Below the pieces are notes generated by a model. That model saw only the letters and a program-made list of their open reading frames with translations. It searched no databases and was not told where the DNA came from. Shown here in pieces: positions 1-64,000 of a stretch of 64,000 nt of DNA (positions within the stretch are counted from its first letter, which is position 1; each line of letters starts with the position of its first letter). Location of the stretch: positions 9,943 to 73,942 of the forward strand of contig PCXZ01000023.1 of the NCBI GenBank assembly GCA_002762985.1, in the 5' to 3' direction. Both the position numbers and the translations under genes were made by a program. The stretch comes from Candidatus Woesearchaeota archaeon CG10_big_fil_rev_8_21_14_0_10_44_13 (GTDB lineage Archaea > Nanobdellota > Nanobdellia > Woesearchaeales > UBA12501).

Positions 1-628
1 AGTTTTTATTATTTTTATTTAACATCTCTTTCTCTATAATCTTTTTGAATTCCCTGACATTAGAAAATAAAAATCCCCTTATGCCTGCTTTTTTTGCAGA
101 TTCCACATTCTCTTTCTTGTCATCAAAGAACAAAACCTCATTTGGATTGACTTTCAGCGTTTTGAGGCATTTTTTAAAAAATTCCGGGTTTTTTTTGTAT
201 GTCTTTGCCTTTTCTGAAATGAATATGCTGTCAAACAGTCTTATTGAATCCAGGTTTTTCCTTTGCCACCTTAGATCTTTGCTGCTGGTGTTTTCTGCCA
301 GTGCCAGTCGGACATCACTCTTCTGTTTTATCTTTTTCAGGAGCAAAACAACTTCATGATTGTCTTTGTAAACACCATCCAGGGTCCCAGCCATTCTTTT
401 ATAAGGCAGTTTTTTCCCAGATTTTCTGCATAATCTTTCGTGCAGATCCCTGGAGGTTATTTTTCCCTGTTCATACAGGCTATAAAGGCCGTTCTGCCCA
501 TAAAGCCCCCTTGCAAACCTCTCCTTAACACCATAAATCCTGCAAATATTACTTATCTGGGCATCCTCTATCCATCTTCCTGTTACACCGCCGTAATCCA
601 GCATCAATACTTTTATCATTCCTATCAT
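1..628 (-). CDS. HAD-superfamily hydrolase, 3' end truncated by window start
   Basis: Own reverse-strand translation, open to the window edge: MIGMIKVLMLDYGGVTGRWIED...NPNEVLFFDDKKENVESAKKAGIRGFLF. HAD motif I-like DYGGV and late FFDDKKENVESAKKAG motif. The ATG overlaps the previous gene's TGA (ATGA at 625-628). Not in the supplied ORF track because it has no stop inside the window. Confidence 0.8.
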   Translation of the reverse strand, partial: MIGMIKVLMLDYGGVTGRWIEDAQISNICRIYGVKERFARGLYGQNGLYSLYEQGKITSRDLHERLCRKSGKKLPYKRMAGTLDGVYKDNHEVVLLLKKIKQKSDVRLALAENTSSKDLRWQRKNLDSIRLFDSIFISEKAKTYKKNPEFFKKCLKTLKVNPNEVLFFDDKKENVESAKKAGIRGFLFSNVREFKKIIEKEMLNKNNKN

Positions 629-2169
629 TCCTGACCGCCGCTTTTCGCCTTTTCAAGTATCCTCACAACACCATGATTCGCATTTACCTCTATATAATCG
701 CCATCCTTTAATACCTTTGTGGCGATCCCGGTTCCGATGATGCATGGTATCTTAAGCTCCCTGCTGACAATCGCAGCATGGCAAGTTACGCCTCCTTCAT
801 CCGTCACTATCGCAGCAGCCTTTTTCATCGCAGGCACATAATCGGGCAGTGTCATGCTTGCAACAAGGATGTCGCCTTTCCCGATTTTCTTTATCGCATC
901 CTGGGATGAGAAGCACACCTTTGCCTTGCCTATCTCCTTGCCGGGCGATGCAATCGTTCCTGTGAAGTTTGTTATCCCCTCGAATGCTGATAAGAGCTCC
1001 TCCCCTCTTCTTTCTGCCGCTTTCTTGCCTGTATGCTGCTCTATCCCTTTTTTTTCAACAAGCATGAAGAAGGACTTTCTCCTTTCATCCGCCTTGTTCT
1101 TATCAATACCTTCGCCTTCAAACACCTTTTTTATCTCATCCGGCCAGCACCAGGCAAGATCCCCGGGATCATGGCCTTTTCTTTTTCCGATCTCACCAAG
1201 GATGATGTTCAGGGCTTCTGTCGTCTTCATCTGGGCCTCTTTCCTGTAATCATGGAAAACAGCATAATTCTCAAATATATCTATGTAAGTATCCATCTCA
1301 TCATCAAATTTAAGGTCTTTTCCCAGGATCTTCTTTCTTGTTTCTGCTTCCTCTGCTGAATTCTTCAGTCTTATGGCCTCTCTGTCAATATCCTCTCCTT
1401 TTTTTATTATCTCCTTTATCTCGCTGACCACACCCTCAAATGTCTTTCTGTTTCTTTGGGACCATGTGAGTTCAATCCACCAAAACCTGCTTAGCAGGGC
1501 CTTTATCTTTTCCCTTACCTCTTTTTTCGTCTCAAACGAATCCTCTGCGCCGTTCTTTTTTATGAACGAACATACCCCATAAAGTTCAATGTCAAATTCC
1601 GTCATGTAAGATGTATAATTCGGCGTAAGGATGACGCCAAGGGCATTGTTGAAATCCTTTGGTGTAAAACCCTTCCTGTTTTTCTCCATCAGCACACTGA
1701 GCTTGTCTTTTATCTTTTTCTCAAGGACGATGTCTATCGCGTCTATGTCGAATGACAGCCCATGGTATATCATAGTCTCTTTGTGGAATCCTGCATATTC
1801 CTGGGAAAGTTCACTGTCTTTGAGCCCGCCTAATCCTGACCTGATTATCTTTTCCGCATGGTTTATGATGTTGATAAAACATTCCTTGTGCTTTTTGAAG
1901 TGGGATCTCCTGTTTTTTCCATCCTTCAGCCAGCTGATAAGAAATTCCCCTATAACATGAATATCCTTTTCCCAGTTGCACCACCATGTCCTTTGGGCAT
2001 CATTAGCCACAAGAATCCTTGTAAATGGTGATCCTATCATTTTTCCTGACTCGTTGACCACGCCCATCGCAATAGTCGATGCCGTATGGAGAGGTATCAC
2101 TTCCCTTACATACTCAAGCCATATGCCTTTTTTGTCTTTCATCTCTTCACTTTCACGGATTTTTGTCAT
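625..2169 (-). CDS. PEP-utiliser phosphohistidine (swivelling) domain protein, ATP-grasp-less; paralog 1
   Basis: C-terminal [55 protein letters not shown] matches the PEP-utilizers mobile domain; ~380 aa helical N-terminal region; no ATP-grasp visible. Confidence 0.85.
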   Translation of the reverse strand: MTKIRESEEMKDKKGIWLEYVREVIPLHTASTIAMGVVNESGKMIGSPFTRILVANDAQRTWWCNWEKDIHVIGEFLISWLKDGKNRRSHFKKHKECFINIINHAEKIIRSGLGGLKDSELSQEYAGFHKETMIYHGLSFDIDAIDIVLEKKIKDKLSVLMEKNRKGFTPKDFNNALGVILTPNYTSYMTEFDIELYGVCSFIKKNGAEDSFETKKEVREKIKALLSRFWWIELTWSQRNRKTFEGVVSEIKEIIKKGEDIDREAIRLKNSAEEAETRKKILGKDLKFDDEMDTYIDIFENYAVFHDYRKEAQMKTTEALNIILGEIGKRKGHDPGDLAWCWPDEIKKVFEGEGIDKNKADERRKSFFMLVEKKGIEQHTGKKAAERRGEELLSAFEGITNFTGTIASPGKEIGKAKVCFSSQDAIKKIGKGDILVASMTLPDYVPAMKKAAAIVTDEGGVTCHAAIVSRELKIPCIIGTGIATKVLKDGDYIEVNANHGVVRILEKAKSGGQE

Positions 2170-3623
2170 CCTTTCCCGCCGCTTTTCGCCTTCTCAAGTA
2201 TTATTATCAGGCCATGGTTGCCTTTTATCTCGACAAGATCACCATCATGGAGTATTTTGGTCGCAATCTTCGTACCGATTATGCATGGTATCCCAAGCTC
2301 CCTGCTCACAATGGCTGCATGGCATGTTATGCCACCTTCATCTGTTATTATGGCTACTGCTTTCTTCATCGCCAGGACATATTCCGGGCGCGTCATCGAT
2401 GCGACAAGCACATTGCCTTCCTTGAACTGGCTTATCGACTCAAGGTTCGTGCATATCTGCACCCTGCCGATCGCAGTGCCTGATGACGCAGTCATGCCGT
2501 TTATCTCCCTTATATCAGATTCTTTTGTCCTGTTGAATCTTGCTGCAAAATCCATGTAATAATCCCCTGTCGCGACAGTCGATGTGTCTGCTGTCTGCAG
2601 ATAAAGGCCCCCTTTCATCCTCTCTTCCAGCATCTTCACATACTTTTTGGATTTCATGTTTTCTATGCTTATCTCAGGAGGTATTGCATTCTTCAGGAGG
2701 TCATGCCTTATGCCGAACCTCAGGCCCAATGCCTCAAGCATCCTGTCTATATGCTCTATGGCTATAAGTATGTTCTTTTTCCTCTCATCCTGCCAGTGTA
2801 TCAGGAATTCTGTGGCTTTTATCTTCACAATGAGGCCCTTTTCAAGGCCGAGCTCTTTTATTGCCCTATTCTTGTCGTCTAAGATCTTCCTGAAATCGGT
2901 CTTATTGTTCTTCAGCGTCTTTATGGAATCAGTGATGTCTTCTCTTGTCATCGCCTGTCTTCCCGTATAGTTGTTCCTTATCCAGAAGAACTTTTTTATG
3001 TGCTGCTGTATGAGCTTTTCCCTCTTTTTCTCGTCCTTCTCCTTTGATATGAGCCAGAGATGCTCCTCTTCCTCATTCACGAATGATTTTTTCACAGGGG
3101 ACATGAGCAGTGTGAATATGTTGTTCAGGCCTTTCTCATCCTTCACGTACCTTTTCAGCTCTTCCTTTATCTTGACATCAGTCTTCAGGGCGAATGGCTC
3201 TATCACATGGCCTATGCCTACTGCTATGGAAAGCCCCTCTGAGACATATTTGGCAAGCTTCACAAGTTCATAGTCATTCAATCCCTCAACCCTCTTTTTA
3301 TCCATCTTCGAGTAAAACCTGAGATATCTTTTCATCTGGGCATCGTATCTCCTCTTCAGCTTCTGGAAGTATTTTGGGTCTTTCTCCACTTTCTTCTCTA
3401 TTATGCCCCCAAGCCTTACAAGATCTTCCTCAAAATAATTCATGCTCCCGTACCCGTCTTTGAACACATAGAGGTATTTTGTGTATCCGAACCCCACAAA
3501 TCTCTTCATGTAGAAGCCGCTGGTGGCAGCAGCGCTTATGAAGAAAGGATATATGGGGCAGCTCTGCGCGTACCACTTCTGCCCGAGGCATTCATCAAGC
3601 ATTTTCTTTTCATTGTCATTCAT
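2166..3623 (-). CDS. PEP-utiliser phosphohistidine domain protein, ATP-grasp-less; paralog 2
   Basis: C-terminal [50 protein letters not shown]; 4-nt ATGA overlap with downstream gene. Confidence 0.85.
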   Translation of the reverse strand: MNDNEKKMLDECLGQKWYAQSCPIYPFFISAAATSGFYMKRFVGFGYTKYLYVFKDGYGSMNYFEEDLVRLGGIIEKKVEKDPKYFQKLKRRYDAQMKRYLRFYSKMDKKRVEGLNDYELVKLAKYVSEGLSIAVGIGHVIEPFALKTDVKIKEELKRYVKDEKGLNNIFTLLMSPVKKSFVNEEEEHLWLISKEKDEKKREKLIQQHIKKFFWIRNNYTGRQAMTREDITDSIKTLKNNKTDFRKILDDKNRAIKELGLEKGLIVKIKATEFLIHWQDERKKNILIAIEHIDRMLEALGLRFGIRHDLLKNAIPPEISIENMKSKKYVKMLEERMKGGLYLQTADTSTVATGDYYMDFAARFNRTKESDIREINGMTASSGTAIGRVQICTNLESISQFKEGNVLVASMTRPEYVLAMKKAVAIITDEGGITCHAAIVSRELGIPCIIGTKIATKILHDGDLVEIKGNHGLIIILEKAKSGGKG

Positions 3624-4984
3624 TTTACCAGCCTTACCATTCCATTATCAGCATCCACTTCTATAATATCCCCGTCTTTCAATGACTTCGTGCCTATTCT
3701 TGTGCCTATTATGCACGGCTTGCCCATCTCCCTCGCAACTATTGCCGCATGCGATGTCAGGCCGCCCTCGTCTGTCACAAAAGCAGCCGCCTTATCCATT
3801 GCAGCTATATAATTGGGGTGGGTTGTGACACCTATGATTATATCGCCCTTTTGGATTTTGCCAAGGTCATTGTTGCCTTTTACTATCTTTGCAGTGCCTG
3901 TCACTTTACCTTTATTTGCAATAACCCCATGGATGATATCCTTTTTTGTCTCTTTTTTAATTTCAATGCCCAGTTTTTTAATGATATTATCAATATCTTT
4001 GCCGCTTGCGCACATGAGCTTCTTGCCCTTGAACCATAGCACAAATCCTTTCTTCCTCTCCTGGATCTTCTGCATATCTGGCTTTGAGTTTCCATGCAGG
4101 GCAGCAACAATCTCTTCTTTCAGCATATAGCCCATATCTTCCCTGTCAAGCCCGATCCTTCCTGATATTTCCTCAAAGAAACCAAGAAGGTTATAAATCC
4201 CTTTTCTCCTGTAATCATCTCTAAGGTCCCTGACGTATACGGCAAGGTTGGCCTTTCTTATGATATCTTCCTCTCCTTTTGTCAGTTTCAGCATTTTTGG
4301 GATCTCATCGAGGCTGTATTTTGGCTCAGGATCCTTTTTGAAATCTTTTATTGTATCCATGAACTCATCCCTTGTCCAGGGATTGCTGCCAACATCTATG
4401 CAGGGCACCCACTTATATTCTTCATAGACCTTGCTGATATCTTTTGCATTGAGGACGTCCTCTTTCATTTTTATGACAGATACTTTCCTTAAGGGCGTGA
4501 ATACTGTCTTGAGCACTTCTTCCTGCTCTTTTCTGTTTTTAACTTTTTTCAGTATAAGCTCATTGGCCATTTCTGTTGCGAGGTCCGACATAAGGAAGAT
4601 TGCATATTGCGCATGGCCGTGCCTCACTCTCGAGACCCAGTATTCCTCAAAAACCCCAAGAAGCTCTTTGTTGCTGAGCCGCTTGAGATCCTTTTTTGCT
4701 ATCTCCTTTGCCAATTCCAGGAATCCAAGGCCTAAATCATCTCCAAACTTCTCAAGAAGACTGAATGACTTAAAGTCTTTCATATACCTCCTTACCAGGC
4801 CTTCCTCCAGCCTGTTCTGCGCATCTTCATCTATGTAATATACCTCTCTCCCATTGTCAGGTATGAGCGCGACATCATATGTTGTTGTTGGACTGATATC
4901 CCTGACAAGATCGCCAATGAAATAGATGCAGATTTCACAGTAATGCAGGGCATATTCACGGGCCCACGTCCTTAGCATGGTCAT
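3620..4984 (-). CDS. PEP-utiliser phosphohistidine domain protein, ATP-grasp-less; paralog 3
   Basis: C-terminal [56 protein letters not shown]; 4-nt overlaps on both sides. Confidence 0.85.
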   Translation of the reverse strand: MTMLRTWAREYALHYCEICIYFIGDLVRDISPTTTYDVALIPDNGREVYYIDEDAQNRLEEGLVRRYMKDFKSFSLLEKFGDDLGLGFLELAKEIAKKDLKRLSNKELLGVFEEYWVSRVRHGHAQYAIFLMSDLATEMANELILKKVKNRKEQEEVLKTVFTPLRKVSVIKMKEDVLNAKDISKVYEEYKWVPCIDVGSNPWTRDEFMDTIKDFKKDPEPKYSLDEIPKMLKLTKGEEDIIRKANLAVYVRDLRDDYRRKGIYNLLGFFEEISGRIGLDREDMGYMLKEEIVAALHGNSKPDMQKIQERKKGFVLWFKGKKLMCASGKDIDNIIKKLGIEIKKETKKDIIHGVIANKGKVTGTAKIVKGNNDLGKIQKGDIIIGVTTHPNYIAAMDKAAAFVTDEGGLTSHAAIVAREMGKPCIIGTRIGTKSLKDGDIIEVDADNGMVRLVK

Positions 4985-6411
4985 TTTATCTTCCTCACAA
5001 CGCCTTTGTCTGCATCAACCTCGATTATATCCCCATCCTTGAGCAAATGCGTCGCGATCTTAGTCCCTATTATGCATGGGATCTTCAATTCCCTCGACAC
5101 GATAGCCGCATGGCACGTTACACCGCCTTCATCAGTGACGATCGCAACAGCCTTCTTTATGGCAACGACAAACTCTGGCTTAGTCATGCTAGACACTATC
5201 ACATCGCCCTGCTCCATCTTTCCCATCTCTCTTGTCCCGTTGATTATCTTCACCCTGCCCCTGGCTTTTCCCAGTGAAGCGGCCATGCCTTTGAATTCGG
5301 TTATCCCTCCTGTGTCAACAGACAATTCCATCCTTATGATGTCCTCTGCCTCTTTCCCTGAATGGATCTCCCATACTTTCTTCCTGTTGTTTATGTATAA
5401 GACGCAGACTTCAAGAAGGTTGTCTGCATGGTCTTTGTCCATCCCCTTCCCTTGCTCAAGCTTATGTATATCCTCTGCGGAAAAAACAGAGAGCTGCTCT
5501 TTTGTGTAACCGTTCCTTTTCGCAATCTCTGCCCTGCAAGTATCCGCCGTATAGATCGTCCTCATGAACAGTTCCTTCCTGATGTCATGCAATGGGCCGA
5601 TCACATCCATGATCCCGAATAGCGCTTTTGTTTCATTGTCAATCGGCTTTTCCCCAACTATCTCCTTTTTCCTGCTGTTTATCCCGTTCTTGAAATCCTT
5701 AAGCTTTTTAAGCTCTTTATTGAGGCCTTTTTTACCCAATTCATCAAGCCTTTCCCGGAAATATGACAATGGGAGGTCTTTCCTTCCCATGTGGGCTGAT
5801 TGCAGCCACCTGTACCTATAAGCGTGTTTTTTCAGCAGTCCCTGCTGCTTTCCTTTCGGCTTAAGGCCTATGCATATCAATCCCTGCGTTTCCTTGTTGA
5901 TGAAGCTCGTATCAGCTATCGCAATCATGTCTGCGATCTCCTGGGCAGTATAACTCTGCTTAAGCAGCCTGCCCTCTACCATCTTTGGCATGACAAAATC
6001 CATAGGTTCGGCGAAGAACCCCCAGTCGAAATTATGTATGTAGAGATGATTTGATTTTTTGAATATGCTGAAAAGCTTCTTGCCGCTGATCTTCCGGAAA
6101 TCGTTCCTGTCGGATGCGTCAAGCTCTTTCACAGCCTTCTTGTAGAAATTCCTGTAGTCCCTGTCGAATTTCTGCCTGAATGCCCTGTTCTTGAATCTCT
6201 CGACAAGTGAATTGCCTACTTTCTCATTCTCTGATTCAAGGCAGCACCACCAGAACTTGTGGCCTTCCCTGACAGAGACAAGATGCTCATTGAAGCATAT
6301 GCCGCACATGTCTTTCATCGAGCCGCACAGTGATTTTGCGGCTTCTATGGCGATCCACACGACCGAATCAGCCTTGTCTATGTCCCATTTCATTTTATTA
6401 TCTTCACCCAT
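4981..6411 (-). CDS. PEP-utiliser phosphohistidine domain protein, ATP-grasp-less; paralog 4
   Basis: C-terminal [56 protein letters not shown]. Confidence 0.85.
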   Translation of the reverse strand: MGEDNKMKWDIDKADSVVWIAIEAAKSLCGSMKDMCGICFNEHLVSVREGHKFWWCCLESENEKVGNSLVERFKNRAFRQKFDRDYRNFYKKAVKELDASDRNDFRKISGKKLFSIFKKSNHLYIHNFDWGFFAEPMDFVMPKMVEGRLLKQSYTAQEIADMIAIADTSFINKETQGLICIGLKPKGKQQGLLKKHAYRYRWLQSAHMGRKDLPLSYFRERLDELGKKGLNKELKKLKDFKNGINSRKKEIVGEKPIDNETKALFGIMDVIGPLHDIRKELFMRTIYTADTCRAEIAKRNGYTKEQLSVFSAEDIHKLEQGKGMDKDHADNLLEVCVLYINNRKKVWEIHSGKEAEDIIRMELSVDTGGITEFKGMAASLGKARGRVKIINGTREMGKMEQGDVIVSSMTKPEFVVAIKKAVAIVTDEGGVTCHAAIVSRELKIPCIIGTKIATHLLKDGDIIEVDADKGVVRKIK

Positions 6412-7949
6412 CCATGATTCGCATTGACCTCTATGAGCTGGCCGTCCTTAAGAACTTTCGTGGCTATCTTGGTGCCTATGATGCATGGAATTCCTATCTC
6501 CCTTGAAACGATAGCAGCGTGGGAGGTTATGCCGCCTTCATCTGTCACTATTGCTGCTGCCCTTTTCATCGCAGGCACATAATCAGGCCTGGTCATGACA
6601 GCCACGAGTATATCCCCTTTCTCGACCTTGGCGATTTCGGTTGCGCTTTTCACTATCTTCACCTTTCCTGTTGCCTTGCCAGTACATGCTGTCAGGCCCC
6701 TGAAATCGTCTATGTCTGACAGGCTGGTCTCACCAAGGACAGCCTTTCTTACCTCATCAGCATCCTTTGAATGCAATGCCTCCATGCCCTCTTTCTCCCA
6801 GTAATAGACCCCATTCTTCCTTCTTGCCTTGAGGTCTGTTGCGTTAGGTGCACGCTCAAAAATCCTGCTCGTCTCCCTGCAAGTCATGTATTTCAGGTCC
6901 TCTATGTCAATCTTGACCCTTTTGGATATCTCTGCCAGTATGAGGCTGAAGTAATGAGTTATCCATAATGTCGATCTTTTCCTCTCATCCTGCCAGTATG
7001 TGAAATCCTCTGAGATCCTGATCATGGTTTTCAGGCCTTTGCCCAATTCTATCTGCTTCATCATTTCATCTTTCTTTTTCTTGTTCAGTGCGGGGGTACC
7101 CTTTATCTTGTCAAGATCCTTCTTCAAGCCGATGTCAAGCTCAAAAAGCCTTTTTATCTCTTCGATGAAATCACCAGCATCCAGCACATATGAGGATACA
7201 TAATTGTTCTTCACCCAGAAGAAATTCTTCTGGTGTTTCCCTAATGAGATGAGTGATTTAGCGTTCTTTATGAGGTCTTTGATTTTTTTTGGTTCGTTCC
7301 TGACAAAAATATTTTTCAGGCCTTCCTTCTCCATCTCAATAGCGACCTTGAGCAGGGAAACTTCTGCCTCATTTATGAATGACAGATGCACCGGCGCAGT
7401 CAATATAGAGAAGACATCTGCAAAACGCATCTTGTCCTTCAAGGCTGATTTTTCATATATCTCTTTTATCTCATCTGCGATCATCACATCTGTCCCAAGC
7501 GCAAATCCGTCTATAAGCGAGCTTGAGCTGTTCTTATTCAATATGATATCAGCGAATTCATCATGCACTTTTATCAGTTCCCTGTCATTGAGCTTGCCAA
7601 GGTCCATCTTCTCTATCTCGATGCATTTCTTATAAAACCTGTCCTGGTCAGGCTGCCATAGCTTGATGAACCTTGAGCTTATCTGCGGGTCTTTTTTCCC
7701 TGCCCTGATGACAGCAGCAGAAACTTTTTTTATGTCATCCATAAGGATATACCAGTCCGCCTTGCCGTTATCATAGAAGCAGTAATGGACAGTGAAATTC
7801 CCGCCAAGCTTTCTTTTTTCATGGACAGCGATCTCCCCTTCTGCTATGAAATGCATGAAGAACGGGCTCCCGTCAAATCTCTGGTGATACCATTCCTTGT
7901 TCAGCCAGTTATTGAGCTTTCTTTTCGCCAGGCCTTTTATGTATTCCAT
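6390..7949 (-). CDS. PEP-utiliser phosphohistidine domain protein, ATP-grasp-less; paralog 5
   Basis: C-terminal [50 protein letters not shown]; internal WQDERKRSTLW motif shared with paralogs; 22-nt overlap with paralog 4. Confidence 0.85.
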   Translation of the reverse strand: MEYIKGLAKRKLNNWLNKEWYHQRFDGSPFFMHFIAEGEIAVHEKRKLGGNFTVHYCFYDNGKADWYILMDDIKKVSAAVIRAGKKDPQISSRFIKLWQPDQDRFYKKCIEIEKMDLGKLNDRELIKVHDEFADIILNKNSSSSLIDGFALGTDVMIADEIKEIYEKSALKDKMRFADVFSILTAPVHLSFINEAEVSLLKVAIEMEKEGLKNIFVRNEPKKIKDLIKNAKSLISLGKHQKNFFWVKNNYVSSYVLDAGDFIEEIKRLFELDIGLKKDLDKIKGTPALNKKKKDEMMKQIELGKGLKTMIRISEDFTYWQDERKRSTLWITHYFSLILAEISKRVKIDIEDLKYMTCRETSRIFERAPNATDLKARRKNGVYYWEKEGMEALHSKDADEVRKAVLGETSLSDIDDFRGLTACTGKATGKVKIVKSATEIAKVEKGDILVAVMTRPDYVPAMKRAAAIVTDEGGITSHAAIVSREIGIPCIIGTKIATKVLKDGQLIEVNANHGWVKIIK

Positions 7950-7974
7950 CTTTTCACCTTTTGGTCCATATTTT

Positions 7975-9456
7975 TCATCGTTTTATTATCCTTATCACGC
8001 CTTCATTGGCATCAACTTCAATCATGCTGCCGTCCTTTATCGCCTGCGTCGCGATCTTAGTCCCTGTTATGCACGGGATTTTCAGCTCTCTTGATACGAT
8101 AGCAGCATGGCTTGTAAGGCCTCCCTGGTCTGTCACGATAGCGCTCGCTTTTTTCATCGCAACAACAAAGTCAGGGGCAGTCATTGTAGTGACGAGGATA
8201 TCCCCCTTCTTCATCCTTGGCAGTTCCCTTACGCTCAGCATCAGGCAGGCTTTGCCTTTTGCATAGCCCTTGTTCGCTATGATCCCTTCGACCTTGTTCA
8301 TGTCTGTTATTTCCACCTCAAAAAGCCAGTCATAAGCCTCTCCAGATTTTTTCCGGTCAAGGACATTGTATTTTCCGTTCTCATATTCAATGACGCATAC
8401 ATCCTTCCTTTGATTTATGATACTCTTGAATTCTTCCTGTTTTTCAAAAAGGACGAATATCTCCTCAGGCAGCAGGTATTTCATGTCCTGCATCCCTATG
8501 CCGACCCTCCTTCCGAGCTCTGCAATCAGGATGTCCAGGTAATGCATCCCTTTCAGGTTGTATTTTTTCCTCTCGTCCTGGAAAAGCATGAATTCATCGA
8601 TAATATCTGACAATTTCACCACATATCTGCTTAATTTAAGTTCTTTTATCATCTCTCCCTTCTTTTTAGCAGACTCTTTTACATGCTCTTGTATCTCTTT
8701 TATCTTATTATCCTCATCAATTCCCTCTTCAAGCCATTTTTTTATTATCCCTCCAAAATACTTCCAGCCAAGATACCTTGTTTCGTAATAATTGTTGAGT
8801 ATCCAGAAATATTCCTTTACATGCCCTGCAATCCTCCTGTCTTTCCTGAAATCATATTTCCCTTCCAGGATATCTTTCTTGTCCTTCCTGAGATCTTTGG
8901 TTATTTTCAGCAGATCGCTCTCTTCCCTTGCATAGAAAGACGGTTTTGTTGGGGCGCAGAGGATGACAAGTGCATCATTCAGTTTTTCCTGGGGGGTAAT
9001 CTTCTCAATCTCTTCCTTCAGCATCTTCTCTGCTCCGAAATTCACAGGCTCTGCGAGCATGCCTGGACCCCACATACCATAATATGCTTTTGTGAATCTT
9101 CTGAATAAATCCATTAGATCCTCATCAGAAAGCCCGGCCACATTTGTTTTTTCAATCTCTTCATGCACTTCTTCAAGCTCTTCTATCCTTTTTCTCCACA
9201 AAGCAAGGGTCTTTTTCCTGTCCTTCTCATCAAGAATAAGCTTTTTTACAAACTCTTTCCCGCTGTCAGTTAGCTCATTCATCTCATTGAACCAGGTCAT
9301 CTTGTCTTTCTTGAATGCAAGAGCCCCTTTAGGCCATGCAATGCCATAATCTGCCTTTATCTCCCTGACACCAGGCAATGCTGCATAATGGCTTGTCAAA
9401 GGAGCCCCATCATTAGGTCCCCATACAAAAAGATCCTTTGAGCTGAAGATTTTCAT
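7975..9456 (-). CDS. PEP-utiliser phosphohistidine domain protein, ATP-grasp-less; paralog 6
   Basis: C-terminal [50 protein letters not shown]; internal YFWILNNYY and FQDERKK motifs. Confidence 0.85.
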
Positions 9457-9481
9457 ATTTTTCCCGCTTATCTTTCCCTGC

Positions 9482-10483
9482 CTATCCCTCTTCAGAGTTC
9501 GCCTCCATCGCAGCAGTTATCACAAGGTTCGTCACAAGGTCCTGCGGAGTGCTCCTGCCTAATATCATGACGGGCTTCCTTATCCCTGCAAGCAGGGTGA
9601 TCCCGAATACACTCTCAGAAAGCTTCATTATCAGGTGGCAGGCTATGTTTGATGCGACAAGGTTGGGGAATATGAGGACATTTGCGTCTCCCATCACCTT
9701 TGCTCCTGGGCATTTCCTTCCTGCGGCCTTTGGGTCCAGCGATGCGTCTGCCTGCATCTCTCCTTCAAAGACATAATTTAGCCTCTTATCCTGGGCGATC
9801 TTCGTTGCTTCCCTTGATTTAAGTATGACCGGCGCATCCCCTCCTGAGCCTTTTGTAGAGAAGGACAGGAACGAAACCTTCGGCTTGAATCCGAAAGCGT
9901 GCGCAACATCAGCAGCATTCACCCCTATCTGGGCAAGCTGCTCAGCATCAGGGTCTATGTTCAGGCTGCAGTCAGAGATGAACAATATCCTCTTGTTCTT
10001 CCTGTCATCGACAACAATCACCTCAGAAACAAGAGTTGCGTCTTTCTTTGTCTTTATTATCTGCAATGCAGGCCTCATAAGGTCAGCAGTTGGGCATATT
10101 GCGCTCCCCGCAAGGCCGTCTGCGTATCCGGTCTGCACAAGCATGCAGCCGAAGTAATTCACATCATCAAGAAGCTTTCCTGCCTGCTCTTCTGTAAGGC
10201 CTTTGGCTTTCCTAAGCTCATAAAGATCTTTTGCAAGCTTTTCCCTGAGCTTTGATGCCTTCGGGTCTATGATCTCTGCTTTTGTTATATTGACCTTGAA
10301 TTTCTTTGCCTCCTCTTTTATCTTCTTCTCGTCCCCTAAGAGGACAAGATCAGCATAGCCCTCTTTAAGCACATGATCTGCAGCCTTAAGGCATCTCTCA
10401 TCCCAGCCTTCTGCAATCACTATCTTCCTTCTCTTCAGCCTTGCCTTTTTCTTCACTATATCCAATATATCATTCATGTCCAT
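9482..10483 (-). CDS. pta: Phosphate acetyltransferase (phosphotransacetylase)
   Basis: [32 protein letters not shown]..., [77 protein letters not shown] are characteristic of Pta. Confidence 0.92.
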
Positions 10484-10541
10484 TTTAGCACCTCTAAGCC
10501 CATATTAATCATATTATGGCACCATCAATGACCTTCTTATT

Positions 10542-12020
10542 TTAAATCTTTTTGATGATGCCTGTGCGAGTATCAATCTCCACCTTATCCCCTGTCTTCA
10601 GCACCCTTGTCCCGTTCTTTGTGCCTATTATGCATGGTATCCCCATCTCCCTGCTCACAATCGCAGCATGGCATGTTATGCCTCCTTCATCTGTGATGAC
10701 AGCCTTCGCTTTCCTCATGATATGGAGGAAATCCGGCCTTGTCATTGTCGTGACAAGTATCCTTCCTTCGGGGAATTCCTCCTTGTGGGGATCGAGTATC
10801 ACATTCACTTCCCCAGTGATATTGCCCTCTGCCCTGTTAGCCACAATGCCTTTGACAATACCCTCCTTTATCTTCCTGTCAAACGCTTCAATTATCTGCT
10901 TTGCTTCTTTGCCTTTGATGAGCAGATTGCCCTCGAGGGTCGATGTCATATAGACACAGCACTCAATCCTCCCCTTCAATTCCCCTTCCGGCACTAATCT
11001 GCCTTCTGACAGGAGGGAATTAACCTCATCGCGGCTGTAATTGCTTATCTCTTTCCATCCAAGGCCGTATCTTGCTCCTGCCTCATTGAGGATTTTCGTT
11101 ATGTAATGGTTTGCCTTCAGCATCGTTCTCTTCCTCTCATCTATCATCACGCCGAAAATCTCATAGATACTGAACATCCTCAAAGTCCCACTGCTCAGTT
11201 CATACTTTCTCCTGAATGCGGCTTTTTTCTTCCTGAATTTCTCCTTGTCAGAACTGATCTTTGCAATCTTTCCTCTTATGTCATTCTCTGTCATGCCCCT
11301 TATCTCCTCATCAACCCTTTCAAGGAAATATCTTTCATCAAGATCGAATGTCTGCGAGTAGTTGTTCTTTATCCAGAAATATCTCCTGGCATGCCGCTTC
11401 AGCATCCTCCCAAATCCCCTGCTTTTCCTTATGCGGCCCAGGCAGAGCCTGAGGAAATCAGCGCGTTCATGGTCCATGAAGCTCCACATGGCCGGAGTAG
11501 AGAACATGATCATGACTTCATTGATCTCATCCTCCCTTATGCCTTCTTTTCCTTTCAGGACAGGCACAACATGGTGCTCAGCAAAGCTGTCCCCTATCTC
11601 AGGTATTGCCGCAATAGCTATGAAAGGCACATAAATCCTATAAAGATTGTTGTATAATCCCAATAATCGTTTGTTTGTTGCCTTTTCAAGATCCATCACC
11701 CCAATCTTCTCAAAAAAACCCGCAAGCCTCTTTTCGAACAATCTCTGCTTTTTCAGCAATCTTTCAGCAATCTTGCTGTCTTTCTCTGTCTGTTTGATCA
11801 TCCACAGGAACAGCCTGTTCTTCGCGTCTTCCGGAGTCTCTTCCCTGAATTTGCCGTTCTCGAGCAATAGGAAATTCCTGATTGAGTAAGGGAATGGTAT
11901 ATGTTCATCCAATCTTGTGAAGCAATCCATGAAATAAAGGCTCAGGCCAAGGCCGCCCGGCGCTTCCTCAGTCCACCAGTCCGAAGATTCAATATCCTTC
12001 ACTATTCTCTTTATGTCCAT
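10542..12020 (-). CDS. PEP-utiliser phosphohistidine domain protein, ATP-grasp-less; paralog 7
   Basis: C-terminal [50 protein letters not shown]; internal YFWIKNNYSQTFDLDERYF and IDERKRTML motifs. Start placed at internal M (MDIKRIVKD); the ORF extends to 12032. Confidence 0.83.
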   Translation of the reverse strand: MDIKRIVKDIESSDWWTEEAPGGLGLSLYFMDCFTRLDEHIPFPYSIRNFLLLENGKFREETPEDAKNRLFLWMIKQTEKDSKIAERLLKKQRLFEKRLAGFFEKIGVMDLEKATNKRLLGLYNNLYRIYVPFIAIAAIPEIGDSFAEHHVVPVLKGKEGIREDEINEVMIMFSTPAMWSFMDHERADFLRLCLGRIRKSRGFGRMLKRHARRYFWIKNNYSQTFDLDERYFLERVDEEIRGMTENDIRGKIAKISSDKEKFRKKKAAFRRKYELSSGTLRMFSIYEIFGVMIDERKRTMLKANHYITKILNEAGARYGLGWKEISNYSRDEVNSLLSEGRLVPEGELKGRIECCVYMTSTLEGNLLIKGKEAKQIIEAFDRKIKEGIVKGIVANRAEGNITGEVNVILDPHKEEFPEGRILVTTMTRPDFLHIMRKAKAVITDEGGITCHAAIVSREMGIPCIIGTKNGTRVLKTGDKVEIDTRTGIIKKI

Positions 12021-12101
12021 ACCTTGCCTCAACTGTCTTCCTGTCTTCTTTTCCTCACTCTCCTTTTGGTTTTTTAGGTTTATCCCTGTTTTTATACTTT
12101 T

Positions 12102-12329
12102 TCATTTGATTTTGAAGCTCTGTGAGAAATAGACGATGATTATGGCGAGCAGCAGGACCCACTTGAAGAATGATTCCATGAATAATATGACAAATAGCCC
12201 CATGAGCAGCAGGACTACATTAATGATATTCTCCAAGCTGGTCTTTTTCCTTGAAGGATCATGTTCAGATTCCAAAAGGGACTCTTCCCAATCCCCTACG
12301 CCTCCGCTCATCTTTGTGATTTTAACCAC
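12102..12329 (-). CDS. Small membrane protein, unknown function
   Basis: 75 aa with hydrophobic segment IINVVLLLMGLFVILFMESFFKWVLLLAIIIVYF. Confidence 0.6.
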   Translation of the reverse strand: MVKITKMSGGVGDWEESLLESEHDPSRKKTSLENIINVVLLLMGLFVILFMESFFKWVLLLAIIIVYFSQSFKIK

Positions 12330-12500
12330 CCTATATTCCTTAAACTACCTGATATCGCGTAGCTTTACCCCAAAACCTTTTCGTCCCCAGTAAATAGGGC
12401 TCAAGTTATAATATATATTTATTTATTATATTATATATACATGTATTAACGTATATACTTTAGAAAAATTTATATACTTAACCTCATCTATCATTTAAAC

Positions 12501-13403
12501 ATGAAAAGAAGGATTATAAAGCTTGGGGAGGCCACTTTGGTAGCTTCATTGCCCTCAAAATGGTCAAAGAAGTATGGGCTGAAAGGGGGGGATGAAGTTG
12601 AGGTCATAGAGCAGGGCAAGAATCTCCTGATATCCACAATGAAAGAGGTTGCAGGCGATAAGAAGACGATCACAATAAAGAGCCCTGCAGAATTCCTGAA
12701 CAGGTTCATAAGGGCGCCATACTGTTATGGGTATGAGGAAGTCGAAGTCAGATTCTCTGATCCTGCTGTGCTGCCTTTGATAAATGAATACCTCAATCTT
12801 CTTCTTGGGTTTGAGATTGTGGACCAGGGGGAGGGCTATGTTGTCATACAGATGGTCGCGAAGGGCATGGAAGGCGATTTTGACAAGATCCTTAGAAGGT
12901 TCATGATGATACTCTGCAACATGTCAAAGGAGATCCCTGAGGCAATAAGGAAAAAAGATAAGAACATGCTGGTCCAGATAATGTCCATGGAATCCATAAC
13001 AAACAAGCTTTCTAATTTCTGCGAGAGGATGCTTAACAAGAACGGTTATGAGGACATAAAGAAGACGAATTTCCTGTTCTGTTTCTGCTGGTCAGCAGAG
13101 CAGATAAGCGACAGCATGAAGGAGATATGCAGCTTAATGCTGGAAAAAGATGCGTACAGGAAAGGAACAAGCGAGGATACATTGGGAGCCCTCTCTGGTT
13201 TTTCAGGCCTGCTGGAATCCTATTCGAGATTGTTCTACAATCCTTCGAATGAAGGCATGGTGTCTTTCAAGAAAGATTATATGGCTCTCGAAAAGGATAT
13301 CTATGGGATGATCAGCTCAAGATCAGAAGATGAGAAGAGGATATTGTTCAATATCCTGAAGATGACAGACCTGCTGAGGCATCTCAGCATATCTTTAATA
13401 TGA
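12501..13403 (+). CDS. PhoU-family phosphate uptake regulator with N-terminal SpoVT/AbrB-like domain
   Basis: MKRRIIKLGEATLVASLPSKWSKKYGLKGGDEVEVIEQGKNLLIS (AbrB-like) followed by a helical PhoU-like region; AT-rich TATA-like tract (tttatatactta) just upstream. Confidence 0.75.
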   Translation: MKRRIIKLGEATLVASLPSKWSKKYGLKGGDEVEVIEQGKNLLISTMKEVAGDKKTITIKSPAEFLNRFIRAPYCYGYEEVEVRFSDPAVLPLINEYLNLLLGFEIVDQGEGYVVIQMVAKGMEGDFDKILRRFMMILCNMSKEIPEAIRKKDKNMLVQIMSMESITNKLSNFCERMLNKNGYEDIKKTNFLFCFCWSAEQISDSMKEICSLMLEKDAYRKGTSEDTLGALSGFSGLLESYSRLFYNPSNEGMVSFKKDYMALEKDIYGMISSRSEDEKRILFNILKMTDLLRHLSISLI

Positions 13404-13419
13404 ATCATAATCGGGGATT

Positions 13420-15708
13420 TCATCTGATGGGCAGGAAACCCTTCCCTTTATTCTGCGCATCAAGATTCTGCCTCGCTTCTGAAGAAAGTTTTTTTATCTC
13501 CTCCTTCTGTATTTTATAAGCATCCGTGAACATCCAGCTATCCATTATGATCGGTGAAGAATTGTTTACAACCCTTGATACCTTTGGGTGGTATTCTTCT
13601 AGATAAGGTTCTATGCTGTCATAAGGCAGGATGAAATTCCTTTTGGATCCTTCGCTGGCACCCCTATAATCCTCTATTACTTCATAAGGGATCTGCAGTC
13701 CTGCGCGTTTTGCAGCGTCATAGACTGCGAACAGATCCACACAGGCCGCCATTGCCGTCATCCTGTCGCCGAACATTTCTTCATAAATGCTGAATCTTTT
13801 GTATTTATGGTAGTCCGGCAGCCCATTTGTGGCGCTGTTATTGAGGTACTTGAAAAGAGGGATCCATTCAGCCATCTCTTTGTCTTCTGCAAGATCTGCA
13901 GTCTTGTTATGGTAAAAATAAGTGGATGTCCCAAGGCCTGTCAGGACAGAGATCACCAATCCGACCAATCCGAATTTCTTTGCCCTGTCTTTTATCCTGT
14001 CAATGCGATATTTCCTTATCTGCTGGCTTATCTCCCTGTCAAGATCCCTGAATGCAAGAGGGCTTATCTCTTCATGGCTGGCGAAATCCGGGTCTTCTGC
14101 AACCTTTATGCCTTTCATCTCCCTGTCGCTAAACGGTTTTCCGAATATCCTTGCTATATAATCAATTAAATAGGGGTCCTTATCATCTATCTTACCTTCT
14201 TTGATGAGCTCTTTGACGAAAAGGGTGAAATAATACCTGCTGAAACACCTCATCTTTTCAGGATTGCTGTCTTTGCTCTCCAATGACCTGTATCTTTTCG
14301 CCTTGTAGAGGAGATAGATCTTTTTTTGCGTCCTGTATTCCTCCAGGAAATCCTCTTTTGACGGCAGGACCCCATTGCTGCATCTTGTCAGCATATCGAG
14401 CGTTTTATATGCTGAATCAAGCAGATGATCCTCTGCTTTTTTGCTGTCAGACATCAGCATCGGCTCTCCGATGTCGAATATGCCTGCGTTCGCCCATCTC
14501 TTGAACAATGCAGAGACTATGCTGTCCTCCCTTGAGCTGTCGAAATCTATGGCAGTGTACGCCCTTTTGCCGTCCTTGTCTTTCACCATCATGTTGCCAA
14601 GATTGAAATCCCCGACGCAGAACGATGTCATGGGGAAAGTTTTGCCTTCACCAATCCCTATCAGTTCAAATATCATGGCGAGGTCTGTGCCTTCATCATA
14701 AAAAACACTGAATGCTTTCGGGTCCTTTATCCTGCCGTCCGGCCTTATTATCCTCTTGTCAGTCAGGACTTCCTTGAGGAAATGATCCGTAGGTATCAGG
14801 ATTTTTTCTGCGACATAGATCCTGCTGTCTAAAGGTTTGAAAAGGCTCTTCCTTCTTATTGAACCCATGATCCCGGGCTTCCTGTAAAGTTTTCTGCCGT
14901 CTTCTGTTTTCCTGAATTCATTTGCGAAATAGCCCATTATGAGATCTATAGATGTTATCTCCTCAAGGTACTTTACCCTTTCATCGACAGAAGGATTCTT
15001 TGCCGACAGCTCGTCCTTCATGTCCCTGCCCCCGACATAAACATTATGTATCATCCCTTTCGCAGAATCGAGGGGGTTTATCGTCTCGAGAAGGCTTATC
15101 TTATCAAGAAGATATCTTTCATGTTCTGCAGGACCATCCCTGCTGAGGATATTTTTTGCGTATCCTGCAGCACTATGGTAGAATCTCTGGGCAGCCTCTG
15201 CGATCTTCCTTGTCTCATCATCAGAATAGAAGCTTGAGAATTCCCTCACCACGAAGCCGTTGGGATATTTTATCGCGGTCTCAAAAAGCAGGCCTCCTTT
15301 TGCATAATACTTATGGGTGTTTGTCCTTATGATCCTCTGGAAGCTTAATGCTTTTTTTTCATCGGAAATGACGCTGTCAAAGACAACAGGATTGAGCTCC
15401 CCTTCCTCTTTCAGTTTTTTAAGATAGTTGAATATGTCAAGCCCTGACTTTATCTTTTTTCTCCTTTTTTCCCTGAATTTTGGGAGTACCTCATAAGCAT
15501 GCATATCTGCTATCCTGTCTATCTGTTCCTTGGTCCCTTTCCAGAATATCCTCTCATGGATATCGGCCACCTTTGCAGCCTGATCGAATCCCATCTGCAT
15601 GACTTCATCCCAGCTCAACCTATAGAACGCTTCCATGATTTCAGGATCCTGCCTGACAGCCTCTGCAGGATTCATCGCCAGTATCTCGTCAAGGCTAAGC
15701 TTTTTCAT
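13420..15708 (-). CDS. Large protein with APH/choline-kinase-like catalytic motif and one internal TM segment
   Basis: CVGDFNLGNMMVKDKDGKRAYTAIDFDSS resembles the GDxxxxN...(I)DxD catalytic/metal loops of aminoglycoside-phosphotransferase-like kinases; hydrophobic FGLVGLVISVLTGLGTSTYFY. Start assigned to MKKLSLDEI; the ORF extends to 15765. Confidence 0.5.
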   Translation of the reverse strand: MKKLSLDEILAMNPAEAVRQDPEIMEAFYRLSWDEVMQMGFDQAAKVADIHERIFWKGTKEQIDRIADMHAYEVLPKFREKRRKKIKSGLDIFNYLKKLKEEGELNPVVFDSVISDEKKALSFQRIIRTNTHKYYAKGGLLFETAIKYPNGFVVREFSSFYSDDETRKIAEAAQRFYHSAAGYAKNILSRDGPAEHERYLLDKISLLETINPLDSAKGMIHNVYVGGRDMKDELSAKNPSVDERVKYLEEITSIDLIMGYFANEFRKTEDGRKLYRKPGIMGSIRRKSLFKPLDSRIYVAEKILIPTDHFLKEVLTDKRIIRPDGRIKDPKAFSVFYDEGTDLAMIFELIGIGEGKTFPMTSFCVGDFNLGNMMVKDKDGKRAYTAIDFDSSREDSIVSALFKRWANAGIFDIGEPMLMSDSKKAEDHLLDSAYKTLDMLTRCSNGVLPSKEDFLEEYRTQKKIYLLYKAKRYRSLESKDSNPEKMRCFSRYYFTLFVKELIKEGKIDDKDPYLIDYIARIFGKPFSDREMKGIKVAEDPDFASHEEISPLAFRDLDREISQQIRKYRIDRIKDRAKKFGLVGLVISVLTGLGTSTYFYHNKTADLAEDKEMAEWIPLFKYLNNSATNGLPDYHKYKRFSIYEEMFGDRMTAMAACVDLFAVYDAAKRAGLQIPYEVIEDYRGASEGSKRNFILPYDSIEPYLEEYHPKVSRVVNNSSPIIMDSWMFTDAYKIQKEEIKKLSSEARQNLDAQNKGKGFLPIR

Positions 15709-15868
15709 TTTTGGCCCCGCTTTCACACTCATCGCATTCATTGTCAAAATACCTGCTGACAGCATACTCGATCACGTGGCTCTTGTTCCTGAACCTCCTG
15801 CTCCTCAGCGTGTCAAGTACCTTGAGAATGAGTTCCTCGTCCATTGTGATTGACATCTTGTGTTTCAT
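15695..15868 (-). CDS. Ribbon-helix-helix (CopG-like) small DNA-binding protein
   Basis: Own translation: MKHKMSITMDEELILKVLDTLRSRRFRNKSHVIEYAVSRYFDNECDECESGAKNEKA; RHH pattern (short beta, then RxRNKSHVIEYAV). Stop overlaps the start of the kinase-like gene by 14 nt. Confidence 0.75.
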   Translation of the reverse strand: MKHKMSITMDEELILKVLDTLRSRRFRNKSHVIEYAVSRYFDNECDECESGAKNEKA

Positions 15869-15880
15869 TCTTCACGAAAT

Positions 15881-15909
15881 ATGCAAAATCATGCAAATCA
15901 TGCAAAATC
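15881..15909. repeat. Three tandem direct repeats ATGCAAAATC/ATGCAAATC/ATGCAAAATC
   Basis: Direct reading at 15881-15890, 15891-15899 and 15900-15909, just upstream of the RHH gene start (15868, minus). Confidence 0.85.
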
Positions 15910-15957
15910 CATAAAAGAGGATTATCGCCTTTTATAGCCCCTATGCCCCCAAAGAAG

Positions 15958-15976
15958 GTAGTATCACATACTACCA
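15958..15976. promoter_or_regulatory. Inverted repeat GGTAGTAT-cac-ATACTACC next to a minus-strand TATA-like box
   Basis: Perfect 8-bp arms with 3-nt spacer, followed by aatatataaacc (minus-strand ggtttatatatt). Confidence 0.6.
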
Positions 15977-16085
15977 ATATATAAACCTTTCGTTTATTAA
16001 CCACTAATAAGTAGCTAAATCCTTGCCTAAACCACTGCCTTTTTACCCCAAAAGTTATATAAATGCACACTTATACCTGCTTTCC

Positions 16086-17630
16086 ATGGCAGAAACAAAA
16101 AATGCGGCAAAAAGCATAACAATAGAAGATATGGCCGTTTTCTGCAAGAAAAAGGGATTTGTGTACCAGTCCGGCGAGATTTACGGCGGACTATCAGGAT
16201 TCTTTGATTATGGCCATCTTGGCTCTGAGCTCAAGAACAACATAAAATCAGAGTGGTGGAAATTCCATGTACAGCAGAGGGATGACATCGCCGGCATAGA
16301 CGGCTCGATAATCACCCACCCTAAAGTCTGGGTCGCTTCAGGCCATGTGGGCTGCTTTGAAGACATACTTGTAGAATGTTCAAAATGCAAGACAAGGTAC
16401 AGGGCTGATCATCTCATAGAGGACGCGCTTAAGATCGCTGCAGACGGCCTGAAGAAAGAGGACATAAACAAGCTCATAAAAGAGAACAGCATAAGATGCC
16501 CCAAATGCAAAGGCGAAATTTCAGAGGCAAACCAGTTCAACCTCATGTTCGACACAAATGTCGGCCCGATAAGGAGCGAAACATCAAAAGCTTACCTGAG
16601 GCCCGAGACAGCGCAATTGATGTTCACGAATTTCAGGCTTGTCCAGGAGAATGCTAGGCTGAAACTGCCGTTCGGCATCGCTCAGATAGGCAAGGCATTC
16701 AGGAATGAGATCAGCCCCAGGGATTTCCTTTTCAGGTGCCGCGAGTTTGAGCAGATGGAGATCGAGTATTTCGTCCATCCTGACAAGGCGAATGATTGCC
16801 CGTTGATAAAGGAAGTCCTCACTCACAGATTAAATATATATTCAGCAGAGATGCAGCAGAAAAAGCAGCCTCACAAAGAGATGTCAATTAAGGAAGTCCT
16901 CGACAAGAAGATAATAAAGACGCAGTGGCATGCTTATTGGCTGGCGACAGAGCACAAATGGTTCATCTCATTGGGAGCGGATGCAGATAAATTCAGGATA
17001 AGGCAGCATTTGCCTGACGAAAAAAGCCATTATGCTGCAGACACATGGGACCTTGAATATGCGTTCCCTTTCGGCTGGAAAGAACTGCAGGGGATGGCCA
17101 ACAGGGCAGATTTTGACCTGAAGCAGCATATCCTTCATTCAAAAAAAGACCTTAGCCTTTTCGACGAGGAGACAAAGGCGAAAGTCATCCCCCATGTGAT
17201 AGCAGAGCCTTCACAGGGCGTAGACAGGGCTTTCCTTGTCTTCATGTTCAATTCATACAATGATGACAAGGAGAGGGGGAATATAGTCCTGAAGCTCCAT
17301 CCGAAGCTTGCCCCTGTGAAAGCAGGGGTCTTCCCATTGCTCTCGAACAAGGAGGAGCTTGTCGATCTCGCAGAGAGCATCTATCTGGACTTGCGGAAAG
17401 AATTCCCTGTGGAATTCGACACTTCAGGCACAGTGGGCAGGAGATATGCAAGGGCAGACGAATCCGGGATACCTTTCTGCATAACAGTCGATTTTGACAG
17501 CCTAAAGGACAAGGCAGTCACTATAAGGAACAGGGACGATATGAAGCAGAAAAGGGTGAAGATATCCGAACTGAAGGAACTGCTGATCAAACTGATAAGA
17601 GGGGATATCTCCTTTGAAAAGGTGAAGTGA
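16086..17630 (+). CDS. glyS: Glycyl-tRNA synthetase (class II)
   Basis: YQSGEIYGGLSGFFDYGHLGSELKNNIKSEWW..., HPKVWVASGHVGCFEDILVECSKCKTRYRADHLIE, LRPETAQLMFTNFRLV, GIAQIGKAFRNEISPRDFLFRCREFEQMEIEYF. Start set at MAETKNAAK after TATA-like agttatataaatgc. Confidence 0.95.
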   Translation: MAETKNAAKSITIEDMAVFCKKKGFVYQSGEIYGGLSGFFDYGHLGSELKNNIKSEWWKFHVQQRDDIAGIDGSIITHPKVWVASGHVGCFEDILVECSKCKTRYRADHLIEDALKIAADGLKKEDINKLIKENSIRCPKCKGEISEANQFNLMFDTNVGPIRSETSKAYLRPETAQLMFTNFRLVQENARLKLPFGIAQIGKAFRNEISPRDFLFRCREFEQMEIEYFVHPDKANDCPLIKEVLTHRLNIYSAEMQQKKQPHKEMSIKEVLDKKIIKTQWHAYWLATEHKWFISLGADADKFRIRQHLPDEKSHYAADTWDLEYAFPFGWKELQGMANRADFDLKQHILHSKKDLSLFDEETKAKVIPHVIAEPSQGVDRAFLVFMFNSYNDDKERGNIVLKLHPKLAPVKAGVFPLLSNKEELVDLAESIYLDLRKEFPVEFDTSGTVGRRYARADESGIPFCITVDFDSLKDKAVTIRNRDDMKQKRVKISELKELLIKLIRGDISFEKVK

Positions 17631-17719
17631 CAGAAATAATATGATTGAATGTTAGGTATTGAATATCGAATAAATTGAATATTAATCATCAGGGATATCC
17701 CATCGCAAATAAGGTAAAA

Positions 17720-18124
17720 ATGCCGAAAAAAGAGGAGATTGGCTATGGTATGGTCATACTGTTCGTCCTAGTCTCACTTTTCTTCATAACACTAATGGTG
17801 CCTTTCGACACTGTTACGGGCGCAGCTGTCATGGATGTGTCTGCAGAGGACTTGGAGAATTTCTTCTTCACAGCCACATTCCCTAATTTCATACTCCTCA
17901 TAGTGCTGAGCGTCTGGATAGTCGGAGGCTCGCTAGCCATAATATCCCAAAGAAGGCAGGCAGAAGGCGTCCTTGAAGGGATCCCCAGGATGAACCGCAT
18001 AGAGCTTAAGGAATTTGTCAGGGAAAGCTTCGGGAATGGCTTTAAAGAGGAGGAGATAAGGTGCTCTCTGCTGAGCTCAGGATGGGATGAACGCACAATA
18101 GAGGCCGTTTTGAGGCTTTATTAG
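17720..18124 (+). CDS. Small membrane protein with C-terminal helical domain
   Basis: Two hydrophobic segments (MVILFVLVSLFFITLMV; FILLIVLSVWIVGGSLAII) and C-terminal ELKEFVRESFGNGFKEEEIRCSLLSSGWDERTIEAVL. Confidence 0.6.
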   Translation: MPKKEEIGYGMVILFVLVSLFFITLMVPFDTVTGAAVMDVSAEDLENFFFTATFPNFILLIVLSVWIVGGSLAIISQRRQAEGVLEGIPRMNRIELKEFVRESFGNGFKEEEIRCSLLSSGWDERTIEAVLRLY

Positions 18125-18146
18125 GGGTTTGTTAAACTTTTTTCTA

Positions 18147-18368
18147 CGCACACGTCATCACCATGGCGGCTCGACGCCCACGCTCACTTCGTTCGTGTGT
18201 GCTACTCGGCATCCCGTAGGGACAACCCCTGCCTCGTCGAGCGCCATGGTGGCGTGTGCGCGACGGGGGTTGCCCCCTACGGGGTGTCGCGGAAGGCAAA
18301 CTTTTCGACTTTCAGGAACAAAGTTCAATAGGGAAGAAAAGTTGCCTGTCGCACCGCCACGAATGGCG
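18147..18368. repeat. Highly structured intergenic element with interleaved inverted repeats
   Basis: IR A 18147-18176 with 18235-18260 (CGCACACG..CACCATGGCG..CTCGACG); IR B 18208-18229 with 18266-18288 (CCCGTAGGG..CAACCCC); IR C GGCAAACTTTTC 18295-18306 with GAAAAGTTGCC 18336-18346; CGCCAcgaaTGGCG 18355-18368. Confidence 0.7.
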
Positions 18369-18434
18369 CATAATAGCCAATTAACAGCTTAAAATCCCAT
18401 AAACTTTATATACCAACATATTTCTAGGCTTTTT

Positions 18435-18899
18435 ATGGCAATAAACGACTTGAAGGCAAAACAGGGAAATGCCGACGTGACAGGCATTATAATCGAAGTA
18501 AGCACGCCCAGGGAATTCAACAAGTTCGGCAAATCCGGAAGAGTGGCTAACGCTGTCCTGAAGGATGAGACCGGCCAGATAAAGCTCAGCCTATGGAACG
18601 AGCAGATCGACCAGGTGAAAGCAGGGGACAAAGTCCATATAATCAACGGCTATGTCAATGAATGGCAGGGCGAACTCCAGCTTACGACAGGCAAATTCGG
18701 ATCCTTGGAGGTCCTGGGGAAATCTTCTGATGCAAAGGTGGCTGCCGTCACTGAAGATGAGATGACAGAGAAAGACACGCTTGAAGGCAGCAAAGATAAA
18801 CGCAAGCATGTCCTCACTGACGACGAGAAGACAGAGGAAGAGGATCTTGAAGAGCTGGGCGAAGAGAATCTTGATGTAGACGAAGAGGAGATCGGATAG
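18435..18899 (+). CDS. OB-fold nucleic-acid-binding protein (RPA/SOSS-B-like single-strand binding)
   Basis: DVTGIIIEVSTPREFNKFGKSGRVANAVLKDETGQIKLSLWNEQIDQVKAGDKVHIINGYVNEWQGELQLTTGKFG, an RPA-like OB fold; acidic C-terminal tail. Confidence 0.8.
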   Translation: MAINDLKAKQGNADVTGIIIEVSTPREFNKFGKSGRVANAVLKDETGQIKLSLWNEQIDQVKAGDKVHIINGYVNEWQGELQLTTGKFGSLEVLGKSSDAKVAAVTEDEMTEKDTLEGSKDKRKHVLTDDEKTEEEDLEELGEENLDVDEEEIG

Positions 18900-18973
18900 T
18901 TTTTTGGGATTGAACGATATCCATCTTATATCTTTATTACATCTTCATCAATTCCATCATCTTATGATTACAT

Positions 18974-19076
18974 GGGGCAGTAGCTCAATCCGGGAGAGCA
19001 CTACGCTGAAGACGTAGTTGTTGTGGGTTCAAATCAGCAAAGTGATGCTTTGTTTGTGAAATTCCCACCTGCCCCA
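18974..19076 (+). tRNA. tRNA-Phe(GAA) with a ~29-nt insertion (probable intron) in the T-loop
   Basis: Acceptor GGGGCAG/CTGCCCC, D-arm GCTC/GAGC, anticodon arm CTACG-CTGAAGA-CGTAG, T-stem GTGGG/CCCAC separated by TTCAAAT + 29 nt. Confidence 0.88.
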
Positions 19077-19160
19077 CCTTATTATTTCTATGGCACATCT
19101 ATGGCGCATGTTCCAGAACAGGATGATATATATCTATATTGCCCTACCCCACCATAAGCA

Positions 19161-20948
19161 TCACTTCTTCCTCCTATTTCCTGAAACCACTACGGCCAGG
19201 AATAACACCAGGATGAAGGCGCACAAAATAAGGATCTGATATGCCATCGAGCCTAAAGGTATATTGTAGAACAGTGTCTTCCTGAACATGGATTCTGCGA
19301 CAACAATCGGATTCAGGTAAGCCAGGTTTGCCGCTATCTGCGGCATCGATTCCGCAGGGAAGATTATGTCCGAGAAAAGGAACATCGCCAGAAGGCACAT
19401 CGTTGTAGTGAGTATGGAAGTCTGCTCTGATCTTATCATGTAGCCCAAGGCCATACCGAACATTATGAATATCGATGCGAGCATGACAACGATCAGCATT
19501 ACCTGCCAGAAATTGCCTGCAAGGGCTATGTCGAACCGCGAATAACCCACCCAGAGGAATATCAGGACCTGCGAGATCACTATGATCAGATTCGTGATGA
19601 AAAGTCCCACTATGAAATAAGTATTATGGATGGGCAGGAGGAAATTCCTGAAATGGGCGCTTGAATTTATCTCATTCAGGACAGTCATGTTCGAGAGCAG
19701 GGCGCTTATGAACATTATTATGAATGAGAGTATGACGGGGAATATGAGGAAGACCCTGGGTTTCTCCCCCAGGAGGGAATTGAAGAAGGATTTTATCGGC
19801 TTCAATAGCTCGCCTGCCTGCTCCTGGTTTATGCCTGAAAACGTGTTTATCCTCTCATCCAATGAAGACGAGAGCTGATTGAGCTGTATGATCGTCTTGT
19901 TCAGCCCGTTTATGTTCTTGTCCAGCTTTTCGATGTCTGACAAGAGGGACCCATTAACCTCATCAAGATAGGATACCATCAGGTTGAGCTCTATGCTTAT
20001 GTTCTCGATCTGCTGATAACTGCTCTCCTCAATGCCATTGATTGCAGAAAGATTTGACTTAACTGCTGATATCTGGCTGCTGAAAGCCGCAAAATCAAAC
20101 AGAGGGGTTATGATCTGGCCTGCAGATACATTGATCTGCTGCCCTATCCCGGGGATCATGCCCGTGTTTATGCTGTTTATTATGCTCTCAAGCCTCAATG
20201 ATTCGTTCAGGAGCCCGTCAAGAAGCATGTCCAGAGAATCAGATTCGTTCTTCAGGCCGCTCCTTGTCGAATTTATCGCTTCAACCTGCATGTTGAATTC
20301 TGACTGCATCCCCTTTATTTTTTTATAAGAAGGATCGAATCTTGACTTTATCTCGACGAGGTTGTCCCTCAGGCCGATCAGCTCCTTTTTTGCCTCTTCT
20401 GCCTGCACTGTGAAATTCGCTATCTGCGCCTGTGTTATGAACATGAAATTCACGGCATCCTCTATGTTTGTCAGTATCTCCTTAGTTGATTCGAGGGTTA
20501 TCTGCTCCGATTGTATCGCAAGGTTGTCCTTTACGAAATTCACTATCGAATTCACAAGGTTCATCTTCGAATTGTCATAATAGAAATTGACGTCGCCTGC
20601 AGAGAATTCATTGCTTCCTGATTTCCCTATGAAAAAATCATCCGAGAATCTGGCGCACAGGTGCAGCCTCTCCTCCTCGACATCACCCATGCATCTTCCG
20701 GGCGTGCTGTAATAATACACCAAGGCACCCTTCGAATAGAGCGCATTCACGACATCTTTCACCTGCGCAGTGTCCTTTGCATATATCCCTATCTTTATTC
20801 CGCTGACATCATCCCCCCTGAAAGCGAAACCTATTATGGCTATAAGCAGCAATGGCCCTATCACGACAAGCATTATGGAAGTCCAGCTCCTGAAAATCAG
20901 CTTGAGGTTCTTCCATATTATGAACAATAATCTTATCGGAGCCATCAT
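19161..20948 (-). CDS. ABC-2 type transporter permease with large extracytoplasmic coiled-coil region
   Basis: N-terminal TM (SWTSIMLVVIGPLLLIAIIGFAF), long hydrophilic middle, C-terminal multi-TM ABC-2 core (VFLIFPVILSFIIMFISALLSNMTVLNEI...); overlaps the ATPase gene by 4 nt. Confidence 0.8.
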   Translation of the reverse strand: MMAPIRLLFIIWKNLKLIFRSWTSIMLVVIGPLLLIAIIGFAFRGDDVSGIKIGIYAKDTAQVKDVVNALYSKGALVYYYSTPGRCMGDVEEERLHLCARFSDDFFIGKSGSNEFSAGDVNFYYDNSKMNLVNSIVNFVKDNLAIQSEQITLESTKEILTNIEDAVNFMFITQAQIANFTVQAEEAKKELIGLRDNLVEIKSRFDPSYKKIKGMQSEFNMQVEAINSTRSGLKNESDSLDMLLDGLLNESLRLESIINSINTGMIPGIGQQINVSAGQIITPLFDFAAFSSQISAVKSNLSAINGIEESSYQQIENISIELNLMVSYLDEVNGSLLSDIEKLDKNINGLNKTIIQLNQLSSSLDERINTFSGINQEQAGELLKPIKSFFNSLLGEKPRVFLIFPVILSFIIMFISALLSNMTVLNEINSSAHFRNFLLPIHNTYFIVGLFITNLIIVISQVLIFLWVGYSRFDIALAGNFWQVMLIVVMLASIFIMFGMALGYMIRSEQTSILTTTMCLLAMFLFSDIIFPAESMPQIAANLAYLNPIVVAESMFRKTLFYNIPLGSMAYQILILCAFILVLFLAVVVSGNRRKK

Positions 20949-21673
20949 CTTATGATCCCCTCGAATATCTCTTCGAATGTCTTCACATCACCATACTCTT
21001 TCCTGAACTGCTCAGGGGATTTCAGGTGCGTTATCCTGCCATCCTTGAGTATCGCGACCTTGTTGCAGTATTCATTCACCATGTTAAGGAAATGCGAGAT
21101 CACTATCAATGTCTTGCCTTCCTCATTTATCCTCTTCATGAGCATCCAGATCTTTTTCCTCAGGAACGGGTCTAGGCCGGTGGTAGGCTCATCAAAGACT
21201 ATTATCTCAGGGTCATGCAGGAGCGAGATGGCAAGATCAAGCCTTCTCTTCATGCCGCCCGAGACATTCTTCGCGAGGTTATCCTCATAGCCATCAAGCT
21301 CGACGAGGGAGAGTAGCTCAGAAACCCTCTTTTTCAGCCTTTTGCCCCACAGCCCGTACATCCTCCCGTAATAATACATATTCTCTTTTATGCTGAGGCC
21401 AGGGTAGAATGAATTTTCCTGCGTGCAGTACCCTACTTTTTTCTTTATGATGCTGGTCTTTCTTGTGACATCCTTCCCGTTGAAGTGTATCTTGCCTGAA
21501 TCAAGCTTGTGGTACCCAACGATAACCTTGAGCAATGTCGTCTTGCCTGACCCTGAACCTCCGACAATGCCGAGAAAGTCACCCTTGTTCATGCTGAAAT
21601 CAATGCCATCAAGGATCTTCCTTCCTGAGAACTTCTTTATCCCGTTTTTTATCTCTAGTAATGCTTCTTCCAT
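20945..21673 (-). CDS. ABC transporter ATP-binding protein
   Basis: Walker A GGSGSGKTT, signature VSGGMKRRLDLA, Walker B IIVFDEPTTGLD. Confidence 0.95.
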   Translation of the reverse strand: MEEALLEIKNGIKKFSGRKILDGIDFSMNKGDFLGIVGGSGSGKTTLLKVIVGYHKLDSGKIHFNGKDVTRKTSIIKKKVGYCTQENSFYPGLSIKENMYYYGRMYGLWGKRLKKRVSELLSLVELDGYEDNLAKNVSGGMKRRLDLAISLLHDPEIIVFDEPTTGLDPFLRKKIWMLMKRINEEGKTLIVISHFLNMVNEYCNKVAILKDGRITHLKSPEQFRKEYGDVKTFEEIFEGIIR

Positions 21674-21716
21674 TGCGTCATCTTATGGCTAACTAATATA
21701 TAAAACTATTTCTTGC

Positions 21717-24017
21717 CTATCCGCCGGCCTGTATGCTTCCGAGTATTGTTCCTGCGACTATGTTGAAGAGCATCATGACAATCAATGCGACTGTGCAGTA
21801 AGATGTCGTGCTGTTTATCATATTCTTCCCAAGCTCGTACCTTTCCTTCAGCTTATCCGCTCCATCCTCTATCCCGTTCGCAAGGATAGTCAGTATGTAT
21901 ACTATCTGCACGACATAGAACCCCACTATGATCTGGAAATGGAAGCTTGGGATGCCGTCTCCGAACATCGAGATGAGGTCAAATCCCCCACCGGCCCCTT
22001 CTATACCATCTGTTCCTGAAGTTACAGCCTTTAGCTGCTGCGTGAGCTTGCCCAATATGGTTGTTATCATCGATGTTATGCCGATGACTATGCCTGCGAT
22101 CGCGGGCGTCATGAATTTAATCTGGGATTTCATGGACGAGATCGTCTCTGACATCAGGTCTTTCAGCCTTTCCTCAACGACGTGCATCTCTTTTATGTAC
22201 CTTGATACGCTTACAAGGGCTTCTGCAGCGATCTGCGGGCCTTTTCTTGCGCTTACAGTGAGCACTTTCATCGAACTCTCTATTATGTTGGACGGGAAAT
22301 GTATCAATGCGCCATACCTAGGGTCGAATATCGCCTGCTCTACGCCCATCCCCATCCTTGTTATGTTCGATGACACCATCCTGAAGAAATCCCCTGTTGT
22401 CGTCGCTTCCATTACATCTGCCACTTTGCTGAATGCTATCTCTGCGGGCAGCCCATCCCCCAGCCTGTTGCCTAACTGGAACAAAGCAGCGCCGAATTCC
22501 CTCTCAAGCTGTTTTGACCTGTCCCTTACCTTCATCACATCAGTGGAGTTCAGCCTATAATATACTCCGACAGCAATACCTATCCCCATCACGAAAAGAA
22601 GGCTTATGAGCCCTGCTCCAAAACCGAAAGGACCTATGATATCCCCTTTCCCTTCCATGTTATCGCCGCACCCCTTCGATTCCTTGTAGCCGAGGAGACT
22701 GAACAGCCCTCTCGGGTCATCCATCTCTGTAGTGGTCATTATGAGGGATTCGCCTTGTTTAGGGCTCTTGTTGAGTATGATGTCCCATCCCGGAGTCACG
22801 ATGAATTTCATCATGATCGGGCTCAGGCCTATGATGACAAGAACAACACCTATGAAGATTGCAATCATGAGCGGGCTTAAGGCAATCTGCTTCTTGCCGA
22901 GTTTTATCTTGAATTTTTTCAGGTCATCGAATTCAGGGTTGCCTTCTGAGATATCAGTGCTTCCATAGCCGGACGGCCTTGTCGAAAGTATGTTCTTCCC
23001 AAGATAATAGACGCCTATGGGCAGCGCCAGGTTATACAGCGCCAGGAGATGGAACCATTTGACCTCGCACATGAAGCTAACTACAAGGGGCAGGATGACC
23101 AACCCTAATATGGGCAGTATGACTCCCAGCATATGCAGCATCGTTATAGGCGACTTCAGGTTCTGTGCATAATGCAGCATCTTCTCATAAGTCTCGTCAA
23201 GTATGACTGATAGTGATTTTTCCAGCAGCCCCATCCTCCTCTCTTCTGAGCTCTCGAAAAGCGAGGATTCAATGAGATGGAAAGCCTCGACGAACTCCAT
23301 GTTCCATTTCTTCCATGTGTCAAGATAAGCGTCCATTGCCTGCTTGATGGACTCATATTTCTCCGTCTCGACATCCCACAGGACTTTTTTCAGGTCCAAT
23401 GACAATGGCGGGGAAAGATGGTCTGCAGCGAACTCCACTGCAAGCTCAAGGTTGGATGTGTGCCTCATATATGTTACAAGATAGAATATGCAGAGTACCA
23501 TCTGGTTGCTGGCTTTCATCCTCCATGTGTTCGCGAGCATCATGGGCGCCTTCTGGAGAGGCATGACCATTATCGCTCCGCATATAAGGAAGAATATTAT
23601 GAAGAACATCGAATTGAAGAGCATGAAACTGATCAATGACCCGAGGAGCACGACGATTATCGGGCCGAGAAGGGCGAACGAGGCTACGCCTGCAGGAGTG
23701 ACATTGAGATGGCATATCTTTATGGCCTCTTCATACTCAGGGATCTTGTCCTTGTCAGGCTGCACCTTAAGGACTTTCTCGCTGAAATTGCAGGCCTTCT
23801 CATAGAAGCTCATATGCCCAGGCATGTACTCTTCCTTGAATTCGAGGTATTCTTTTGTGGTGACCTGCTTTATGTCGGATCCCTCGCTTAAGGAGACCTT
23901 GAATTCCTTATCGAGCTTCTGCTTGTACTTCAGCATGATATCTGAAACTTCCTTCTTCCTCGCCTCTTGGGGGGTTTCCTCCTCTTTCTCAGGAGCCTTC
24001 TTTCCAAAAATGCCCAT
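21717..24017 (-). CDS. Type II secretion/type IV pilus F-family (TadC/ArlJ-like) polytopic membrane protein
   Basis: 766 aa with repeated T2SSF-like helical segments (FGAALFQLGNRLGDGLPAEIAFSKVADVME...) and TM regions; directly downstream of the secretion ATPase. Confidence 0.75.
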   Translation of the reverse strand: MGIFGKKAPEKEEETPQEARKKEVSDIMLKYKQKLDKEFKVSLSEGSDIKQVTTKEYLEFKEEYMPGHMSFYEKACNFSEKVLKVQPDKDKIPEYEEAIKICHLNVTPAGVASFALLGPIIVVLLGSLISFMLFNSMFFIIFFLICGAIMVMPLQKAPMMLANTWRMKASNQMVLCIFYLVTYMRHTSNLELAVEFAADHLSPPLSLDLKKVLWDVETEKYESIKQAMDAYLDTWKKWNMEFVEAFHLIESSLFESSEERRMGLLEKSLSVILDETYEKMLHYAQNLKSPITMLHMLGVILPILGLVILPLVVSFMCEVKWFHLLALYNLALPIGVYYLGKNILSTRPSGYGSTDISEGNPEFDDLKKFKIKLGKKQIALSPLMIAIFIGVVLVIIGLSPIMMKFIVTPGWDIILNKSPKQGESLIMTTTEMDDPRGLFSLLGYKESKGCGDNMEGKGDIIGPFGFGAGLISLLFVMGIGIAVGVYYRLNSTDVMKVRDRSKQLEREFGAALFQLGNRLGDGLPAEIAFSKVADVMEATTTGDFFRMVSSNITRMGMGVEQAIFDPRYGALIHFPSNIIESSMKVLTVSARKGPQIAAEALVSVSRYIKEMHVVEERLKDLMSETISSMKSQIKFMTPAIAGIVIGITSMITTILGKLTQQLKAVTSGTDGIEGAGGGFDLISMFGDGIPSFHFQIIVGFYVVQIVYILTILANGIEDGADKLKERYELGKNMINSTTSYCTVALIVMMLFNIVAGTILGSIQAGG

Positions 24018-24173
24018 TTTAAAATACCTTTTTTGCTAGAACTTGAAGCCCACCTCTTTTTTTGGATCTTCAGTTTCTTTTATGCCTTAAATTTTATGAT
24101 ATGATTATTTTCAGCCGATGTTTTATGCTGTTTTTATGGAGTCAGACTTTCTTTGGGACCGTTCATCGGGATT

Positions 24174-26459
24174 TTACGCAATCTTCCTTTTTTTCGCTTC
24201 CCTCTTCAGCCATGTCTCCCATTCGAAGTATATTTGCTTAGGATCAAGGAATCCTGTCTCGTTCTTCACCTTTTCAGACAACAGGTGCATCTGGTCATTG
24301 CATTTGAGCGTGAATGGGGCTTCCAGCATGTCCATATCCTTCAGCTTTTCGGCATATTCGACCTGGGCCTGCTTTATTTTCGACCTCAGCTCTATATTGC
24401 CCCACATCGCATCCCAGTTGCCCGCAAAATCAGGGATATTCGCCGCAATGGCTTTCAGCACATCGCTCTCACCGCTTATCAGGTCATCAGTCGCCTCAAG
24501 CTGGTCTTTCTTAGGGTCATATTTCATGAGATCGACAAAACCATTCTCCAGCAAGGGGTCGTCTTCCCATTGTTTTCTAACTTCAGTTATCTGCGTGATT
24601 CTCCTGTTCCTGTGTATGCCGTCTGCGCTCCTTATCGGATTGGCGACTATTATGATGTCAGTCGCCTTGAAGGACGTTTTCGGGACGCCTATATCATTTA
24701 CTACCCTGTCAAAGACACCGTAAGGGGAATCGCCGTGTATCGTTCCTGCGACAACGTTTGCTGCTGCTCCAACCCTCATAGCCTCATACAATGCGACAGC
24801 CTCTTTGCTCCTGACCTCTCCTATTATCAGCGAGGAATCTCCCAGCCTCAATGTGCTCCTTATTCCATCAGCGGCAGACACCTCTGAGGAACCCCTGACA
24901 AGTGCAGAGGCGACTTTCAGCGGCTGTATGTTGAATCCGAGCTCCCTGAAAGAATCAGTAGGCAATTCTAAGGTATCCTCAATCGTGATAAGCCTGTAAC
25001 GCCTCATTATCTCTATCATCAGGCTTGTCAGGAAGGATGATTTTCCAGAGCTCCTTGTCCCTGCTATGAGCATGCTTCTTGTGCCGTCGACCATGAAGCT
25101 GAGTATCCCTGCGGCCAGGGGATTTATCATCTTGTATTTCATGAAAAGAGGCAGGGTCCATGGCTTGTCCCTGTGCCTCCTGAAAGAATATGCCAGCCCT
25201 GTAGGGTCCAATGGCTCTGTTATCACAGAGACCCTTGCATCAGCTCCAGGTATCCTCAGTTCAGTATCCAATATGGGGTTGGCTTCGTCCAGCGGCCTTC
25301 CGGATATCATCCTCAGCTTCGAGGCCCATGATTCTGCCTCTGGCAGCGTAGGCACTATATTCGTATCGCAGTCTGAATAGTCTCCATGCACAATGAACAT
25401 GGGGATCCTCCCCATCGGGCTGTTGATTGATATGTCCTGTATCTTCTCGTCCTGGAGCAGGACCTCGATCAGGCCGAAGCCGACAGTATACCTTACAAGT
25501 ATGCTTGTGAGGAGATCGATCTCTTCATTGGCCATCTTGATGCCCTTATAATTTATCAATTCCTCGATGAGGTCATGGCCTACATTGAAGAACACTTCCC
25601 TCATCCTTCTTGGGTTGACGAACTCTGCCTTTGTCGGCTTGTGCTCAGCCATGATGTTCCTGGCCATATCCAGTACATCATACTGCTCTTCTGTCAGTTT
25701 AAACTCAGGGGGTGTCAGATGATAGAGGTATTTTACCGTGTCTGGGAACTTGAATATCGTAACCTCTGTGTCCTTGTCGATGAGGTAGTGGTCTATCTCC
25801 TCGCCATTCGGCGGGTAATTTGCCATCAGCTTCGTGAACATGAAATCCGGCTTGATTATGGGGTGGAAGATCTCCCTGTAGATGTCCCTTGTGTCTATCC
25901 TGTAGCCTTCAAGATGGGGCTTTGCGAGCATCACCATCCTCAGCTTGTCTATCTCGCCCAGGATGGCCATCATTATAGAGATGTATTTTTTTCCGCAGTA
26001 TACCTCATTCTCATCGAACATCTTCTGCAGTTTTATCTTCTCATCCCTTATCTTCCTCTTCAATTCAACATATGCCCCTATCGGATCCTCTTTCAGCCTC
26101 CTGAAGACAATGTTCTGTATCTCAAGGTATCTCTGGTTCGCATATCTTGCGCATCTGCCTCCGAAGCTCAATGCCTCAAATCCGAACATATCCTTCTGCC
26201 CCAGAAGTTTCGCATACAGCATCGCCACTTCCCTGAGCATCATCGTCTGGTCATAATCATACTCATAATCCCTCTTCTGGTAGAAAACTATCTTCGTGGT
26301 CTTGCCCACCTCTATCAATGTGTCCACTGTCTTTGCCATGTAGACAGGATCGTCCTCTATTGACGGGGCCCTGAGGAGCTTCTCGCAGTCCACCCTCAGG
26401 ATTGTGTCCTCCCCTTCCCTTATGACCTCATAAGTCCATACTTCTTTTGCTGCAGGCAT
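24174..26459 (-). CDS. Type II/IV secretion system ATPase (TadA/VirB11/GspE-like)
   Basis: GTRSSGKSSFLTSLMIEIMRRYRLITIEDTLELP (Walker A), SSLIIGEVRSKEAVALYEAMRVGAAANVVAGTIHGDSPYGVFDRVVND. Confidence 0.9.
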   Translation of the reverse strand: MPAAKEVWTYEVIREGEDTILRVDCEKLLRAPSIEDDPVYMAKTVDTLIEVGKTTKIVFYQKRDYEYDYDQTMMLREVAMLYAKLLGQKDMFGFEALSFGGRCARYANQRYLEIQNIVFRRLKEDPIGAYVELKRKIRDEKIKLQKMFDENEVYCGKKYISIMMAILGEIDKLRMVMLAKPHLEGYRIDTRDIYREIFHPIIKPDFMFTKLMANYPPNGEEIDHYLIDKDTEVTIFKFPDTVKYLYHLTPPEFKLTEEQYDVLDMARNIMAEHKPTKAEFVNPRRMREVFFNVGHDLIEELINYKGIKMANEEIDLLTSILVRYTVGFGLIEVLLQDEKIQDISINSPMGRIPMFIVHGDYSDCDTNIVPTLPEAESWASKLRMISGRPLDEANPILDTELRIPGADARVSVITEPLDPTGLAYSFRRHRDKPWTLPLFMKYKMINPLAAGILSFMVDGTRSMLIAGTRSSGKSSFLTSLMIEIMRRYRLITIEDTLELPTDSFRELGFNIQPLKVASALVRGSSEVSAADGIRSTLRLGDSSLIIGEVRSKEAVALYEAMRVGAAANVVAGTIHGDSPYGVFDRVVNDIGVPKTSFKATDIIIVANPIRSADGIHRNRRITQITEVRKQWEDDPLLENGFVDLMKYDPKKDQLEATDDLISGESDVLKAIAANIPDFAGNWDAMWGNIELRSKIKQAQVEYAEKLKDMDMLEAPFTLKCNDQMHLLSEKVKNETGFLDPKQIYFEWETWLKREAKKRKIA

Positions 26460-26579
26460 TGGTCTTTTTCATCTCCTTTTTTACAATCTTATCATTTTAT
26501 GATTTTCATCATTTATTCTTCATCATTTATTCCTATGATCCGATATCATCATGGATTAGTATGCTGCTTCCCGCAAGGG

Positions 26580-26738
26580 TCATCTTTTCTTTTGCTTGAG
26601 CTCAGCATCCCCTTTCAGCCTCTCAAGAGCGACCTCTATGAGGTGGGATTTATTCCTGTATTTTGTCTTATCGCTAAGCTCAGAATCTATCCATCTGACA
26701 AGCTCTTCATCGATTGTTGCTGAAATCGGCTTTTTCAT
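26580..26738 (-). CDS. Ribbon-helix-helix (CopG-like) small DNA-binding protein
   Basis: Own translation: MKKPISATIDEELVRWIDSELSDKTKYRNKSHLIEVALERLKGDAELKQKKR; RHH pattern. Confidence 0.75.
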   Translation of the reverse strand: MKKPISATIDEELVRWIDSELSDKTKYRNKSHLIEVALERLKGDAELKQKKR

Positions 26739-26990
26739 CAGTAAAACCCTTATGGCCCCGTTTAGCCCATTATAGGCCTATTATAAACTATATTTTAAAT
26801 AATTTTCTATATTTTATAAGATATTATATATTTTATCTTATTTTCATCTTATATGCTTTCTTATCTTATCTCATCAATGGGCCGTTATATCCTGAAGGAA
26901 TCATACTACTAGGAAGTGGTCTGTCTTCTGAAATACCACATAAATGCCCTTTAAATAAAATTTATATACTCCACCCCTTTTATTTTATAT

Positions 26991-27518
26991 ATGGCAGAGG
27001 AAAAAAAAGAGGGCGGCTTTGCAGGCATGAACCTTTTTGGGGGCAAAAAAGACGGCTCAAAAGGAATGGATGCGGGCGGATCATTTTTCGGCAAACATGA
27101 AGAATCCCAGCCATTCCAGGTCACTGATCTTTCTAACCAGATGAACAACCTCGGCAGAAGGCTGAAGATGCTTGAGGAGAGGCACACGACCCTCAGGAAC
27201 ACCACCCAGCTTACAGACCAGAATGTCCTTGAGTTCAGCAAAGATATAAACAGGAACCTCAAGATGACGCATGCCGAGCTTCTTGAACTGAGGAAAGATT
27301 TCAATGATCTGAAGGAGAAAGTGAAGCTGATAGTCAAGGAGCTCAAGGATACTGCAAAAAGCGATGATGTGAAGCTCCTGGAAAGGTATATAAACCTGTG
27401 GGAGCCCGTCAATTTTGTGACAAAGAATGATGTCGATAAGATTGTCGAAGATAAGGTGGCTGAATTGATGCAGGGGCAGCCGGATATAGGGTTAGAGAGA
27501 AAACCGGAGCGATTTTAG
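26991..27518 (+). CDS. Coiled-coil protein, possibly secretion/archaellum-accessory
   Basis: Glycine-rich N-terminus, long heptad-like region, terminal LERYINLWEPVNFVTKNDVDKIVEDKVAEL; adjacent to pilus-like genes. Confidence 0.55.
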   Translation: MAEEKKEGGFAGMNLFGGKKDGSKGMDAGGSFFGKHEESQPFQVTDLSNQMNNLGRRLKMLEERHTTLRNTTQLTDQNVLEFSKDINRNLKMTHAELLELRKDFNDLKEKVKLIVKELKDTAKSDDVKLLERYINLWEPVNFVTKNDVDKIVEDKVAELMQGQPDIGLERKPERF

Positions 27519-27644
27519 GAAAATCATCTCAGGGAACCAAATAAAGGAACTGATTTAGAAAAAACGATTCACAAGCGATAGAACAAATAATAATATATAC
27601 TGGTTATCACTAAGGATGTCATAAGAGGGGATCAAGACATTAAA

Positions 27645-28340
27645 ATGGCGCTTTTGAAGGATGTATTCGCAAAAAAGACCTTTGAGCCTATGCAGAGAGG
27701 AGGCGTTTCTGACGTCCCCACAGAAAAGGTCCTTGTGATGAGGGAACAGGGCCTCTCAAGCAATCAGATCGTAGAGGCTTTGCAGAGAGAGGGTTATCCG
27801 CTGGACCTGATCAATAATGCCGTGAATCAAGCAGATATTAAAGAAGGAGTGCTTACTCCGCAAAAAGGTGATATTATGCCAAACATGCCGCCGCCTATGC
27901 AAGGGCCGGGCCAGATGGGTCCGCCGCCAGCAATGGGGCCTATGCAGATGCCCATGCCTCAGATGGGGCCTATGCAGCAGGGATACCCTGAGCAGACATC
28001 GAATGAAGACAGGATACAGGAGATAGCAGAGGCCATAATAGATGAGAAATGGTCAGAGCTCATCTCCAATGTCAATAAAGTGATAGAATGGAAGGATGTA
28101 GCAGAGACAAGGATAGCCAAGATCGAGCAGCAGCTCAGCGATATAAAGGGCAATTTTGACAGGCTGCATGAAGGCGTCCTCGGGAAGCTCACCGATTATG
28201 ACAAGGGCATAAGGGAGGTAGGTGTTGAGATAAAGGCCCTTGAAAAGGTATTTCAGAAAGTCCTGCCAGGTTTCATCGAGAATGTGAACGAGCTTTCAAG
28301 GATAACCTCGACGATGAAGAAGCAGCCTTTTAAGAAATAA
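27645..28340 (+). CDS. Coiled-coil protein with Met/Pro-rich linker
   Basis: VLVMREQGLSSNQIVEALQREGYPLDLINNAVNQ N-terminal helix pair, MPPPMQGPGQMGPPPAMGPMQMPMPQMGPMQQG linker, C-terminal coiled coil. Confidence 0.6.
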   Translation: MALLKDVFAKKTFEPMQRGGVSDVPTEKVLVMREQGLSSNQIVEALQREGYPLDLINNAVNQADIKEGVLTPQKGDIMPNMPPPMQGPGQMGPPPAMGPMQMPMPQMGPMQQGYPEQTSNEDRIQEIAEAIIDEKWSELISNVNKVIEWKDVAETRIAKIEQQLSDIKGNFDRLHEGVLGKLTDYDKGIREVGVEIKALEKVFQKVLPGFIENVNELSRITSTMKKQPFKK

Positions 28341-28372
28341 TCTCATCAACTATCTTATTTTTTTCTTTATTA

Positions 28373-28678
28373 TTATATCAAGTGATCATACAGTATTTCC
28401 TCGCAATTCTGCGCAATCTCCTTGCTTGATGGTTTCGGTTCACCATCAAGAACATGCATGAAGATAGCATAAGCTATTTCGACGGGAGTCTCATCAATTG
28501 GTGTGCGGAGGACATCATCGCTCACTGTGTGGCCATACTTGTCTTTGAGATAATCCTGCCTTCTGCGGATAAACCTCCTATCTGATGAGCGCCCGGCATG
28601 CGCTATGACATGGAGCATGCCTTCTAATTCTATGGCGAGTTCTTCTAACAGGATATCTTTTTTTCTGGCCATTAACAT
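28373..28678 (-). CDS. Conserved hypothetical protein
   Basis: 101 aa ORF with typical local codon use; no motif recognised. Confidence 0.45.
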   Translation of the reverse strand: MLMARKKDILLEELAIELEGMLHVIAHAGRSSDRRFIRRRQDYLKDKYGHTVSDDVLRTPIDETPVEIAYAIFMHVLDGEPKPSSKEIAQNCEEILYDHLI

Positions 28679-28767
28679 TAACCTAGGAACTGCTTTATTT
28701 TTTAGTTAATCCTTTCTTTATTCCCTTATCACAATCTGCAGAAATATAAATTTAACTGTTCTTTTTC

Positions 28768-29340
28768 TCACGTATGCGGCACAGTCGCGAGAAGGGCTAT
28801 CGTAAATGCCGCGACTAAGAAGATGAATATGAGCCCTATGACCTTGGGATGGAAGAATGTTGCGCCTATGTTCTTTGAGAAATCGCTTGTTGTAGTGCTT
28901 CCAGTGCCTGTTGCCGTTCCATCGCCTGTCTTGCCTGATCCTGAAAGGAATTTCTGGCCGTAGACTGAGCTGAATGATGCGATGACAATTATTATCCCCA
29001 CTATCACTATCACATATATGATCATCTTGTCCGATGATTTCAGCGCGCTCAGGACATCATCATCGCTGGCTCCGAATATCTTGTAAGCCATTATCATCAG
29101 CAGGATGAATATGAACAATAGCACGAACCATGGTATCATTATGCTTATAAGCTCGGTTATGTCAGGGATCATTATCACGAAAAAGCCAAGTATCAGCCCT
29201 ATCAGCATATGCAGGCCTTTGCTCTCGCCGAACATCTTCGTCCACTGCATGACCGCATAGACCACGACCATCACCAATATGAGGGTGAAAACAATAGAAA
29301 AGTGCTCCAAAAGTCCGCTAGATTCAAGAGGCGTTACCAT
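28768..29340 (-). CDS. Polytopic membrane protein (tandem family member 1)
   Basis: VFTLILVMVVVYAVMQWTKMFGESKGLHMLIGLILGFFVIMIPDIT parallels the two neighbouring ORFs. Confidence 0.7.
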   Translation of the reverse strand: MVTPLESSGLLEHFSIVFTLILVMVVVYAVMQWTKMFGESKGLHMLIGLILGFFVIMIPDITELISIMIPWFVLLFIFILLMIMAYKIFGASDDDVLSALKSSDKMIIYVIVIVGIIIVIASFSSVYGQKFLSGSGKTGDGTATGTGSTTTSDFSKNIGATFFHPKVIGLIFIFLVAAFTIALLATVPHT

Positions 29341-29378
29341 TTTCTCTTTTTTTAGGTTTAAATGTCAAAATAAAAAAT

Positions 29379-29954
29379 TTATTGCTTCCTGAAAAATTTT
29401 CCGACATTGTCGAAAAACTTCTCCCTTCTAGGCTTAGGCTCCTCTTTGGTTATGAACCACACTATCAGCGCGAATACGAGCAGGACAATGATCAATGACT
29501 GCGTTTCAGGGTCATCAAGCCAGTTCAGCCACGTCACTGTTGGCCAGAAGTTTGCTGCTGCTCCGAAGATGTATACAACAGCTATGAATGCGATCAGTGC
29601 TATCCCTCCTGAGATTGAGCTGCCTTCCCACATCGGGCCTACGCCGAATATCCCTACGAGCAGCAGCACCATGAGGACAAGTATTATCAGCAATGATACA
29701 TGCGGCAATGACTGGTTGATTATGTCAACTACATCATACTTTGAGCCCGGATTTGTCACATGCGGGATTATCACTGCAAGGGCCATTATCAGCGAGATCA
29801 TCACATTGAAATTTTTCTTCTCATCGCCCAGAATCTTGGTCTTGTGCAGTATAGCATATACTACTGTAAATACAAGCAGGAAGGGCATCAGAACGTCTGT
29901 AAGGCCCAGATCCTCAAGCTGTCTTATTGCATCATCAAAAGTTGCCATTTTCAC
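29379..29954 (-). CDS. Polytopic membrane protein (tandem family member 2)
   Basis: VLMPFLLVFTVVYAILHKTKILGDEKKNFNVMISLIMALAVIIPHVT. Confidence 0.7.
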   Translation of the reverse strand: MKMATFDDAIRQLEDLGLTDVLMPFLLVFTVVYAILHKTKILGDEKKNFNVMISLIMALAVIIPHVTNPGSKYDVVDIINQSLPHVSLLIILVLMVLLLVGIFGVGPMWEGSSISGGIALIAFIAVVYIFGAAANFWPTVTWLNWLDDPETQSLIIVLLVFALIVWFITKEEPKPRREKFFDNVGKFFRKQ

Positions 29955-30019
29955 TCACCTTTTTGTTTTATTGTTTGTTATCTGCTATTTTTTATGATCT
30001 GTCGATCATCTGACCATAA

Positions 30020-30595
30020 TCAGTCCTTTTTTGCTTCCTTCTTGACCTTCTTATCGGATGTGATGAACAATATCGCTCCGATAAGCACTATGACAAGTAT
30101 GATTGAGGCAGTGTAGTTCGCTGCCCAGTTGCCTTTTAGGAAATCCCACAGCCACTCAAGCCAGCTTTCGCCGCTGTCAAGCTTTATGGAATCCATGAAT
30201 ATAAGGATTATGCCGATGAGCATCGCCACCATGAAAAATGTTCTCCAGCCGCCCTCTAACAGCACCTTCTCATCATAATGATAGAATGAACCTATCAGCA
30301 GGAGGAAGCATACTGAGATCAGAAGCAGGAGGAATACCCTCCCCATGGAGTCATTTATCGCTCCGACAAGCTTTGACGAGGCGATGACTATGAATCCTAC
30401 GATGAAACCGACCATCGCATTGAGGTTCTTTTTTGTGTATTCTTCCCCTCCTATCTTGATCGTGCCGAATATCTTTGTCTTCTCGAGTATCGCGAACATT
30501 ATAGTGAAGACGAGCAGGAAGGGCAAAACAACATCATAAATCCCTAATTTTACAAAGAAATCTATACCTCCTCTGAATACAGATTGTTCTGCCAT
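30020..30595 (-). CDS. Polytopic membrane protein (tandem family member 3)
   Basis: VVLPFLLVFTIMFAILEKTKIFGTIKIGGEEYTKKNLNAMVGFIVGFIVIASSKLV. Confidence 0.7.
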   Translation of the reverse strand: MAEQSVFRGGIDFFVKLGIYDVVLPFLLVFTIMFAILEKTKIFGTIKIGGEEYTKKNLNAMVGFIVGFIVIASSKLVGAINDSMGRVFLLLLISVCFLLLIGSFYHYDEKVLLEGGWRTFFMVAMLIGIILIFMDSIKLDSGESWLEWLWDFLKGNWAANYTASIILVIVLIGAILFITSDKKVKKEAKKD

Positions 30596-30742
30596 AAGGC
30601 CATTTAAATACGAGTAGTATATATAAAATTTTCGTTTTTAGGCCTCTTAAACCCCATTAAGCCATTTATAAACAATTTTAAAAACATTTATAAAGAAAAA
30701 GCCGATTAAATTTGCCAATAATCTCTTTGGAGGAGGATCCAT

Positions 30743-31342
30743 ATGGCTGAAAAAAAGGCTCAAAATGATGATGCAATAGGCAAAATAACCGATTTCCTGT
30801 ATGAGACAGGCCAGCTCAAAAGGGTGAAGAGGTCAGGCTGGTGGCTCATTGGGGTGGATAACCCTGAGAATGTCGCAGAGCATAGCTTCAGGGCAGCTGT
30901 TGTAGGTTATTTCCTTGCGAAGATGGAGAGGGTTGACACTGACAAGGTCGTCCAGATGTGCCTGTTCAATGACCTTCACGAATCAAGGATAAACGACCTG
31001 CATAAAGTGGGCCATCGCTACATAGATTTTAGGGAAGCCGAGACAAAGGCAAACAGGGAGCAGACATCAGGCATTGGCGATGCTGGCAGGGAGATATTCT
31101 CATTGCATGAGGAATTCCAGGCGCAGAAGACAAGAGAGTCCATTGTCGCAAGGGATGCTGACCTTCTTGAGAACGCATTGCAGGCAAGGGAATACATGAA
31201 GGTAGGCTATGCTGATGCGCAGAACTGGATAGATAACATCTGGAAGATCATTGCGACAGAATCCGGCAAGAAGCTGCTGTGCGAGATAGAGAAGACGGAT
31301 CCGAATGACTGGTGGAAAGGGCTGAAGAGGATTGAGAGGTGA
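30743..31342 (+). CDS. HD-domain (YfbR/HD_3-like) phosphohydrolase family protein with altered HD motif
   Basis: NVAEHSFRAAVVGYFLAKMERVDTDKVVQMCLFNDLHESRINDLHKVGHRYID...VARDADLLENALQ. Confidence 0.75.
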   Translation: MAEKKAQNDDAIGKITDFLYETGQLKRVKRSGWWLIGVDNPENVAEHSFRAAVVGYFLAKMERVDTDKVVQMCLFNDLHESRINDLHKVGHRYIDFREAETKANREQTSGIGDAGREIFSLHEEFQAQKTRESIVARDADLLENALQAREYMKVGYADAQNWIDNIWKIIATESGKKLLCEIEKTDPNDWWKGLKRIER

Positions 31343-31345
31343 GGG

Positions 31346-32818
31346 ATGTCCGCACATCAAGATTATATCGAGATAGCCGGCCACAAATGGTTCACCACCA
31401 TACACAGGACAATGTCATTCTGGCACCAATGCCTGTCAGCCTATGGGCAATATCATCACGCAAAAGATTTTGGCGTCAATGCAGGGCTTATCCAGCTTGC
31501 AATAATATCTGATGGGATTAATACGGATCTCTTCCATTATAAGGAGAATGAATATATTTACAACAAGGCGGTGTTAAAAGCCCTCAATTCGAAAGGCAAA
31601 GTCAAAGCTCTCCATGATAGATATAAAAGATTTGCGAAAGAACTTATTGATTCATTGAACAGATGCAATAAAAAATTGAATGAGTCAAACCTAAGGGATT
31701 TCATGAGAAAGTACAGGCTGTTTTGCGCCGGGTTGCATCTGACTACAACTATCGGCAGGCAGGGTGCAGATCTCCTTTCAGAAGAACTGAGAAAGTTGGG
31801 GGCGGATGATTCCGAAATCCCGAAAATAATATCCTCAATAACCTACCCCCTTCATCACACCCCTTTATTCAATTCGCAGCTGGATCTGCTCAAAATAGCA
31901 ATGGATATCCAGAAAAAGAAGATAAAACAAAAACAGGCCGATTCAAGGCTAAACGGCTGGCTCGATAAACATGGGCCTATCCCAATCAACTTTTGCGGGA
32001 ATCCTTGGAACTTTGAAGATGCAGAAAATCAGCTTAAATATGCCCTAAAAAAAGATTGTGCAAAAGAGATAAAATCTTTTGGGATAATCCATAAAGATAA
32101 GTTAAAGAATGCAAAAAATACCTTGAAAACACTCAATAATCCAAGAGTGACACTTCTCTCATATATCCTCTCAGAAGGGACATATCTTAACGAATACAGG
32201 AAAAATGTTTTCTCAAGGGTCTCCTTGGAGTTCAGGCCGATGTTCAAGAAGATTGCAGGGATGTCAGGATCAGAGGACTGGAGAGACTGTTTTTACCTGA
32301 AGCCAGAAGAATTTATCGATATAATCAAAGGGAAAAAGATCAGCTTAAACAACATTAAACATGAAAGAAAGATTGCTGGACTGGTTATGGGCAAAGATGG
32401 AGAGCTAGAACTCCTGAGCCAGGGGGATGTTCAGATGGTCATGGATTACCTAAATGAGATGCATGGCAGATCAGGTTCCGCACCACGCATCTCAGAATCA
32501 TATGTCCGGGGTTTTGCAGCAAGCAGGGGCATAATCACGGGAAAAGCAAAGATAATCCTCAATACGAATGATTTTGGAAAGCTGGAAGCAGGAGATATCC
32601 TAATCACAACCATGACCTCTGTTGATTTCATCCCAGTGATGGAGAAAGTAGCAGCCTTTGTCACAAACGAAGGAGGCATAACCTGCCATGCCTCAATCGT
32701 TTCAAGAGAGATGAACAAGCCGTGCGTCATAGGCACTAAGATAGCGACGAAGATTTTTAAGGACGGCGACCTTGTCGAGGTTGATGCTGACAAGGGCATC
32801 GTGAGGAAAATAAAATGA
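31346..32818 (+). CDS. PEP-utiliser phosphohistidine domain protein, ATP-grasp-less; paralog 8
   Basis: C-terminal AAFVTNEGGITCHASIVSREMNKPCVIGTKIATKIFKDGDLVEVDADKGIVRKIK. Confidence 0.83.
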   Translation: MSAHQDYIEIAGHKWFTTIHRTMSFWHQCLSAYGQYHHAKDFGVNAGLIQLAIISDGINTDLFHYKENEYIYNKAVLKALNSKGKVKALHDRYKRFAKELIDSLNRCNKKLNESNLRDFMRKYRLFCAGLHLTTTIGRQGADLLSEELRKLGADDSEIPKIISSITYPLHHTPLFNSQLDLLKIAMDIQKKKIKQKQADSRLNGWLDKHGPIPINFCGNPWNFEDAENQLKYALKKDCAKEIKSFGIIHKDKLKNAKNTLKTLNNPRVTLLSYILSEGTYLNEYRKNVFSRVSLEFRPMFKKIAGMSGSEDWRDCFYLKPEEFIDIIKGKKISLNNIKHERKIAGLVMGKDGELELLSQGDVQMVMDYLNEMHGRSGSAPRISESYVRGFAASRGIITGKAKIILNTNDFGKLEAGDILITTMTSVDFIPVMEKVAAFVTNEGGITCHASIVSREMNKPCVIGTKIATKIFKDGDLVEVDADKGIVRKIK

Positions 32819-34215
32819 GCGATTACATCTTCTTATGGGGCAATTCCCAATCTAATCTGACCCTCCAGGCAAACATTGTTTCTGCATTAAGGCACAAGGA
32901 TATCCCCTGGAACCGCATAGAAAAGATGGTGCTTGTGTCAAGAAACAACAGGATATACTGCTTTCATTCCAAAAAGAGCGCGATTCATGATAAGGAGCTC
33001 AGCAGGAAGTTTTTTGACAAAAAATTCGCCGAAAAACTTTTTAAAAGAATGAACACGGATTACGCAAAGCATTGGAAATTCTTTGATGTCATGTGGAAAA
33101 CCGACTACTCAAGATTATCGGATAAAGACCTTATGAAACATCTGACAAAAGCCATTGACAACTGGTCGCTGATCATAGGATATTTCAGGGCAACACAAAC
33201 AACCTCAACCCATTACCTGGATGAGAAACTAAAAAAGATTTTTGGAGACAAGGACACATCATTATTGATGCTCTCTCCAGAGCTTGACAGCGCAAACAGG
33301 GAGATCATATCGTGGCAGAATCTTGTCAAGTGCCATTATTCCGGGAAAAAACTGCTGAATCACGCCAGAAAATACCCCTGGGTTGTAGCCTTTCACTTGA
33401 CCTATAAGGATGTCATCGACACCCTCAGGCATAGATTTGAATATGACAGGAAGAACCTCCTATGGAGGGATGTGAGAAAAGAAAAGGAAGAATTGAAAAA
33501 AAAGCAGAAACAGATTCTTAAGAATAAGCCCCATCTTAAACCGGTTGTTGATATTGTCCAAAAACTGGCATTGTCGCGAATGCAGATAAAATCATGCTGG
33601 GCGGGTACCGACTTTTATCTTATGCCTTTAATAAATGAGATCTCTAAAAGAACAGGGGAATCTGTACAAAGCATATCAAAATATTATCTTATTGAAGAAA
33701 TAAAAATGTTGCTTGATGGCAGATTATTATCGGAACAAGAGAAGCAGAACAGAAAACTATGTTTTGTCGGACTCCTGAAAGACGGGAAAGAAATATATGA
33801 ATCCGGGGATGAGGCAGAAAAACTCGCAAAAAAAGAGTTGAAAGACCTATATGAAGTAAAGGAAACCAGCGAGATAAAAGGCGATACGGCAAACCCGGGC
33901 AATGTTGTCGGCATAGCAAGAATTCTAGAATCAAATAATGTCGAGCAGACAAGGGGGCTTAGGGCGTCATTCAAAAAAGGCGAGATACTCATAACACAAA
34001 TGACCCAGCCAAGCATTATGGATATTGCTGGCAGGGCTTCTGCAATAGTGACTGATGAGGGTGGCATGCTGTCTCATGCAGCGATAATCTCAAGGGAATT
34101 TGATATCCCATGCATAGTTGGCACGCATTTCGCAACAACATTGATAAAAGATGGTGAAATGATTGAAGTCGACGCCAACAAAGGAACCGTTAGGAAAATA
34201 AAAAAAATCAGATAA
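32815..34215 (+). CDS. PEP-utiliser phosphohistidine domain protein, ATP-grasp-less; paralog 9
   Basis: C-terminal ASAIVTDEGGMLSHAAIISREFDIPCIVGTHFATTLIKDGEMIEVDANKGTVRKIK; ATGA overlap with paralog 8. Confidence 0.83.
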   Translation: MSDYIFLWGNSQSNLTLQANIVSALRHKDIPWNRIEKMVLVSRNNRIYCFHSKKSAIHDKELSRKFFDKKFAEKLFKRMNTDYAKHWKFFDVMWKTDYSRLSDKDLMKHLTKAIDNWSLIIGYFRATQTTSTHYLDEKLKKIFGDKDTSLLMLSPELDSANREIISWQNLVKCHYSGKKLLNHARKYPWVVAFHLTYKDVIDTLRHRFEYDRKNLLWRDVRKEKEELKKKQKQILKNKPHLKPVVDIVQKLALSRMQIKSCWAGTDFYLMPLINEISKRTGESVQSISKYYLIEEIKMLLDGRLLSEQEKQNRKLCFVGLLKDGKEIYESGDEAEKLAKKELKDLYEVKETSEIKGDTANPGNVVGIARILESNNVEQTRGLRASFKKGEILITQMTQPSIMDIAGRASAIVTDEGGMLSHAAIISREFDIPCIVGTHFATTLIKDGEMIEVDANKGTVRKIKKIR

Positions 34216-34234
34216 AAAACAGCCAAAAATAAAA

Positions 34235-35194
34235 ATGCCAACCCTAAAAAAATCCGCAATAACAACGCTCAGACAGTGCTTAGCGCTGAAGAAGCACGAG
34301 AACCTCCTCATAGTCGCAGACAGGACAAAGACAAGGATAGCGAACGAGCTCTTCAAGCAGGGCATAAAGCTCTGCAGGAATGTTCTCCTGATTTGGATCC
34401 CAGAAGGAAGGGTCAATGGCGAAGAACCGCCAAAAGCAGCTGCAGAATTGATGAAAAAATATGATGTCATAATCTGCGTGACTCAGAAATCCCTGACCCA
34501 CACCAATGCAGTGAGGATTGCAAGGAAAACAGGAAGGAAAGCAAGGGTTGCAACAATGCCGGGCATAACTGAAGCGATATTCAGAAGAGGCATGTCAGCT
34601 GATTATAAGAAGATATCCGGCCTGACAGACAGGCTAAAAGCTGTGCTCAGGAAGGCAAAGAAGTTAAGGGTCACGGCAAGGATAGGGACTGATATCACAA
34701 TGGGCAGGGGAGTGATGGAATTCGGCAACAAAGAAGGCATCATCCACAAAAAAGGCGATCTCAACAATCTTCCTGCAGGCGAAGCGGCCTTTGTGCCGGT
34801 CTACAGGAGCGCTGAAGGGGTTTTCATGATAGATGCGTCGATAGACGGCGTAGGAAAACTCGACAGGCCTATAAAAGTGACAGTCAAAAATGGCTATGCT
34901 ATGAAGATAGAAGGGGGGAAAGCAGCCGATAACCTCAGGAAACTACTGAGAAGCTGCGGAAAAGAGGCATTTAACATCGCAGAGCTCGGCATAGGCACAA
35001 ATGACAGGGCAAAGATATGCAAGAATGTGCTTGAGGACGAGAAAGTGATGGGCACTGCCCATATCGCACTTGGAAGCAGCAAAGGCCTTGGCGGGAACAT
35101 ATATGCGAAATGCCATCTCGATGGTGTATTCAAGAAACCAACAATCTATGCTGATGGAAAGATTATTATAAAAGAAGGGATATTCATGATTTAA
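34235..35194 (+). CDS. M29-like aminopeptidase (thermophilic metalloprotease family)
   Basis: LLIVADRTKTRIANELFKQGIKL..., PAGEAAFVPVYRSAEGVFMIDASIDGVG..., NIAELGIGTNDRAKICKNVLEDEKVMGTAHIALGSSKGLGGN...CHLDGVFKKPTIYADGKII. Confidence 0.8.
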   Translation: MPTLKKSAITTLRQCLALKKHENLLIVADRTKTRIANELFKQGIKLCRNVLLIWIPEGRVNGEEPPKAAAELMKKYDVIICVTQKSLTHTNAVRIARKTGRKARVATMPGITEAIFRRGMSADYKKISGLTDRLKAVLRKAKKLRVTARIGTDITMGRGVMEFGNKEGIIHKKGDLNNLPAGEAAFVPVYRSAEGVFMIDASIDGVGKLDRPIKVTVKNGYAMKIEGGKAADNLRKLLRSCGKEAFNIAELGIGTNDRAKICKNVLEDEKVMGTAHIALGSSKGLGGNIYAKCHLDGVFKKPTIYADGKIIIKEGIFMI

Positions 35195-35195
35195 A

Positions 35196-35990
35196 ATGGC
35201 AGGAAGAAAAAATCTTCTTTTCATGCTCTCCATCATCGCAATAGCAATCTTTTTATTTGGATGCGCAAAAACACAGGATACTGAAAGACAACAAGCAACA
35301 TCAGATGATCAACAACCCCAATACCAGCAAACACAATCAGCAGAGGTGAATGATATGGCACAAAAAAACATCGAAGGAGTCAATATGGAGTGGTTCGGCC
35401 AGTCCGGCTTCCTTCTCAAGAATGACAAGACAATATACATAGACCCATTCAAGATAAGCGGCAGCGAAAAGGCAGATATAATCCTCATAACGCATGAGCA
35501 TTCCGACCACTGCTCCATAGAGGACATAAAGAAGATCATAAAACCTGAGACTATAATTGTTACTGTGCCGGATTGCCAGAGCAAGCTTTCGGGGATGGAG
35601 ATTGCGAATGTGACTCTTGTGAAGCCCGGGAACAGGCTGAATATCAAAGGCACACTCATAGAGACAGTCCCTGCATACAACCTGAACAAGAAATTCCATC
35701 CGAAAGAGAACGAGTGGGTTGGTTATATAATCACTATCAACGGCAAAAGGATCTATCATGCGGGCGATACCGACTACATCCCTGAGATGAAGAACCTGAA
35801 GAACATAGACATCGCGATGGTGCCGGTGTCAGGGACATACGTGATGTCGCCATCAGAAGCTGCAATGGCAGTCAATGATTTCAGGCCGAAGGTCGCAATA
35901 CCGATGCATTATGGCGGGATTATCGGGACAAAAGAGGATGCAGAGAAATTCAGGAGCCTTGCGAAAGTGAATGTCGAGATAATGGGCTGA
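35196..35990 (+). CDS. Lipoprotein-like metallo-beta-lactamase-fold hydrolase (UlaG-like)
   Basis: Signal peptide with lipobox-like IFLFGC; WFGQSGFLLKNDKTIYIDPF, ITHEHSDHCSIEDI, IYHAGDTDYIPEM, AIPMHYG. Confidence 0.88.
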   Translation: MAGRKNLLFMLSIIAIAIFLFGCAKTQDTERQQATSDDQQPQYQQTQSAEVNDMAQKNIEGVNMEWFGQSGFLLKNDKTIYIDPFKISGSEKADIILITHEHSDHCSIEDIKKIIKPETIIVTVPDCQSKLSGMEIANVTLVKPGNRLNIKGTLIETVPAYNLNKKFHPKENEWVGYIITINGKRIYHAGDTDYIPEMKNLKNIDIAMVPVSGTYVMSPSEAAMAVNDFRPKVAIPMHYGGIIGTKEDAEKFRSLAKVNVEIMG

Positions 35991-36087
35991 ATTCTTTTCT
36001 TGCTTTTTTTCTATTTTCCTATCTTTTCAGGATTTTCCACGTTTTTTCGCCGAAAACTATTTAAATAAAAGAGATAAACTAAATCTT

Positions 36088-36594
36088 ATGGAATACAATT
36101 GGAAATATTTTGAAAAATTTTCATTCGGGGTTGAGTGGAACTACAGATCGATAGCCATGCTGCTCTTCCTGGTGATGCTCCCTAATCTTCTCGGCATGAT
36201 GAATATGGGGACAATATACGGCTTCAAGATACACTTCTTCCAGATTGCGATCTTCATAGCGGCGTTGGTCTACGGACCGATGGGGGGGATGCTCTCAGGC
36301 CTTGCAGGCTCAGCCTATTCTGCTTATGCGATGTCAAACCCATACATTGTCGCAGGGAACATGATTCTTGGGTTTTTTGCAGGATTGTTTGCAAGATACG
36401 GGCTGAACACAGTGCTTGCAGTGGTCCTTGCATACATGATGCAGCTTCCGTGGCTTTTGGTAACTGATTATTACATTATGCATCTGCCTGTCGCTTTCAT
36501 AACATCATTAGTCATAGCATTGGCGACCTCAAACATGGTGTGGGCAGTTGCTGCGCATTACACAGCAAAGCCCATCGCAAGAATTCTAAAATGA
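36088..36594 (+). CDS. ECF transporter S-component-like membrane protein
   Basis: IHFFQIAIFIAALVYGPMGGMLSGLAGSAYSAYAM...GNMILGFFAGLFA typical of ECF S-components. Confidence 0.6.
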   Translation: MEYNWKYFEKFSFGVEWNYRSIAMLLFLVMLPNLLGMMNMGTIYGFKIHFFQIAIFIAALVYGPMGGMLSGLAGSAYSAYAMSNPYIVAGNMILGFFAGLFARYGLNTVLAVVLAYMMQLPWLLVTDYYIMHLPVAFITSLVIALATSNMVWAVAAHYTAKPIARILK

Positions 36595-37025
36595 GCATTG
36601 GCAATCCAAAGCCCGACTTCAGCAGGTATTCTCTTGCATTGATAAGAAGGAACAAGATAATATTTTCATCTGACAAAGAAGGGATAAGGCCTTTGGTCGA
36701 ATGCGTCAGGGAGAATGAGGGCCAGTGCAATGAAAAAGAATGCATATTGCATGATAAGGTAGTGGGATTGGCTGCAGCGAGGCTGATTGTGCATATGGGA
36801 TGTATCTCATATGTTCACACAGACCTTTGCTCGATACCTGCAAAAGAGCTGCTGGAATCAAAAAAGATAGGGCTTGAGGCAAAGATGATTGTCGATAACA
36901 TACTCAACAAGGACAGGTCAGGCATATGCAGGATGGAACTGAAGGCCATGGAAATAAAGGACGATGAAAAATTCTTTTCAGAGCTTTCGGGGATGTTTTC
37001 AGATGCTGATATGATTATTAACTGA
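36591..37025 (+). CDS. DUF1893-like protein
   Basis: SLALIRRNKIIFSSDKEGIRPLVECVRENEG...LHDKVVGLAAARLIVHMGCISYVHTDLCSIPAKELLESKKIGLE; start overlaps upstream stop (ATGA). Confidence 0.65.
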   Translation: MSIGNPKPDFSRYSLALIRRNKIIFSSDKEGIRPLVECVRENEGQCNEKECILHDKVVGLAAARLIVHMGCISYVHTDLCSIPAKELLESKKIGLEAKMIVDNILNKDRSGICRMELKAMEIKDDEKFFSELSGMFSDADMIIN

Positions 37026-37096
37026 GCATGCCTCTGCATTTATGCCTAGGTTTTTGATTAACAAGATTTATAAACCTAAATCTTTAATGAGAGGAT

Positions 37097-37504
37097 ATGG
37101 CAATAAAGATAAAAACACCGAGCAAGCTTGACATAGTGAATATGAAGCAGCTCCAGAGCATAAAAATGCCTAACGTAAACCTGAAAAATATACCTCATGT
37201 TAGGATATTGGCCGAGTTCAAGGAATTCCTGAAAGAATACAAGGTAGTCGGTCTTGCAGTCGCTTTCATCATGGGCGCAGCTGCAACAGACCTTGTCAAG
37301 AGCCTTGTCAACAATGTAGTCATGCCCTTGGTCACTCCGTTCGTTCCGGGCGCAGAATGGCAGACAGCCACACTGAAGCTCGGCCCGTTCGTGATAGGCT
37401 GGGGCGCTTTCCTTGCTGCTTTGATAAACTTCATCATACTTGCATTCGTCGTCTTCATGGTATCTAAGATGGTCCTTAAGGAAGCGAAGGTAACGAAGAA
37501 ATAG
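37097..37504 (+). CDS. mscL: Large-conductance mechanosensitive channel MscL family
   Basis: EFKEFLKEYKVVGLAVAFIMGAAATDLVKSLVNNVVMPLVTPF...GWGAFLAALINFIILAFVVFMVSK. Confidence 0.88.
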   Translation: MAIKIKTPSKLDIVNMKQLQSIKMPNVNLKNIPHVRILAEFKEFLKEYKVVGLAVAFIMGAAATDLVKSLVNNVVMPLVTPFVPGAEWQTATLKLGPFVIGWGAFLAALINFIILAFVVFMVSKMVLKEAKVTKK

Positions 37505-37562
37505 TTCTTGTGTCAGACGAGCAACCAAAAAAATTATAAACCTGCCGGATAATCATCCTGCT

Positions 37563-38738
37563 ATGCAAAAAAAGATTCAAAAGAAGGTCCTTGGCCTGCA
37601 TAAGAACATATTTCTTCTGGGCATAGTGAGTTTTCTGACGGATGTAAGCTCTGAGATGATATTCTCTGTGTTCTCTGTGTTCTTTACGGTCATTCTTGGG
37701 GCCTCAGCAGCCTTGCTCGGTCTTGTGGAAGGGCTTGCTGATTTTTCCGCATCTTCGCTCGACTATGTTTCAGGGTTCATCTCAGACAGGACAGGCAAGA
37801 GAAAAAGATTTGCGGCAATTGGATATGTGTTTTCCACACTGGCCAAGGCCATTCTTATGTTCGCAAATTCAGTGAGTTCAGCTTCTGCATTCAGGGTCAT
37901 CGAGAGGATCGGGAAATCATTCAGGGGGCCGCCAAGGGACGCCTGGATCGCCTCCCTTTCCGATAAGAACAACAAAGGATATTATTTTGGCGTCCATAAG
38001 GCATTGGACAAGGCAGGGGCGATAATAGGGCCGTTCATCGCTTACGGGATCTTCAGGGCATATGGCGAGGCAAGAAACGCCTTCGGACTGCTGTTCTTGA
38101 TTGCCTTGGTTCCTGCAGTGCTTGCCGTAATATTAGTGATCATGCTGAAAGACAAGCCTTCCAAACCCCAGAAAAAAGAGAATATCTTCATGGCATACAA
38201 AGACCTAAGCCCTGATTTCAGGCACTATCTCTTCAGTTCGGCGATATTCTCTCTGGCCTATTTCAGCTTCGGGTTCCTGCTGCTGAAGGCATATTCTGTC
38301 GGATTCGCCATCGATGAGGTTGTCCTGCTTTACGCACTGTTCAACGTCGCTTTTGTTCTTGCCTCTGTGCCGATAGGGAAGATAGGCGACAGGATCGGAA
38401 GGTCAGCGATAATCAGTTCAGGGTATATGGTATATTTCATCATGGCCCTTGGTTTTGTCTTTGCGAAGACCAAGCTCCATGTGATCGTGATGTTCATACT
38501 GTTCGGGATATTCTACAGCATAGATGAAGGCCAGGGAAAGGCATATATTTCCGACATTGAGCAGAAGAAACGGGCGACAGCATTGGGGCTTTACAGTTTC
38601 CTGACCGGACTGATATATCTTCCTGCATCCCTCATTGCAGGCTATCTCTGGACGGTCGGGCAGGGATACACATTCGGGTTTGCGGCGCTGGTATCATTGG
38701 CTGCGCTTGTGTATTTCAGGCTTTTTCTGAGGAAGTGA
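37563..38738 (+). CDS. MFS transporter
   Basis: SFLTDVSSEMIFSVFSVFFTVILGASAALLGLVEGLADFSASSLDYVSGFISDRTGKRK; ~12 TM pattern. Confidence 0.9.
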   Translation: MQKKIQKKVLGLHKNIFLLGIVSFLTDVSSEMIFSVFSVFFTVILGASAALLGLVEGLADFSASSLDYVSGFISDRTGKRKRFAAIGYVFSTLAKAILMFANSVSSASAFRVIERIGKSFRGPPRDAWIASLSDKNNKGYYFGVHKALDKAGAIIGPFIAYGIFRAYGEARNAFGLLFLIALVPAVLAVILVIMLKDKPSKPQKKENIFMAYKDLSPDFRHYLFSSAIFSLAYFSFGFLLLKAYSVGFAIDEVVLLYALFNVAFVLASVPIGKIGDRIGRSAIISSGYMVYFIMALGFVFAKTKLHVIVMFILFGIFYSIDEGQGKAYISDIEQKKRATALGLYSFLTGLIYLPASLIAGYLWTVGQGYTFGFAALVSLAALVYFRLFLRK

Positions 38739-38824
38739 GGGAAAGATTAAGGATAACCTTGCCTGCTCGAAATACCCTAAAATCCCCCAAAATCTTTATA
38801 TATGGCCTATAATCCCGTTATGCC

Positions 38825-40606
38825 ATGAAACGCACCCATACATGCGGAGAGCTCGGGAAGAAGGAAGACAAGAAAGAGGTAACCCTGCAGGGATGGGTCG
38901 ATGTGAGAAGGGACCATGGCGGCTTGATATTCATAGACCTCAGGGACAGGTATGGCATCACACAGATTGTTCTTGACCCCAAATCAAAAGGATTTGAAGG
39001 CGCTGAGCACCTGAGGAGGGAAGACTGCATACAAGTGACGGGCAAGGTGAGGTTAAGGCCTCAGGGCATGGCAAACCCGAAGATGAAGACAGGCGAGATT
39101 GAAGTATATATCTCGCAGCAGCTTGTGATACTGAACAAGGCAGAGACTCCACCGATCGAGATCGATGATAATAAGATCGCCAATGAGGAGGTCAGGATGA
39201 AATACAGGTTCCTTGATCTCAGGAGGCCAACGATGCAGCAGAGGCTTGTGCTGAGGCATAAAGTCTCACAGATCGTAAGGAATTACCTCTCATCCCACAA
39301 TTTTGTCGAGGTCGAGACCCCTTTGCTGATGAAAGCGACACCAGAGGGCGCAAGGGATTATCTTGTGCCGAGCCGTGTACATCCTGGAAAATTCTATGCG
39401 CTGCCGCAGTCACCCCAGCTTTACAAGCAGCTTCTGATGGTTGCAGGCATGGACAGGTATTTCCAGATGGCAAAATGCCTGAGGGATGAGGATCTCAGGG
39501 CAGACAGGCAGCCTGAATTCACGCAGATAGATGTTGAGATGAGCTTCATAGAGGAGAAGGATATCCAGGACATGATGGAAGGCCTGATAAAGGAATGCTT
39601 CAGTGCCATCGGGACCAATGTCAAGCTTCCTTTCCCAAGAATGAGCTATGCAGAGGCGATGGACAAGTACGGCTCTGACAAGCCTGACATCAGGTTCGGA
39701 TTAGAGCTTGTCAATGTGGCGGATATAGCCAAGAATTCAAATTTCGAGGTCTTCACAAAAGCATTGCAGTCAGGCGGCCAGGTGAAATGCATAAATGCAA
39801 AAGGCTGCGCATCATTTTCAAGGAAAGACATCGAGGAGCTCACAGAATTCGTCGCAATCTACAAGGCAAAAGGCCTTGCATGGGCGAAGGTTAATGAACA
39901 GGGCAAGCTTGAAAGCTCCATAACAAAATTCTTCCCTGAGAAAGTGCAGGCGGACCTCATGAAGAAGATGGATGCTAAGAAAGGCGACCTGCTGCTGTTT
40001 GTCGCTGACCACAAGCATTTCACCGTCAATGATGCTCTCGGGAACCTCAGGCTGAAACTGGCCGAGAAGCTTAACCTGATAAACAAGGACGAGTTCAGGT
40101 TCATATGGATCGTCGATTTCCCGCTTGTAGAGTTCGATGAGGACCTGCAGAGGCATGTCGCCGTGCATCACCCTTTCACGTCCCCTAAAGATGAGGATAT
40201 CGGCCTGCTCGACAAGGAGCCTGTAAAAGTCAGGGCAAAGGCATACGATCTCACATTGAACGGCGTAGAGATAGGCGGCGGTTCCATAAGGATACACAAG
40301 AGGGAATTGCAGGAGAAGATGTTCAGGGTCTTAGGGATAACAAAAGAGGAAGCAGAGAGGAAATTCGGATTCCTATTGGATGCTTTCAGGTACGGCGCCC
40401 CTCCTCACGGAGGCCTTGCTTTCGGATTCGACAGGCTCATAGCGATAATGGCGAAAGTGCCTGGCAATGACATAAGGGAAGTGATAGCATTCCCGAAGAA
40501 CAAGGCTGCAGAAGGCCCGATGGATGGATGCCCTTCGGATGTCCCGCCTGAGCAATTGAAGGAATTGAATATAAAATCTGATATCCCAAAGAAAGAGCAT
40601 AAATGA
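38825..40606 (+). CDS. aspS: Aspartyl-tRNA synthetase, bacterial-type (with GAD insertion)
   Basis: MKRTHTCGELGKKEDKKEVTLQGWVDVRRDHGGLIFIDLRDRYGITQIV; RFLDLRRPTMQQRL; GAD-like insertion; HPFTSPKDEDIGLLD; GAPPHGGLAFGFDRLIAIM; 593 aa. Confidence 0.95.
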   Translation: MKRTHTCGELGKKEDKKEVTLQGWVDVRRDHGGLIFIDLRDRYGITQIVLDPKSKGFEGAEHLRREDCIQVTGKVRLRPQGMANPKMKTGEIEVYISQQLVILNKAETPPIEIDDNKIANEEVRMKYRFLDLRRPTMQQRLVLRHKVSQIVRNYLSSHNFVEVETPLLMKATPEGARDYLVPSRVHPGKFYALPQSPQLYKQLLMVAGMDRYFQMAKCLRDEDLRADRQPEFTQIDVEMSFIEEKDIQDMMEGLIKECFSAIGTNVKLPFPRMSYAEAMDKYGSDKPDIRFGLELVNVADIAKNSNFEVFTKALQSGGQVKCINAKGCASFSRKDIEELTEFVAIYKAKGLAWAKVNEQGKLESSITKFFPEKVQADLMKKMDAKKGDLLLFVADHKHFTVNDALGNLRLKLAEKLNLINKDEFRFIWIVDFPLVEFDEDLQRHVAVHHPFTSPKDEDIGLLDKEPVKVRAKAYDLTLNGVEIGGGSIRIHKRELQEKMFRVLGITKEEAERKFGFLLDAFRYGAPPHGGLAFGFDRLIAIMAKVPGNDIREVIAFPKNKAAEGPMDGCPSDVPPEQLKELNIKSDIPKKEHK

Positions 40607-40644
40607 GATGTTTATGCCCAAGCATTTTCTAAAATGGCTCTAAA

Positions 40645-41295
40645 ATGACAAAACTAATCGTCTTCGATCTCGACGGCACAATAATCGATGACATAGAGAG
40701 TTTCTGGGCCTATGCCTGCAATGATTTCGGCTGCGATATCATGAGGAAGAAACAGGGAAATGAAAAGTATCTCAAGAACCTCATAACATATGATGAATGG
40801 GTCGAGCATGATATTGCCCTCTGGAAAGAGAAGAAGGCAGTGAAGGATGATTTTCTTAGGTCTATGAAAAAACTCAGGCTGATGAAAGGTACAATCGAGA
40901 CCATCAAAACGCTCAAGAAACGGGGGTTCAAGATAGGGATGATCTCTGACAGCCTTGACATAGCCCTCGAAGCCCTCATTCCGGACTACAAGGAGCTTTT
41001 TGACGAAGTGATGATAAACAGGATCTTCTTCGGCAATGACGGAAGGATTTCAGGATGGGACTCCACAGAATATGGAATGGAAAAAAAGGCAGATGGCCTT
41101 AAGAAGATGGCCGAAAGAGAGAAAATAGGCCTTAAGGACTGCATTTTTGTCGGCGACGGCTTTAACGATGTTCATGCAGTTAAGCTTGCGGGCATGGGCA
41201 TATCCTTCAACAGCCATTCTGAAGAGCTGGACAAGGCTGCTGACGTCATAATCAAAAAGAAGGATTTGAGGGAAATACTTAAATACATAAGCTGA
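40645..41295 (+). CDS. HAD-superfamily phosphatase (SerB-like)
   Basis: LIVFDLDGTIIDD, IGMISDSLDIALEAL, KDCIFVGDGFNDVHAVKLAGMGISFN. Confidence 0.88.
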   Translation: MTKLIVFDLDGTIIDDIESFWAYACNDFGCDIMRKKQGNEKYLKNLITYDEWVEHDIALWKEKKAVKDDFLRSMKKLRLMKGTIETIKTLKKRGFKIGMISDSLDIALEALIPDYKELFDEVMINRIFFGNDGRISGWDSTEYGMEKKADGLKKMAEREKIGLKDCIFVGDGFNDVHAVKLAGMGISFNSHSEELDKAADVIIKKKDLREILKYIS

Positions 41296-41307
41296 ATATG
41301 CTTTCTT

Positions 41308-42180
41308 ATGGCATTGACAACCGGGATAATCTTCGGACTGCTCGTAATGTTCTTCTGGGGAATATCCAAAGTGATAATAAATCCCGCGATAAAGAGGATC
41401 GGGCCCTGCTATGCTCTTTTTTATGAGCAGGTATTTGTTGTCCTGCCCCTCATCATATTCTCTTTGTTCTACACTAAGATGTATATTCCTTCGCAGGGAA
41501 CCATGATAAGGATAACCATCGCCGTCATTGCAGGCGCAATACCCATATACTTCTATTTCAAGGCGATGGAGATAGGCAAGGTCTCATTGGTTACGCCCAT
41601 AGCCAACTCAGCATCCATAATCACGGTGTTTTTATCCTATCTCCTGTATAAGGAAGTGCTGGCGACCCCGCAGATCGCCGCAGTCATGCTGCTCATAGCA
41701 GGAGTGTTGCTGATCTCTTTCAGATACTCGGAATTGAAGAGACTGAAATTCTCGAGAACAACGATTCCAGGAGCAAAATTCGCTTTCATAACCATGGTTG
41801 GGTGGGGCATCTATTTTTTCCTGATAAAACCCATCATATTGGAGATAGGGCCTTTGCTTTCTGCAGTCTATCTTGAGACAGGCATATTCCTTATTATATC
41901 GCTTGCTTTCATATTCAAGTCCATGAAAAGCAGGTCCATCGAAGGGTTTAATGGTGTCGGCATTTATGTTTTCTTTGGAGGCCTTACTACCGCAGCAGGC
42001 TCCCTGTTCTTCAATCTTGCAGTTGAGAAATCTGCAGTCTCACTGATATACCCTCTTGCGAACAGCTCGCTCCTCATCACAGCGATAGCCTCATATATCT
42101 TCCTTAAGGAAAGGATAGAGCTGAACCAGAAGATAGCAATATTTTTGATACTTCTCGGGATAATATTGATCTCTGTATAA
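41308..42180 (+). CDS. EamA/DMT-superfamily permease
   Basis: ~10 TM helices, repeated LLYKEVLATPQIAAVMLLIAGVLLIS / FLKERIELNQKIAIFLILLGIILISV. Confidence 0.88.
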   Translation: MALTTGIIFGLLVMFFWGISKVIINPAIKRIGPCYALFYEQVFVVLPLIIFSLFYTKMYIPSQGTMIRITIAVIAGAIPIYFYFKAMEIGKVSLVTPIANSASIITVFLSYLLYKEVLATPQIAAVMLLIAGVLLISFRYSELKRLKFSRTTIPGAKFAFITMVGWGIYFFLIKPIILEIGPLLSAVYLETGIFLIISLAFIFKSMKSRSIEGFNGVGIYVFFGGLTTAAGSLFFNLAVEKSAVSLIYPLANSSLLITAIASYIFLKERIELNQKIAIFLILLGIILISV

Positions 42181-42259
42181 ATCATATCTCTGCATGGATC
42201 ATGTATGAACTGCTGTTTTTATTGAGGGATGGCGCACGGTTTAGGATATATTTAAAAAC

Positions 42260-43780
42260 ATGGCCTGTTTCATATCCTTCATGGGTGGCGAAATAACCGG
42301 AAGGATAAAGGGCACAGAATGGAAGAAATGGGGCTCAAGGAGGGTTTCATTGAGGCTTGCAGAGCACTGGGCATTATGCACATTGCGCTTCCCGAAATTC
42401 TTCAAGATGAGATTCCCTGAACACCTGTTCCTTATCGAAAATGATGTCTGCCACGGCTATCTTGAAAAGAAACAGCTCGATGTATGCCTGAACGACCTAC
42501 TGAAGGGGATTTACAGGTCATCCTTCACTGAATTTTATGAGAAAAAGGCCAACATAATCTTCAGTAGATTCCTCGCTTTCTGCAAAAAAATACCAAAACT
42601 TCCGCTGAAAAGGACGAGAAAGGAGGATCTTCTCATCCTGTATGACAAGTTCATTGAAGAAGAGGACAATTTCACGAATTTTGCCTGGGTCGTATTCATA
42701 CTGGATGATTTCATCTCAAAAAAGCTCGAGGAGAAGCTGAAGATATTCCTGAAAGAGAAACGACAGGAGGACAGGCTGCAGGATTACCTTAACATAATAC
42801 TTTCGCCTGAGAAGAAATCTGCTGTTTTCCTCCAGACGATAGACGTGCTGAAAATCGCCGATAAAATCAAGAACAAGAGGATAAGCGGCGCCCAGATAGG
42901 CAAAGAGATGGAGAGGATGGAAAAGAAGTACGGTTATTTCAATGTCTATAATCTCGATGAGAGCCCCTTGTCAAGGGATTATTTCCGCAGCGAGATAAAA
43001 AAGATGCTTTCTGACAGGGTTTTTGAGCCTAAAAAGGAGATTGCAAGGATAAATGCCCGGTTTGAAGCGAATAGGAAGGAATATTCAAAGCTTTCAAGGC
43101 TCTTCAAGAAGGACCGCAAGCTGTCCATCCTCGCAGAGTCCTGCCATAAAATATCTTATTACAGGGACCGCAGGAATGATATAAGGAGAGAGGGATATTA
43201 TAGCATAAGCAGATTATATGCCGAGATTGCAGCGTGCGCAAAAACAGACCTGACATCCCTAATATATATGAATAGGGATGAGATAAGGGAGACATTGAAG
43301 AAAGGAAAACCGGCAGTAAGCAGGGGGGCGATCGAGAAAAGGAAAGAATATTCCTGCGCAGCACTGATCAACGGGAAGATGGAATACATCTTCGACCCAG
43401 TCATTGTTTCCGGCCTGATTGAATCCATAAACCCCAAGATAGAGATAGACGAATTCAAAGGCCTGGCCGCAAGCCCCGGCAAGATCACCGGCAGGGTGAA
43501 AGTGATATTCAACACGCAGAAAGATGCTTCAAAACTTGGCCAGGGCGATATACTTGTCACATCCATGACTAACCTTGATTTCGTGCCTTTGATGTCAAGG
43601 GCATCTGCAATAGTCACAGATGAAGGCGGCCTTCTGTGCCATGCGGCGATTGTCTCAAGAGAGATGAAGAAGCCCTGCATTGTCGGGACAGCGATAGCGA
43701 CAAAAGCCCTTAAGGATAATGATCTGGTCGAAGTGAATGCCAATCATGGCTTTGTTAAGATGATAAAACGCGCCCAATAG
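42260..43780 (+). CDS. PEP-utiliser phosphohistidine domain protein, ATP-grasp-less; paralog 10
   Basis: C-terminal [56 protein letters not shown]; the start could be the internal M of MGGEITG. Confidence 0.83.
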   Translation: MACFISFMGGEITGRIKGTEWKKWGSRRVSLRLAEHWALCTLRFPKFFKMRFPEHLFLIENDVCHGYLEKKQLDVCLNDLLKGIYRSSFTEFYEKKANIIFSRFLAFCKKIPKLPLKRTRKEDLLILYDKFIEEEDNFTNFAWVVFILDDFISKKLEEKLKIFLKEKRQEDRLQDYLNIILSPEKKSAVFLQTIDVLKIADKIKNKRISGAQIGKEMERMEKKYGYFNVYNLDESPLSRDYFRSEIKKMLSDRVFEPKKEIARINARFEANRKEYSKLSRLFKKDRKLSILAESCHKISYYRDRRNDIRREGYYSISRLYAEIAACAKTDLTSLIYMNRDEIRETLKKGKPAVSRGAIEKRKEYSCAALINGKMEYIFDPVIVSGLIESINPKIEIDEFKGLAASPGKITGRVKVIFNTQKDASKLGQGDILVTSMTNLDFVPLMSRASAIVTDEGGLLCHAAIVSREMKKPCIVGTAIATKALKDNDLVEVNANHGFVKMIKRAQ

Positions 43781-43830
43781 CATTTATTAAGACCATAAAC
43801 TATATAAAACAACTATATTTCTAAAGCCCT

Positions 43831-44124
43831 ATGAAAGGGGTCAAAGTTGATAGGGAGCTAATCCTAAAAGTGGCAGAGAACGCAAGGCTCGAGCTAACTG
43901 ACAAGGAAGCAGAAGAATTTGTAAAGCAGTTCAAGGACATACTTGACGCATTCTCTCAGATAGACGAAGTCGATACGAAAGGCATCGAAGCCAGCATGCA
44001 GCCCGTTGAGCTGAAGAATGTTTTGCGTGAAGACAGGACAGAGCCATCGCTGAGCCAGGAAGATGCCCTTGCGAACACTGAGCATAAGAAAGACGGCTAT
44101 TTCAAGGGGCCTAGGGCGGTGTAG
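43831..44124 (+). CDS. gatC: Asp/Glu-tRNA amidotransferase subunit C
   Basis: VAENARLELTDKEAEEFVKQFKDILDAFSQIDEVDTKGIEASMQPVELKNVLREDRTEPSLSQEDALAN. Confidence 0.92.
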   Translation: MKGVKVDRELILKVAENARLELTDKEAEEFVKQFKDILDAFSQIDEVDTKGIEASMQPVELKNVLREDRTEPSLSQEDALANTEHKKDGYFKGPRAV

Positions 44125-44127
44125 ACA

Positions 44128-44862
44128 ATGTTAAAGATAGACCTTCACATACATTCCATACATAGCGGCCATGCTTACGGGACAATCTACGACATAATGA
44201 GGGACGCAAAGTCGAAAGGCATGGAGATGATAGCGATAACTGACCATGGGCCTAGCATGCTGGGCGCATCAACCCACATCCATTTCATGATGTTCGGCAG
44301 GTCCCCTAAGGATCATGATGGCATGGAGGTATTGTGGGGCTGCGAGGCCAATATAATAGATGGCGAAGGCAGCATAGACCTCGACGAGAAGATTGTCAAA
44401 AAGATAGACCTCCTGCTTTTGGGCCTGCATCTCGGGACGCCTTACAAGGACTTAGGGGAGAAAAGGAATACAGAAGCAGTGATAAAATGCTTCAGGAAAC
44501 ACCCAATCCACATTTTTGTGCATCCTGCAACGCTCTTCTATAAGTATGATGTGGAAAAAGTTTACCAGGCGGCCTGCGACAACAATATCCTTCTCGAGAT
44601 GAACCTTGCGAACCTTGCAATGCTTGAAGACGGCGACGAAAAGATCAGGTTTGAAGACCTCAAGAAGATGGTCGATATAGCAAAGAAGAACAAGAAAAAG
44701 ATAATAGTCAATTCAGATGCCCACTTTTTGCATGAGATCGGCGATGACTCCCTACTTAAAAAATACTGGGACAGGCTCGGGCTTGATGAAAGCATGATAA
44801 TCAACAACTACCCTGATGAGCTCAGGGCATTCATAAAAAGCAAAAAACTGCAGAAAAGATAA
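44128..44862 (+). CDS. PHP-domain phosphohydrolase (YcdX/histidinol-phosphatase-like)
   Basis: KIDLHIHSIHSGHAYGTI..., ITDHGPSMLGA, GCEANIID, IVNSDAHFLHEIGD. Confidence 0.88.
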   Translation: MLKIDLHIHSIHSGHAYGTIYDIMRDAKSKGMEMIAITDHGPSMLGASTHIHFMMFGRSPKDHDGMEVLWGCEANIIDGEGSIDLDEKIVKKIDLLLLGLHLGTPYKDLGEKRNTEAVIKCFRKHPIHIFVHPATLFYKYDVEKVYQAACDNNILLEMNLANLAMLEDGDEKIRFEDLKKMVDIAKKNKKKIIVNSDAHFLHEIGDDSLLKKYWDRLGLDESMIINNYPDELRAFIKSKKLQKR

Positions 44863-44863
44863 G

Positions 44864-46276
44864 ATGCGCCAAGAAGAACAGTCAAAAAAATCCAGCAGGA
44901 AAGAGATTGACATAGTAGAAAGCACAGAAGAAGCCCTTCAGGAGGCCAAGGAGATAAATGAGGAATACAACTATCTTAATGTGATCTCTGAGAATCTTGC
45001 ATTAGGGCAGGCAAGAGCCATTTCTAAGAACCCGAACAAAGGGAGGCTCTCAGGAATATTTGTCTCTGTAAAAGACTGCCTTGTAGTAAAAGATGTGGAA
45101 TCCACAGCAGGATCAAGGATACTGAAGGGGTATAAGCCCGTGTTCAATGCGACTGCAGTGCAGAGATGCATTGATGAAGGGGCGATAATAATAGGAAAGA
45201 CTTCCCAGGACGAGTTCGGTTTCGGCTCTTTTTCAGTGAATGTAGGTGTTGACTGCAAGATCCCATTGAATCCCTACGATACAGAGAGGGCCTGCGGAGG
45301 GAGCTCTGGCGGAGCCGGCGGGTTCACCCGGAAATTCTCAAAGAGGCACATCGCATTGGGCGAGAGCACCGGCGGCTCGATAGTATGCCCTGCTTCATTC
45401 TGCGGCATCGTTGGATTATGTCCTACATACGGCCTTGTCTCGAGATACGGGCTCATGGATTATGCGAACAGCCTTGACAAGATAGGCCCGATGGCAAAGA
45501 ATGTCGATGATGCTGCATTATTGCTGGACGTGATCTCAGGATTTGACGAAAAGGATTCGACTTCTGTCGGAAAGAAGGATTTCATGTCCGGGATGAAGAA
45601 GGATTCAAAGCTCAAGGTCGCGATAATCGAGGAGAATTTCGGGAAAGGGACTGATGAAGAGGTCAAGCAGGCCGTCATCTCAGCCCTTGACAAGGCAGGG
45701 ATAAAGTATGACAAGGTGAAACTGCCATTGACAGCAAAATACGGCATCGCCACTTATTATCTCATCTCGATGAGCGAAGCTTCCACTAATCTTGCGAAAT
45801 ACTGCGGGATGAGATACGGCAAGCATGAGAAACTGGATGGTAATTTCAATGAGTATTTCACAAAAGTCAGGGGCATGCACTTCGGCAAGGAAGCCAAGAG
45901 AAGGATCATGCTGGGGACATTCGCCAGGATGTCTGGTTTCAGGGATGCCTATTACATGCAGGCCATGAAGGTGAGGACAAGGATCATCGAGGAATACAAG
46001 AATCTTTTCAGGAAATATGACATCTTGGTGAGCCCAACTATGCCTTTCATAGCGCCTAAGTTCTCTGAGATACAGAAATTAACCCCATTGCAGAACTACA
46101 TGGCAGACATAATGACTGCAGGCCCCAATCTTGCAGGGCTTCCGCACATGAGCATAAATGCAGGATTTTCCAAGAAAGAGAAGATGCCTATAGGGATCAT
46201 GTTCATAGCAGACCATTTTGAGGAAGGGAAAATGCTGAATATCGGGAAGAAGGTTGAGGGGAGTTTAAATGATTGA
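44864..46276 (+). CDS. gatA: Asp/Glu-tRNA amidotransferase subunit A
   Basis: Amidase signature: SVKDCLVVKD, RACGGSSGGAGG, ALGESTGGSIVCPASFCGIVGLCPTYGLVSRYG. Confidence 0.95.
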   Translation: MRQEEQSKKSSRKEIDIVESTEEALQEAKEINEEYNYLNVISENLALGQARAISKNPNKGRLSGIFVSVKDCLVVKDVESTAGSRILKGYKPVFNATAVQRCIDEGAIIIGKTSQDEFGFGSFSVNVGVDCKIPLNPYDTERACGGSSGGAGGFTRKFSKRHIALGESTGGSIVCPASFCGIVGLCPTYGLVSRYGLMDYANSLDKIGPMAKNVDDAALLLDVISGFDEKDSTSVGKKDFMSGMKKDSKLKVAIIEENFGKGTDEEVKQAVISALDKAGIKYDKVKLPLTAKYGIATYYLISMSEASTNLAKYCGMRYGKHEKLDGNFNEYFTKVRGMHFGKEAKRRIMLGTFARMSGFRDAYYMQAMKVRTRIIEEYKNLFRKYDILVSPTMPFIAPKFSEIQKLTPLQNYMADIMTAGPNLAGLPHMSINAGFSKKEKMPIGIMFIADHFEEGKMLNIGKKVEGSLND

Positions 46277-46472
46277 CAAAGAATTAATAAAAGAGATAAT
46301 CTTTGGCGTAGCACCAATTGGAGCGGGCTGTTATTTATATAATCAAAATAAAGTACTTTCAATTTTATTATTGTTTTTTGGATGTGTAATAATAGGTTTT
46401 ATTGTATGGAATTATCTAGAAAGAGAAAAAGCTATGAGGAGCCATATTGGTTATGGCCATTTAAGAAGCTAG
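46269..46472 (+). CDS. Small membrane protein
   Basis: Short ORF with hydrophobic segments (VLSILLLFFGCVIIGFIVWNYL), overlapping the gatA 3' end by 8 nt. Confidence 0.45.
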   Translation: MIDKELIKEIIFGVAPIGAGCYLYNQNKVLSILLLFFGCVIIGFIVWNYLEREKAMRSHIGYGHLRS

Positions 46473-46482
46473 GGGAACAAAA

Positions 46483-46959
46483 ATGCCAACAACATTCAAA
46501 ACCCGAGTAACAGAACTCCTGGACTCAAAAGGAATAAAATACAGGCTCTTGTCTCATGATAAAGAGGTTTTTACCTGCGAGGAGGCAGCCAAAATCAGGG
46601 GCGTTGTGCTTGAGGAGATGGTCAAGTGCATCCTGCTTATCGACAAGGATAACAAATATGTTTTGGCTGCGTTGCTAGCTGATAAAAAATTAGATCCGAG
46701 AAAAGCAGCAGAATCGGCAGGAACAAAAAGGCTCAGTTTTGCAACAAAAGAACAGATTAAAGAGGTTTTGGGCTATACAATGGGCGCTGTGCCTCCTTTT
46801 GTGTTCGATGCCGATGTAAAAGTGGTATTTGATGATGAAGTGATTAAAAAAGAGAGGATTAGCATAAGCTCAGGTGATACAAGAAGCGGACTGGAGCTTT
46901 CACCGAAGGATTTGATTGGACTGATAAAACCTATAAGGGGGGACATAAAGAAAGATTAA
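46483..46959 (+). CDS. YbaK/ProX-like aminoacyl-tRNA deacylase
   Basis: VTELLDSKGIKYRLLSHDKEVFTCEEAAKIRGVVLEEMVKCILLIDKDNKYVLAALLADKKLD...; ISISSGDTRSGLELSPKDLI. Confidence 0.85.
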   Translation: MPTTFKTRVTELLDSKGIKYRLLSHDKEVFTCEEAAKIRGVVLEEMVKCILLIDKDNKYVLAALLADKKLDPRKAAESAGTKRLSFATKEQIKEVLGYTMGAVPPFVFDADVKVVFDDEVIKKERISISSGDTRSGLELSPKDLIGLIKPIRGDIKKD

Positions 46960-46960
46960 A

Positions 46961-48379
46961 ATGACGCAAAAATTCACCTCAGACATCATAATCGGACTTG
47001 AGATCCATGTAGAGCTCGACACAAACTCAAAGCTGTTCTGCAGCTGTTCCACTGAGAACACAGAAGAACCCAATAAGCATACATGCCAGGTCTGCTTAGG
47101 CCATCCGGGCTCAAAGCCAGTCCTGAACAAGCAGGCTGTTGAATTCGCAATAAGGCTTTGCCTGGCCCTGAACTGCAGGCTGAATCCAAAGCTCATCTTC
47201 TCAAGGAAGAATTACTTCTATCCCGACATGGCAAAGAACTACCAGATAACGCAGTATGAGATACCTTTGGGCACAGGAGGGAAGCTTTCTATTGCAAATG
47301 GCAAGGAGATAGGCATCGTCAGGGTGCACATGGAGGAAGATCCTGCTTCGCTTGTGCATCTTGGTTCAATGGAGACAAGCCCGTTCGTCCTTGTAGATTA
47401 CAACAGGTCGGGAAGGCCGCTGTGCGAAGTGGTCACAAAGCCCGACATGACAGGCCCTGATGAAGCCCGCGACTTCATGAAAAAACTCATCACAGTCCTG
47501 AACTACATAGGGATCTTCGACCAGAACAACTGCATAATAAAGGCAGATGCGAATGTGAGCATAAAAGAATCCGGCTATGTGAGATCAGAAGTCAAGAACA
47601 TAACAGGGTTCAAGGAGATCGAGAGGGCGTTGAGATATGAAGTGGAAAGGCAGAAAAGGGATTTCAAGGAAGGGAAGAGACTGATCCTTGAGACAAGGGC
47701 GTGGGATTCTGACAAGGGCATAACGATAAGGCTGAGGACAAAGGAGACAGAGGAAGATTATGGGTATATCCTAGATCCGGACCTTGTTGTCACAGAGATA
47801 ACTGAAAAATGGGTCGGGGAAGTGAAGAAAGAGATGCCCGAACTGGCCCAGGACAAGATCCAGAAATTCATAAGCAAATATAAGATAGACAGGATCGATG
47901 CCGAGGTCATTGCTGCAGAAAGGCCATTGGCAGAGATGTTCGAGGAAGTCGCAAAGAAGGTGAATCCGCAGTTGGCGGCGAGATGGATGAGGATAGAGCT
48001 TGTAAGGGTGATGAATTATAATGAGAAGACATTTGACGATATTCCTGTGAAATCCAGCCACATAATCGAGCTGCTCGAGATGGTCGAGAAGAGGGAGATA
48101 ACAGACAATGTGGCAAAGAAGATAATGGAGAGATTCATGAATGAGGCTTTCTCTCCTAGGGCCTATGCGAAAGAGCAGGGTCTGAAGGTTGTTTCGGATT
48201 CTTCTGAGCTTGAGAAGGTATGCAGGGATGTCATCAGGGAGAATCCGAAGGCAGTAGAGGACGTCAAGGCAGGCAATGAGAAATCATTGAACTTCCTTAT
48301 CGGTCAGGTCATGAGACGCACGAAAGGGCAGGCCTCTCCGAAGGAATTGAATGAGATAATTAAGAAGATGATAAAATAG
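46961..48379 (+). CDS. gatB: Asp/Glu-tRNA amidotransferase subunit B
   Basis: IIGLEIHVELDTNSKLFCSC, CQVCLGHPGSKPVLNKQAV, SRKNYFYPDMAKNYQITQYEIPLG, EDPASLVHLG...VDYNRSGRPLCEVVTKPD. Confidence 0.95.
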   Translation: MTQKFTSDIIIGLEIHVELDTNSKLFCSCSTENTEEPNKHTCQVCLGHPGSKPVLNKQAVEFAIRLCLALNCRLNPKLIFSRKNYFYPDMAKNYQITQYEIPLGTGGKLSIANGKEIGIVRVHMEEDPASLVHLGSMETSPFVLVDYNRSGRPLCEVVTKPDMTGPDEARDFMKKLITVLNYIGIFDQNNCIIKADANVSIKESGYVRSEVKNITGFKEIERALRYEVERQKRDFKEGKRLILETRAWDSDKGITIRLRTKETEEDYGYILDPDLVVTEITEKWVGEVKKEMPELAQDKIQKFISKYKIDRIDAEVIAAERPLAEMFEEVAKKVNPQLAARWMRIELVRVMNYNEKTFDDIPVKSSHIIELLEMVEKREITDNVAKKIMERFMNEAFSPRAYAKEQGLKVVSDSSELEKVCRDVIRENPKAVEDVKAGNEKSLNFLIGQVMRRTKGQASPKELNEIIKKMIK

Positions 48380-48486
48380 GTTAGTTGCGTGATAATATTT
48401 TTGATAGAAACAGATGTCGTTTCGAATTTATATCCAAATATCTTTTTGTCTATTTTTCTGATTGTGGGGATAATCATCATAATTTG

Positions 48487-48621
48487 CGGGGAAACCAAGG
48501 TTTCCAGCCCCAAATGGTTACGCGCATTTGATACGCAACAGCAAGGACCACATCCTCACTTCGTTCGGAGTGGTCCGAATAATTCATTCAGTTCGGACCA
48601 TTGAGCGCAGCGAAATGGTCC
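48487..48621. repeat. Cluster of three hairpin-forming inverted repeats downstream of gatB
   Basis: GGAAACC-aa-GGTTTCC (48490-48505); GGACCACATCC (48545-48555) / GGAGTGGTCC (48567-48576); GGACCATT (48595-48602) / AATGGTCC (48614-48621). Confidence 0.7.
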
Positions 48622-48841
48622 TAGCTGTCGGTGTCAATGGACGAAACCACTGCTCTCGTCCCCTTCCTGCCCAGAGCTAGTAGGGGATCATTGTGCGAGA
48701 TTTTTGTGCATTGGACAAATAAAAGAAGTCGCCATGAGCCATATCAGTGAGTTGTGAGGTGGAGGCGAATGAAATGAGGTAAATACAAAAAGTGATGAGA
48801 AAAAACATCAAATGTTTAAGAATCAAAAAGCACAGCCAAAA

Positions 48842-50086
48842 CTATACATCCAAAATCTTCCCCACTTCATCCACGACCCTTTTCTCGAAATCAGCGTTCT
48901 TCTCGCCTTCAGCTTTCTCTATGCTCAGGGCCTGCAGCAGTCTGTGCATGAGCTCTTCCTCTGATCTTGGATCCAGGCCATCAACTTTTATCCGGCCGAG
49001 ATGCTGCTTCACTATCTTCCTCTCTGAATCGTCCACAGAATCTGATCCTACCTGCATGTCGCCTTCCTTGAATTCGTCAGACTCAAGCATGCTCGTGCTT
49101 TTCATGACATAATAAGCGGATTTGTCATTGAGCACTTCGAATATGCCTTTGAAGTCAACGTCAGAGGCCTTGCCCTGCTTCAATCTTCCGAAAAGCCTTA
49201 TCGTCACGATCGTGTTCACGAATTCCTTTGTCTTTATCTCGCTGTATATCTCTTCCTCTGCCTGCTTTGCCGTCTTGTTGCTGCAGTCTATCTTTATATG
49301 GAAAGTGTTTATTACCTGCACGGGCTCCCATCTCAGTTTCTCTGTGAATGCGCCGTCTTTTCCTTCGTTCACTTCAACAATGTAGAACCCGCCTTTGCTG
49401 TATTTCTCAAGATCATGGAAATTCGTGGGGAACAATGCTCCGGGGTAGACTATCCAGCCGAAGCCCGGGAATCTCTGCTCGAAGATATAATGGACATGGC
49501 CCCCAGCATAATAATTGAATCCCTTGGGCAGGAAATCCATCGGGGCTGAATCGATCCTCTCAAGCTCTTTGGGCTTTATCTCATCTATCGCAGTATGGAA
49601 CAGGAATATCTTGTATCCTTTCTCTTTCTCAAGACCCGTCTTTTCAAGTATCTCGTAGAATTTCCTGTCCAGCATGCCTTTCTTCCCTATTATGCCGGTC
49701 ATCTTCGCCCCTGTCTTCATGTCCTGCGTGAAATCAAGAACAAGTTTCTTGTCATGGACCCTGCCATTGAAGACATTTTTGAATATGCCCGCATTCTCAA
49801 GGACATCTATCATAGTCTTGCCTGCAGCAGAGAAATCATGCGAGCCTGCGACACCATAGACCGGGATGCCTATATCCTTCAATTCCTTAAGCTTTTTGAC
49901 CGCCTCTTTCAGGCTGTCTATTGAAGGGACAGAAGTATTGAACAGGTCCCCGGAAATTATGATGAAATCGACTTTCTGCTCTATGCAGGCGTTTATGGCC
50001 TTTACGAAGGCTTTTACGCTTATATCCTTCAGTTTTTGGTCTCTCCATGAGCCTATATGGCAGTCTGCGAAATGAGCGAATTTCAT
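48842..50086 (-). CDS. Mre11/SbcD-like DNA repair exonuclease
   Basis: MKFAHFADCHIGSWRD, DFIIISGDLFNTSVPSIDSL, IPVYGVAGSHDF, YYAGGHVHYIFEQRFPGFGWIVYPGALFP. Confidence 0.88.
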   Translation of the reverse strand: MKFAHFADCHIGSWRDQKLKDISVKAFVKAINACIEQKVDFIIISGDLFNTSVPSIDSLKEAVKKLKELKDIGIPVYGVAGSHDFSAAGKTMIDVLENAGIFKNVFNGRVHDKKLVLDFTQDMKTGAKMTGIIGKKGMLDRKFYEILEKTGLEKEKGYKIFLFHTAIDEIKPKELERIDSAPMDFLPKGFNYYAGGHVHYIFEQRFPGFGWIVYPGALFPTNFHDLEKYSKGGFYIVEVNEGKDGAFTEKLRWEPVQVINTFHIKIDCSNKTAKQAEEEIYSEIKTKEFVNTIVTIRLFGRLKQGKASDVDFKGIFEVLNDKSAYYVMKSTSMLESDEFKEGDMQVGSDSVDDSERKIVKQHLGRIKVDGLDPRSEEELMHRLLQALSIEKAEGEKNADFEKRVVDEVGKILDV

Positions 50087-50239
50087 GGTTTTTCTGCGGA
50101 TTTACCCCTTATTTTACCCCCTATGCAAAAACCATAGGCCTCTTTAATATTTAAATATTATGGGGTTTTAGGCTTTATAAGGCCTATTAGTCTTATTTTT
50201 ACCACTAAATAATAGTTAAAAAAAGGAAAGATTTATATA

Positions 50240-50785
50240 TTGGAAATGAATACCTTTTCCAGTGATATTATGCTCGATACAGTCATTTCAACACTTGAAG
50301 GAATCATAGGCCAATTAGGTGAAGGAAAAGAGTATGTTTTGGATTATTTTGAGGAAAAGAAGGTGAGGTCAAAAGAAAGAGACGCAAGGATGGACATGCA
50401 AAGCATAGGCACGATGACCGAGCCCACAGCTTTTTCTTATCCGAAGATCATACATTTTTATAATGACGCACAGAACATGGTGGAGGGATATAAGGCCTAT
50501 GCCCAGAAACACCCATCAAGGAAAAAAACATTGGCTGCAAGACAAGAAAAGGTATTTTTTCATATTAATCTTATAGAGTTTCATGCAGCATGGTATGTTT
50601 TGCATCAGGAAAATAACAGTCTCACTGAAGATGAATTCAAAAAACTATCTCCTCAGGAAAGACATGGGAGGTTCACAGAAGTTCTTGAGAGAAAACCAAC
50701 ACAATACCATGGCCTTATCAGCCAAAGGGATAAGGTGATGGATTTATGCGCTAAAGAAGGCATTTTATCTCAAAGTTATAAATAA
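50240..50785 (+). CDS. Hypothetical protein
   Basis: 181 aa ORF preceded by AT-rich TATA-like tract (gatttatatattgg). Confidence 0.5.
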   Translation: MEMNTFSSDIMLDTVISTLEGIIGQLGEGKEYVLDYFEEKKVRSKERDARMDMQSIGTMTEPTAFSYPKIIHFYNDAQNMVEGYKAYAQKHPSRKKTLAARQEKVFFHINLIEFHAAWYVLHQENNSLTEDEFKKLSPQERHGRFTEVLERKPTQYHGLISQRDKVMDLCAKEGILSQSYK

Positions 50786-50839
50786 TCAATATTATAAACA
50801 ATAAAGATGATGGGATTTAGCTATCGGTTTAAGATTGAT

Positions 50840-51145
50840 CTAAACTCTTCCCGTGACTTCTAAAATCTGATCCCTATGTATTATCAGCTTTTTTTCATTT
50901 TGCCTTAGATCGTATAATTCCCCTTGTCTTTTACTGTAGACTATAGGTACAGAATCCACAATGCCCCTTATATCACCTTGTATCTGGCTGAGGGCAGTCC
51001 CTATATTCTTGATATGGTCGCTAACCTTTTGCTTCATGTCCTTGTTAAAAATTAGTTTTGCGTGATCATCTATCTGTTTTTCCCTTAATTCAACCAACAA
51101 GTCTTGCCCTTCTTTTATGACTTTGTTTGGAGTTATTATAAGCAT
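50840..51145 (-). CDS. Hypothetical protein
   Basis: MLIITPNKVIKEGQDLLVELREKQIDDHAK...; the ORF extends to 51217, but TATA-like tttatata lies at ~51194-51203 and gaRGGTGATaATG favours the 51145 start. Confidence 0.5.
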   Translation of the reverse strand: MLIITPNKVIKEGQDLLVELREKQIDDHAKLIFNKDMKQKVSDHIKNIGTALSQIQGDIRGIVDSVPIVYSKRQGELYDLRQNEKKLIIHRDQILEVTGRV

Positions 51146-51195
51146 ATTATCACCTTTTGCATCCCATAGCAGTTTTATAAAAGAGAGCCTCTCTT

Positions 51196-51543
51196 TTATA
51201 TAAATCTTTCTATCCAAGGGTGGTTAATAATGGGCGGAATCCTCCCTGTCTTCCTCAGATAGATGTAGATTGCGATCGCAAGCAATACCAGCAGGATCAG
51301 CCATTTCAGCTTCCCGCCCCTCCTTCCTTTTATTGCCATCCCTGTATCTTTGGCATTGATTTGGGCGGACTTCTGCGCCTTCCTCCTGCTTTTTGCCTCT
51401 TCTTCTTTCCTCTTCTTATCCTCATACATCCTTTTCCTGAGGCCTATGAATTCCCTCCTTGTCATCCTATTGGGATTGGCCCATCCCCATCTGCCTTCAG
51501 AAACCCTTGCCCTCCTCTCTTCCGGTGTAAGCCTGAACCTCAT
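51196..51543 (-). CDS. Small basic protein with C-terminal TM segment
   Basis: MRFRLTPEERRARVSEGRWGWANPNRMTRREFIGLRKRMYEDKKRKEEEAKSRRKAQ...KLKWLILLVLLAIAIYIYLRK; internal start chosen within the longer ORF. Confidence 0.55.
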   Translation of the reverse strand: MRFRLTPEERRARVSEGRWGWANPNRMTRREFIGLRKRMYEDKKRKEEEAKSRRKAQKSAQINAKDTGMAIKGRRGGKLKWLILLVLLAIAIYIYLRKTGRIPPIINHPWIERFI

Positions 51544-51569
51544 TGCAGCACCTCTTTGCTTATCTCTTT

Positions 51570-52274
51570 TTAATTTTTTCCCTTTGTCTCGACCTTGATT
51601 ATAGTCTCTATCTCCCTCTCTGAGATCGAGCACCCGTTCAGTTTTATGCCCCAGAGCACGCCGTCAAGGAGCTGGCTCTTTGCGTTCTCCATCTGCGGGA
51701 TGAACCTGTCAAGCAGCCCAAGGTCATAAGCGGCAACAGCGAGCTCAGTAGATCTTATCAGTTTTATTCCCTTAACCTCTTTCATGAATCTTTCCAGCAT
51801 CTCCTTGTCCATCTGGAGCTTTACATGCAGCTTGTGCTCCATTATATCCCTCAGCCTTTTGGGGTTCTCTATGAGCATCCTTGTAGTGCGCTCGTCAATA
51901 ACCATCGCAGAGGACTGCATGATCATCGCTGCTGCCAAAGATTCCATCTCGCCGTAATGCACTATCTGTATGAAATTGCCCTTTGCGCTGAAGATCATGT
52001 TCGCAGTCTCCATCAGGTATCTCGTCTTTTCAGTCATCTTCTGGTCGCCTATGACCTGGAGAACGCCGTTATTGATATATGACAATACCCTCAATGCCTC
52101 GAACTTGAATCTTTTTATCTCAATAGGCCTGTCGACAAGCTCTTTCTTCACGCTGCCCGGCAGATAAAAGCCTCCTCCAAAATTTTTCTTCAGCGGCTCG
52201 AGTATCCAGAGGAGATCGTTCAATGCAAGGCTTATTATCGGGCCTGTGTCGAATATTATTGATCTTGCTGCCAA
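51570..52274 (-). CDS. PIN-domain-like protein
   Basis: SIIFDTGPIISLALNDLLWIL N-terminal PIN-like motif; later GEMESLAAAMIMQSSAMVIDERTTRMLIENP (conserved acidic residues, VIDER). Confidence 0.72.
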   Translation of the reverse strand: MAARSIIFDTGPIISLALNDLLWILEPLKKNFGGGFYLPGSVKKELVDRPIEIKRFKFEALRVLSYINNGVLQVIGDQKMTEKTRYLMETANMIFSAKGNFIQIVHYGEMESLAAAMIMQSSAMVIDERTTRMLIENPKRLRDIMEHKLHVKLQMDKEMLERFMKEVKGIKLIRSTELAVAAYDLGLLDRFIPQMENAKSQLLDGVLWGIKLNGCSISEREIETIIKVETKGKN

Positions 52275-52278
52275 GGAA

Positions 52279-52833
52279 TCACGTCCCGAAAAGGCTTTTT
52301 GTGAAATTTATCCTGTCTCTCACGTCAGAGATCTCTGCCTCTGCTTCAGGCACGACTGTTTTTCCGACATAGCTCATCAGCTCCCACTGCGAGATCCCGA
52401 GAAGATCTGCTGCCCTGGCCAAGGATATCCCATGCTCATACAATTTGCTGCCTTTCTTTATCTCTGCCTGGTTTATCACTTCTTCGACATAGAACTTCGA
52501 TCTTTTGTCTGTGTCTGATATAGCCTTGAATATCCTCTTTACGGCTTCGCCGTAGCCCGCAGTATTGTCGCTCTTGAGTATCTCTTGCGCCTCATTCAAT
52601 GCCTTGATTATCTTAGCGCAGACATCTTTCTCCCTGCCTTCGCTCCTTGACGCTATCTTATAGATGGAGAATATGATGACTGCAATGGAGATTGAGTATT
52701 CGTCCTGGATTATCGATGCGTTATGAAGGGTATGGTTGCTTATGTCCCTGAGGGAGACATAATCCTCTTTCTTGAATGCGTCTAATGTCTCCTGCAATAT
52801 GTTCAGGATGTCTCTCTTTACCTCTTCTATCAT
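52279..52833 (-). CDS. Helical protein with HTH-like C-terminal segment, paired with the PIN protein
   Basis: KLYEHGISLARAADLLGISQWELMSYVGKT resembles a HTH; 4 nt upstream of the PIN gene. Confidence 0.55.
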   Translation of the reverse strand: MIEEVKRDILNILQETLDAFKKEDYVSLRDISNHTLHNASIIQDEYSISIAVIIFSIYKIASRSEGREKDVCAKIIKALNEAQEILKSDNTAGYGEAVKRIFKAISDTDKRSKFYVEEVINQAEIKKGSKLYEHGISLARAADLLGISQWELMSYVGKTVVPEAEAEISDVRDRINFTKSLFGT

Positions 52834-52880
52834 AATGAATTATAGAACAAGTCCATATATAAATATATTGGTGGCAGGAA

Positions 52881-53300
52881 TCAAGCAGCCATCTTTTGGA
52901 TCTTTTTTCTCAGGGCTTCAATGTCATTCTTGATGTTTTTTGTATAGCTTCTCATCGCAGATATGTTCTTTATGTTTTTTTTCTCCTTTGTTCTTGCCTG
53001 CTCTTCGATCGCCTGGAGCATCGTCTCGAATCTTTCAAGGACTGAGAAGTGCTCTTCTGCCTGCCTTAGGTAGCCCTCTGCACCTTTCATATTCCCGCTA
53101 TTTATGCTAATTTCAGCCATATTCAAGGCGCCTTTCAGGTTGTTCTGCTGCTGGAATAGACGGCCGAGAATATTTTTTCCAATCTCCTGATCTTTCATGA
53201 TATCCTTGAAACTTTCCCATGCCTTGTTCAGAAGATCCTCTACAATTGCATCTTCATCGAGCGCATTTCTCATATCTTTTTTAGAATCAAATCCAGCCAT
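52881..53300 (-). CDS. Coiled-coil hypothetical protein
   Basis: 139 aa charged helical ORF; TATA-like sequence upstream on the minus strand. Confidence 0.5.
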   Translation of the reverse strand: MAGFDSKKDMRNALDEDAIVEDLLNKAWESFKDIMKDQEIGKNILGRLFQQQNNLKGALNMAEISINSGNMKGAEGYLRQAEEHFSVLERFETMLQAIEEQARTKEKKNIKNISAMRSYTKNIKNDIEALRKKIQKMAA

Positions 53301-53423
53301 ACACCCAGGTTTTGTTTAAAAGTTTATAAATCTTTCTGAAGCGTTTCCTGTGTTTTTAAACACCGAAAATTATATAAACCAACCCCCCATATTCCGGATA
53401 GCTTAATCAAAAGCGGTGGTTGA

Positions 53424-54056
53424 ATGTTAGACTTTGTGCAGAAATTCATTACGAAGGTCATAGGAGACCTTTTCATGAAAAAAAAGCATGTGAAGCTGGG
53501 GCTATATGGTCCGCCGAACGGTGGTAAAACCACGCTTGCTAACAGGGTCTGCCAGGACTGGCTCGGCCAGGATATGGGCACTGTTTCTCCGATTCCTCAT
53601 GAGACAAGGGAAATCCAGGTCAAGGAGCAGATAAACATCAAGTCAGGAAAAAAAGAGCTTTCTTTCAATCTTGTCGACACTCCAGGCATAGCAACGAAGA
53701 TAGACTATGAGGACTTCGTGAAGAAGGGCATGAAGACAAAAGACGCGAAGAAAAGGGCGAAAGAGGCCACAAAAGGCGTGATCGACGCCATAAAATGGCT
53801 TGATGACATGGACGTCGTACTTGTCGTGCTCGATGCCACAAAAGACCCATACACGCAGGTTAATATCACGATCATAGGGAACCTTGTCGCAAGGGATATA
53901 CCTGTTTTGATAGTGGCGAACAAGGTTGATCTGCGGAAGGCAGATGTCAAGAAGATTGAGGCGGCTTTCCCGCAATATGATGTCCTAGGGGTAAGCGCCA
54001 AGTTCGGAAAGAATATAGACAAACTCTATGAGGCACTTTTCGTGCTAGCAGGATAA
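53424..54056 (+). CDS. Era-like GTP-binding protein
   Basis: GPPNGGKTTLANR (P-loop), VDTPGI, VANKVDL; followed by DUF2073 and Zn-ribbon genes, a recurrent archaeal arrangement. Confidence 0.88.
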   Translation: MLDFVQKFITKVIGDLFMKKKHVKLGLYGPPNGGKTTLANRVCQDWLGQDMGTVSPIPHETREIQVKEQINIKSGKKELSFNLVDTPGIATKIDYEDFVKKGMKTKDAKKRAKEATKGVIDAIKWLDDMDVVLVVLDATKDPYTQVNITIIGNLVARDIPVLIVANKVDLRKADVKKIEAAFPQYDVLGVSAKFGKNIDKLYEALFVLAG

Positions 54057-54469
54057 TGAAAAAGAAAACCAGCAAAGGCAGCAAAATGGCATTAACACTA
54101 CAGTTCGTCCCTTACAATGAGATTGAGGATCTGAGCTCTCTTGGCAGGATAAAAAAATTATTGAAGATGGCCAAGGAGAACAAGATAGTCCTGCTTGAGG
54201 GAAGGCTGAAGAAAGAGGAGGAAGCTGAGCTCATAAAGACGACGATGGAAGAGATTGACGACGAGTTCAAGGGCATCGAGCTGGGAGTCATCTACCCCGG
54301 CAAAGGGGACGGCGACCTCATGAAGAAATTGAAGGCGAATCTCGCGAATGTCCTCCTGGGGGACAGGGTTGGGCTGACTATAATCGGCCCGGCAAGCATA
54401 GTCAAGGAGATCAAGAAGGATCCCGACAAGATACAGCTTCTTATGAAGACTGAACCGAGAAGAAGATAA
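54056..54469 (+). CDS. DUF2073-family protein
   Basis: MALTLQFVPYNEIEDLSSLGRIKKLLKMAKENKIVLLEGRLKKEEEAELIKTTMEEI...; start may be the internal M at 54086. Confidence 0.75.
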   Translation: MKKKTSKGSKMALTLQFVPYNEIEDLSSLGRIKKLLKMAKENKIVLLEGRLKKEEEAELIKTTMEEIDDEFKGIELGVIYPGKGDGDLMKKLKANLANVLLGDRVGLTIIGPASIVKEIKKDPDKIQLLMKTEPRRR

Positions 54470-54505
54470 TAAAACAATATCTGCAAAACAGTTCAATAGG
54501 TCAAA

Positions 54506-54889
54506 ATGCCACACCAATGCGTCAGATGCGGAACATTCTATGATGACGGCGCTAAGGAGATCCTTAAGGGATGCAATTGCGGAGCAAAGCTTTTCTTCTA
54601 TGTCAAGAAGGAGAGGCTTGAGCAGGCAAAGGAGATTGCAGCTAACCTTTCAAAGGTAGAGAAGAAGAAGATAGAGAAGGATGTCTATGAGATAATGGGC
54701 AGGGACGAGGAGGAGGAAAAGCCCGTGATCCTTGACCTTGAATCCATAAGGATAATCAAGCCGGGCAAGTTCGAGCTTGATCTCGTGCACCTGTTCAACA
54801 AGAAGAATCCGCTTGTGTTCAAACTGGACGAGGGGAAATATATAATCGATATTGCTGAAAGTTTCAAGAGGCTTGGGGAAATAAAATAG
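54506..54889 (+). CDS. Zn-ribbon domain protein
   Basis: MPHQCVRCGTFYDDGAKEILKGCNCGAKLFFYVKK. Confidence 0.8.
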   Translation: MPHQCVRCGTFYDDGAKEILKGCNCGAKLFFYVKKERLEQAKEIAANLSKVEKKKIEKDVYEIMGRDEEEEKPVILDLESIRIIKPGKFELDLVHLFNKKNPLVFKLDEGKYIIDIAESFKRLGEIK

Positions 54890-54921
54890 GCACGCCTTAA
54901 ATGACCTCTTAATCTATATCA

Positions 54922-55494
54922 TCACCCAAACTTATGCCCGTTTTTTTCAAGAATCCTGTAAGGATATCCTCTTGTGTCTTCTTCTCCAACCTTGGCGCTA
55001 AGCTGGCTTAATATGCTATATAAATATTCCTTTCCCTTCTTCGGGTCTGAGTAGTGCGCCTGTGCCTCAAGCTCTATGAACTGACCAAGGCCTTTGATAT
55101 CATCTATAGCAATTTCGACGTCCTTATACAGCCAGCAGCTTCTGCTCTTCTCGACTACAATGACCTCCCTGAAGTTAAGGCTTGCGAGAATCTTCCTAAG
55201 AGTGTCAGCATCGCCTATGCTTGTCTGGAATTCATCGCAGTAATCAGTCTTCTTCGCGTCTTCAGGATAGAAATGCTTGTAATTAATGGAAGAGCCCTTT
55301 GGAGTCTCTCTCAGCCTGAGCCATTCAAAAGGATATTTTCTTCCTATAAACTTCCTGTGGTGGGGCGTAAAATAAGTGTCCTTCTGGAAAACATCCCTCG
55401 AGACAAGTTTTGCATTGTTTTCGAGGAACCCGACAGTCTCCTGGGGATTTTTCAACGGGAATTTTATCTCTATTTCAATATCTTTATTTGGCAT
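54922..55494 (-). CDS. CYTH-domain protein (class IV adenylate cyclase-like)
   Basis: IEIEIKFPLKNP, KDTYFTPHHRKF, WLRLRETPKGSSINYKHF, VEKSRSCWLYKDVEIAIDDIKGLGQFIELE. Confidence 0.85.
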   Translation of the reverse strand: MPNKDIEIEIKFPLKNPQETVGFLENNAKLVSRDVFQKDTYFTPHHRKFIGRKYPFEWLRLRETPKGSSINYKHFYPEDAKKTDYCDEFQTSIGDADTLRKILASLNFREVIVVEKSRSCWLYKDVEIAIDDIKGLGQFIELEAQAHYSDPKKGKEYLYSILSQLSAKVGEEDTRGYPYRILEKNGHKFG

Positions 55495-55503
55495 TCTGTT
55501 TCC

Positions 55504-56703
55504 TCATTTGCTCGACACAATCTCAATGACATCCGCGGGCTTGAGCTTATGGTCCTTGCCTATGGTCTGCTTGTTTTTCACATCGATAGCCCTGATGAAG
55601 CCTTTCCCCAGGTCAGTATGGATCGTAAAAGCGAAATCCAGCGCAGTCGAGCCAGGAGGCAGCAGGAAGCAGTCCGGCAGCACATTCCCGTGCTGGTCAG
55701 CGAGCTTGTTCAGGCCGCCGGGGAATATATGGATATAATTCAGCAGTTCAAAGACAGCCTTGTCAAGGACCTGCTGGATCCCTGTAGAGCCAAATCTCTC
55801 GAGGATATTCTTTTTTATGAAATTCAGCGCATTCTTCTGCGCATCGCTCAATTTTGATTCATCCTTTATCCTGAAATCACATTCGCCAGGGATATATTCG
55901 ATAAGGCCTTTCTTCGCAGCCTCTTTCAGCGCGACTTCGGATTCTGAAGAGCAAGGTGTGAAGATGAGATGGGGGAATTCCTTCTTCAGCCTGTCGAATT
56001 TCTCCTTCGCGCCGGGCACATCTATCTTGTTAGCAGCTATGATCATGGGTTTAGTCATCTTCCTGAGCTCTGTGGCTATCTTCAGAAGATCGCTTTCAGT
56101 CCATGCCTGGATCTTCTCAATGTCAAGCTTAAGCTTTTCAATTGCGCTTTTGACCATCTCCTCAGTCACCTTAAGCCCCGACATCTGGCCCGCAAGCGCC
56201 CTGATTATGTTCTGTTTCTCCTGCTGGATTGTCCTGACGAATTTCTCCCAGTTCTTCTTCATTATCCCAAGATACCACATGTCTATCTCTACTTCAAGGA
56301 ATTCGATGTCTTTCGCAGGGTCATAGGATCCCGTGTCTATGGGTTCCCCGTGCGCATTCAGGCTGCCGGACACATCAATCACATGTATCAATGCGTCTGC
56401 CTGCCTGAGGTCATCAAGGAACTGGTTTCCGCGCCCTTTCCCCAGGTGCGCATCAGGGACAAGGCCTGCGACATCGATCAGGTTCACAGCTACAAACCTC
56501 TTGCCGTTTATGCAGTAGCCCGTCCTCGGATTGCATTTCACCTTGAAGAAAGTCTCAGCGCAATCGACCTTGACATAGCCTATGCCTGTGTTGGGCTTTA
56601 TTGTCGTGAATGGATAATTGGCTATCTCGACCTCTGCAAGCGTGGCTGCCTTGAAGAATGTGCTCTTCCCCGCTGAGGGCTTTCCGACCAGGCCGATTTG
56701 CAT
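55504..56703 (-). CDS. ychF: YchF/OBG-family redox-regulated ATPase-like GTPase
   Basis: IGLVGKPSAGKSTFFKAATLAEVEIANYPFTTIKPNTGIGYV, VDVAGLVPDAHLGKGRGNQFLDDLRQADALIHVID, TGS-like C-terminus (FTIHTDLGKGFIRA). Confidence 0.92.
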   Translation of the reverse strand: MQIGLVGKPSAGKSTFFKAATLAEVEIANYPFTTIKPNTGIGYVKVDCAETFFKVKCNPRTGYCINGKRFVAVNLIDVAGLVPDAHLGKGRGNQFLDDLRQADALIHVIDVSGSLNAHGEPIDTGSYDPAKDIEFLEVEIDMWYLGIMKKNWEKFVRTIQQEKQNIIRALAGQMSGLKVTEEMVKSAIEKLKLDIEKIQAWTESDLLKIATELRKMTKPMIIAANKIDVPGAKEKFDRLKKEFPHLIFTPCSSESEVALKEAAKKGLIEYIPGECDFRIKDESKLSDAQKNALNFIKKNILERFGSTGIQQVLDKAVFELLNYIHIFPGGLNKLADQHGNVLPDCFLLPPGSTALDFAFTIHTDLGKGFIRAIDVKNKQTIGKDHKLKPADVIEIVSSK

Positions 56704-56777
56704 TTTATCTCTGAAAGCGCCCGTTCATATAAAAAAGTTTCCATTAAATTTATATATAGTTCTGCAAAAAAATACCT

Positions 56778-57434
56778 ATGCTCAAATCAGACTTCCATCT
56801 CCATGCAGGCACAGACGAGCAGCATAAGCTGGACTACACGCCCAGGCAGCTCATCGATCTGGCATGCAAAAGAGGCTACAAGGTACTTTCCATAACGAAC
56901 CACGACACACTGACCTACAGCAGGGAGCTTTCAGATTATGCAAAAAAAAGAGGCATCCTCCTCATCCCGGGGGCAGAGCTGTCCATCGAGGGAAAAGAGG
57001 TCCTTGCCATGAACCTGACAAGACAGCTCAAGGACAGGATAAGGACATTCGCTGACCTTGAGAGATATAAGGGCGAGAATCTGCTTATTATAGCCCCTCA
57101 TCCGTTCTACCCCACCTCAAAAGCCCTGCATTCAAAGCTGATAAAGAACATAGGCCTTTTCGACGCCATAGAATTCAGCCATTTCTATCTCAGCTGGATA
57201 ACATTCAACACAAAGGCTGTCGAGACAGCAAGGCGATACAAGAAACCTCTTGTTGGCACATCAGACTGCCATGATCTGGAGCAGTTCGGCTGCACTTATT
57301 CCCTAGTGGATGCTCATCAGGACATAGACTCTGTTTTTGAGGCGATAAGGAAGAATAAGGTGAAGATAGTGACAAAACCACTGCCGGCGCTGAAGGCAGC
57401 CAGGATATTTGCGAAGATATACCTTTTCTATTGA
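56778..57434 (+). CDS. PHP-domain protein
   Basis: LKSDFHLHAGTDEQHKLDYTPRQLIDLACKRGYKVLSITNHDTLTYSRELSDYAKKRGILLIPGAELSIEGKEV; GTSDCHDLEQFG. Confidence 0.88.
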   Translation: MLKSDFHLHAGTDEQHKLDYTPRQLIDLACKRGYKVLSITNHDTLTYSRELSDYAKKRGILLIPGAELSIEGKEVLAMNLTRQLKDRIRTFADLERYKGENLLIIAPHPFYPTSKALHSKLIKNIGLFDAIEFSHFYLSWITFNTKAVETARRYKKPLVGTSDCHDLEQFGCTYSLVDAHQDIDSVFEAIRKNKVKIVTKPLPALKAARIFAKIYLFY

Positions 57435-57533
57435 GGCAGATTAAAGATAAATCGAGATAAACCTTGCCTCTGTTTTTTTACCGGGCCCATAAACCGCACA
57501 ACATTTATAAATAAAATCTACAACCCATACAGT

Positions 57534-58118
57534 ATGCCTGTAAGAATAGATGCCATAAAAACGAGGGTGAAATATTACGGAGTCTTCGATTTTAAGCAGA
57601 TATACAGGGATGTGAGGGATAAGCTTACGGACCTGAGCTACATCAAGGGCGATGACTACAAATATATCGAGCCTTATTATTCTGAGAAAGAGTCATCTGA
57701 CCCGCGGGAGGCAAAGACGATATGGATATGGTGGAGGACCAAGAAGATAGAAGAGAACTCCACATTTTATGAGCAGCATATCGATCTGGATTTCCATCTC
57801 AGGTTCTGCAGGGACATGGAAGTGATGGTTGATGACGCCAAGAAGAGGGTTTGGAAGGCAGAGATAGAGGTCCTTATGGACTCTTACGTTCTCCTTGACC
57901 CCGATGATAAATGGAAGAATCACTGGTTCCTGAAGACAGTCCTGCCACTGTTCTACAAGAGGATATGGAGGAAGAGGAGGGAGGACAGGAAAAACAGCAC
58001 AATAACAGATACATACAAGGTCCAGGCCATGATAAAAGATTCATTTGAGATGCATCATTTCATGCCGAGGACGCCTGACCAGTTCTTCCAGCCTTATGGT
58101 TATAAGGGGAATGTCTGA
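57534..58118 (+). CDS. Conserved archaeal hypothetical protein
   Basis: 194 aa ORF downstream of a TATA-like tract (catttataaataaaat). Confidence 0.6.
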   Translation: MPVRIDAIKTRVKYYGVFDFKQIYRDVRDKLTDLSYIKGDDYKYIEPYYSEKESSDPREAKTIWIWWRTKKIEENSTFYEQHIDLDFHLRFCRDMEVMVDDAKKRVWKAEIEVLMDSYVLLDPDDKWKNHWFLKTVLPLFYKRIWRKRREDRKNSTITDTYKVQAMIKDSFEMHHFMPRTPDQFFQPYGYKGNV

Positions 58119-58181
58119 GGGGTTTTATCGGCCTTTTAAGGCAAAATATTTATAAACAAGACAGCTGATTTCTTGCATATT

Positions 58182-58298
58182 GCCTCCGTAGCTCAGCGGC
58201 TAGAGCAGCTGACTTGTATTTACAAGGAAATCAGCAGGTCGGGAGTTCAAAAAGGGTTTTTGTCGTCCAATGGCCCTCTGAAAGTCTCCCCGGAGGCT
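58182..58298 (+). tRNA. tRNA-Thr(TGT) with two probable introns: ~11 nt in the anticodon loop and ~33 nt in the T-loop
   Basis: Acceptor GCCTCCG/CGGAGGC, D-arm GCTC/GAGC, anticodon stem GCTGA/TCAGC around an 18-nt loop CTTGTATTTACAAGGAAA, T-stem GGGAG/CTCCC around a 40-nt loop. Confidence 0.88.
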
Positions 58299-58319
58299 TT
58301 TATCATAAAAAGGTGCAGA

Positions 58320-58781
58320 ATGAGCGAAATACAGAAAACATATGATGCATTGAAGAAAAAGCATGCTTTGCCGAGCTTCAATGACATAAACAACGAATTC
58401 GAGATTTCCTCAACAGAGAACAAGGATTTTCTTCTCAGGGAGATAAGGAGGAAGATGGACGAAAGGATAGAATTCTTTGTCAAGATCCTAAACTCGATAC
58501 TCCAGCCCGATACGAACATCTCAGAGCTGCATGAATGCAGGGATTTCAGCGATTCTGACAAGAGGGACATATTCAGCCTGTACAAGGAGATCATAGTCAT
58601 GCATGACTCTGCCGTGATCGCAGGCATAATCTGCGACGAAAGCCAGGATGCAAAGTTCATATCAGAGACTTTCAAATCCTGGCCCGCAATAAAGAAAAAG
58701 ATGGTGGAGATCGTGAAGAGGATGAAGGACAGCTGGAAGACGGATGTAAACATCAGCGAAGAGCTGGGTTATCTGGGCTGA
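58320..58781 (+). CDS. Conserved archaeal hypothetical protein
   Basis: MSEIQKTYDALKKKHALPSFNDINNEFEIS...; the longer ORF from 58173 runs through the tRNA and is rejected as the start. Confidence 0.65.
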   Translation: MSEIQKTYDALKKKHALPSFNDINNEFEISSTENKDFLLREIRRKMDERIEFFVKILNSILQPDTNISELHECRDFSDSDKRDIFSLYKEIIVMHDSAVIAGIICDESQDAKFISETFKSWPAIKKKMVEIVKRMKDSWKTDVNISEELGYLG

Positions 58782-58784
58782 AGA

Positions 58785-59417
58785 GTGAAAGAAATGAAAA
58801 TCGTGCTGATCGGGCCCCAGGGTTCGGGCAAGGGAACGCAGGCAAAAATTCTGAAAGAGAGATTGAATATCCCCCACATATCCACTGGCGACATGTTCAG
58901 GGAGAACATCAACAACAAGACTGAATTGGGCATGAAGGCGAAGGCGATAATAGAATCTGGAGGGTTAGTTCCTGATGAGCTGACGACTGCAATGGTCAGG
59001 GACAGGCTTTCAAATCCTGACTGCAGGAAAGGATTCCTTCTTGACGGTTATCCAAGGAATCGTTCACAGGCAGAAGCCCTTGAAGGTTTTGCGAAGATAG
59101 ACCATGCGCTTGACATAGAGATCCCCGATGCGCTGTCGATAAAAAGGCTAAGCTCAAGATGGCAGTGCAGGAAATGCGGGGCTATCTACGGCATAACTAT
59201 CATCCCTAAGAAAAAAGGCATATGCGACAAGGACGGCAGCGAGCTCTACCAGAGGGATGATGACAAGCCAGAGGCGATAAGGAAAAGGCTCGAGATATAC
59301 CATAAGGAGACAAAGCCATTGATTGATTTCTACACAAAGAAAGGCGTTCTTGCAAGGATAGACGGTGATCAGCCCGTCGAGAATATGCTTAAAGACATCC
59401 TCGGAAAGATCAGCTGA
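58785..59417 (+). CDS. adk: Adenylate kinase
   Basis: KIVLIGPQGSGKGTQAKILKERLNIPHISTGDMFRENI, GFLLDGYPRNRSQAEAL, Zn-lid CRKCGAIYG. Confidence 0.95.
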   Translation: MKEMKIVLIGPQGSGKGTQAKILKERLNIPHISTGDMFRENINNKTELGMKAKAIIESGGLVPDELTTAMVRDRLSNPDCRKGFLLDGYPRNRSQAEALEGFAKIDHALDIEIPDALSIKRLSSRWQCRKCGAIYGITIIPKKKGICDKDGSELYQRDDDKPEAIRKRLEIYHKETKPLIDFYTKKGVLARIDGDQPVENMLKDILGKIS

Positions 59418-60360
59418 ACATCTGCCTTATAAGTTCAGTAGCATAACATCCTTTAGGCAGGAAAAATCTCAGTCTGTATGTTCTATCGTCTATCTTCTCT
59501 ATCTTCATTCCCTTTATCTCTGCAAATACCTCTCTCTCATTCCCTTCAGAGCTGAGCTCAGGCATGTTCTTGATTATGAAGTCCCTCTGCGAGATATTCT
59601 CCTCTTTCATGATCCTTTTGCAGATCTCTTCTTTTTTCCTGTCATCGAATTCAGTGCCGAAGCCGAGTATTGGAAAACTCATGTTTTTTGCGTCCTTTCT
59701 GCACTTCGGATTCTGACTGAGATATCCGTCGACTGCCCTGTTCCAGAGGGATGACTGGTAGGAATTCGTGTATAATGTGAGGATCTTTTTCGGGACCTGT
59801 TTCAGCGCTCCGACATAATCCTTCCTGTTCTTTGAAAGATAATCATTCACAGCAGGGTCGTCGATGAGCCTTATGGCTTTCTCAAACTTGCCTTTGAAGA
59901 TATCCTTGCCGATCTCTGCATTGTTCTCGCTGAACCTCTGCTCGCCGAAATAATTGATGAACCTGTCAAGCTGTTTGGGCTCTTTCTTCGCCTCCCTTAC
60001 TATGATCTCGAACTCATTTCCCTGGAGATCCCCCAAACTCAAGGGGGAATTGCCTCTGCCTATGAATTTCAGCTCTATCCTGTCATTCCTGAAACCCTCA
60101 AGCCTTTTCTCATGGCCGCCTCTGATCGAGATGTATTGCTCTGTTATGGCCACCTTATCCTTTGTGCCAGCAAAACTCATGTCTTTCAGAGGGATCCTGA
60201 GGAAACCTGCAATCTCCTTCAATGCGTCCATTGTGTTCATGTTCGTCTTTTTCAGCAGGAAATAGGAATAGGGGCCTTCTTTGGCCGGCTTGAGAATTGT
60301 TATCTCCCTGACTGTGAAATCTGAGGGGGATTGCTTGATTGTGTATGGCATGAATGGCAT
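59410..60360 (-). CDS. truD: tRNA pseudouridine synthase TruD family
   Basis: IKQSPSDFTVREI, YSYFLLKKTNMNTMDALKEIAGFL, SFAGTKDKVAITEQYISI, NYFGEQRFSENNAEIGKDIFKGKFEKAI. Confidence 0.92.
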   Translation of the reverse strand: MPFMPYTIKQSPSDFTVREITILKPAKEGPYSYFLLKKTNMNTMDALKEIAGFLRIPLKDMSFAGTKDKVAITEQYISIRGGHEKRLEGFRNDRIELKFIGRGNSPLSLGDLQGNEFEIIVREAKKEPKQLDRFINYFGEQRFSENNAEIGKDIFKGKFEKAIRLIDDPAVNDYLSKNRKDYVGALKQVPKKILTLYTNSYQSSLWNRAVDGYLSQNPKCRKDAKNMSFPILGFGTEFDDRKKEEICKRIMKEENISQRDFIIKNMPELSSEGNEREVFAEIKGMKIEKIDDRTYRLRFFLPKGCYATELIRQMFS

Positions 60361-60414
60361 AGAAATGGGCAGGATTAAAAAGATTTGGGTGTTTGTTGTG
60401 GTTGTAATATCAGA

Positions 60415-60978
60415 CTAAACCCCATCAATCCCCTCTCTGACTAATCTCCTAATCACTTCATCCTTAAACTTCATCTCCCTGACAAGTTTCCTGGCCTTCT
60501 CTGGCAGCCTCTTGTACATGAACCCAATCTTCTTTATTGCATCTTTGCGACTGTAATGTTTAAGGTAAGTGGGAAGGTTGTACTCGAAAAAGGCCAGGCT
60601 GTCTGCACTCATAATCATATCCTGTTCATCATCTCCGCCTGATTCATGGGATTCTACAAGATGCCTGACATTGTCTATCATCTTTTTATCATAACCTTGC
60701 TTCTTCATAATCTCGGATATGAACTTTGCAGACCTTATACCATGCTCTTTCTTGAATTCACCCATCTTTGAGAAATCCTTGCAGTCTTTCTCTGTTATCC
60801 TAGTAATCGCCCGGTCAATATCATGGGTAATCGCTGCAATCTGCATGGCCTCATCAGCATCAGGCTTCAGCTTGAGAAGCCATTTATGCGTGAGTTCAGA
60901 ATGTTTTAAGTCAGATTCTATGGGTGACTTGGGTAATATCTCCCTTATTTCTTTCCTCAACTGGCTGAATCTGTCCAT
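60415..60978 (-). CDS. HD-domain phosphohydrolase (DUF4202-like)
   Basis: LKHSELTHKWLL...AAITHDIDRAI...VRHLVESHESGGDDEQDMIMSADSLAFFEYNLPTYL. Confidence 0.78.
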   Translation of the reverse strand: MDRFSQLRKEIREILPKSPIESDLKHSELTHKWLLKLKPDADEAMQIAAITHDIDRAITRITEKDCKDFSKMGEFKKEHGIRSAKFISEIMKKQGYDKKMIDNVRHLVESHESGGDDEQDMIMSADSLAFFEYNLPTYLKHYSRKDAIKKIGFMYKRLPEKARKLVREMKFKDEVIRRLVREGIDGV

Positions 60979-61026
60979 CTCTCATAGAAAGGATATAAAG
61001 TATATAAATCTTATTTCAGCTACAAC

Positions 61027-61419
61027 TCATTTAATCTGTTTTTTTACGGCATTCAGCAGCGGTTCAAATATACTCTCTGCAACAGCTATGGCTTCTTCAA
61101 CTTCTATTAAAGATGGTTTATACCCATAATAATTTATGTTGTGCCTTAGCCCCCTTAGGTTACCTACAATCTTGATTGGGCGGGGGGTATCAACTTTGAC
61201 TGCCATCAATTCATTTATGGGGGTTATATGGTCTTCAGACTTTATTCCTTTTGCCACCAACAAGGCATCTCCAATCATCCTGAAACATTCATATATATTC
61301 CTTATTATTGTAGGTCCGGATTCTTCTGTTATCTTTAATGAAAGAGTGAATTTCATATCCCTTTTTGCAGCTTCCACTATGCTGATTGCATTTTTATTAT
61401 CTGGTCTTTTATATCTCAT
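61027..61419 (-). CDS. HEPN-domain-like protein (toxin of a HEPN/MNT module)
   Basis: LRGLRHNINYYGYKPSLIEVEEAIAVAESIFEPLLNAVKK; small helical protein encoded 2 nt downstream of the nucleotidyltransferase gene. Confidence 0.7.
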   Translation of the reverse strand: MRYKRPDNKNAISIVEAAKRDMKFTLSLKITEESGPTIIRNIYECFRMIGDALLVAKGIKSEDHITPINELMAVKVDTPRPIKIVGNLRGLRHNINYYGYKPSLIEVEEAIAVAESIFEPLLNAVKKQIK

Positions 61420-61421
61420 CT

Positions 61422-62009
61422 TTAAGGTCTTACCTCCAAAAATCCTTCTAAAACAATACCATTTGCAATATTCGAAAAAAGATTGATATCTATCTTATTT
61501 CTTGAGAATATATGAATATTAACAGATATATTCTGCCTGTAACCAAAAAGGGATATTATTCCCAATTGAATTATTTTTATCTCTTCATTACCAGCTATTT
61601 CTACTGCAATATCCACATCGCTCTTTTCAGTATCATCACCTTTCCTATAACTGCCGAATAAAATCACTGATTTGGGATTATTTGCATGTTTCAATATGTC
61701 CTCTCTCATCCCCTTGCCATATATACCATAAACCATTTCAAGATTGAACGCCACTTTTTTCGTGAAATTATATATATGGTTCTTATTGCAGGTGATTCTC
61801 CATGTTTTGCCGTATATCTTTTTAATTAAAAATCCTTCTTCTACAAACATATTTATTATCTTTTTGGCAGTTGTCTTTGATATTTCTAGATTTGACGATA
61901 AGTCGTTTAATCCTGTTTCAGCCTCTGGGAACGAGAAGAACCAGTATAACACTTTCTGGTAAGCTTCGCTCAGCTTTATCATCTCTATATTCTCCAGTTT
62001 ATATACCAT
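61422..62009 (-). CDS. wHTH + MNT-type nucleotidyltransferase (antitoxin-like)
   Basis: N-terminal wHTH (LNDLSSNLEISKTTAKKIINMFVEEGFLIKK), SVILFGSYRKGDDTEKSDVDIAVE nucleotidyltransferase motif; start MVYKLEN (the ORF extends to 62024). Confidence 0.85.
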   Translation of the reverse strand: MVYKLENIEMIKLSEAYQKVLYWFFSFPEAETGLNDLSSNLEISKTTAKKIINMFVEEGFLIKKIYGKTWRITCNKNHIYNFTKKVAFNLEMVYGIYGKGMREDILKHANNPKSVILFGSYRKGDDTEKSDVDIAVEIAGNEEIKIIQLGIISLFGYRQNISVNIHIFSRNKIDINLFSNIANGIVLEGFLEVRP

Positions 62010-62062
62010 ACCTATCGGTAACAATCGCTACTATATAAATCTTTTGGTTACCAATTGGTAGC
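62009..62062 (-). promoter_or_regulatory. TATA box flanked by palindromic candidate operators of the HEPN/MNT module
   Basis: TACCTATCGGTA (62009-62020), TATA-like tatatag on the minus strand (62031-62038), ACCAATTGGT (62050-62059). Confidence 0.5.
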
Positions 62063-62186
62063 TTATGAAACCATATAAACTTTTTGGAGACCACGAACCT
62101 TAGATACAATCAAAGAATAAAAAATGATAGATGCCATTTCAAAACCACAAACCATAAAAACACCACCTATCTAAAACCCCTTTTAA

Positions 62187-62275
62187 GGGCCTGTAGCGCA
62201 GCCTGGATAGCGCACCTGCCTCCTACTCTCAGAGAAGATAGCAGGGGGTCGGGAGTTCGAATCTCCCCAGGCCCG
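62187..62275 (+). tRNA. tRNA-Arg(CCT) with a ~14-nt canonical anticodon-loop intron
   Basis: Acceptor GGGCCTG/CAGGCCC, anticodon stem CCTGC/GCAGG around CTCCTA[CTCTCAGAGAAGAT]A, T-arm GGGAG-TTCGAAT-CTCCC. Confidence 0.92.
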
Positions 62276-62291
62276 TTTTTCCCCAACAAAA

Positions 62292-63392
62292 ATGCTCAGG
62301 CCCATACACATATCTGAAGGGATGAGGATCGTAGGCAGATCCTTGTTTGCGAAGAAGCACGGCACATTCAAGTACAGCGGCGATGCAGAGGAGATATGCA
62401 AAAAGATCGTCTCTGACTGCTGGAGCAAGAAGAGGAATTATTTCAAGGCCAGCAACGGCCACTTCTCAGAATTCTATGTGAGGGATTTCGCATACTGCGC
62501 AGAAGCATTGATGAGGCTCGGTTATGAGGACAAGGTGAGGCAGACCCTGGAGTATGCCCTTAAGATATTCTCAAAAGTAGGGAAAATAACCACTGCCATC
62601 TCTCCTGGAGGCTATGCGTTCGATTTCCCGTGCTATTCTGCAGACTCGCTGCCCCTTATTGTGAGGTCATTGAAGGCAGCAGGCGCAGGCGACCTTTTCC
62701 ATGAATACAGCACATTGTTCGTCAATGAGGTAAGGAGATACCATGACAAGGTATTCGACACGAGGACAGGCATGGTGAAAAAACACAGGCAATTCTCCTC
62801 GATAAAGGACTGGTCGAAGAGGAATTCCTCGACTTATGACAACTGCATGCTCGCCATGCTGAGGGAAGACCTTGACGAACTGGGATTCTACAACCCTTTC
62901 CATGACTTTGACATAAAAGGCAGCATAAAGAAAGAGCTCTGGAACGGCAGGTATTTCTATGAGGATATGGACAAGAGGGAGACAGTGACAGGGGACTCGA
63001 ATGTATTCCCTTTCTGGACAGGGCTTTTCACGTCGAGGGAGATGGCAAGATCATGCATAGCCCATATGCAGAAGGCGAAGCTTGACAGGCCGTTCCCCCT
63101 GAGGTATGCTTCAGACACAGCAGGCCAGAGTTTTGTTTTCCTGAACAGCATAGTCAATAATTATGAGGGCACGACAGTCTGGCCCCATCTCGGGCTTTGC
63201 TTCATGGATATCGCTAAGAAGTACAGCAAATCCGACTTCAACGATTACATGAAAAGATACGCAAGACTGATAGAAGAGAACAGGAATTTCCTCGAGGTAT
63301 TTGACGGGGACGGGAAGCCTTTCAGGAGCTTGTTGTATTATTCTGATGAGGGGATGGTTTGGGCCAGTAAATATCTTTATCTTTTAAAATGA
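62292..63392 (+). CDS. Six-hairpin glycosidase-like protein
   Basis: GHFSEFYVRDFAYCAEALMRLGYEDKVRQTLEYAL, NSSTYDNCMLAMLREDLDELG, GDSNVFPFWTGLF: alpha/alpha-toroid glycosidase-like pattern. Confidence 0.65.
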   Translation: MLRPIHISEGMRIVGRSLFAKKHGTFKYSGDAEEICKKIVSDCWSKKRNYFKASNGHFSEFYVRDFAYCAEALMRLGYEDKVRQTLEYALKIFSKVGKITTAISPGGYAFDFPCYSADSLPLIVRSLKAAGAGDLFHEYSTLFVNEVRRYHDKVFDTRTGMVKKHRQFSSIKDWSKRNSSTYDNCMLAMLREDLDELGFYNPFHDFDIKGSIKKELWNGRYFYEDMDKRETVTGDSNVFPFWTGLFTSREMARSCIAHMQKAKLDRPFPLRYASDTAGQSFVFLNSIVNNYEGTTVWPHLGLCFMDIAKKYSKSDFNDYMKRYARLIEENRNFLEVFDGDGKPFRSLLYYSDEGMVWASKYLYLLK

Positions 63393-64000
63393 AGGCCGCT
63401 TTTATCTTCTTTGTCTTTGCCCATCAAGAACTTGCCGCGATGGTCGCCAAATAATATCTCACATTTACCTTCGTAAAGGCTGCTAAGCACAACCTTCCCA
63501 ACGCCATGTTGGGGGTGGTAAACGCTCTCTCCTTCACGATAAACCTCGTTTTTATCATATTCTCTTATCTTCTCTTCTGTCAAATCTCCAGCTGCGCCTG
63601 TTTCAGGAGCATTCTCGCTTTTCCTTATCCTGAATTCCCCTGATTGTATGCGTTTGATGAAATCTTCAACCATATCCTTTCTTACAATATAGAACGGCGC
63701 TCCCGGCTTGCCGAGATCAACCACATAATTCGGAAGCTCGCCTTTATTTTGCGCATGTTCAAGCTGCCTCTTCAGGGTCTTTTCTGCACCAGTGCAAGAA
63801 TTCTCATCGCTGCCGGAATACATCTCTTTTATTATCTCATAAAGGATAGAATGGCCTTCTATGAATTTTAGCGAATCTTTGACATCTTTTGCAAAGACTC
63901 TGTCGCTCCTTGTCTCGCCTTCGACCACTGCCTCTTTCAATATGCCGTTTTCCTCAAGTCTCCTCAATATCATATAACTGACTTGGGTCTTAGCCTGGAT
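63377..64000 (-). CDS. Protein with N-terminal wHTH-like region and C-terminal CarD-like segment, 5' end beyond the window
   Basis: The reading frame stays open upstream of 63973 (…IQAKTQVSYMILRRLEENGILKE...) to the window end; C-terminal EGESVYHPQHGVGKVVLSSLYEGKCEILFGDHRGKFLM. Confidence 0.6.
   Translation of the reverse strand: MQAKTQVSYMILRRLEENGILKEAVVEGETRSDRVFAKDVKDSLKFIEGHSILYEIIKEMYSGSDENSCTGAEKTLKRQLEHAQNKGELPNYVVDLGKPGAPFYIVRKDMVEDFIKRIQSGEFRIRKSENAPETGAAGDLTEEKIREYDKNEVYREGESVYHPQHGVGKVVLSSLYEGKCEILFGDHRGKFLMGKDKEDKSGLHFKR

Follow-up and report, generated by a model that had tools for sequence, protein, structure and literature searches.

The genes arrayed at the start of a 64,000-nucleotide stretch of archaeal DNA (the window) probably encode part of a two-component dikinase system of the rifampin phosphotransferase (RPH) type that is multiplexed, one ATP-grasp protein serving many acceptors. 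The RPH-type fold of the acceptors, together with a lone ATP-grasp gene in the same genome, identifies the array proteins as the acceptor subunits of two-component RPH-like dikinases. The array spans 625-12032 on the minus strand and contains seven intact acceptor/swivel genes of 454-519 aa with intact swivel motifs, as first described from the sequence; its end lies at 12032 rather than 12020, and the tandem is interrupted, with six tandem genes followed by pta (phosphotransacetylase) and then the seventh acceptor gene. The five gaps within the run of six tandem genes are -4, -4, -4, -22, and +25 nt, and pta is flanked by gaps of +25 and +58 nt. The start codon of a gene for a HAD-type phosphatase overlaps the stop of acceptor 1, and an iterative search places this gene in an array-associated HAD family (E 1.7e-55). 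The window holds 10 acceptor/swivel copies, and the home genome holds 17 stand-alone copies plus one within PEP synthase. The features of the window are as follows.

1..628, minus strand: HAD-type phosphatase, 5' part; the full gene (C24:9818-10570) extends beyond the window
625..2169, minus strand: acceptor/swivel protein 1, 514 aa (PF00391 at 431-500; A1 profile 531 bits, full length)
2166..3623, minus strand: acceptor/swivel protein 2, 485 aa (PF00391 and A1 profile)
3620..4984, minus strand: acceptor/swivel protein 3, 454 aa (PF00391 and A1 profile)
4981..6411, minus strand: acceptor/swivel protein 4, 476 aa (PF00391 and A1 profile)
6390..7949, minus strand: acceptor/swivel protein 5, 519 aa (PF00391 and tree)
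7975..9456, minus strand: acceptor/swivel protein 6, 493 aa (AF2 model and Foldseek)
9482..10483, minus strand: Pta (phosphotransacetylase), inside the cluster (PF01515, E 2.2e-88)
10542..12032, minus strand: acceptor/swivel protein 7, 496 aa (PF00391 and A1 profile)
30743..31342, plus strand: HD-domain phosphohydrolase, YfbR-like, immediately before acceptor 8 (PF13023, E 2.2e-28; L013:686-1285)
31346..32818, plus strand: acceptor/swivel protein 8, 490 aa (A1 profile)
32815..34215, plus strand: acceptor/swivel protein 9, 466 aa (A1 profile)
42260..43780, plus strand: acceptor/swivel protein 10, 506 aa (A1 profile)

The array proteins consist of a helical N-terminal domain of about 370 aa and a C-terminal phosphohistidine swivel, and the sole significant Pfam match in each (n = 7) is PF00391 (E 5e-24 to 2e-26). 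An ATP-grasp domain (PF01326) and a PEP-binding barrel (PF02896) are absent from all seven in the Pfam search, as the original prediction held, and no divergent ATP-grasp was found in the N-terminal regions by Pfam, the 108-acceptor profile, or Foldseek. The N-terminal domain is the substrate-binding domain of RPH, a known fold, identified by a profile search, an AlphaFold model, and Foldseek. The profile built from 108 acceptors (A4) aligns over 94-489 with residues 442-866 of RPH-Lm (E 6e-39), spanning most of the RIF-binding domain and the swivel, and PEP synthase and PPDK match the same profile at the swivel and linker only. The model of acceptor 6 (pLDDT 96.5, pTM 0.93) has RPH-Lm 5fbt as its top Foldseek match (E 7.6e-14), and RPH structures take the top six places among its PDB matches. 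The kinship is visible only through the 108-sequence profile and the predicted structure; a profile of the N-terminal domains of the 17 home proteins gave chance-level matches to the PDB, none of them to RPH.

The catalytic histidine lies in the swivel motif T/SxxGGxxxH and is kept in 108/108 relatives in the A4 alignment and in 350/350 modules, with 19 motif variants read by eye. The DERK[KR] motif reported upstream of it does recur (D in 76, R in 94, and K in 82 of 108 relatives), while the companion [YF]xWixNNY-like motif, though genuine, is weaker (Y/F in 100, W in 81, and N in 46 of the 108). D294 and K297 of this DERK motif align with RPH E667, which is essential (PMC4844700), and K670, respectively. 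RPH R666 is not strictly conserved in the acceptors and has no strictly aligned counterpart (Q293 occupies the position); R296 lies one turn away and, judged from the alignment, may stand in for it. Mean identity among the home paralogues is 17% in the acceptor domains vs 50% in the swivels, which looks like the substrate diversification proposed from the number of paralogues: divergent acceptor domains would fit different substrates and conserved swivels a shared kinase.

The search for an orphan ATP-grasp (PPDK_N) protein suggested at the outset yielded a single gene, K (C24:5660-6619, minus strand, 319 aa; PF01326, 370 bits), located 4 kb downstream of the array and 150 nt upstream of two acceptor genes. 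K terminates exactly at the ATP-grasp domain boundary and retains K28, R119, E299, Q311, and R313. It matches the RPH ATP domain (5hv6) and HpeI (9goj), scores higher with PEP synthase models than with RPH, and stands apart from PEP synthase in the tree (SH-aLRT 100). A complete PEP synthase, holding the only PF02896 copy of the home genome, is encoded separately.

Of the proposal that the array encodes stand-alone acceptor/swivel modules charged in trans, the lack of ATP-grasp domains and the existence of an orphan kinase are established, and charging in trans could follow the dikinase chemistry of the known enzymes, as we infer by analogy. K would bind ATP and phosphorylate the swivel histidine of any acceptor docking on it, and, by analogy with PpsAB and RPH, a pyrophospho-His would give phospho-His + Pi + AMP. 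The charged swivel would then swing back to its own RPH-like substrate-binding domain and hand on the phosphoryl group to the substrate for which that acceptor is specific. The likeliest substrates are small metabolites bearing a hydroxyl (or amine) group, and each acceptor most likely phosphorylates a small molecule of its own. Array-encoded phosphatases of the His-phosphatase, HAD, HD, and LMW-PTP types would act on the same products. The most likely role of such a system would be trapping or salvaging metabolites from a host or neighbour.

Two-component dikinases composed of an ATP-grasp protein and an acceptor/swivel protein are already characterised, namely HpeHI, CreHI, and PpsAB (PMC12167813), and therefore calling the array an undescribed modular system was too strong for the basic mechanism. 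In these enzymes and in PasAB (PMC12167813, PMC7500099), a separate ATP-grasp protein likewise works with a partner containing an RPH-type substrate-binding domain and a C-terminal His swivel, and kinase and acceptor are encoded together, as they are here. These enzymes, however, belong to aromatic-catabolism operons in which a kinase has a single acceptor, whereas here one kinase faces up to ~26 acceptors; the acceptor domains, at ~390 aa, are shorter and highly divergent, and polymodular fusions and accompanying phosphatases occur. RPH (5fbt, 5hv1) has the same acceptor and swivel folds but is a single chain acting on one substrate, in contrast to the detached, shared ATP-grasp of the present system, and the one-chain order of ATP-grasp, RIF-binding domain, and swivel is not found in the seven array proteins, only in natural K-acceptor-swivel fusions of relatives. 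PEP synthase and PPDK share homologous swivel and ATP-grasp domains but carry a C-terminal PEP/pyruvate-binding barrel that all seven lack. The phosphotransferase system (PTS) offers a functional analogy, in that Enzyme I is common to many EIIs and acts as a general phosphoryl donor via phosphohistidine, but its donor is PEP, whereas ATP is the predicted donor here. HPr (PF00381) was not found in the home genome, nor was an EI PEP-binding domain apart from the PF02896 of PEP synthase, and, unlike in the PTS, no membrane components were seen in the array.

The pairing of K with acceptors extends beyond the home genome. Among the matches listed, 29 genomes contain both, 7 K only, 20 acceptors only, and 223 neither (p = 6e-20), and in relatives the corresponding counts, again among the matches listed, are 16, 1, 5, and 38 (p = 2e-9). 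Against the shared-kinase reading, 20/49 acceptor-bearing genomes showed no separate K among the matches listed, some of them well assembled, such as G110 and G021, the latter with nine acceptor matches but lacking PPDK_N entirely. Genome incompleteness may account for part of this, but the acceptors there could also be charged by PEP synthase or by some other donor. K and acceptors are adjacent or fused at many loci; in relatives, one K is fused to 1-8 acceptor modules in proteins of up to 4201 aa, and one fusion (L151) matches RPH along its full length (E 7e-39). In the predicted structure of one K-acceptor fusion, the acceptor domain is poorly resolved (pLDDT 75), and the model serves for overall domain order only. 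DPANN archaea and Patescibacteria widely carry the acceptor family, some relatives having 24-26 profile matches per genome, and gene exchange between Archaea and Bacteria is pervasive. Acceptor 5 is 66% identical to a Woesearchaeota protein and has a Taylorbacteria protein as its sister group. Recent tandem duplication is ruled out as the origin of the array because the home paralogues nest with different orthologues in the tree. A viral origin was also rejected, viral contigs giving six weak matches only, mostly to the swivel.

Three phosphatase families are enriched beside acceptors. The most enriched neighbour is a His-phosphatase (16/161 vs a background of 4/795, p = 6e-10), followed by HAD (p = 3e-4) and HD (p = 7e-4) types, and in one acceptor class an HD gene follows in 4/4 cases; an LMW-PTP type is also present. 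These neighbours were found by iterative profile search, a simple motif scan being too insensitive. A BLAST search of 21 related genomes with the array-associated His-phosphatase gave no match; the home genome does hold a divergent member (L015). The fusion of a TagD/RfaE-like nucleotidyltransferase to one acceptor, at L090:7986-9914, suggests sugar or polyol phosphates as products. A wider reading, offered tentatively, is that of an ATP-driven phosphotransfer hub, a counterpart of the PTS in ultra-small symbionts, in which one ATP-grasp would charge a cassette-like, horizontally traded repertoire of swivels (some in polymodular proteins of 2000-4200 aa with receiver domains) and capture many metabolites of host origin, a dedicated phosphatase or downstream enzyme accompanying each.

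The neighbouring phosphatases also bear on phosphohistidine signalling, an unlikely reading though the strongest of the alternatives, in which the phosphoryl groups of swivels charged by K would end up on proteins, be they receiver domains, regulators, or enzymes, acceptor domains would sense ligands, and His-phosphatases would reset the system as SixA does. In two giant proteins (L061, L069), the modules have between them receiver-like domains that keep the Asp, Ser/Thr, and Lys as well as the acidic pair, while in L121 two acceptors follow HTH domains of ArsR/TrmB-like type, and these fusions hint at signalling rather than plain metabolism, as does the membership of the top neighbour in the histidine-phosphatase superfamily. 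There are precedents in VadK (Rv1127c), a truncated PPDK with the role of a regulatory histidine kinase (PMC13400623), and in SixA, which is reported to dephosphorylate NPr (PMC7948535). VadK combines a PPDK-derived ATP-grasp and a swivel without a PEP barrel and autophosphorylates on His, but both domains are in one chain, there is no acceptor domain, and it acts on methylcitrate-cycle proteins. The acceptor fold, however, is that of a small-molecule site, few of the 350 modules are fused to receiver or HTH domains, and both the unrelated types of phosphatase nearby (HAD, HD, LMW-PTP) and the nucleotidyltransferase fusion speak for small-molecule phosphates.

Inactivation of drugs or toxins, with the paralogues as a diversified resistance set phosphorylating antibiotics or toxins of hosts or competitors, as RPH does rifampin, is improbable. 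RPH is the closest solved structure and many divergent, exchanged paralogues would suit an arms race, but orthologous acceptor classes are conserved across phyla, the best matches lack viral or mobile context, and dedicated phosphatases beside acceptors would reverse inactivation. PADLOC gave no meaningful match for the seven array proteins, and a defence system was rejected on that ground.

Degradation of phenol or other aromatics, implied by the annotation of 'phenylphosphate synthase' in hydrothermal-vent DPANN genomes (PMC8091004), is very improbable even though the nearest characterised two-component enzymes, PpsAB, CreHI, and HpeHI, act on phenols (PMC12167813). UbiD, the downstream phenylphosphate carboxylase, marks only the phenol-degrading members of the family, and no UbiD-type carboxylase (PF01977) was detected in the home genome by a search that recovered 9/14 positive controls; phenylphosphate carboxylase was likewise not found in the hydrothermal-vent study (PMC8091004). 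Up to ~26 divergent copies in a symbiont-like genome of ~1.5 Mb are, moreover, implausible for one catabolic pathway.

The least credible reading, that of decaying PEP synthase or RPH remnants that lost the ATP-grasp or are charged by PEP synthase as a side effect only, draws on the acceptor-bearing genomes in which a separate K was not seen among the matches listed, but it is contradicted by the universal retention of the catalytic His, the intact and tightly coupled array genes, and the conservation and exchange of the family across two domains of life.

For the multiplexed dikinase system, the features that appear undescribed are the service of many acceptors by one kinase, the polymodular fusions, the distribution in DPANN and Patescibacteria, and the phosphatase partners; no description of such arrays was found in the literature consulted, one DPANN paper annotating 'phenylphosphate synthase' genes (PMC8091004). 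These two groups account for a large part of microbial diversity and feed on hosts while having genomes of 1-1.5 Mb themselves. A set of 17 paralogous enzyme genes in 1.5 Mb is very large for the genome size, and the system, shared by two domains of life via frequent exchange, offers testable biochemistry and brings together annotations so far dispersed under 'PEP synthase', 'phenylphosphate synthase', and aromatic degradation. As for outlying taxa, a match labelled 'Aminicenantes' (L095) seems identical to L076, a 7,825-bp contig from a relative of the home order; its label is therefore doubted and the source is probably a misclassified MAG; matches labelled 'Planctomycetota' (Prado159) are taken with the same caution.

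The seven minus-strand open reading frames at 625-12032 of the window (454-519 amino acids) are all present as originally predicted, and the C-terminal phosphohistidine swivel, PF00391, is the sole significant Pfam match in each. NCBIfam matches to PEP synthase, rifampin phosphotransferase (RPH) and related models lie chiefly at the swivel, with the RPH-type models extending 70-130 residues farther upstream. Six of the frames are in tandem and mostly overlap (gaps of -4, -4, -4, -22 and +25 nt), followed by a phosphotransacetylase (Pta) gene at +25 and the seventh frame at +58. The window covers positions 9943-73942 of the home contig. The home genome (1.5 Mb, 98% complete) contains 18 PF00391 domains, one inside a complete PEP synthase and 17 in stand-alone proteins, 10 of which fall in the window.

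The 17 home sequences, used as a profile, retrieved no convincing homologue of the N-terminal domain. A full profile built from 108 sequences could be aligned to RPH along most of the profile (residues 94-489 with RPH-Lm 442-866, E 6e-39), and to PEP synthase around the swivel only. The AlphaFold2 model of acceptor 6 (window 7978-9456; pLDDT 96.5, pTM 0.93) agrees, its six best Foldseek matches in the PDB all being RPH structures, followed by swivel-type matches. The DERK block that the original prediction noted ahead of the swivel aligns with RPH R666-E667-Y-P-K670, D lying opposite E667 and K opposite K670. In RPH, R666 and E667 are essential to the second phosphoryl transfer (PMC4844700). 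R666 has no strictly aligned counterpart in the acceptors; from sequence, the conserved R296, one helical turn off, is a plausible equivalent. The swivel histidine is present in 350/350 modules examined, 19 off-pattern modules differing in flanking residues only. A distinct swivel subclass, DGG(T/H)G(V/I)TSHPA(I/T)LAREA in place of a 16-residue stretch, occurs at loci L057, L061, L073, L105 and L125; the L125 locus has a module of this type joined to a HAD phosphatase in one protein.

Charging of these acceptors in trans by a separate kinase, as first proposed, is inferred, with strong support from co-occurrence and fusions. The home genome encodes two PPDK_N ATP-grasp domains, one in PEP synthase and one in an orphan 319-aa protein (home contig 5660-6619, minus strand) on the same strand as the array, about 4 kb downstream and 150 nt upstream of two more acceptor genes. 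Its C-terminus (...ILQARPVTTLK) coincides exactly with the ATP-grasp domain boundary, it matches the ATP domains of PEP synthase, RPH and HpeI, and it keeps the family-invariant K28, R119, E299, Q311 and R313. In the kinase tree, a long branch (SH-aLRT 100) divides orphan and fused kinases from the N-domains of PEP synthase; two Micrarchaeal entries listed there as kinases, L136 and L146, probably represent PEP synthases. Among the matches listed, 60 related genomes divide into 16 with both components, 1 with the kinase only, 5 with acceptors only and 38 with neither (p=2e-9), and 279 home-phylum genomes into 29, 7, 20 and 223 (p=6e-20), both p-values being approximate because the genomes are mutually related and the tables come from the matches listed. 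Genomes that have acceptors but no separate kinase are the chief loose end. One 90%-complete relative, G021, has nine acceptor matches but lacks any PPDK_N domain, whether in PEP synthase or in an orphan kinase. Several genomes encode head-to-tail fusions of modules, some of which include one kinase:

L061:6814-19416 (+), contig C37 of genome G050, 4201 aa: giant fusion of 8 modules and one C-terminal PPDK_N kinase
L115:6236-17518, 3761 aa: giant fusion of a kinase and 8 modules
L064:5323-13767, 2815 aa: giant fusion of 6 modules, kinase elsewhere
L063:2310-8960, 2217 aa: giant fusion of a kinase and 4 modules
L066, 2013 aa: similar giant
G218, contig C18, 3768-aa frame: similar giant

In a natural kinase-acceptor-swivel fusion of 807 aa (L151), the best structural match is full-length RPH (E 7e-39), the acceptor part of the model being poor.

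By analogy with PpsAB, HpeHI and RPH, which provide the chemical precedent (PMC12167813, PMC4844700), the kinase would load the swivel histidine from ATP with release of AMP and Pi, and the acceptor domain would hand the phosphoryl group to its own substrate. Fold, partners and precedent suggest that these substrates are small molecules. Compared with genes farther away on those contigs, three phosphatase-type families are enriched immediately next to acceptors: a protein of the histidine-phosphatase superfamily of ~300 aa (16/161, against 4/795 in the background; p=6e-10), and two of ~200 aa, a HAD protein (7 against 3, p=3e-4) and an HD protein (5 against 1, p=7e-4). The HD gene lies immediately 3' of one acceptor class in 4/4 members found, which are mutual best matches (41-50% identity) from four different MAGs, and a HAD gene comes after the acceptor in the sister pair L107_8355/L089_16060. 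In the home genome, LMW-PTP-like genes overlap two acceptors, a YfbR-like HD gene precedes one and a histidine phosphatase one, and the window array is overlapped at its end by a HAD gene. Domains gained by fusion comprise TagD/RfaE-like nucleotidyltransferase, HAD, HTH and receiver, including:

L069:4164-4661 (+): receiver (Response_reg) domain between swivel modules; acidic pair, phospho-acceptor Asp, Ser/Thr and Lys kept
L061:15109-15582 (+): receiver (Response_reg) domain between swivel modules; acidic pair, phospho-acceptor Asp, Ser/Thr and Lys kept
L090:7986-9914 (+): Taylorbacteria fusion of a TagD/RfaE-like nucleotidyltransferase with an acceptor/swivel module

The 4201-aa frame of L061 carries its receiver-like domain after module 6, ahead of module 7. 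Fused receiver and HTH domains, histidine phosphatases beside acceptors and the precedent of VadK (PMC13400623) make signalling the main rival to phosphorylation of small molecules; for the latter, the L090 fusion would restrict the likely substrates to polyols or sugars, and metabolite trapping is our guess at the biological role.

The array system belongs among the two-component RPH-like dikinases by every structural feature tested, and 'undescribed modular system', as in the original prediction, is too strong for its basic mechanism. Its arrays and multiplexing were not found described in the open-access literature searched. It resembles the PTS in working from a shared donor but is not the PTS: the home genome has no HPr. 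In hydrothermal-vent DPANN, 'phenylphosphate synthase' genes reported alongside an absence of phenylphosphate carboxylase had served to suggest aromatic degradation (PMC8091004). Loci L092 and L100, which hold arrays of the acceptor family, bear DPANNHV isolate names suggestive of that study, whose annotations probably represent this acceptor-kinase system. Phenol catabolism as the function is unsupported, UbiD being absent from the home genome.

Two side observations concern the array itself. The Pta gene lies at window 9482-10483 (-), Pta-family proteins adjoin acceptors in two further cases elsewhere, and acetyl-phosphate chemistry may be linked to the array. The HAD gene at window 1-628 (-), which overlaps the end of the array with its start, contains, just outside the window, a 43-base N run (home contig 9900-9942) that is an assembly gap or masked stretch.

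When 84,980 species genomes were scanned, nearly all loci among the matches listed, where rarer hosts may be missed, belonged to DPANN archaea (Woesearchaeota, Pacearchaeota, Nanoarchaeia and Micrarchaeota) or to more than a dozen candidate phyla of Patescibacteria. With an N-domain-only profile, acceptors occur patchily in 49/279 home-phylum genomes, and arrays of 5-12 genes are common. A contig labelled Candidatus Aminicenantes (L095) seems identical to the 7,825-bp contig L076, from a genome in the home archaeal order, and its MAG is probably misnamed; similar suspicion falls on the Planctomycetota Prado159 contigs L094, L153 and L154.

Mapping archaea and bacteria onto the tree of 108 acceptors takes 30 changes of label vs 35 with shuffled labels, and starred branches alone force at least 17. 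Members of the home array each sit beside different orthologues, which rules out recent duplication as its origin and, from these sequence relationships, argues for an assembly of old, exchangeable specificity classes; acceptor 5 (window 6393), for example, shares 66% identity with a protein from Woesearchaeota, and its sister group is a Taylorbacteria protein. Among home paralogues mean identity is 17% for the acceptor domains and 50% for the swivels, the pattern to be expected of swivels that dock on a common kinase and acceptor domains that change substrate.
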